Positions 1-33,005 of a DNA stretch of 33,005 bases are shown in pieces. Each line of letters begins with the position of its first letter. The stretch's first letter is position 1. The stretch lies in NCBI GenBank assembly GCA_945875955.1, contig CAMCNQ010000003.1, positions 1 to 33,005 on the forward strand. The letters are read 5' to 3'. The notes beneath the pieces are model-generated. The model worked only from the letters and a program-made list of their open reading frames with translations, made no database searches and had not been told where the DNA came from. This DNA comes from Limnohabitans sp. Rim8. Lineage in GTDB: Bacteria > Pseudomonadota > Gammaproteobacteria > Burkholderiales > Burkholderiaceae_C. Both the position numbers and the translations under genes were made by a program.

Positions 1-35
1 AAACATCAAACATCAAACATCAAACATCAAACATC
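1..35. repeat. 7-bp direct tandem repeat (AAACATC)x5, truncated by the window edge
   Basis: Sequence reads aaacatc aaacatc aaacatc aaacatc aaacatc agtag; true copy number unknown because the array starts at the window edge. Confidence 0.9.
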
Positions 36-45
36 AGTAGATGAA

Positions 46-309
46 ATGCGAACCACCCTGGACATTGCAGACGATGTGCTTTTTGCAGCCAAAGAAATTG
101 CGCAAAGAGAGAAAAAATCACTTGGGCAAGTCATGAGCGATTTGGCGCGCAAAGCATTTGCAGTGGGCGCTTATCAGCCACCAGCGGATCAAACCGTGCC
201 CCACGTCTCAGAGCGTTTGGCCCAATACGGCATTCAGCCCTTGCCTTCACGGGGCGTGGTCATCAGCAATGAGTTGATCGAACGCTTGCGCGATGCAGAG
301 GGCGTTTGA
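46..309 (+). CDS. VapB-like antitoxin (ribbon-helix-helix type)
   Basis: MRTTLDIADDVLFAAKEIAQREKKSLGQVMSDLARKAF is typical of the VapB/CopG-like N-terminus; overlaps a downstream PIN-domain gene. Confidence 0.8.
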   Translation: MRTTLDIADDVLFAAKEIAQREKKSLGQVMSDLARKAFAVGAYQPPADQTVPHVSERLAQYGIQPLPSRGVVISNELIERLRDAEGV

Positions 310-737
310 TGCGCGCGCTGTTTGATGTGAATGTGCTGATCGCCTTGCATGACCGTGATCATGTTCACCATGTGCGTGCCGCGCAATGGTTTGAAGCGCA
401 CATTCAACAGGGTTGGGCCACCTGCGCCTTGACCCAAAACGGGTGTCTTCGCATCATGGGGCAAGCCGGGTACAGCAGCCTTCAGCCCATAGCGGTGCTG
501 GTCGGCATGTTGCAAAACTCCACGCGAACAGCGCACCATGCATTTTGGTCGGATGAGGTCAGCCTCTTGGATCCCCAGCAGTTTCAACATGGCCACATTC
601 ACAGCGCGAGGCAACTGACGGATTTGTATCTCTTGGCCTTGGCCGTCAAGAACCAGGGAAGACTGGTGACACTGGACCAGCGGATACCGATCAGTGCAGT
701 GCGCGGTGCCACCGCGGCGCACCTTGTCTTGCTTTGA
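306..737 (+). CDS. VapC-like PIN-domain ribonuclease toxin
   Basis: MRALFDVNVLIALHDRDHVHH...AAQWF and ...TDLYLLALAVKNQGRLVTLDQRI match PIN-domain acidic-residue motifs; 4-bp overlap with the antitoxin. Confidence 0.85.
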   Translation: MMRALFDVNVLIALHDRDHVHHVRAAQWFEAHIQQGWATCALTQNGCLRIMGQAGYSSLQPIAVLVGMLQNSTRTAHHAFWSDEVSLLDPQQFQHGHIHSARQLTDLYLLALAVKNQGRLVTLDQRIPISAVRGATAAHLVLL

Positions 738-812
738 GCAGCGCAATTTCCCACAACCCCACCGTTCAAAAAATTCACACGGCCCTGAAGGCCGGGCGTT
801 ACCATCGTTGCC

Positions 813-1982
813 ATGGACGCTGAACTCAATTCCCTCATCGACGCCGTGCGCGCCGCCGCTGCCCAAGGCCGCACTTTGCGCCTGCGCGGTGGTGGCAGCA
901 AAGATTTTTGGGGCCAAAGCCTCACTGGCGAGGTGCTGGACACGCGGGTTTACCGGGGCATCGTGAGTTACGAGCCCAGCGAATTGGTGGTCACGGTGCG
1001 CTGCGGCACGCCGCTGGCCGATCTGGAAGCGGCTTTGGCCGAGCAAGGCCAGTGCCTGGCTTTCGAGCCGCCGCATTTTGGCCGTGGCTCGGAAAACGGG
1101 GCCACCGTGGGCGGCATGGTGGCCGCCGGGTTAAGCGGTCCGGCCCGCGCCACGGCTGGCGCGGTGCGCGACTTCATTTTGGGCGCACGCTTCATCAATG
1201 GCTTGGGCGAGCACCTGACCTTTGGCGGGCAGGTCATGAAAAACGTGGCCGGTTATGACGTGAGCCGCCTCATGGCAGGCAGCTGGGGCACGCTGGGGTT
1301 GATCACCGAGGTCAGCCTCAAGGTCTTGCCCGTGGCCCCGGCCGAGGCCAGCTTGATGGTGGTGGGCCTGGCCCAGGGCCCTGCACTCGATTTGCTGCAC
1401 CGCTGGGGCGGCCAGCCCTTGCCCCTGAACGCCAGCGCCTGGGTGCGCGACACCACGGCCCAACCCGTAGCCGACTGTTTGTTTGTGCGTTTGCGCGGTG
1501 CGGTGGCGGCTGTGCAGTCGGCGCTTGTCAAGATGAGCGCCGATGCGGCGGCATTGGGCGCGCAAGTGCAGCAGATGGACAACGACCAAGTGACGGCAGA
1601 CTGGCAAGCCAGCCGCGAGCAAACGCTGGCTTTTTTTAACGCGCCATCGCCCGACGCCTGCCTGTGGCGCTTGTCTGTGCCGCAAACGGCCCCGGTTTTG
1701 GACCTGCCCAGTTTGGCCCACCCTGGCCAGTACATCGAATGGCAGGGTGCACAGCGTTGGCTGTGGGCACCGGCTTCGGCGGCGTTGCCGCTGCGCAAAC
1801 TGGCCCAATCGGTGGGCGGGCATGCCAGCTTGTTTCGCGCCAGCGCAGCCCATGCGCAGGTGGACAAGATTGCCGGGGTCAACACCCCTTTGGAGGCGGT
1901 GCAAGACCGCATACAGCGACAGCTGCAACAACAGTTCGACCCCAAAGGCGTTTTTGCCACCGGTCGCATGCACCCCATCTGA
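813..1982 (+). CDS. glcE: Glycolate oxidase FAD-binding subunit GlcE
   Basis: FAD-binding PCMH-type sequence (TLRLRGGGSKDFWG..., GATVGGMVAAGLSGPARATAGAVRDFILG, NVAGYDVSRLMAGSWGTLGLITEVSLKVLP); followed by glcF. Confidence 0.93.
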   Translation: MDAELNSLIDAVRAAAAQGRTLRLRGGGSKDFWGQSLTGEVLDTRVYRGIVSYEPSELVVTVRCGTPLADLEAALAEQGQCLAFEPPHFGRGSENGATVGGMVAAGLSGPARATAGAVRDFILGARFINGLGEHLTFGGQVMKNVAGYDVSRLMAGSWGTLGLITEVSLKVLPVAPAEASLMVVGLAQGPALDLLHRWGGQPLPLNASAWVRDTTAQPVADCLFVRLRGAVAAVQSALVKMSADAAALGAQVQQMDNDQVTADWQASREQTLAFFNAPSPDACLWRLSVPQTAPVLDLPSLAHPGQYIEWQGAQRWLWAPASAALPLRKLAQSVGGHASLFRASAAHAQVDKIAGVNTPLEAVQDRIQRQLQQQFDPKGVFATGRMHPI

Positions 1983-1993
1983 GGCGACCTTTC

Positions 1994-3238
1994 ATGCAAA
2001 CCCACCTCGCCCCCGAATACCAAAACACCCCCGACGGCCTGGAGGCCGAAGCCATTTTGCGCAAGTGCGTGCACTGCGGTTTTTGCACCGCCACATGCCC
2101 CACTTACCAATTGCTGGGCGACGAGCTCGACGGCCCGCGTGGCCGCATCTACCTGATCAAGCAGGTGCTCGAAGGCCAATCGCCCACCCGCAAAACCCAG
2201 CTGCACCTGGACCGTTGCCTGACCTGCCGCAACTGCGAAACCACCTGCCCCAGCGGCGTGCAATACGGCAACTTGGTGGACATTGGCCGCAAGCTGGTGG
2301 ACGCCAAAGTCGAGCGCCCCGTGGGCGAAAAGCTGGTGCGCTGGGCGCTCAAAGAAGGCCTGCCTTCGCCGCTTTTCGCGCCCGCCATGAAGATGGGTCA
2401 AATGGTGCGTGGCCTGCTGCCCGCAAGCCTGAAAGCCAAGGTGCCTGCGCCGCAAGACGCAGGAGCCTGGCCCACCGCGCAGCACACGCGCAAAGTGCTG
2501 ATGCTGGCCGGTTGCGTGCAACCCAGCATGAGCCCCAACATCAACACCGCCACCGCCCGCGTGCTCGATGCGGCAGGCATCCAGGCCGTGACAGCCCCCA
2601 AGGCGGGTTGCTGCGGCGCGCTCAAGTTCCACCTGAACGACCACGAAGGCGGCAAAGACCACATGCGCGCCAACATCGACGCCTGGTGGCCGCTGGTTGA
2701 CAGTGGTGAAGTCGAAGCGATTGTGATGAACGCCTCAGGCTGCGGCGTGATGGTCAAAGACTATGGCCACGCGCTCAAAGACGATCCGCAGTACGCCGAA
2801 AAAGCCGTGCTCATCGGCTCCTTGACGAAAGACCTGAGCGAGTTGCTGCCGGAATTGGTGCCCTTGCTCCAACCCAAGTTGAACCCCCAAGCCCTGCAAG
2901 CCGCAGGCCTGCAGGCCTACCACCCGCCTTGCACGCTGCAACACGGCCAGCAGCTTAAAGGCGGGGTGGAAAAACACTTGGGCGATTTGGGCTTCCAGAT
3001 CAAAGTCACGGCCAATGAATCGCACCTGTGCTGCGGCTCGGCCGGCACCTACAGCGTGCTCAACCCCGAGCTGTCCAAGCAACTGCGCGACCGCAAGCTG
3101 GGCCACCTGAACGCGCTGCAGCCCCAAGGTGTCATCAGCGCCAACATCGGCTGCATCACCCACTTGCAAAGTGGCAGCGGCCTGCCGGTGCGGCATTGGG
3201 TGGAGTTGCTGGATGAGGCCATCAGCCGCAGCGTCTGA
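1994..3238 (+). CDS. glcF: Glycolate oxidase iron-sulfur subunit GlcF
   Basis: Two 4Fe-4S motifs (CVHCGFCTATCP, CLTCRNCETTCPSGV) and CCG motifs (KAGCCGALKFH, HLCCGSAGTYS); ATG at 1994 chosen. Confidence 0.93.
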   Translation: MQTHLAPEYQNTPDGLEAEAILRKCVHCGFCTATCPTYQLLGDELDGPRGRIYLIKQVLEGQSPTRKTQLHLDRCLTCRNCETTCPSGVQYGNLVDIGRKLVDAKVERPVGEKLVRWALKEGLPSPLFAPAMKMGQMVRGLLPASLKAKVPAPQDAGAWPTAQHTRKVLMLAGCVQPSMSPNINTATARVLDAAGIQAVTAPKAGCCGALKFHLNDHEGGKDHMRANIDAWWPLVDSGEVEAIVMNASGCGVMVKDYGHALKDDPQYAEKAVLIGSLTKDLSELLPELVPLLQPKLNPQALQAAGLQAYHPPCTLQHGQQLKGGVEKHLGDLGFQIKVTANESHLCCGSAGTYSVLNPELSKQLRDRKLGHLNALQPQGVISANIGCITHLQSGSGLPVRHWVELLDEAISRSV

Positions 3239-3305
3239 GCCCGTGGGCTGAATGAGAGCGCTTGGCCTCTCTCGCTCAATCCCACCCCAATGCGGTCCTT
3301 GCCCC

Positions 3306-3322
3306 ATTACGCGCGGCGTAAT
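3306..3322. promoter_or_regulatory. Candidate HigA operator: inverted repeat ATTACGC-gcg-GCGTAAT
   Basis: Perfect 7-bp arms with 3-bp spacer, 11 bp upstream of the higB-like start codon. Confidence 0.5.
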
Positions 3323-3333
3323 AAAATAAAAAC

Positions 3334-3612
3334 ATGATCCAGTCGTTCAAGTGCAAAGAGACGCGGACGCTGTATGAGGGCGGCAGTCCGAGAAAGTTCA
3401 GGGCGTTCTTGGTCGTTGCTGAACGAAAGCTGGCGCAACTGGATGCCGCGCAGACACTGGACTTTCTCAAAGCGCCTCCTGGCAACCGCTTGGAGGCATT
3501 GAAGGGGGATCGAAAAGGCTTGCACAGCATTCGCATCAACGACCAGTGGCGCATTTGCTTTGTATGGACGAGCGCGGGACCCGCTGAGGTCGAAATTGTG
3601 GACTACCATTGA
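3334..3612 (+). CDS. higB: HigB/RelE-family toxin
   Basis: MIQSFKCKETRTLYEGG...LDAAQTLDFLKAPPGNRLEALKGDRKGLHSIRINDQWRICFVW is classic HigB; followed by a HigA-like gene. Confidence 0.93.
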   Translation: MIQSFKCKETRTLYEGGSPRKFRAFLVVAERKLAQLDAAQTLDFLKAPPGNRLEALKGDRKGLHSIRINDQWRICFVWTSAGPAEVEIVDYH

Positions 3613-3616
3613 AGGA

Positions 3617-3931
3617 ATGAATATGCCCCATCTGATCAATCGCATGCGCCCGGTGCACCCGGGTGAAGTCCTGCGTGAGGATTACCTGGTTCCGCTCGGA
3701 CTCAGCGTGAACGCCCTCTCCGTGGTGCTGGGTGTGCCCGCTACACGCATTCACGAAATTGTCAAAGAGCGTCGCGCTGTCACGCCCGACACAGCGGCGC
3801 GGCTTGCCAAGTACTTTGGTGGCGATGCCGCGTCCTGGCTGGCCATGCAAGCCAACTTTGATTTGAAGACGCTTGCAACCATGGGCGACATTCAGCGCAA
3901 GGTACCTGTTCGCGAGCAGCTTGCCGCATAA
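3617..3931 (+). CDS. higA: HigA-family antitoxin (XRE-type HTH)
   Basis: MNMPHLINRMRPVHPGEVLREDYLVPLGLSVNALSVVLGVPATRIHEIVKERRAVTPDTAARLAKYFG. Confidence 0.93.
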   Translation: MNMPHLINRMRPVHPGEVLREDYLVPLGLSVNALSVVLGVPATRIHEIVKERRAVTPDTAARLAKYFGGDAASWLAMQANFDLKTLATMGDIQRKVPVREQLAA

Positions 3932-4286
3932 GGGATTGAACTGCAGACTGACCCTGTCTTCACAGTCATTCCATTGACGCCCTGTAGTTTGCATATTCTG
4001 TTTATTTGTTGCTGTGCTTCAGCAAAAATGACATGTGCGCTTTCAGCGGTGGATCTCCATTGAAGTTTTAACGTCAGGCGTTTGAATTTCAAGGTTCCGA
4101 GAATGCTGATGGTTCTGAAAAGATCGACGTATTCGCCTGCGGGCGGCTCTTTTTTCGAAATCCAATCCGGTGCTCACCCTCCTGACACCCCGTTGTCAGT
4201 ACCCCTCAGGCAAAGTTCTTCCCAGTGCACAGAAGGGCTGTGCGCATTCAGGGAGAAAGACAAAATGAAACAAGTAGCAGCCGCAT

Positions 4287-4583
4287 TTGCAGTTGTGGCG
4301 CGAGGCGACACAAAGCATGCACAAGTTGGCGTTGGTTTACAGCGATGCACAAGGCCGCAGCAGTGATCGCACAGTGTGGCCGCTGGGCAGCTTTTTCTGG
4401 GGTGCGGTTTGGACTTTGGTGGCCTGGTGCGAGAAGCGCCAGGCTTTCCGCAGTTTTCGCCTGGACCGTATCCAGTCCATGACGGGACTTACCGAAACTT
4501 TCAAGTTGTCCGACGGACAACGTCTGATGGATTATTTGCGCCAACATGGCGTGGACCCACAAGCTCTGGCCGAAGGCCGCTGA
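4287..4583 (+). pseudogene. Remnant of a YafY-type WYL-domain transcriptional regulator (C-terminal part only)
   Basis: KLALVYSDAQGRSSDRTVWPLGSFFWGAVWTLVAWCEKRQAFRSFRLDRIQ resembles WYL/WCX regions; the expected N-terminal HTH is absent upstream. Confidence 0.7.
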
Positions 4584-4608
4584 GGGTCAATTTCAAAAAA
4601 GGGAATGT

Positions 4609-5073
4609 ATGCATATCGAAGAAGTTCAAGTCTTGCGCATCCAAGGTGTGTCAGTGCGCACCTGCAATGCCGATGAGGCGCATCCAGGCCGTGCACGCAT
4701 AGGCGCTTTGTGGGCCGAGTTTGCTGCACAAGTGGTGCCGCATTTGGCGGTTGGTGCTGTGACCTTTGGCGTGTATCACCATTACGCGTCGGATTCAAAC
4801 GGTGCTTACGATCTGTTGGTGGGTGGTGATGTGCTGACACCCCATGCAACCATCGATGCCCAGCCATGGTCCGTGATCGATATTCAAGAGGGACCGTATG
4901 CGGTTTTTCGGGCGCAAGGGGTCATGCCCAATGCGGTGATTGAGGCTTGGGGGCGCGTATGGGCCCACTTTGCGCAAGCGCATTGCCCTGATCAAAGGGC
5001 ATACACCACCGACTTTGAGCGCTACGGTCCTGACGGCATGGTGGACATCTGCATTGCACTGGCTGCAACATGA
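4609..5073 (+). CDS. GyrI-like / AraC effector-binding domain protein
   Basis: VRTCNADEAHPGRARIGALWAEFAAQVV...TFGVYHHYASDSNGAYDLLVGGDV resembles bacterial effector-binding domains; ATG at 4609 chosen. Confidence 0.7.
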   Translation: MHIEEVQVLRIQGVSVRTCNADEAHPGRARIGALWAEFAAQVVPHLAVGAVTFGVYHHYASDSNGAYDLLVGGDVLTPHATIDAQPWSVIDIQEGPYAVFRAQGVMPNAVIEAWGRVWAHFAQAHCPDQRAYTTDFERYGPDGMVDICIALAAT

Positions 5074-5540
5074 ACGACTGGATCGGCGTGGTCAGTCGCT
5101 CGCATGTGCCGCGCGGTGTCGCGGGTGGGTTTGTGCAGATGAACCATGGCAAGCAAGCCCCACTCAAGCGCATGAAGGCGGGCGATGGCCTGGTCTATGA
5201 CTCCCCGCGTGAGTCATATCCTGACGGTGCACCCTTGCAGGCTTTCTCGGCCCCGGGGTTCATTCGCTCGGGCGAGGTGTATCCGCACGACATGACGCCC
5301 GATGGCGTGCCGGGCTTTGTGCCGTGGCGCATTGATGTGGATGACCAGGCGGTGCAATGCGCGCCCATCAAGCCGCTGCTGGCGCAGCTGGAGTTCATCA
5401 CCGACAAAACCCACTGGGGCGCTGTTTTTCGTTTTGGTCAGGTCAAGATCAGCGAGGCTGATTTTCAAAGGATTGCAGCAGCGATGGGGTTTGGCCAGGT
5501 GCCAAAACAGCCTCCACCGGGTCAGGCAGCGCTGTTTTGA
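5070..5540 (+). CDS. EVE domain-containing protein
   Basis: MNDWIGVVSRSHVPRGVAGGFVQMNHGKQAPLKRMKAGDGLVYDSPRESYPDGAPLQAFSAPGFI; EVE/UPF0310-like; 4-bp overlap with the upstream CDS. Confidence 0.8.
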   Translation: MNDWIGVVSRSHVPRGVAGGFVQMNHGKQAPLKRMKAGDGLVYDSPRESYPDGAPLQAFSAPGFIRSGEVYPHDMTPDGVPGFVPWRIDVDDQAVQCAPIKPLLAQLEFITDKTHWGAVFRFGQVKISEADFQRIAAAMGFGQVPKQPPPGQAALF

Positions 5541-6023
5541 TCAAGCCGCCAGCGCTGCTTCAATGTCCTTGGCGATTTTTTCGGGGGCGTCTTGGGGCGC
5601 GTAGCGCTTGATGACATGGCCGTCACGGCCCACCAAGAACTTGGTGAAGTTCCACTTCACGGCTTTGATGCCCAAGAGGCCAGGCGCTTGCCCGGTCAGC
5701 CATTGGTACAGCGGGTGGGCATCGTCGCCGTTGACCTTGATCTTGCTCATCATCTGGAAATTCACGCCGTAATTTTTTTGGCAGAAGTTGGCGATTTGGG
5801 CATCGTCACCCGGGTCTTGGCTGGCGAACTGGTTGCATGGAAAACCCAGCACAGCCAGACCTTGCGCGCCATATTGCTGGTGCAGTTTTTCCAGCCCGGT
5901 GAACTGAGGGGTAAAGCCGCAGGCGCTGGCGGTGTTGACGATCAGCATCACCTGGCCTTGGTATTGGTGCAGGTCATGGGGTTGGCCGTCGATGCCAAGG
6001 GCTGCAAAGTCATAAAGGCGCAT
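5541..6023 (-). CDS. Glutathione peroxidase (Cys type)
   Basis: VMLIVNTASACGFTPQFTGLEKLHQQYGAQGLAVLGFPCNQFASQDPG, and VKWNFTKFLVGRDG. Confidence 0.95.
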   Translation of the reverse strand: MRLYDFAALGIDGQPHDLHQYQGQVMLIVNTASACGFTPQFTGLEKLHQQYGAQGLAVLGFPCNQFASQDPGDDAQIANFCQKNYGVNFQMMSKIKVNGDDAHPLYQWLTGQAPGLLGIKAVKWNFTKFLVGRDGHVIKRYAPQDAPEKIAKDIEAALAA

Positions 6024-6036
6024 GTGTGCTCCAAAT

Positions 6037-6939
6037 TCAATCGTGGGCTTGGGTATCCAAGATGGACATCAAGGCCGCCAGCAAGATCAGCGAGCCGCCG
6101 ACCCAAGTGCGGGTTTCCCACTGGGACGCGCCGAGTATGACGGAAGACACGCTGGCGAACAGGACTTCGGACAACATGACCAAGGCGGTGGTGTGGGCAG
6201 CCAGTCGGGCCGCGCCATATTGAAGGCCGAGGTTGCCCAAGAAAAACGACAGGCTGAGCAAGGCCACCATGGGCAACCAGCCCCAGCTGGGCACCGCCCC
6301 CACGGCCACCACGCCAGTGAACAAGCCCACCATGGCGGCCACAGCCGCCATGACCGCGCCGCCGCCAAACATGGCCAAAGTGCGCGAGGGGCTGGGGGCG
6401 TCTTTCAGCTTGAGCAGCAAGGCGTTGGTGATGGCAAAGGTCAAGCCGCTCACCAAGGCCAACACATCGGCCAAGCTTTCAGGCAGTGGCCAGGGTGTTT
6501 CTGGCGTTTTCAGCACGATGAACAGCCCTGCCAAGGCCAAGACCAAGCGCAGCAGCGCCATGGGCCGGGGTTTGTCCCCGAGCAACCACCAAGCCACCAA
6601 CACCGACCAAGCGGGCATCAGGTAAAAAAGCAGCACCACGCGCACCACGTCACCCACGGTGACGGCCCAGTTAAAGCCCACATTGGTCAAGCCCGAGGCC
6701 AAAAACAACAGCCACAGGCCCGGGTGAGGACGCCAGCTCAGCAGGCGGCCCGTCAGTCCCAGCCACACGGCAAGGGTCAGAAAAACAAAGCTGTACACCA
6801 AGGCCGTGGCCCACAGCGGATGCAGGCCCTGGGCTTCCAGCTGTTTGAACGGCCACCAGCAAACGCCCCACACCAAGGCGTTGAGCAGCAGTCCGGTCAC
6901 GGCCAACTGTTTAGAGGCACCCATTTGCATGGCAGTCAA
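6037..6939 (-). CDS. EamA/DMT-family transporter
   Basis: Multi-TM protein with duplicated EamA-like halves (LNALVWGVCWWPFKQLE..., GDKPRPMALLRLVLALAGL). Confidence 0.88.
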   Translation of the reverse strand: MTAMQMGASKQLAVTGLLLNALVWGVCWWPFKQLEAQGLHPLWATALVYSFVFLTLAVWLGLTGRLLSWRPHPGLWLLFLASGLTNVGFNWAVTVGDVVRVVLLFYLMPAWSVLVAWWLLGDKPRPMALLRLVLALAGLFIVLKTPETPWPLPESLADVLALVSGLTFAITNALLLKLKDAPSPSRTLAMFGGGAVMAAVAAMVGLFTGVVAVGAVPSWGWLPMVALLSLSFFLGNLGLQYGAARLAAHTTALVMLSEVLFASVSSVILGASQWETRTWVGGSLILLAALMSILDTQAHD

Positions 6940-6945
6940 AGTGGG

Positions 6946-7581
6946 TCAGGAGGGGTCGTGCGGGGTGTCGGAGGCGGCTGGCGACTTGTGCTTGCGCCAC
7001 CAGCGCCAGGCCAGCCAGGCCACGCCCAAGCCCAGCAAAGCAAAAATACCGTGTTGAAATTGGCGCAGCACGGCGAACATCCAGTCCCAGTTTTGGGCCC
7101 CAAAATAACCCAAATAAACCCAGATGGGCACACTGATCAGGGCGGCAAACCCGTCCATGAGGAACCACGTCAAGAAAGTCACGCGGTGGCTCATGCCCGC
7201 AGAAAAGAACACCGGGGTGCGCAGTCCGGGTAGGAAACGGGCCACAAACATGACCCATTTGCCGTACTTGTGAAAAGCGTCTTGCGCGCTGGCAAAGCGC
7301 TCAGGCGTCAAGACTTTGCGAAAGCCGGGCATTTGAGAGATGCGCTGGCCATACAGACGGCCCAGGGTGAACATCAGGCCGTCGCCGATCAAGACGCCCG
7401 CCATGCCCACGGCAAACATGGTGTGCACATCGGCATGGCCCAAACCAGCGATCACACCGCCGGTGACCAAGGTCACGTCTTCGGGAACAGGAATGCCAAA
7501 ACCGCAGATCAAGAGCATCACAAACACGGCGAGGTAACCGTATTCGGTGAAGATGGGCATCAAAAACTGGAAAATTTCCAT
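6946..7581 (-). CDS. DedA-family membrane protein
   Basis: FGIPVPEDVTLVTGGVIAGLG...GDGLMFTLGRLYG...FVARFLPGLRTPVFFSAGMS is DedA/SNARE-associated signature. Confidence 0.93.
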   Translation of the reverse strand: MEIFQFLMPIFTEYGYLAVFVMLLICGFGIPVPEDVTLVTGGVIAGLGHADVHTMFAVGMAGVLIGDGLMFTLGRLYGQRISQMPGFRKVLTPERFASAQDAFHKYGKWVMFVARFLPGLRTPVFFSAGMSHRVTFLTWFLMDGFAALISVPIWVYLGYFGAQNWDWMFAVLRQFQHGIFALLGLGVAWLAWRWWRKHKSPAASDTPHDPS

Positions 7582-7809
7582 GGACTACAAGGTAAGGCCG
7601 TCGTCTGACCGCTTCAGGCGCAATCTGCGGGTCGATGCGTGGGTCGGTGTTTTGGCGATGTACAGCGGGTCAGTGTAAAGCATTTGCGTGTTGACATATG
7701 GGCAGAGACAGGTGGGTAATCCTGATGGGCAATGGGCCTATTCATGACGCGGAAGACGGCGTTTTTGCTGGCACACTTGGTGTTTCAAACCCTGTTCAGC
7801 CAACAAGCC

Positions 7810-8907
7810 ATGCCCCGCCCGATACAAGCCTGCATACACCCCGAGGCCCTGCGCCACAACCTGGCGCGCGCGCGCCAAGCCGCGCCCGATGCCCAGGTGT
7901 GGGCCGTCGTCAAGGCCAATGCCTATGGGCATGGCATAGAGCGGGTGTTTGAGGGTCTGCGCGGGGCCGACGGCTTTGCCCTGCTCGACTTGGCCGAGGC
8001 CGAACGCGTGCGGGCCTTGGGTTGGCGTGGCCCCATCTTGTTGCTGGAAGGGGCTTTTGAGGCCCGGGATTTGGAGTTGTGCTCGCGCTTGCACCTGTGG
8101 CACACCGTGCATTGTGATGAGCAAATCGACATGCTGGCGCTGCACAAAACGCACGAGCCGCACCGGGTTTTCCTCAAAATGAATTCGGGCATGAACCGCC
8201 TGGGCTTTGCCCCCTTGCGCTACCGTTCGGCCTGGACCCGGCTGAACGCCTTGCCGCAGGTGGATGAAATCTCGCTGATGACCCATTTCAGCGATGCCGA
8301 TGGCCCCAAAGGCATTGCCCAGCAGCTGGCCCGTTTTGCCGAGGCCACCCGCGACTTGCCCGGTGAGCGCAGCCTGAGCAACAGCGCCGCCACCTTGCGC
8401 CACGCGCAAGACTTGGCGGTCAAGGCCGATTGGATACGCCCGGGCATCACCTTGTATGGAAGCGCACCCGATTTTCCGCAGCACACGGCGGCGCACTGGG
8501 GTTTGCGCTCGGCCATGAGTTTGACCGCCCAGATCATTGCGGTGCAGCAGATGGAAGTGGGCGACAGCGTGGGCTATGGCTCCAGTTTTGTGGCCCAAGT
8601 GCCCACCCGCATCGGGGTGGTGGCCTGCGGTTATGCCGACGGCTACCCCCGCATCTGCCCCACGGGCACACCGGTGCTGGTCAATGGTGTGCGCTCGCGC
8701 ACCCTGGGGCGGGTGAGCATGGACATGCTCACGGTGGACCTGTCGGGCTTGCCCGATGCCGGCGTGGGCAGCAGCGTGACGCTTTGGGGCCAAGCGGCCA
8801 ATGGCGTTGAGCTTGGCATTGACGAGGTGGCCCAAGCGGCCGGCACGGTGGGCTACGAGCTGATGTGCGCCCTGGCGCAGCGCGTGCCCGTGGTGGTGCA
8901 AGACTGA
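7810..8907 (+). CDS. alr: Alanine racemase
   Basis: [17 protein letters not shown] (PLP lysine motif), [49 protein letters not shown]. Confidence 0.97.
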
Positions 8908-8927
8908 GGCCAAAAACCTGGCCTTTT
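8907..8927 (+). terminator. Candidate intrinsic terminator after alr
   Basis: AGGCCA-aaaacc-TGGCCT followed by TTT; short 6-bp stem. Confidence 0.45.
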
Positions 8928-9048
8928 AAAGCCCAAAGCCAAGCCTTTTAAAGGCCAAGGTCGTGGCCCGGCCACACCCCCGCGCCAAGCGCTTTGCTTG
9001 CTGCCAGCGAGACAGTTGGCGCAGGCACTGGGCCTCACAATCGCTGTC

Positions 9049-9972
9049 ATGCCCCAAACCGCCCCGCTGCACCGACTGGACCAACGCGCCTTGGCTGTGG
9101 CCCTGGTCTTGGTGGTCATCTGGGGGGGCAACTTCACCTTGCAAAAATACCTGTTTGGCCTGATCTCACCGGCCGGATTTTTGTGGGCCCGTTACCTGAT
9201 CATGCCCGTCTGTGCGCTGCTGCTGATGCGCTGGCGATTTGGCCGCTGGCTGCCGCCCTTGCCCCGCAAAGACTGGTTGCACATGGCGTGGCTGGGCTTC
9301 ATTGGCCATTCTTTGCATGTGGGCCTGGTCACCTACGGCATCCACTGGTCCACGGCCTTTTCCAGCTCGGTCATCCTCGCCTGCGGCCCGATTTTCACCC
9401 TCATCATCTTGCGCGTTCAGGGCGTGGAGCGGCTCAGCCTGACCCAACTGGCGGGCGTTTCATTGGCGTTTGTTGGGGTCTTGGTGTTTTTGTCCGACAA
9501 GCTGCTGGGCGGCCAGTGGCGCGCTGGTGGGGGCGATTTGGTGCTGCTGGTCGCAGCGGGGTTTTTCTCTTTTTACACCGTGTCCGTAAAACCGGTGATG
9601 GAAAAGCATGGCCCGGTTTTGACCATGGGCTATGCCACGCTGCTCGGCGGCATGCCGGTGATGCTGTTGTCTGTGCCTGCGGGCCTGGATGCCCCATGGT
9701 CTGTGCTGGACTTTTGGGCATGGGTGGGCTTGCTTTGGTCGATTTTGGTGTCGGCCTTCTTTGGGTGGCTGGCCTGGGGCTGGATCAACACCGTGCGCGG
9801 CGTTGCCCGCAGCGCCCCGCTGCTGTATTTGATGCCCCCCATGGCGGGCTTGTTCGCTTGGGCCATCTCGGGTGAGCACTACACCTGGATCAAAATCGCG
9901 GGGGCGGGTGTCACCTTGCTGGGGGTGGCGCTGGCGCAGTTCGCCGGCCAAATCCGCTTTCGCTGGCGCTGA
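9049..9972 (+). CDS. EamA/DMT-family transporter
   Basis: LVLVVIWGGNFTLQKYLFGLISPAGFLWARYLIMPVCALLLM and second EamA repeat; ATG at 9049 chosen. Confidence 0.9.
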   Translation: MPQTAPLHRLDQRALAVALVLVVIWGGNFTLQKYLFGLISPAGFLWARYLIMPVCALLLMRWRFGRWLPPLPRKDWLHMAWLGFIGHSLHVGLVTYGIHWSTAFSSSVILACGPIFTLIILRVQGVERLSLTQLAGVSLAFVGVLVFLSDKLLGGQWRAGGGDLVLLVAAGFFSFYTVSVKPVMEKHGPVLTMGYATLLGGMPVMLLSVPAGLDAPWSVLDFWAWVGLLWSILVSAFFGWLAWGWINTVRGVARSAPLLYLMPPMAGLFAWAISGEHYTWIKIAGAGVTLLGVALAQFAGQIRFRWR

Positions 9973-9978
9973 GGACGC

Positions 9979-10737
9979 TCAGCGCAGCCAGGTGTCGTAG
10001 CCGGTTTTGCAGATCAGCGCCAACACCACCAAGATGAAGACTTGACGCACAAAACCCGAACCGTGCTTGAGCGCCAAGCGGGTGCCAATCAGGCTGCCCA
10101 CAATGTTGGACACGGCCATGGCCAGCGCCAGATGCCACCAGACATGGCCTTGAATCGCAAACAGCACCAGGGCTGAAAAATTGGTGGCCACGTTGATGAA
10201 CTTGGCCGAGGCCGAGGCGTTCAAAAAGTCATAACCCATCAGCCGCACATAGGCAAACACCAAGAAACTGCCCGTGCCCGGGCCAAAAAAGCCGTCGTAA
10301 AAGCCAATGCATAAGCCAATGCCTGCGGCCATTGAGGCCTCTTGCGCACCCACAAACCGGGGTGCATGGTGGCGGCCCATGTCTTTTTTAGCCAGGGTAT
10401 AGAGCAGCAGCAAGGCCAGCATGACGGGCAAGGCTTTGCGAAACAAGGTGGGGTCCACCTGGGTCACCGCAAAAGCCCCCACCAACGAACCCAGCAGGCC
10501 CGCGCCCGCTGCGGGCACCAAGGAGCGCCAAGGCATGACCACTTTGCGGCTGTACTGCGCCGCCGCAAAAGCCGTGCCCCAAATGGAGGCGCTTTTGTTG
10601 GTGCCAAACAAAGTGGCTGGCTGTACCCCCGGGAAGGTGGCAAACAGGGCAGGCAACAAAATCAGGCCGCCACCGCCGACGATGGCGTCCACCAAACCGG
10701 CCAGCAGCGAGGCCAGCGAGACAATCAATAATTCCAT
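9979..10737 (-). CDS. TSUP-family (TauE/SafE-like) permease
   Basis: LLAGLVDAIVGGGGLILLPALFATFPGVQPATLFGTNKSASIWGTAFAA...GFYDGFFGPGTGSFLVFAYV. Confidence 0.93.
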   Translation of the reverse strand: MELLIVSLASLLAGLVDAIVGGGGLILLPALFATFPGVQPATLFGTNKSASIWGTAFAAAQYSRKVVMPWRSLVPAAGAGLLGSLVGAFAVTQVDPTLFRKALPVMLALLLLYTLAKKDMGRHHAPRFVGAQEASMAAGIGLCIGFYDGFFGPGTGSFLVFAYVRLMGYDFLNASASAKFINVATNFSALVLFAIQGHVWWHLALAMAVSNIVGSLIGTRLALKHGSGFVRQVFILVVLALICKTGYDTWLR

Positions 10738-10781
10738 GCGGCGATTGTGGCATTGGCGTTTCTGGCCACCGGCTTGCAGCC

Positions 10782-10808
10782 AAAAAAAAGCGCCGCTTGC
10801 GCGGCGCT
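10782..10808 (-). terminator. Strong intrinsic terminator on the minus strand with no clear cognate gene
   Basis: Minus strand reads AGCGCCGC-GCAA-GCGGCGCT then TTTTTTT; 8-bp GC-rich perfect stem plus U tract. Confidence 0.75.
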
Positions 10809-10944
10809 AGAAAATTCACATCTCGTGCGGATGCTGGTTCCTGTTCGAGTTTTTAGGCTTGAGTTGTCTCCTCGGCCCTCGGGATGCAGGTACTGCTTTG
10901 CATCAAGAACCTGCAATGTAAGTGAACATGGCTCCAAGCAGCCT

Positions 10945-10975
10945 CAGGGATTTCCCCATTTTGGGGAAATCCCTG
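10945..10975. repeat. 31-bp perfect inverted repeat
   Basis: CAGGGATTTCCCCA-TTT-TGGGGAAATCCCTG, 14-bp perfect arms. Confidence 0.9.
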
Positions 10976-11009
10976 CCTGAAAGCCCGCAGGGCCGCCACT
11001 TATTCATTG

Positions 11010-11440
11010 GTTTACGCATTCTTTTTTCGTATTTGGCGCGTTTGCTGGGCGTGGTCTTCGGCCATCCATGGCGTCGCATTTTCGGCAAACACCAAGCTGG
11101 GGCTGTTGTTGCCGTTGGTGATGGTGTGCATCACCAACGGCATCGACCACGTGCAGGTCCGCGACTTCGCGCACTGGCAAGCACTTGAACATCGCCAGTG
11201 GGTTGTTGTTGCACCCCATGCGGGTGATGCCCGCCGGGCGGTAAATGGTGCTGCGTGGCGCTCTTGGAGAACGCACCCAATTGGCGGGGTGCCATGCTGG
11301 TGGGGCCATTGCATGTGAGCGCGTAATCCGACCCGATCATGGCCTTGCTCTTCAGGCGGGTGGCCAAGGTGTTGAGGGTCTTGGTTCTTTTGACTTTTCA
11401 GACCATGCGGATTTGCAAAGGGTCTTGCAAAATGGCCCCT
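11010..11440 (-). pseudogene. Degraded C-terminal fragment of a GMC-family oxidoreductase
   Basis: Minus-strand frames give, in order, CNGPTSMAPRQLGAFSKS, then AGITRMGCNNNPLAMFKCLPVREVADLHVVDA, then (shifted frame) LVMHTITNGNNSPSLVFAENA; this is the order of GMC C-terminal motifs broken by frameshifts. Confidence 0.72.
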
Positions 11441-11542
11441 AAAGCCCCCAGTATGGGGCGCGCCAAGCGGGTGTTGCTTGCACCCGTCTTTTGATTCTCA
11501 GCCTCGGCTTGATCGGGGCCGCCGGGGCAGGGAAATCGCCAT

Positions 11543-12658
11543 TCAGGCAGGTGTTGATTGGGGCAAATTGGCGCGTACGGGGCTGGTCATATTGCCCTTG
11601 AAGTCGGTCCAGCATTCGCGGGTGAAGTCGTACATCTTGCAGTTTTTAGCGGTCTCGAAATACCATTTCCATGAAAAACGCTGAACGATGATGCGTCCGG
11701 GCAGCATTTGTTCCAGCTTGGCTTGGGCTTGCTTCAGGCGGTAAAGCGGGATGCTCATGTCCACATGGTGGGCGGTGTGCTCCATGATGTGGTGCATCAA
11801 GGCACCAATGTTGAAGGGGAAGGTCAGGTGAACCGTGGTTGAGACAAACGGCGCGGCCTTGATCCATGCGGACTTGTTGTCGTGCCAAGACACCTTGACG
11901 TGCGTGTGGTGCACATAGACCACAAAGCCGATCATGCTGTTCCAAAAGAAAAAGGGCACAGCCACACCCAACAGCAAAGACAGCCACACCGACTGACCGG
12001 TGTAAACCGCAGCCGCGGCAATGGTGGCGATCCAAAACCCCCCAAACAGCGAGACCAGCATGCTGTCTTTCAGAAAAATCGGACGGCGTGTGGGCATGTG
12101 GGTCTTGTTGGGGAAAAACTCGCGTTTCCACCAAATCTCGATCATGTAATACAGGCCGGGTGCCCAGCCGCTGCGGTAGGCGCGCTCTAACAAACGTTGC
12201 AAGGGGTTCAGTGCATCAAATTCGGCAGCCGTCAGCGGGGTCCATACAAAATCCACCCCCTTGAGGTTGGTGTAGCCGTGGTGCACCACGTTGTGTCCGG
12301 TGTCCCACAGGCTGTAAGGCGTGAGCGATGGCAAAAACGCGATGCGCCCGAGCACTTTGTTCAGCTCCCGGTGGGGCGTCAAACTTTGGTGGCAAGCGTC
12401 GTGACCAATGATGAACAAGCGCCCAATGACAAAACCAGCGGCCAGGCCGCAAAGCAGTTTGGCCCAGACCGCATCCAAAGCCAGGGTGCCGGTGATCAAA
12501 GTGAAAAACAGGGCGTAATCCACGCCTAAAAGCACGAGCGCCTTGAGCGTGCTGCGCTCAGACAACGGGACCAACCACTCGCGCAGTGTTTTTCTGTGCG
12601 GCAGCGGATGGTCCAGTGGAATCGGTTGGTCGGTGGTCGGTGTGTGTGATGCGGTCAT
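11543..12658 (-). CDS. Membrane fatty acid desaturase (Delta12/omega-6-type)
   Basis: His boxes HDACHQS, HNVVHHGYTN, HHIMEHTAHHVD in a multi-TM protein. Confidence 0.9.
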   Translation of the reverse strand: MTASHTPTTDQPIPLDHPLPHRKTLREWLVPLSERSTLKALVLLGVDYALFFTLITGTLALDAVWAKLLCGLAAGFVIGRLFIIGHDACHQSLTPHRELNKVLGRIAFLPSLTPYSLWDTGHNVVHHGYTNLKGVDFVWTPLTAAEFDALNPLQRLLERAYRSGWAPGLYYMIEIWWKREFFPNKTHMPTRRPIFLKDSMLVSLFGGFWIATIAAAAVYTGQSVWLSLLLGVAVPFFFWNSMIGFVVYVHHTHVKVSWHDNKSAWIKAAPFVSTTVHLTFPFNIGALMHHIMEHTAHHVDMSIPLYRLKQAQAKLEQMLPGRIIVQRFSWKWYFETAKNCKMYDFTRECWTDFKGNMTSPVRANLPQSTPA

Positions 12659-12888
12659 GACACTTCTATATGAAACAGATGAATATGAGTTTAGTCGCCC
12701 GGCCGTGCCCCAGCGATGACAAGGATCAATTTAGCATGCCAAGCCATTTCTGACAGCCAAAGCCATTGGCGTCAGACGGTATATGCCCGCTTGTGTGGGG
12801 CGCGAAATGCCGCATTGGGCCTTGAAAGAAGCTGCCATGTAACCAAATCCGTGGGAAAATTGAAATCAAATTACATGGAGACAGCCGA

Positions 12889-14319
12889 ATGCCCCGTCGC
12901 GCCACCAAAATCGTTGCCACCTTAGGACCAGCTTCCAGCGATCCCGACTTGCTAGAAGCCATGATCCGAGGCGGCGTCAACGTCGTGCGGTTGAACTTCA
13001 GCCATGGCAAAGCCCAAGACCATGTGGACCGGGCCCGTCTGGTGCGTGAAGCCTCCAAGCGCGCTGGGCGCGAAGTGGCCATCATGGCCGACCTGCAAGG
13101 CCCCAAGATCCGCGTTGGCAAGTTTGCAGAGGGCAAGGTCATGCTCGAGCCGGGCATGCCTTTCGTGCTGGACGCCTCGCGCACCGAGCCTGGCGATTTG
13201 CAAGGCGTGGGCCTGGATTACAAAGAATTGCCCCGCGACGTGAAAGCCGGTGACGTGCTCTTGCTCAACGACGGGCTGATCGTGCTGAATGTGACCGCTG
13301 TCAAAGGCGAGCAGGTGCACACCACGGTGAAACTCGGCGGTGAGTTGTCCAACAACAAGGGCATCAACAAACAAGGCGGCGGCCTGACCGCGCCCGCGCT
13401 GACTGCCAAGGACATGGAAGACATCAAAACCGCCATGGGCCTGATGGCCGACTACGTGGCGGTGAGCTTTCCCAAAAACGCCACCGACATGGAAATGGCG
13501 CGCCAACTGTGCAATGTGGCCGGAGCCGAATACGGGCACAAACCGGGCTTGATTGCCAAGATCGAACGCGCCGAGGCCATTCCTCACCTCGAGGCCATCT
13601 TGCTGGCCAGCGACGGCATCATGGTGGCGCGCGGGGATTTGGCGGTGGAAGTGGGCAACGCCGCCGTACCCGCTTTGCAAAAACGCATGATCAAGATGGC
13701 CAAGTTGCACGACAAAGTCGTCATCACCGCCACCCAGATGATGGAAAGCATGATCACCAACCCTGTGCCTACCCGCGCCGAGGTGTCCGATGTGGCCAAT
13801 GCCGTGCTCGACGGCACCGATGCCGTGATGCTCAGCGCCGAAACCGCAGCGGGCAAGTACCCGCTGGAGACGGTGCTGGAAATGGCCAAAATCTGCGAAG
13901 CGGCCGAAAACGCCGAAGACACCTCGCTGGATGGCAACTTCAAAGGGCAGTTCAGCCGCATCGACCAGTCCATTGCCATGGGGGCCTTGTTCACCGCCCA
14001 CCACTTGGGTGCCAAGGCCATTGTGGCCATGACCGAGTCAGGCTCTACCGCTTTGTGGATGAGCCGCCACCGGGTGCACATCCCGATTTACGCGCTGACC
14101 ACCAAACTCACCTCACAGCGCAAGATGGCGCTTTACCGCAATGTGCGCCCCTTGCTGATGGACACCAGCGCAGACCGGGACACTGCCTTGGCCGAAGCCG
14201 AAATGCACCTGAAAAACCGGAACATCGTGGCCACGGGCGATGTGTACGCCATCACCTGCGGAGAACCCATGGGCTCGCCCGGCGGCACCAACATGCTGAA
14301 AATCTGCAAAGTCGGCTGA
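12889..14319 (+). CDS. pyk: Pyruvate kinase
   Basis: RRATKIVATLGPASSDPDLLEAMIRGGVNVVRLNFSHG, MVARGDLAVEVG, ATQMMESMITNPVPTRAEVSDVANAVLDGTDAVMLSAETA. Confidence 0.98.
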   Translation: MPRRATKIVATLGPASSDPDLLEAMIRGGVNVVRLNFSHGKAQDHVDRARLVREASKRAGREVAIMADLQGPKIRVGKFAEGKVMLEPGMPFVLDASRTEPGDLQGVGLDYKELPRDVKAGDVLLLNDGLIVLNVTAVKGEQVHTTVKLGGELSNNKGINKQGGGLTAPALTAKDMEDIKTAMGLMADYVAVSFPKNATDMEMARQLCNVAGAEYGHKPGLIAKIERAEAIPHLEAILLASDGIMVARGDLAVEVGNAAVPALQKRMIKMAKLHDKVVITATQMMESMITNPVPTRAEVSDVANAVLDGTDAVMLSAETAAGKYPLETVLEMAKICEAAENAEDTSLDGNFKGQFSRIDQSIAMGALFTAHHLGAKAIVAMTESGSTALWMSRHRVHIPIYALTTKLTSQRKMALYRNVRPLLMDTSADRDTALAEAEMHLKNRNIVATGDVYAITCGEPMGSPGGTNMLKICKVG

Positions 14320-14517
14320 TGTTTTTTGCCCGGGGCCCCATGCAAGCAAGTCTGCATTCGGCGTCTCAACCGGCAACAATGCCGTTTTCTCAAAGTGGGC
14401 AGGTTGGCAGAACTTGAGAGATGCGGCCACCCAATGCGTGAAAAACCGGCTGATGGTGACAAGGCAAAACCACCGCGTGCGCGCCTATAAAACCGACAAC
14501 GGCGGTGACCAGAATTT

Positions 14518-15879
14518 TCAGCTGGTTTTTTGGTCTGGCTTTGCGCTTTGTTTTCTGCCAATCGGGTAGTACTCCAAACCATGCTGTGTGACTTCATCCA
14601 CTTGATAAAGGTTGCGGCCATCAATGATCACAGGCGTCTTCAACCTGGACTTGATCTCGACAAAGTCTGGGCAAAGAAAGACCTTCCATTCGGTGACGAT
14701 CAACAGGGCGTCAGCCGGATGAACCCCATCGAGTGCGGCGATGGGCGTGTCGGCCATCGTGAGCCTGGTTTCGTTGCAGAACACAGACCGGGTCTTGGGC
14801 ATGGCCATGGGGTCGTAAGCAGAAATGCTGGCACCCGCAGCCAAAAGATCAGCGATGAGTTCAAGGCTGGGAGCCTGCCGTACATCGTCGGTGTTGGGCT
14901 TGAATGCCAATCCCCAGACAGCGAAATGCTTGTCGGTGAGGTCATCGCCAAACCGGGCTTTCACCTTTTGGCCAAGAAGGTGTTTTTGCAGATGGTTGGT
15001 CGCGTCCACGGCATTGAGGACTTTGAGATCAAGGCCGTGGTCGGCAGCCGTCTTTGTCAGCGCCTTGACATCTTTAGGAATACAGGAGCCGCCGTAACCG
15101 CAACCGGGATGCAGGAAGTGGTGGCCAATACGGGGATCAGCGCCAATGCCCTGACGGACGGATTCAATGTCTGCTCCTAGGCATTCAGCCAGCTTGGCCA
15201 TCTCGTTCATAAAGCTGATGCGGGCAGCAAGCATGGCGTTGGCGGCATATTTGGTGAGCTCTGCCGAGCGGACATCCATCACTATAAAGCGTTCATGTGT
15301 CGCCTGAAAAGGCGCATAGAGGGTGCGCATAAGACCGATGGCTTGCGCATCATCGGCACCAAGGATGATGCGGTCGGGATGCATAAAATCCTCAATGGCA
15401 GCACCCTCCTTGAGGAATTCCGGGTTTGAAACAACGCCGAACGGCAGATCCATCTTTCGGTCAGAAAGTTCCTTCGCAATGATGGCGCGCACGGTGTCGG
15501 CCGTACCTACGGGAACGGTGGATTTGTCCACGATGACTTTGTATTCGGTCATGTATTGACCGATGTTGCGCGCGGCAGTCACGACGTACTGCAGATCAGC
15601 CGAATCATCTTCATTGGACGGCGTGCCAACCGCAATAAACTGAATGGCGCCGTGCGCAACCGCCTGGGCCACGTCAGTGGTGAATCTGAGGCGACCCGCT
15701 TCGACGTTTCGGCCAACCATTTCAAGCAGACCGGCTTCAAAAATGGGCATGCCACCGGCATTCAAGATGCGAATCGTCTCTTCATTGAGGTCTAGGCACA
15801 GCACGCTGTTGCCGACCTCGGCCAAACATGCGCCGCTGACCAAGCCCACATAGCCTGTCCCGATGACTGTGATTTTCAT
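14518..15879 (-). CDS. ugd: UDP-glucose 6-dehydrogenase
   Basis: [42 protein letters not shown] (catalytic Cys), [20 protein letters not shown]. Confidence 0.97.
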
Positions 15880-16078
15880 TCTCTGGTCTGTGCTCTCGTT
15901 AAGGGGCCGATTCAAACACAAAGTGCAATAAGGACGAGGCCGTTAAGGGGTGGCTGCGAATGTCTTTATCAAGGCGCTCACCTTGTTGCTGTGCACCTGT
16001 CCAAGGAATTGAGCTGAAATGAATGGAATGGTTTTGGCTCAGCAAGGGACTGGTTTTTCGCGGGCAGCTTTACCAATA

Positions 16079-17179
16079 TCAGCCCGGTTTCACAGTTTCA
16101 GAGGGTTTATTTTGCCAGCTGTTTTTACGGGAGGCTGAAAAGTCTGCAGCCACATGGGCCCACCAATGGCGCACATAATTGATTTTATTGGCGTGGCAAA
16201 AAACCTCCGGAGCCACCCGAGTCAGCACGGGCAATTGGTTCCACGGCACATTGATAAAAACGTGATGTTCCAGGTGGTAACCCGTATTAAATAGAAACCA
16301 GTTAATGGGCCCATAGGTAGAGCGCGTGGGCACAGTTTCATTATCGCCGTCATGCTCACTGAGCGACTGTCCAAGGTTCATGACACCCATTTTTCCCAAG
16401 AATAAAGACAGCGCCCAATTGTGGTAAAGCCAGGCCCAAATGCCAATAAACCAGAACAGCAAGACGTTGGTGAGCAAGGAAACCGCGATGAACATCAGGC
16501 GCTCATGGGTCGTCGGATGAGAGCTTGGAATAAGTCGATCGGTGTCCTTGACGGGCAATCCCGTCGCGGCACGGTAAAACCTGGGCGCAAGGCAGTCAGA
16601 AACAACAAAACCAAACGGCAGACAATGGAGCGCGAGAATCACCAGTGTCACCAGCCGTTGGCGAAAGGGATGTTGGTTTTTGTAGGCATGGCGGGCGGCA
16701 AGGGCGAACCGATCTTCATGCTCGTAATCACGCTGATAGTCTCCCTGATGGCGGTGATGGCTGGAGAGATGTTCATGCTGATACGTCAATTGCTTGCTGA
16801 ATGAGCCAAGTACCATCTCCAGCCCCAAATCGCACAAGCGTTTTGGCCATTGGGCCCGAAAAATCATGCGGTGGGCCGTTTCATGGACCAGACCGCCTGC
16901 GGCATGGATGAGCAATTGCCCCAAGAAAAAGGCAGCCACAAACGTCAAGAGCAGATTGGCCTGGTTTTGCACCAAAGCAGCCACGCCCCAATGAATCACC
17001 AGCAAAACGGGTATGGCAAGCGCAGTCCACGGATTATTGCCAAACAAAAGAATTAACTCCGGATGCCGGGCAAGCGCCTGTCCCCGCATCTTGGCATGCT
17101 GTTCAGACTGCACTGAACGCGCAGCGCGTTTCATGCGTTGCGCACCAAGTCGAGGGTTGCCAAAAGTGGTCTCATTCAT
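16079..17179 (-). CDS. Sphingolipid Delta4-desaturase/C4-hydroxylase-like membrane desaturase
   Basis: HETAH, HLSSHHRHQGD, YGPINWFLFNTGYHLEHHVFINVPWNQLPVLTRVAPE; the last segment closely parallels the remembered DEGS1 C-terminal box [37 protein letters not shown]. Confidence 0.8.
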   Translation of the reverse strand: MNETTFGNPRLGAQRMKRAARSVQSEQHAKMRGQALARHPELILLFGNNPWTALAIPVLLVIHWGVAALVQNQANLLLTFVAAFFLGQLLIHAAGGLVHETAHRMIFRAQWPKRLCDLGLEMVLGSFSKQLTYQHEHLSSHHRHQGDYQRDYEHEDRFALAARHAYKNQHPFRQRLVTLVILALHCLPFGFVVSDCLAPRFYRAATGLPVKDTDRLIPSSHPTTHERLMFIAVSLLTNVLLFWFIGIWAWLYHNWALSLFLGKMGVMNLGQSLSEHDGDNETVPTRSTYGPINWFLFNTGYHLEHHVFINVPWNQLPVLTRVAPEVFCHANKINYVRHWWAHVAADFSASRKNSWQNKPSETVKPG

Positions 17180-17431
17180 GAGAGTAGATGCTCAAAAATT
17201 AAATACTATGAATTAACGGTTATGAAAATAAAATGGCAGTCTACCTGTTGGTATTATCTCAATAATGCCTGTTTGGTGTTGATGATTTTCACTGACGAAA
17301 TCAGAATTGAACATTCAACACAACGGCTTTGAAGTGCATTTGGACCACGCATCACCGCATGCAACAGGGGTGCGCGACAAACGCCTTTGAGCGTATCATT
17401 CCCATTTTGGGTTTTCATTATTCTGGCTTTT

Positions 17432-17686
17432 ATGACTGCTTCAAACACGCTGACTCTGCTGAAAAGCACGCTCCAAAAGCTGGGCAAGATTGACCCAAGC
17501 ACCGTCACCCTGGAAGCCAGCTTGTCATCGCTCAACATCGACTCGCTGATGTTGCTCGACTTGTTATTTGAAGTGGAAGACAAATTGGGCATCAGGATCC
17601 CAAACGACACGCCAAACCCCAACACCATTGGTGAATTGGTCGACCTGGTAGACGACATTCGCGCCAAAACGGCGGCAGCACATTGA
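17432..17686 (+). CDS. Acyl carrier protein
   Basis: LEASLSSLNIDSLMLLDLLFEVEDKLGIRIP contains the DSL phosphopantetheinylation motif; ~84 aa. Confidence 0.92.
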   Translation: MTASNTLTLLKSTLQKLGKIDPSTVTLEASLSSLNIDSLMLLDLLFEVEDKLGIRIPNDTPNPNTIGELVDLVDDIRAKTAAAH

Positions 17687-18939
17687 ATTCGTTACGTCCC
17701 CGGCGGGTGGCGGTCACCGGCATGGGCATCGTCAGCCAATTTGGCAACGATCCCGACATCTTCTTTTCGCGACTTCTCGCGGGCACTTCAGGTATTCGCC
17801 TGTTCAGTCGCGATAACGAGCCGATTCCGATCAGCCTGCCAGCCGCGCCATGCGATGCCTTTGATGCCGATGAAACACTGGGGGCAGAAGTCGCACGCCT
17901 CATGGATCGTTATTCCCAAATGGGCCATGCAGCAAGCCTGAGTGCATGGCGCGATGCCGATCTTGAAATTTCAAATGAACGTCTGGATGGCGGGGTCAGC
18001 TGGGGTACCGCCTTGGGGGGCACCCACACGTTTGAGGACGGTTATCGAAACCTCTATCTGAAGTCCCCGCCGGGGCGCGTCTCGCCACTTGGCGTGGTGA
18101 TGGGCATGAACAACGCGTGTGCCTCGCATACGGCCATGAAACTTGGGCTGGCCGGCCCTTGTCATACTTTCTCGGTCGCTTGCTCATCGTCCACGATCGC
18201 CATTGGTGAAGGATATCGGCGCATCCGATCAGGCGAATGTACGGTTCAGCTGGTTGGCGGCTCGGATGCAACGCTGTCCTATGGTGTATTGACCGCTTGG
18301 AAAGCCATGCGCGTCCTCGCGGAAGGGGACGAAACTGAGGCCCCCCATGCTTGCCGACCCTTCGATGTCAGCCGCAAGGGACTGGTCCTGGGTGAGGGGG
18401 CTGGCGCTTTGGTGCTTGAGGACTGGGAGATGGCGCAACAACGAGGCGTGCGCATCTACGCTGAAATGCTTGGCTATGGAACCTCTTGCGACCATGCCCA
18501 TCTGGTTCGCCCCAATCAGGCCGGCCAGGTGCGCGCCCTTCGCATGGCGCAACAGGAGTCGGGGCTTGACCTGACGGCGTTTGGCCACATCAATACCCAC
18601 GGGACGGCCACGCGGGAAGGGGACCCAATTGAAATTGCCGCCATCACCGAAGTGTTCGGTGCGCATGCAAGCAATATCGCGGTGAATGCCACAAAATCGA
18701 TGCACGGTCACATGCTCGGTGCGACCGGGGCTGTAGAAACCATCGCCACGATCCTCGCACTAAAACATCAGATGATTCCTCCGACTGCAAATCTTCAGAA
18801 CATTGATCCGACTTGCCAAGGTGTGCGCCATGTCGCAGGCCAAGCGCTGTATTTACCGGACCTCAAAGCGGCCTTGTGCAACTCTTTCGCATTTGGTGGG
18901 AGCAATGCTGTATTGGCGTTTTGCCGAACTGAAACATGA
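17683..18939 (+). CDS. Beta-ketoacyl-ACP synthase (FabF/KAS II-like)
   Basis: VAVTGMGIVS, catalytic Cys SVACSSSTIAIGEGYRRIRSG, NTHGTATREGDPIE, NATKSMHGHMLGATGAVE; TTG start overlapping the ACP stop (TTGA). Confidence 0.93.
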   Translation: MNSLRPRRVAVTGMGIVSQFGNDPDIFFSRLLAGTSGIRLFSRDNEPIPISLPAAPCDAFDADETLGAEVARLMDRYSQMGHAASLSAWRDADLEISNERLDGGVSWGTALGGTHTFEDGYRNLYLKSPPGRVSPLGVVMGMNNACASHTAMKLGLAGPCHTFSVACSSSTIAIGEGYRRIRSGECTVQLVGGSDATLSYGVLTAWKAMRVLAEGDETEAPHACRPFDVSRKGLVLGEGAGALVLEDWEMAQQRGVRIYAEMLGYGTSCDHAHLVRPNQAGQVRALRMAQQESGLDLTAFGHINTHGTATREGDPIEIAAITEVFGAHASNIAVNATKSMHGHMLGATGAVETIATILALKHQMIPPTANLQNIDPTCQGVRHVAGQALYLPDLKAALCNSFAFGGSNAVLAFCRTET

Positions 18940-18951
18940 TTTTCATCCAAC

Positions 18952-20079
18952 ATGGCAATTCATCAACAAGTTGCGACCAACGCCGACGGAAAAAAATCGC
19001 CAAGAATTGGCGCGATTTACAACCCCTCTGTGCCAGGCCACCGCGACCTGTTTGAAGCCCTTGCTGAACATACGCACGTCCGGGCCATCGCGCCAGCCGC
19101 CTTCAACGCACTGACAGATCGGCGAACTTCACGGCGGGTAAAGCCCTGTTATGTACCCATTTGGCCTGCCGATTTGCCATGGCGAAAAGTCCCCCACCAC
19201 TGGCTGGTTAAAAAGTTAATCGGGTCAATTGACGTCATTGTTTACACGCGCCCAGACCAGGCGCCCCTCCTTCCTGCATTCAAGGGGATTTACACGGTGT
19301 ACCTGGTCAATGACGATTACAGTCAGTATGGGCGCGCCAAAGTGTGGGAGGAAATGGAAGGGGAATTGCTGCAACGTGCTGACCTGATCATCGCAGTATC
19401 GCAAGCACTGGCTGAACGACTCATCAAGCACCATCACCTCACAAACCCCAATATTCATGTCTTGCCCAATGCAGTACCCGCCAGTCATGTTCCGGGCTTG
19501 CCGCAAAGCGGCCCGTGGGCCTTGCCTGAAGGCATGGCCCACATCAAGCGCCCTGTGGCGGGTGTTCTTGGGCGTATTTCCAGCCGAATAAGACTTGACT
19601 GGCTCGAACAGGCCATTGAAGCAACGCCATGGCTTCAATGGGTTCTCGCGGGCGACATTGACCATGGAGATTTGCTGGAGCAAGACCGTAGCCGCATCAG
19701 CCAATTAGCGAACCACCCGCGGGTCACCATGACCGGCTTCATAACCTATGATCAACTGGCGTCGATAGCCGCGAGCATTGATGTGGCTGTCATCCCCTAC
19801 AGCGAACGCTCGGTGAACCCACTGGGTAGCCCGATGAGACTTTTTTTGCATCTGCCACATGGCACACCCATCATTGCAACAACGGGCTGCAAGCAAATCA
19901 CAGACTTCGTACCCCTTGTGCTGATATGCAATAACCCTGAGGAAATGATCAAGGGACTTGAAACCTTGCGCAATCAAGCATTTGACGATGGCCAGAGAAA
20001 GGCTCGTTGGCTTGCCGCCAGCCAGCACACCTGGGAACATCGCGCCTTGGAATTACTCGCTTTGGTCGATCAGCGGTGA
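18952..20079 (+). CDS. GT-B glycosyltransferase (group 1-like)
   Basis: ADLIIAVSQALAERLIKHH...NIHVLPNAVP, GVLGRISSRIRLDWLEQAIEATPWLQWVLAGD, VAVIPYSERSVNPLGSPMRLFLHLPHGTPIIAT. Confidence 0.88.
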   Translation: MAIHQQVATNADGKKSPRIGAIYNPSVPGHRDLFEALAEHTHVRAIAPAAFNALTDRRTSRRVKPCYVPIWPADLPWRKVPHHWLVKKLIGSIDVIVYTRPDQAPLLPAFKGIYTVYLVNDDYSQYGRAKVWEEMEGELLQRADLIIAVSQALAERLIKHHHLTNPNIHVLPNAVPASHVPGLPQSGPWALPEGMAHIKRPVAGVLGRISSRIRLDWLEQAIEATPWLQWVLAGDIDHGDLLEQDRSRISQLANHPRVTMTGFITYDQLASIAASIDVAVIPYSERSVNPLGSPMRLFLHLPHGTPIIATTGCKQITDFVPLVLICNNPEEMIKGLETLRNQAFDDGQRKARWLAASQHTWEHRALELLALVDQR

Positions 20080-21854
20080 TGAAACAGATCACGCCCACAG
20101 TTTTGTCCAGCAACAATAGAACAGCATCGGACAATACAGAGCTGATCATTGTGAGTGGTGCCAGCATCGGCTATTTCCGCTGCATTGACCGTTTTCTTCT
20201 TTCTGCTGCACGACTTGGCCTCCAGCATCGCCATCGATTTGTTGTCTACGACCTTGGACTGCTCGATTCACAACGCCAAGAACTCATGCAATGGCACCCA
20301 TGGTGTGAATGGCGAGACTTTGATTTTGGCAACTATCCACCCCATGTTGCGCTGAGTTACAGCAGCTATGCATGGAAGCCCATCATCATTGCAAACTTGC
20401 TGGTGGAGTTCGGTTGCCAGGTGCTCTGGCTGGACAGTGCCAGCCTATTGCACGAAGATTTCTCTGCAGTCACTTCAACGCTTGGGAAAATTGGCACTTA
20501 TTCTTTAGCCGGGCAATCAACCATTAACGAACACTGTGACCCGAAGACCCTGAGCGCGCTTGCTACTCCACTGGAAGTTCTTAATCAGGCCGAGCGTGTG
20601 GCGGGTGTCATCGCCTTCGATGCGAAGCACCCTGAGGCAATGCGCATCGCCCTTGAGTGGCGTCGTCACGCGCTGATTGAGGCTCACATTGCGCCGAGCC
20701 AACCCAAACTCTACAGGCATAAACCTGAACAAGCTCTTCTTTCCATCTTGTTGCTTCAAGCCCGCCTGACCCAACGTCTGACATTGAACGACGACGAAAT
20801 CGACATCAGCTCAAAGCATCCCATCAAGTGGATGAGTTCCCGCCATAAAGTGGCTGACGACATGCCCCGCTGGGCCGATCTTCCGGTTCGGTTAGGCTAC
20901 CGAGCTTATAAATTTTTCGACCGCATCAATCTGCGCCTCATGCATTCATTTGTGCCCTTCATTGAGGGCTTGCTCCGCTTGCCCCATGATCACTATTGCT
21001 TGATCGTGCAACGAAAAGAAGAACCGCCGGTCATGATCGCATGCCCGTGGCTCTGCTACATGGCTGACCCCTTCGCCATCACGCACAACAACACGCTTTG
21101 GATTTTTGTTGAGGCCTATGACTACTTGAAATCTCGAGGGCGACTGCTCGCCTTGCAACTCGATGACAACATGCAGGTTGTTCAAAAAATCCAACCCATC
21201 GCCTTTCGCCACCACGTTTCTTTTCCTCTTTTACTGAAGGATGCGGGCCACTTGTACATGATTCCAGAAACCTCACACGCAAAGTGCATCGACCTGTATT
21301 TGTGCGAGGATTTTCCGGGTAACTGGCGGTGCGTCGCACGGCTATGCGACCATATTGATGCCGCTGACAGCGTTGCATTTTTTCATACCGACCGTTGGTG
21401 GCTTCTGACATCTGTACTCAAGCCTGGGGCCAAAACACGGCAGCTCTGCATTTTCTGGTCAATGACGTTACAGGCAAGCCACTGGAACGAACATCCGATC
21501 AACGAACAGAACCCTGAAGGCGCACACCCCGCCCCGCAACCACGAGCCGCTGGCGCAGTTGCCCGCCATGGCGACACCTGGCTGCGCCCCGTACAGATAA
21601 ATCCTCACGACTATGGCGAGTCGATGATGATCATGCAGATCGACCATCTTGACGAGCATCGCTACATAGAATCCCCCTACCATGGCGAGCACAGCATCCA
21701 TCAGATTGCAAAAAACTATCCGGCTAACCATGTCAGCATCGACAATGACATCCAAGTTTGGGATGTACGCGATCGAAGACGCTGGCTAGACCTTTTTTGG
21801 GTGCCCGCGAATTGCCAGGGATTACCGAACAAGCCCATGAGACTCAAACCGTGA
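20079..21854 (+). CDS. Fused protein: DUF1647-like glycosyltransferase domain plus GINT1-N-like beta-propeller domain
   Basis: N-terminus VSGASIGYFRCIDRFLLSAARLGL...VVYDLGL...WKPIIIANLL...VLWLDSASLL; C-terminus CYMADPFAITHNNTLWIFVEAYDYLKSRGRL...HVSFPLLLKDAGHLYMIPETSH...RPVQINPHDYGESM. Family assignment from memory. Confidence 0.6.
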   Translation: MKQITPTVLSSNNRTASDNTELIIVSGASIGYFRCIDRFLLSAARLGLQHRHRFVVYDLGLLDSQRQELMQWHPWCEWRDFDFGNYPPHVALSYSSYAWKPIIIANLLVEFGCQVLWLDSASLLHEDFSAVTSTLGKIGTYSLAGQSTINEHCDPKTLSALATPLEVLNQAERVAGVIAFDAKHPEAMRIALEWRRHALIEAHIAPSQPKLYRHKPEQALLSILLLQARLTQRLTLNDDEIDISSKHPIKWMSSRHKVADDMPRWADLPVRLGYRAYKFFDRINLRLMHSFVPFIEGLLRLPHDHYCLIVQRKEEPPVMIACPWLCYMADPFAITHNNTLWIFVEAYDYLKSRGRLLALQLDDNMQVVQKIQPIAFRHHVSFPLLLKDAGHLYMIPETSHAKCIDLYLCEDFPGNWRCVARLCDHIDAADSVAFFHTDRWWLLTSVLKPGAKTRQLCIFWSMTLQASHWNEHPINEQNPEGAHPAPQPRAAGAVARHGDTWLRPVQINPHDYGESMMIMQIDHLDEHRYIESPYHGEHSIHQIAKNYPANHVSIDNDIQVWDVRDRRRWLDLFWVPANCQGLPNKPMRLKP

Positions 21855-23485
21855 TTAAATTCGCCAACTCCCTACGTGCCCTGACAGACTCGAATGACCG
21901 TCGTCAATGGCCTCTGCTGCTTGGCTGCTCATTGGTGACCGGCACATCACGCAGCCTGTTTCTTGCCTTGATCAACACGGTCATTGCGGCCGGACAGGAC
22001 CATTTAAATTTGCTGTATGTGTCGGCGCTGTTTTTGCTTGTTGCCGTGACTTTGGGAACCGAATACTTCAGCAGCATCACCAGCAGAAAAGTCTCAGATT
22101 TATTGGCCATTCGTCTTCGCAGCACGCTGCTTGAACGCATAGGCAGCACCAACCTTCGATTCGTTGAGCGAGAAGAGCCCGCTCGCTTGCATTACCACCT
22201 GATGCACACCGTCGATGTCGTTTCAGACGCGTATTTCGTCATCCTGGGATTGGTCACCAGCATGATCACGCTGGTATTGCATTTTTTCTACATTGGTTGG
22301 TTGTCCTGGATTGGCCTGCTTTCTGCGTTGATGATCAGCCTGGTCGGGGTGCAGGTTCACTTGTATTTCGAGCGGCGCAACGCCAAGCACAGACAGCGCA
22401 TGGACATGCTCTACAACACCAACAACGAGCATCACCTGGCCTACCTGTATGGCTTCAAGGAGTTGCGTCTGTCGCAAAGAAAAGAGGCTGATTACCGCCG
22501 CCAGATTCAGTCCATCAACAACGAACGTCTTGGCGAGTCGATCGCTGAAGCCAGATACTCGTCAATGGGCAATATGGCGAGCGATTTTTTTCAGTACCTC
22601 ACCATTGCGGGCATCGCCCTGCTGTTGCCCATTCTTGCAGGCGTCGATTCCATCACGGCGCTTCAATTGCTCGCAGCCGTCCTTTTCACCATCACACCGC
22701 TGACTGGCGTAGTGGGCTCATTCTCAAAAATTGGCCGAAGCAAAGTCTCGGCGGACAACCTGATGCGCTTGCTTGATGCCGCAGCGGCCACCAAGGAGTC
22801 GCCATCTTCTCCATCGGGCCCACCGTTGGCGGATTTCAAATCACTTGCATTGCGCGGCGTTGCATTTCATTTTGAAGGCCAAGGCGAAAGCAAAGAAGCG
22901 GGCTTTGGCATTGGCCCGATTGACCTGAGCCTCACACCCGGCGAAGTCATTTTTGTCATCGGTGGAAATGGTTCTGGGAAAACAGTGCTGATGCGTTTGC
23001 TTGCCGGGCTCTACCCTCCGGATCAAGGACAGATCCTGTTCAATGGCAAGCTGATTGAGAACATCGACCGGCAGGCCTACCGCGAAAACTTCGCCTGTGT
23101 ATTCAACGATTTCTTCCTTTTCAAGGAACTCCTGGGCTTTCGCAGCACGCCAGCTGAAACCATTCGAGAATTGCTGCACCACTACGACCTCAGCACAAAA
23201 ACAGATTTCCAAGAGCGTGACGGGTGTTTCACCACGGTCGCACTCTCGACCGGCCAGCGCAAGCGCTTGGCACTTTTGGTCGCCCGCATCGAAGAGCGGC
23301 CCATTTTCATTCTGGATGAGTTTGGTGCAGAGCAAGATCCAGAACACCGCGAAAAATTTTACAGAACATGGCTGCCAGAACTTCGGGCCATGGGTAAAAC
23401 CGTCATTGTCGTCAGCCACGATGACCGCTATTTCGATGCCGCTGACCGCGTCATCCAAATGGATTTTGGCAAAATCCGGACTTGA
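21851..23485 (+). CDS. Cyclic-peptide/siderophore-exporter-like ABC half-transporter (PvdE/SyrD type), TM domain plus NBD
   Basis: Walker A GGNGSGKTVLMRLLAGLYPPDQG, signature LSTGQRKRLALLVARIEERPIFILDEFGAEQDPEHREKFYRTWLPELRAMGKTVIVVSHDDRYFDAADRVI; GTG start overlapping the upstream stop (GTGA). Confidence 0.88.
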   Translation: MIKFANSLRALTDSNDRRQWPLLLGCSLVTGTSRSLFLALINTVIAAGQDHLNLLYVSALFLLVAVTLGTEYFSSITSRKVSDLLAIRLRSTLLERIGSTNLRFVEREEPARLHYHLMHTVDVVSDAYFVILGLVTSMITLVLHFFYIGWLSWIGLLSALMISLVGVQVHLYFERRNAKHRQRMDMLYNTNNEHHLAYLYGFKELRLSQRKEADYRRQIQSINNERLGESIAEARYSSMGNMASDFFQYLTIAGIALLLPILAGVDSITALQLLAAVLFTITPLTGVVGSFSKIGRSKVSADNLMRLLDAAAATKESPSSPSGPPLADFKSLALRGVAFHFEGQGESKEAGFGIGPIDLSLTPGEVIFVIGGNGSGKTVLMRLLAGLYPPDQGQILFNGKLIENIDRQAYRENFACVFNDFFLFKELLGFRSTPAETIRELLHHYDLSTKTDFQERDGCFTTVALSTGQRKRLALLVARIEERPIFILDEFGAEQDPEHREKFYRTWLPELRAMGKTVIVVSHDDRYFDAADRVIQMDFGKIRT

Positions 23486-23500
23486 CTGAGCGTACTTTCC

Positions 23501-24526
23501 ATGCACGTCAATATCGTCTTCTCGGACAACGGCGTTGGCCTGTCGCGAGATGCCCGCATCATCAAAGAGGCACTTGGCCGCAGTGGTATCAAGGTGACTT
23601 TAACCCCCATCGAGGGGTTTCATTTCAACTTCGGCTTGAAGCAATTGACCAGAGTGCTCCAAGTCCGCTTGTTCGCCGGCTACCACTGGCTTCGTTACAA
23701 GCGCCGACCTTTCGATTTGACGCTGTTTTTGGAGCACATCGAACCCATCTATTGCCGACTTGGACACACCACCGGGTTCATGCCGAATCCTGAATGGGCC
23801 AATGAAATCGATGTCTCCCATTTGCATCGGGTTGATCACATATTGGCCAAGGTTCACGATACTCAGCGCATCTTTGAAGCGCAAGGCTGCCGTGTCACTT
23901 ACACGGGTTTCACCAGCGTCGATCGGAAATTACCCATCTCGGACGCTCAACGCCAACGCAGTTTTTTCCATCTTGCTGGAAAAAGCAGACAAAAAGGCAC
24001 GGCCACGCTGATTGAACTCTGGCAACGCCATCCCGAATGGCCCTTGCTGACCATCGTGCAACATCCAAAATTAAAAAGTCGTATGCCCGACCCACGCGAA
24101 ACGACAAATATTTGTCACATCGGCGAAACGCTGGATGACGAGGAACTCAAGGTCTTGCAAAACACGCACTTGTTTCACCTCTGTGCATCTGAAGCGGAAG
24201 GTTTTGGACACTACATCGTCGAGGCATTGAGTTGTGGCGCTGTCACGGTCACGACCAATGCACCGCCGATGAACGAGCTTGTCTCCACTGAGCGCGGCCT
24301 GCTCGTTGACCATGCCCGCACGCAAGCGCAGCACCTGGGCATGAACTACTACGTCAGTCACGAGGCGCTCGAAGCGGCAGTCAATCAACTGTTGGCCATG
24401 AGCACACAAGGCACCGAAGCGCTTTCAATCAAGGCCCGCGCTTGGTTCGAAGACAACGACCGACAATTTCAGCAAAACATCGTGTGTGCCGTGCGCCAAA
24501 TCCTCACAAAACCGGCAAGTCTTTAG
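23501..24526 (+). CDS. Glycosyltransferase (GT-B, group 1-like)
   Basis: FHLAGKSRQKGTATLIELWQRHPEWPLLTIVQ...HLFHLCASEAEGFGHYIVEALSCGAVTVTTNAPPMNELV. Confidence 0.88.
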   Translation: MHVNIVFSDNGVGLSRDARIIKEALGRSGIKVTLTPIEGFHFNFGLKQLTRVLQVRLFAGYHWLRYKRRPFDLTLFLEHIEPIYCRLGHTTGFMPNPEWANEIDVSHLHRVDHILAKVHDTQRIFEAQGCRVTYTGFTSVDRKLPISDAQRQRSFFHLAGKSRQKGTATLIELWQRHPEWPLLTIVQHPKLKSRMPDPRETTNICHIGETLDDEELKVLQNTHLFHLCASEAEGFGHYIVEALSCGAVTVTTNAPPMNELVSTERGLLVDHARTQAQHLGMNYYVSHEALEAAVNQLLAMSTQGTEALSIKARAWFEDNDRQFQQNIVCAVRQILTKPASL

Positions 24527-25506
24527 AAGCCATCGTTTCCAAACTGAGAATTTCCCTTTTTCCGATGCACCAGCCACCGGTCTGCAAAGTGTTTCAGCAC
24601 GATGGTGTTGTTGCGCGACAGGTGATCGCCGTTGCCCCGATTGATACGCCCGAGCGCAGAGGCTTTGTGCAGGGCAAAGCTGCCCTTGACTGGAAAGCCC
24701 GCTCGCCGAGTTGGAATGACGAACTTGGGCACAAGGCACTGGGCGCCCATCCAGACATCGTCGACAAAAAAGGCCGCTGTGGGGGCGTCACCATAGTCCA
24801 CCAAACGGGCAAGGTCAAAAAATTCGGGCTTGATCCAGTAGCCTGACATGCCTTGAAGAATATCCATCCGCCGCGGCTCACGCAGGCGCACCCCATGCAC
24901 TGGCGCCGGGGCCCTCATCAACAAATTGCTCAGTATCGTCGTCGGACGGTCGATCAAATCAGCAGGGGCATTCCATCCGGTCATGCTGAGCGCGCAACCA
25001 GGCAGCTCTTGTGCGGCGGCCACCAAATCGGCGACAAAATTGGGGGGATAGATCCGGTCATCGTCCACCACCAAAATGTCCTGAGACCCAGGCAGTGACA
25101 AGACGGCGGGTATGAATTTTGTTGCGGGGCCCCAATCGCGGTCGCATTCCATGATGCGTATCGACTTCAAGCCTTTCAAGCCAGGCGCAAGCGCATAGGC
25201 TCTTTTTTCCCGTTGCGAATACGACGGCAGGTAGAGGTGAATCTCTTTCGCCGGACACGTCTGTAGCAACAGGCTTTTGAGCGTTGGCTCCATCAAGTGC
25301 AAACGACTCGGGATGCTGGTCAAACTGATGATGACCTCGCTCTTGGGCGAACAAGCGGCATGCTTTTCATCCAAGTCCGACAATTTCATGCGGTGAAGGC
25401 GGTACTCGTGCCATGCATCCAGCAGCAGCCGCTCGCCCTCCATGAAGCCCATGACTCTCACAAGGATGACCAGCAACAGCAAGAGGCAAAAGGCAATCGC
25501 CATCAT
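24523..25506 (-). CDS. Membrane-anchored glycosyltransferase-like protein (GT-A, DDD motif)
   Basis: N-terminal TM segment; VIISLTSIPSRLHLMEPTLKSLLLQT..., DILVVDDDRIYPPNFVADLV. Confidence 0.75.
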   Translation of the reverse strand: MMAIAFCLLLLLVILVRVMGFMEGERLLLDAWHEYRLHRMKLSDLDEKHAACSPKSEVIISLTSIPSRLHLMEPTLKSLLLQTCPAKEIHLYLPSYSQREKRAYALAPGLKGLKSIRIMECDRDWGPATKFIPAVLSLPGSQDILVVDDDRIYPPNFVADLVAAAQELPGCALSMTGWNAPADLIDRPTTILSNLLMRAPAPVHGVRLREPRRMDILQGMSGYWIKPEFFDLARLVDYGDAPTAAFFVDDVWMGAQCLVPKFVIPTRRAGFPVKGSFALHKASALGRINRGNGDHLSRNNTIVLKHFADRWLVHRKKGNSQFGNDGF

Positions 25507-26373
25507 TTAAAAAACCACCCAAATGGCCAGTGGAATGGCCGCAAACAGGGTCGAGTCGTAGATGTCGACCAAGCCCCCGTGAAGAACACTGACTGCGGGG
25601 AAATCCTTGACGCCAGCAACCCGCTTCAAGCGCGAGGTGAACATGTCGCCCAGCACACCGCAGCTCACCAGCAAGGCTGCCAAAACGGCAGCCTGGTCGG
25701 CCGGCAGATCGAACAACCAGCCAGCCAAGCACCACGCGAAAGTGCCCGACAGCACCACCCCGGCCAATGCCCCTTCCATGGTTTTGTGGGGCGACAAACG
25801 CGGCAGCACTGGGCGACGACCGAATATCCGACCAAACAGGAAAGCCATCGAGTCGTTCATCTCAACGGTGGCATAAAGCAAAAAAACCCAGTAAGCGCCC
25901 TCATGGCGCATCACCAAGGCGGCCAAGCCAGCAACGGCCAGAAGTGGAAAAAGAACGGCAGCCGCAAGTGCCAGGGCGCCTGCTGGTCGCCGTTGCAGGC
26001 TGACAAAGTAGACGGGCAAAGCCAGTGACAACAATGCGAACAAGACCATGGACTGTTGAGTCGCGCCTAGCCAGATCCCAAACATGACACACAAGACCAC
26101 GCCGATTTGACCCCGATTGGAAAATGGCAGACCAAAAACCAAGGCAATCTCGTTGATGCAACGCCAGCCCAAAATGAAAATCGCCAAGACAAACAGCGCC
26201 GGATGCAAGAGCGCGGGGACCAGAAACATGCCAACGATCAATGCCGTACTCCGGAAGTATCGCCAAAGTTCCTGCGACAGCCCTTGCTTGCGTGAGCCAA
26301 AGCAATGGATGACCAAGGCGCTCACAACAAAAACACCCACCACGGGAATCAACAGAAACCAAGTCGCGATCAC
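25507..26373 (-). CDS. Phosphatidate cytidylyltransferase-like (CdsA-family) integral membrane protein
   Basis: SPHKTMEGALAGVVLSG, GDMFTSRLKRVAGVKDFPAVSVLHGGLVDIYDS corresponds to the CTP transferase signature with deviations. Confidence 0.87.
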   Translation of the reverse strand: MIATWFLLIPVVGVFVVSALVIHCFGSRKQGLSQELWRYFRSTALIVGMFLVPALLHPALFVLAIFILGWRCINEIALVFGLPFSNRGQIGVVLCVMFGIWLGATQQSMVLFALLSLALPVYFVSLQRRPAGALALAAAVLFPLLAVAGLAALVMRHEGAYWVFLLYATVEMNDSMAFLFGRIFGRRPVLPRLSPHKTMEGALAGVVLSGTFAWCLAGWLFDLPADQAAVLAALLVSCGVLGDMFTSRLKRVAGVKDFPAVSVLHGGLVDIYDSTLFAAIPLAIWVVF

Positions 26374-27176
26374 AGCGGTCGACCATGCGCCGCCTTCGCC
26401 ACCACATGGTCGAAGTAGCGATGCAAGAGTGGGGCGATCAGGCTGCCCCAGCGCGCCAAAAGACCCATTTCAAGGCCCGGTGTGATGCTGAAACTGCCCC
26501 TTTTCACGCCATCCAAAATCGCCTTGGCGACCGCATCGGCCGTCATCACCCGGGCCTTGCCGGCAATGGCAAAGGTTTCTGCAGGCTTGGTGCGGTTCTC
26601 AGCCTTCAGTTGTGGCGTGTCGGTATCTGGGGGAAACACCACCGAGACACGCACGCCTTCTCGGCTCAACTCATTGCGCAAGACTTCACCCAATCCCCGC
26701 ACGGCGAATTTGCTGGGTGCATAGGCCGCATAACCAAAAACCCCGGTCAAGCCCGCCCCTGAAGAAACCAGAACAACATGCCCTGAGCCACGCGCGCGCT
26801 GTGCGGGCAGAACTGCGCGCAGAACATGCAGGGTCCCAAAGTAATTGACGGCCATGGCCTCTTCAAAATCAGTCGAGGCGAGTTCCTCAAAATAGCCAGG
26901 TCGAGCCAGACCTGCACTGGTCATCACAAGATCAGGCACACCTTCAGCATCCATCAAGGCTTTGACGGCAAGCGCTGTTGCGACACCATTTCTGACATCG
27001 ACCGCTTGCCAGCTCACAGACAAAGCCCCGGCTGCACGCAAAGTTTCAGCCGCTGCCACCAAGCGCTCGGTCCCGCGCGCCATAAGGCTCAAGCGCCAGC
27101 CCTGCTGAGCCAGTTGTCGCGCCACAGCCAAGCCAATGCCGCTGCTGGCACCGCTGATCAATGCATGGCGAGTCAT
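26370..27176 (-). CDS. Short-chain dehydrogenase, 3-ketodihydrosphingosine reductase (KDSR)-like
   Basis: ALISGASSGIGLAVARQLAQQG, YAAYAPSKFAVRGLGEVLRNEL, and VVFPPDTDTPQLKAENRTKPAETF, which parallels the eukaryotic KDSR PPDTDTPGF..ENRTKPxET motif. Confidence 0.85.
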   Translation of the reverse strand: MTRHALISGASSGIGLAVARQLAQQGWRLSLMARGTERLVAAAETLRAAGALSVSWQAVDVRNGVATALAVKALMDAEGVPDLVMTSAGLARPGYFEELASTDFEEAMAVNYFGTLHVLRAVLPAQRARGSGHVVLVSSGAGLTGVFGYAAYAPSKFAVRGLGEVLRNELSREGVRVSVVFPPDTDTPQLKAENRTKPAETFAIAGKARVMTADAVAKAILDGVKRGSFSITPGLEMGLLARWGSLIAPLLHRYFDHVVAKAAHGRPL

Positions 27177-28390
27177 CCCATGGCATTCCTGGCCATCAAC
27201 AAGCCCGCAAGCTTGCCTGCTGCCATTTCAAGTTGAGCCATCGTGTGATCGGCGCTGATGAAAAACCGCAGCAAGGCACCGTTGATCGGAACCGCGGGAT
27301 AGATCACAGGCTGGACATGGACCCCCAGTTGAAGCAATTCATGGGAAATGCGCATGCACTCATACTGGTCGCCAATGACAATGGAGACGATCGGTGTGAT
27401 CCCTTGGGTGTCCACCGCCAAGCCGGCCTCATGAACGCAACGTCGAAAAGCCATGCTGTTTTCCTGCAAGCGCTTGACGCGCTGCGGCTCACGCTTCAAA
27501 ACCCGCAATGCGGCCAATGCCGCCGCCGCATCTGCTGGCGGCAGCCCCACACTGAAAATGAAACCAGGCGCAAGAAAGCGCAAATAGCGAATCAGGCTCG
27601 CATCACCGGCGATGAAGCCGCCGCAACTCGCCAGGCTCTTGCTCAGCGTGCCCATCTGTATGTCCATGCCACCAGGCGGCAGGCCAGAAAACTCACCGAT
27701 GCCACGGCCCGTTGCCCCCAGCACCCCAATAGAATGCGCCTCATCCACCATCAGGTCCACATCGTGACGGCGGCATGTGGCAAGCAATCGCTCGTAGTCT
27801 GGCAAATCGCCATGCATGCTGTAGAGACCTTCCGTCACCACCAGTACACGGCCAAAATCACCGCGTCGCTCGCTGAGCAAACCATCAAGCGCGGCAACAT
27901 CATTGTGTGGAAATGCCACGCGTTCGGATTTTGAAAGTTGGATGCCACTCATCAGGCTGTTGTGAGACAACTCGTCGTAGACGATCAGGTCGCGCTGCCC
28001 ATACAGATGGGCAATGGTCGTGACGTTGGTGTTGTAGCCACCCACGAACACCAGGCAATCCTCGGCCCCCAAGAACTGGGCAATCTCTTGTTCGAGTTCG
28101 CGATGCAGCGGAATTTCACCCGACACAATTCGGCTGGCAGAAACAGAGGTGCCGTACAAATCAATGGCCGCCTTTGCTGCAGATGACACCTCGTGATGAC
28201 CGCTCAAACCCAGATAGTTGTAACTGGAGAAATTGACCAGTGGCCCTTCACCCAGGTCAATTGAAGCCCCGTTAATCCCAAGGTGCGGTTGAAAAAACGG
28301 GATACGGTCTGCAAGACCCATCTGCGTTGCAATTCGTCGCTCTAATTTGCGTACGCCAGGAACAGAAGAAAAGCGAGAAGTGCGGGTCAT
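27173..28390 (-). CDS. spt: Alpha-oxoamine synthase, serine palmitoyltransferase-like
   Basis: NFSSYNYLGLSGHHEV, YDELSHNSLMSG, VDEAHSIGVLGATGRG, MGTLSKSLASCGGFIAG (PLP Lys); adjacent KDSR-like gene. Confidence 0.85.
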   Translation of the reverse strand: MTRTSRFSSVPGVRKLERRIATQMGLADRIPFFQPHLGINGASIDLGEGPLVNFSSYNYLGLSGHHEVSSAAKAAIDLYGTSVSASRIVSGEIPLHRELEQEIAQFLGAEDCLVFVGGYNTNVTTIAHLYGQRDLIVYDELSHNSLMSGIQLSKSERVAFPHNDVAALDGLLSERRGDFGRVLVVTEGLYSMHGDLPDYERLLATCRRHDVDLMVDEAHSIGVLGATGRGIGEFSGLPPGGMDIQMGTLSKSLASCGGFIAGDASLIRYLRFLAPGFIFSVGLPPADAAAALAALRVLKREPQRVKRLQENSMAFRRCVHEAGLAVDTQGITPIVSIVIGDQYECMRISHELLQLGVHVQPVIYPAVPINGALLRFFISADHTMAQLEMAAGKLAGLLMARNAMG

Positions 28391-29844
28391 TGGATGGTTG
28401 GCAAATTTGCGTAAATACGGACCAATTTGGCTGGCACAAGCTCCTCATCCATCGCGGTGGGCGATGCCAAGTGAAGATCGACCAAAGCCAAAGCGTGGGA
28501 AAGTTCAAGGTCAATCAAATGTTGAGCGGCCGAACTCCATCGCTCTGCTTGATCCAGCAACACACCTGCAGGATCAAAACCACTTTCAAGAGCCAATCGG
28601 GCCTGTCCAAGATGCGCATGCAAGCGCCCGACCAGTTCTTGCATTCTGAAGATCGCCGGGGAGATGTCCTGAAAACGGCGGGCCGAAATGCGCACCTCCA
28701 TTTCGATTCGCTGCGCCAATTCATCCTTGCGCAACTCAGCCAGACCGATCAAGGCTTCAGCCTGTTCTTGAGCGCCCATCTCGCGCCTGCCGCCCAGCGG
28801 TTTGACCCAACTGACCAACAGACGGTCCTGTGCCAGTTGGAGTGACAATGCAGAATCGGCCTCGCGCAAAATCGCCTTGGATTGCTGTCGTGCAGCTTGA
28901 ATTCGCGATGCCTCAGCCTGCAAATCAACCCGCCTCTCAAGCGCGGTTGACAAAAGCTGTTGCAAAGCCACATTGCTGATGCCGGCAATGGGCATGGGAA
29001 AGGGCGTCAAAAGTTCACCGATGCGATCAGGATCTATGCCAAGCAACAGGGCCAGTTCTAGTTGTGCGGCATGCCGCGTTGACTGCGTTTGTTCCAGAAC
29101 AAACCGAGCCTGGTTCGCACGCCCCACGGCAAGGTCAACATTTCGTCCTGAAAGGGTGCCTGCTTTGCCAAGGCGCATGGCCCGCCCTGCGAACTCGTCA
29201 GCGATCGCATTGAGTTCAGTGCAGACCGCTTGTTTTTTTTGTGCGGCCAAAAGGGCCCAGGACAATTTAAACAGGCGGGCCAGATGAAGCTGCCGTTGAC
29301 GCTCAACACTGGCTTGGCTTGCATCAAAATTGGCGCGCGCCGCATCAAGACGCAGTCGCTCAGGTGGCGCGCCCCAGGCGCTTCCGAGTGGCACCTCGAC
29401 CTCAAGGGTTGGCTGTGTACGCATGGCCTGTTGGTTCAACTGCAATGAACTCGCACCACCCATCACCTGCATGCCAGGCCGCACACGAATGCCGTTCTCA
29501 AAGAGTTTTCCAACGCTGGTGTGGGTGGCGCTGATGGTTTTGTAATCTGTTCCAGTGGTCAAGAAATCACCGAATGCCACGGGAACAGGCAGACGTCGGT
29601 AACCCGTTCCAGACCGCAAAGACCAATCAAAAAGTCCTTCTGCCGCGTGCACAAGCCCTTTGGCATTCATCGTCTCAAACGTGGCCTGCTTGGAACCCAC
29701 AGAAGACTTACCGTTCAATCCAATTTCAAGGATTTGCTCAAGCGTCATGCCCGTTTGGGCAAAGAGCGCATTGGCATGGGTGAAAAGCGCGGCGGCCAGC
29801 AAACTGCACTTCAGAGCAAGAAAGCCACGTCCGGTTAAATTCAT
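28387..29844 (-). CDS. TolC-family outer-membrane efflux-like protein
   Basis: Signal peptide MNLTGRGFLALKCSLLAAALFTHANALFAQ, then MTLEQILEIGLNGK... with two coiled-coil repeats (RRVDLQAEASRIQAARQQSKAI). Confidence 0.8.
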   Translation of the reverse strand: MNLTGRGFLALKCSLLAAALFTHANALFAQTGMTLEQILEIGLNGKSSVGSKQATFETMNAKGLVHAAEGLFDWSLRSGTGYRRLPVPVAFGDFLTTGTDYKTISATHTSVGKLFENGIRVRPGMQVMGGASSLQLNQQAMRTQPTLEVEVPLGSAWGAPPERLRLDAARANFDASQASVERQRQLHLARLFKLSWALLAAQKKQAVCTELNAIADEFAGRAMRLGKAGTLSGRNVDLAVGRANQARFVLEQTQSTRHAAQLELALLLGIDPDRIGELLTPFPMPIAGISNVALQQLLSTALERRVDLQAEASRIQAARQQSKAILREADSALSLQLAQDRLLVSWVKPLGGRREMGAQEQAEALIGLAELRKDELAQRIEMEVRISARRFQDISPAIFRMQELVGRLHAHLGQARLALESGFDPAGVLLDQAERWSSAAQHLIDLELSHALALVDLHLASPTAMDEELVPAKLVRIYANLPTIQ

Positions 29845-30489
29845 CCTGTGGTCGCCTGGCAATCAAACACATTAATTAAAAAATAAACCGGAAATACCAG
29901 TTCAAATCGGCGGCTTTTTATCCAGCCTGTTGGCAATTCATTGTATCTGAGCAGCAGGCCCATGAGGGCGAGCTCTGGAAAACGGCTTCGCCCATATTCT
30001 TCAATCAGTTCCAAAAAAACAAATACAAATAATAATACTTTATGAACTTTAATAAATTAATTCAATCACCAATTATTTAAAATAAACGGCTGCTGTGCCC
30101 ACTCAAAACCCATAATGCACTGGATCTGGCGACGTTTGACTCGGTAGGCTCACCCATCACCGGCGGCTGCGTTTGCTGGGGCATGTTTCAACCTAAACCC
30201 GGCCGTTGGCCGCTTGCTTGCGCTTGAAACACTTGATGAACCAAACACTTGCGCCCACGACGGTCTTCACCTCATGGGTCAAGCGCTGCACGGCAGCAGG
30301 TCTGCCGCTTCAGGCCTCTGGCGTTGTTGCTCGCACCCCCCGGACAGGCAGTCCCGGGGGCAGTCGCGCCTGGCCAGAGACCTGATTCGTCAGCCCCTCG
30401 GCCGTGCCCAACTGCCGGATTGAGGTTCAAATGCAAACGCTGAAAAAAACGCCCCGCAATTGGACATGCAGAACGCGGCAAAGGGCTGA

Positions 30490-30672
30490 ATGAAAACCAA
30501 GCAGCCTGTACGTTTACTTGTTTTTTATTCGCATTTCCAGCCCAATTGGCTGGAAGAAAAACGGGTCAGTGGCGCAGCCGTTGTGAACCGCGCCATCAAA
30601 TGGTTGAGCGCCGTCATGGACACGAGCCAAGTCAGTCCATTGGGTGTGGAACACTATAATGGCCACCCCTGA
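30490..30672 (+). CDS. Small hypothetical ORF (60 aa) upstream of the inositol-phosphate synthase gene
   Basis: ATG preceded by AAAGG at suitable spacing; no recognisable domain. Confidence 0.3.
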   Translation: MKTKQPVRLLVFYSHFQPNWLEEKRVSGAAVVNRAIKWLSAVMDTSQVSPLGVEHYNGHP

Positions 30673-30734
30673 TGAATATCATTGGGTGATCATTGTGCGA
30701 CCTTGTCGCACAAGCCTCGCTGGAAACAACCAAC

Positions 30735-31871
30735 ATGCCAAAAATCGCCATCGCCGGACTGGGCAATTGCGCAAGCTCCCTTTTGCAAGCATTGGGGGCA
30801 TCTGCCAAGGACCGTCTTTCTGGTTTGATGCGAGAACGCATAGGACCATGGTCATGCGGTGATATTGAAGTGGTTGCAGCCTTTGACATTGACAGGCGCA
30901 AAGTCGGACTGGCGATTGGGCAGGCCGCGTTTTCCGCCCCCAATTGCACCCAGGTCTTTGAGCCTGATCTCTCCCAGTTTTCGACAAGCGTGATGATGGG
31001 CCCTGTACTTGACGGGGCAGCTTCTCACATGAAAGAGTATCCCGAGGAAATCACGTTCGCCGTGGCCGACCTGTCGCCGGTTGATGTGGCCGAAGAACTG
31101 AGGCGTTCCGGTGCTGAAATACTGGTCTGCTATTTGCCTGTTGGCTCCGAACAGGCCGTTCGCCATTACGCCCAAGCCTGCCTCGATTCAGGGGTGGCCC
31201 TGATCAATTGCGTGCCCGTCTTCATCGCCTCAGACCCCGAGTGGTCAGCCCGCTTTGCTTTGGCTGGTTTGCCCATCATCGGGGATGACATCAAAAGTCA
31301 GTTGGGGGCAACGGTGCTCCATCGAACCCTTCTCAGGCTGTTTGAGATGCGCGGAATTCGCATTGACCGGACTTACCAGCTCAACACGGGGGGCAACACC
31401 GACTTTTTAAACATGCTGGCCAGGGACCGTCTCGCATCCAAAAAGAAGTCAAAGACCGGGGCTGTTCAATCGTCGCTGGCCACCGCATTGCCGAATGAAA
31501 ATGTTCACATCGGACCTTCTGACTTTGTCCCTTGGCAAAAAGACAACAAAGTGTGCTTTCTTCGAATCGAAGGTCGCGGCCTTGGGGACGCCCCCATTGA
31601 ACTCGAACTTCGCTTGTCGGTTCAGGATTCACCAAACAGCGCGGGGGTCGTGCTCGATGCGATTCGCTGCATGAAATTAGCACTCGATCATGGCATCGGT
31701 GGCGCACTGACAGCCCCCTGTGCCAATTTCATGAAATCGCCACCCCAACAATTCAGCGATGAAGACGCGCACAGGCTTTGTGACGAATTTATTGACAGCT
31801 TGCACCAAGACCAAACCAGCAGCCACACAGGCCCTGTGCCCGCAGCGTCTTTTGATCAGGATTCCCAGTAA
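30735..31871 (+). CDS. ino1: myo-Inositol-1-phosphate (inositol-3-phosphate) synthase, INO1 type
   Basis: MPKIAIAGLGNCASSLLQAL, GDDIKSQLGATVLHRTLLRLFEMRGIRIDRTYQLNTGGNTDFLNM, VLDAIRCMKLALDHGIGG. Confidence 0.95.
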   Translation: MPKIAIAGLGNCASSLLQALGASAKDRLSGLMRERIGPWSCGDIEVVAAFDIDRRKVGLAIGQAAFSAPNCTQVFEPDLSQFSTSVMMGPVLDGAASHMKEYPEEITFAVADLSPVDVAEELRRSGAEILVCYLPVGSEQAVRHYAQACLDSGVALINCVPVFIASDPEWSARFALAGLPIIGDDIKSQLGATVLHRTLLRLFEMRGIRIDRTYQLNTGGNTDFLNMLARDRLASKKKSKTGAVQSSLATALPNENVHIGPSDFVPWQKDNKVCFLRIEGRGLGDAPIELELRLSVQDSPNSAGVVLDAIRCMKLALDHGIGGALTAPCANFMKSPPQQFSDEDAHRLCDEFIDSLHQDQTSSHTGPVPAASFDQDSQ

Positions 31872-32485
31872 CTGTCTGTGCGGCGAAGTCTGGCTTCCTC
31901 CGCATCCTTGGGGTGATAGGTGCTGTGCAGTCGCCCTGTGTATCCGCGGCGCTTGACGCGCCAATCCTCCCCGTAGCGAAAGGCCAGAACTTCTTGTGCA
32001 AGGCAGGGGATGCGCACGGGCAAACCATGCCACAAGTGCCAGTCCCGTTTTTCGACCAGCGCCATTGAAATATCACTGAACGGGCCCTCGCAACCCACCA
32101 ACAATGGTCTTTTGTGGTCAGGCCGATAAACATAGATGTCGCAGTGCACCGGCAGCCAACGAAAATACGCACAATAAGAGCGGCGGTTGAGGTCTTTTTT
32201 CAGAACAAACCAAAAGTGATGCTGGCTGCAGAGTTCATCGAGTTTGTCCATGGTCTCTGGCATTTCAACCACCGAGAGATCGACATCGGTATCCCCCAGG
32301 ATCACGCCACCATCGCGGATCAACCCCAGCAAAGTGCCGTAGTCAGCCCAATAATCGACGGCAGCGTGGTTGAGTTTGCGAAACACGGCGCGCGCAAACA
32401 GGGTCAGCACGGAGCGCTGAACCTGGTCGTATATCCAGCCACCAAGGCGGTAGAAAGCGCCCCATTTTTCAAACGCGATTTTCAC
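31856..32485 (-). CDS. LicD-family protein (nucleotidyltransferase/phosphotransferase fold)
   Basis: YWADYGTLLGLIRDGGVILGDTDVDLSVVE matches the LicD GTLLG..R.....DxDxD pattern; GTG start at 32485 overlapping the upstream stop (GTGA). Confidence 0.8.
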   Translation of the reverse strand: MKIAFEKWGAFYRLGGWIYDQVQRSVLTLFARAVFRKLNHAAVDYWADYGTLLGLIRDGGVILGDTDVDLSVVEMPETMDKLDELCSQHHFWFVLKKDLNRRSYCAYFRWLPVHCDIYVYRPDHKRPLLVGCEGPFSDISMALVEKRDWHLWHGLPVRIPCLAQEVLAFRYGEDWRVKRRGYTGRLHSTYHPKDAEEARLRRTDSYWES

Positions 32486-33005
32486 AGGGCCTCCGCATCT
32501 TGCTGACCATGGTCTCGACGCCAAACCCGTGCCGTCTCTTTGATCCGTTCAACCCAATAGCCATTGCTGAGTTTCTTCAGCAAATCAGGGCCAAATGCAT
32601 CCGCATGGGCATGCTGCCACCGCTGTAAATTGTCGGGGGTCACTTCAGTGAATGACTCGACAATCACCACGGGCAAAGCCTCGTCCTCGTAAAGCGGGTC
32701 AAGCGAGGATGCTTTGACGACAGGCACACAGCCCAGGGCCAGCGCCTCCCAGGTTCGAAAACAGTCCAAGCCCTTGCCATGCGGCGAGAGTTCAAATGCA
32801 AAATGGTCGTGCATGCGCCAACATTCGACTTGTGGAATACGGTGGGTCACAAACATACAGCTTGGACTGTCTTTGAGCAACTCATAGGCAAGCAGACGGT
32901 CTGGAATTTCCCTGAAATTCGGAATGAATTTTTGGTTGAAGTGAAACGTGCACATGGCCCGAGTTTCCTTTTGGGCAAAAGGGGTCGTGAGCCCCTCTCG
33001 CACCT
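32482..33005 (-). CDS. Exostosin-like (GT47-like) glycosyltransferase, 5' end outside the window
   Basis: HDHFAFELSPHGKGLDCFRTWEALALGCVPVVKASSLDPLYEDEALPVVIVESFTEV; ORF runs off the window edge. Confidence 0.7.
   Translation of the reverse strand, partial: VREGLTTPFAQKETRAMCTFHFNQKFIPNFREIPDRLLAYELLKDSPSCMFVTHRIPQVECWRMHDHFAFELSPHGKGLDCFRTWEALALGCVPVVKASSLDPLYEDEALPVVIVESFTEVTPDNLQRWQHAHADAFGPDLLKKLSNGYWVERIKETARVWRRDHGQQDAEAL

Follow-up and report, generated by a model that had tools for sequence, protein, structure and literature searches.

An unusual fusion of a DUF1647 transferase-like domain with a GINT1_N propeller in a probably foreign capsule-like or glycolipid locus of Limnohabitans

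The window, that is the whole stretch of 33,005 nucleotides that was analysed, encodes a protein, P0001, that is a real and unusual domain fusion; the surrounding locus is foreign and of a glycolipid or capsule-like kind. Its reading frame is open from the ATG at 20079 to the stop at 21854 and specifies 591 amino acids. By a modest balance of probability we favour the explanation that P0001 acts with its two domains in the assembly of lipid-linked glycans, its gene being carried on a laterally acquired island. This reading is based on its domains, the model of the propeller, the residues that are kept, the operon, the glycan-locus neighbours of other GINT1_N genes and the matches of the alpha-oxoamine synthase (AOS) and SDR reductase of the window to a capsule module. 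The protein is divided as follows.

20079..21854, plus strand: P0001, a DUF1647 glycosyltransferase-like half and a GINT1_N propeller half, 591 aa
20079..20890, plus strand: N-terminal half of P0001, residues 1-270, DUF1647, putatively a GT-A-like transferase (Pfam DUF1647; aligns with two stand-alone DUF1647 proteins)
20931..21851, plus strand: C-terminal half of P0001, residues 285-591, GINT1_N, predicted beta-propeller (Pfam, AlphaFold2, Foldseek, invariant columns)

An earlier sequence-only reading of this DNA had assigned the C-terminal half to the GINT1_N family and had placed a separate transferase-like domain in front of it. It was correct on both halves, since Pfam recognized DUF1647 (PF07801) at residues 13-105 of the whole protein (35.6 bits, E 9.7e-9; curated cut-off 25.7 bits) and GINT1_N (PF24793) at residues 327-533 (69.6 bits, E 2.9e-19; curated cut-off 27 bits), and each domain was kept when the halves were scanned apart (36.9 bits for the N-half and 71.9 bits for the C-half alone). 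The boundary that had been guessed agrees with the position near residue 285-300. The quoted motifs ADPF, FVEAYDY, HVSFP, IPETS, RPVQ and YGES map onto conserved columns of GINT1_N; FVEAYDY is present as given, whereas the segment after it is LKSRGRL and differs from the quoted form. A second fusion of DUF1647 with GINT1_N was not found, and the combination was seen nowhere else in the sequences searched. Close relatives of P0001 were absent among 60 relatives, in the genome contigs (scanned with a single-protein pattern) and in phages. Plasmids searched with P0001 gave matches to the C-half only, and viral contigs contained no relatives of either half.

The N-terminal half was aligned with two stand-alone DUF1647 proteins (L045 and L047) from another genome of the class, which are about 20% identical to it over about 230 aa, the full transferase domain, and which, unlike P0001, are without a propeller. 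Common to P0001 and these relatives are the motifs YAWK, a W-x-D site and H-x-x-x-QA. The W-x-D site reads LWLDSAS in P0001 and WCDAGN in the relatives, so that P0001 has DSAS in place of the canonical DxD, which counts against the explanation preferred here. No solved relative of the N-half was found when the PDB was searched with the DUF1647 profile; its fold is probably GT-A-like. DUF1647 is present in 2 of 274 genomes of the class, the source genome included, and in the source genome only among 399 genomes of the phylum. DUF1647 proteins sit in glycosyltransferase-rich gene clusters of C. elegans, according to a survey (PMC7614267).

A model of residues 285-591, calculated with AlphaFold2 from an alignment of 71 sequences, reached a pLDDT of 84.9 and a pTM of 0.83; the model of the whole protein from its single sequence was not usable (pLDDT 36). 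The best PDB matches of the C-half model in Foldseek were propellers of GH117, GH43 and GH130 (E about 1e-6, probability 1.0) with TM-scores of about 0.5, by which the fold class is clear and the active-site geometry is not fixed. The structure check that had been suggested for this half thus returned a GH43/GH117/GH130-type beta-propeller, and as such the C-half is modelled here. All residues that are invariant in the GINT1_N family are kept in P0001 (D330, E345, H379, E397, D430, H472, R489, R503, Q506, E531 and D562). The fold matches of the model would suit a propeller that acts as a hydrolase or transglycosylase and trims or transfers sugars, while the N-half supplies the substrate. Matches to GH43 (PF04616) at E<=0.001 in 13 of 37 GINT1_N relatives point in the same direction, the displayed scores all being below the curated Pfam cut-off of 32.2 bits. 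However, P0001 itself has no Pfam match to GH43, and we regard a hydrolase as quite unlikely. In the glycan-assembly enzyme that we prefer, the N-half would transfer a sugar to the growing lipid-linked oligosaccharide, and the propeller, judged by its conservation and fold, would hold and maybe modify the glycan at a funnel of conserved acids and arginines, either as the site of acceptor recognition or as a second active module. To our knowledge, no activity or structure has been reported for any bacterial GINT1_N or DUF1647 protein.

GINT1_N was found in 21 of 369 genomes of the class and in 50 of 399 genomes of the phylum. The wide GINT1_N alignment was too diverse to serve as the basis of a pattern search. 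A pattern scan of named genomes yielded 469 relatives, and the 80 loci that were kept belong to several phyla, including Pseudomonadota, Bacteroidota, Chloroflexota, Planctomycetota and Gemmatimonadota. The common bacterial form is about 550 aa long and has an N-half that is weakly formyltransferase-like (Pfam, 1 of 37; NCBIfam fmt, 5 of 37), and stand-alone proteins have about 300 aa. One protein of 1208 aa (L026) has GINT1_N at its N terminus with a probable signal peptide, followed by discoidin-like and PKD-like repeats that were assigned by eye. That the partners of GINT1_N vary (formyltransferase-like halves, GT64 in plants, DUF1647 here) or are missing would be expected if the propeller were a non-catalytic targeting or scaffold module and the N-half did all the chemistry. 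This is unlikely, because the acids, histidines, arginines and glutamine that are invariant across many phyla suggest a binding or catalytic site of its own, as do the stand-alone copies, that with the probable signal peptide among them.

To place the fusion in its locus, the genes of the window beyond the end of pyk are given here.

14518..15921, minus strand: UDP-glucose/GDP-mannose dehydrogenase (UGDH), first island gene after pyk (PF03721)
17432..17686, plus strand: acyl carrier protein (ACP) of 84 aa with a DSL phosphopantetheine site, opens the operon (PF00550, E 1.7e-8)
17683..18939, plus strand: beta-ketoacyl-ACP synthase (KAS), FabF-like
18952..20079, plus strand: GT4-type glycosyltransferase, its stop overlapping the ATG of P0001
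21758..23485, plus strand: ABC transporter, transmembrane and ATPase, cyclic-peptide/PRK10522-like exporter
23501..24526, plus strand: GT4-type glycosyltransferase
24523..25506, minus strand: P0002, putative GT2-like glycosyltransferase, DDD motif (no Pfam match, by eye)
25507..26373, minus strand: CdsA-like cytidylyltransferase (PF01148, E 2.2e-34)
26370..27176, minus strand: SDR reductase, RkpH-like (43% identical to the SDR that immediately follows the AOS in Sinorhizobium sp. K101)
27173..28390, minus strand: AOS, RkpG/WcbT-like, the 'SPT' of the earlier reading (45-54% identity to capsule-locus/PKS-linked AOS)
28387..29862, minus strand: outer-membrane efflux protein (OEP) (PF02321, E 1.6e-6)
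30735..31871, plus strand: myo-inositol-phosphate synthase homologue (INO1), mycobacterial type (PDB 1gr0, PF01658)
31856..32524, minus strand: LicD-like protein (PF04991, 24.6 bits; cut-off 22.6)

P0001 is part of a plus-strand operon in the order ACP, KAS, GT4, P0001, ABC transporter and GT4, the genes of which overlap or nearly abut. It is faced by an operon of OEP, AOS, SDR, CdsA-like and glycosyltransferase genes, beyond which lie INO1 and the LicD-like gene. The true start of the ABC transporter is probably a GTG that overlaps the stop of P0001. The ACP gene, directly 5' of KAS, was missing from the list of open reading frames, and a fragment at the contig end (within 31856-33003, minus strand) has a weak, below-cut-off similarity to RXYLT1_C/exostosin. 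PKS, KpsC/S and polymerase genes were not recognized in the window, a point against the capsule-like lipid route considered below. Defence systems gave no match.

The region from about 14.4 kb (synteny with the same genus ends at about 14320) to the contig end at 33005 was most probably acquired laterally, as an island. This is concluded from four observations. Two genomes of the same genus align with the window at 82-83% over des1-pyk only and stop at 14314-14320. G+C is 59.9% before the end of pyk and drops to 54.5% beyond it; at third positions the corresponding values are about 0.80 and about 0.6. UGDH is 53-57% identical to genes of the same genus and up to 66% identical to genes of other families. 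Finally, the same-genus genomes searched contain neither P0001 nor an AOS of comparable closeness. A mis-binned contig was considered and rejected, because the contig also carries pyk, which shares 84-95% identity with its counterparts in same-genus genomes, and because the two relatives align through des1-pyk. Within a plasmid collection the best match of pyk is from Neisseria (58%), which, taken with the size of the class, points to a betaproteobacterial (GTDB Burkholderiales) genus. Genes of the island may be missing, since the source assembly is a draft in 347 contigs, 80% complete, and this contig stops at 33005.

The gene at 27173-28390 had been taken for a serine palmitoyltransferase (SPT). 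Against the three NCBIfam SPT equivalogs its product scored 307.5, 279.3 and 220.6 bits, where the cut-offs are 640, 500 and 670; a gene from another GINT1_N locus (L197), the positive control, scored 607 bits against the cut-off of 500. The identity as a canonical SPT was therefore rejected. The closest relatives found, with 45-54% identity, are AOS from capsule/PKS loci of Pseudomonas, Planktothrix, Caballeronia, Paraburkholderia and Sinorhizobium; a PKS adjoins each annotated one, and LTA synthase, SDR or capsule genes adjoin several. Judged by these relatives, the AOS appears to be RkpG/WcbT-like. We take the names RkpG, RkpH and WcbT for the AOS and SDR from synteny and from the literature (PMC3908369, PMC7902896; Kiss et al. 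1997 as listed in their references). On a Streptomyces plasmid, a single gene (L150, about 4.8 kb) seems to encode a KAS region and an AOS region together. In the glycan-assembly reading the lipid anchor would be made by KAS and ACP and then by the AOS and SDR, as their homology of 43-54% suggests, and the product would leave through the ABC exporter and the OEP.

An INO1-type synthase near P0001 had also been claimed, and this is a real homologue. Its closest solved relative is the inositol-3-phosphate synthase of M. tuberculosis (1gr0, E 1.6e-108, residues 12-367), and it matches PF01658 (E 3.2e-33); with TIGR03450, the mycothiol equivalog, it gave 401 bits, below the cut-off of 638.

The co-occurrence of GINT1_N with sphingolipid and inositol genes was assessed in about 125 distinct GINT1_N neighbourhoods of at most 10 kb per side, some ended by contig ends, with the window proteins as queries. 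INO1 occurred in none of them and an SPT-like AOS gene in three, which share synteny and belong to a single alphaproteobacteria-like family, so that GINT1_N is found mostly in loci without such genes, the outcome that the earlier reading had named as refuting its idea. The one AOS tested of these three is the positive control mentioned above, which passes the SPT model. The commonest immediate neighbours were GT4 transferases (15 of 67), together with UDP-sugar dehydrogenases and MurJ/MatE; among named plasmids, those of Novosphingobium, Sphingobium and Sphingomonas have GT4 and flippase or LPS genes near GINT1_N, and one of Acinetobacter has GT25/GT2 genes there. This indicates that GINT1_N is a domain of glycan loci with one sphingolipid-linked lineage. 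In the latter (L197, L206 and L207) a stand-alone GINT1_N lies less than 10 kb from the SPT gene, a possible real link with sphingolipids in one family; the L197 region also holds LptFG-like, fatty-acid hydroxylase, DAGK-like and GT4 genes.

These three loci would fit the alternative that the island is a bacterial counterpart of plant GIPC glycosylation and makes an inositol-containing sphingoid lipid, to the headgroup of which P0001 adds a sugar. INO1 would then provide inositol phosphate, the CdsA-like enzyme CDP activation, AOS and SDR the long-chain base and UGDH UDP-GlcA, all of which, with the LicD-like gene, are encoded on one contig. The CdsA-like and LicD-like genes are moreover comparable to the Caulobacter phosphosphingolipid cluster, where CC_1161 parallels the CdsA-like gene inside the AOS operon (PMC11324152). 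We nevertheless judge this very unlikely. The AOS scores below the SPT cut-offs and shares its highest identity with capsule AOS, INO1 is missing from all the GINT1_N neighbourhoods, GT64 is absent and GINT1_N is general to glycan loci. Furthermore, genes for a CDP-alcohol transferase, a ceramide synthase or AasR were not recognized in the window. Three CDP-alcohol transferases were found on other contigs of the source genome, which speaks neither for nor against an inositol lipid. It is likewise highly improbable that the island makes an inositol-bearing sphingoid-like glycolipid without canonical SPT, through free KAS/ACP, a capsule-type AOS, SDR, a CdsA-like enzyme and INO1, with P0001 as the headgroup glycosyltransferase. 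If that were true, GINT1_N would have an ancestral role, common to bacteria and plants, on lipid-linked glycans of this kind. The sphingolipid-inositol reading of the island is kept as a minority hypothesis.

Of the interpretation put forward by the sequence-only reading, the domain calls and the INO1 homologue stood, and the SPT identity, a general co-occurrence of GINT1_N with sphingolipid and inositol genes and, beyond that domain, the likeness to the plant enzyme did not. The plant connection of P0001 is mainly nominal: 'GINT1' in the name of the domain denotes its first annotated relative and not the reaction of P0001, and 'inositolphosphorylceramide' should not be read into bacterial annotations that bear it. 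As GINT1_N occurs widely in the glycan loci of bacteria, where its partner domains are swapped and its conserved residues stay intact, its function can be tested in simple bacteria.

Compared with known systems, the N-terminal domain of plant GINT1, a GIPC GlcNAc transferase, belongs to the same Pfam family (PF24793) as the C-half of P0001. The plant GINT enzyme is a member of GT64 (PMC9113257). Its propeller is followed by a C-terminal GT64 catalytic domain, whereas in P0001 the transferase comes first and GT64 (PF09258) is absent according to Pfam; GT64 was not found in its own genome either, and the control genomes were also without a match. Stand-alone bacterial copies score up to about 200 bits with GINT1_N, compared with the 71.9 bits of P0001. 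Those from Sphingomonadales and relatives (L197, L216-L218) adjoin GT4 and flippase genes and, unlike P0001, have no N-terminal transferase; in a tree of 76 GINT1_N domains P0001 groups on their side with weak support, its position being unsure because of its long branch. The proteins of about 550 aa (e.g. L060-L139) share the C-terminal propeller and have GT4 genes as neighbours in their glycan loci, but carry the formyltransferase-like N-half instead of DUF1647. The rkp/wcb PKS clusters act in capsule synthesis and export (PMC3908369, PMC7902896). Their lipid module (RkpA-RkpG-RkpH) has AOS and SDR in common with the window, as is seen in Sinorhizobium sp. K101, where adjacent AOS and SDR genes match those of the window (45% and 43%). 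In place of the modular type I PKS of this module the window has a free ACP and a FabF-like KAS, and it adds the INO1, CdsA-like and LicD-like genes.
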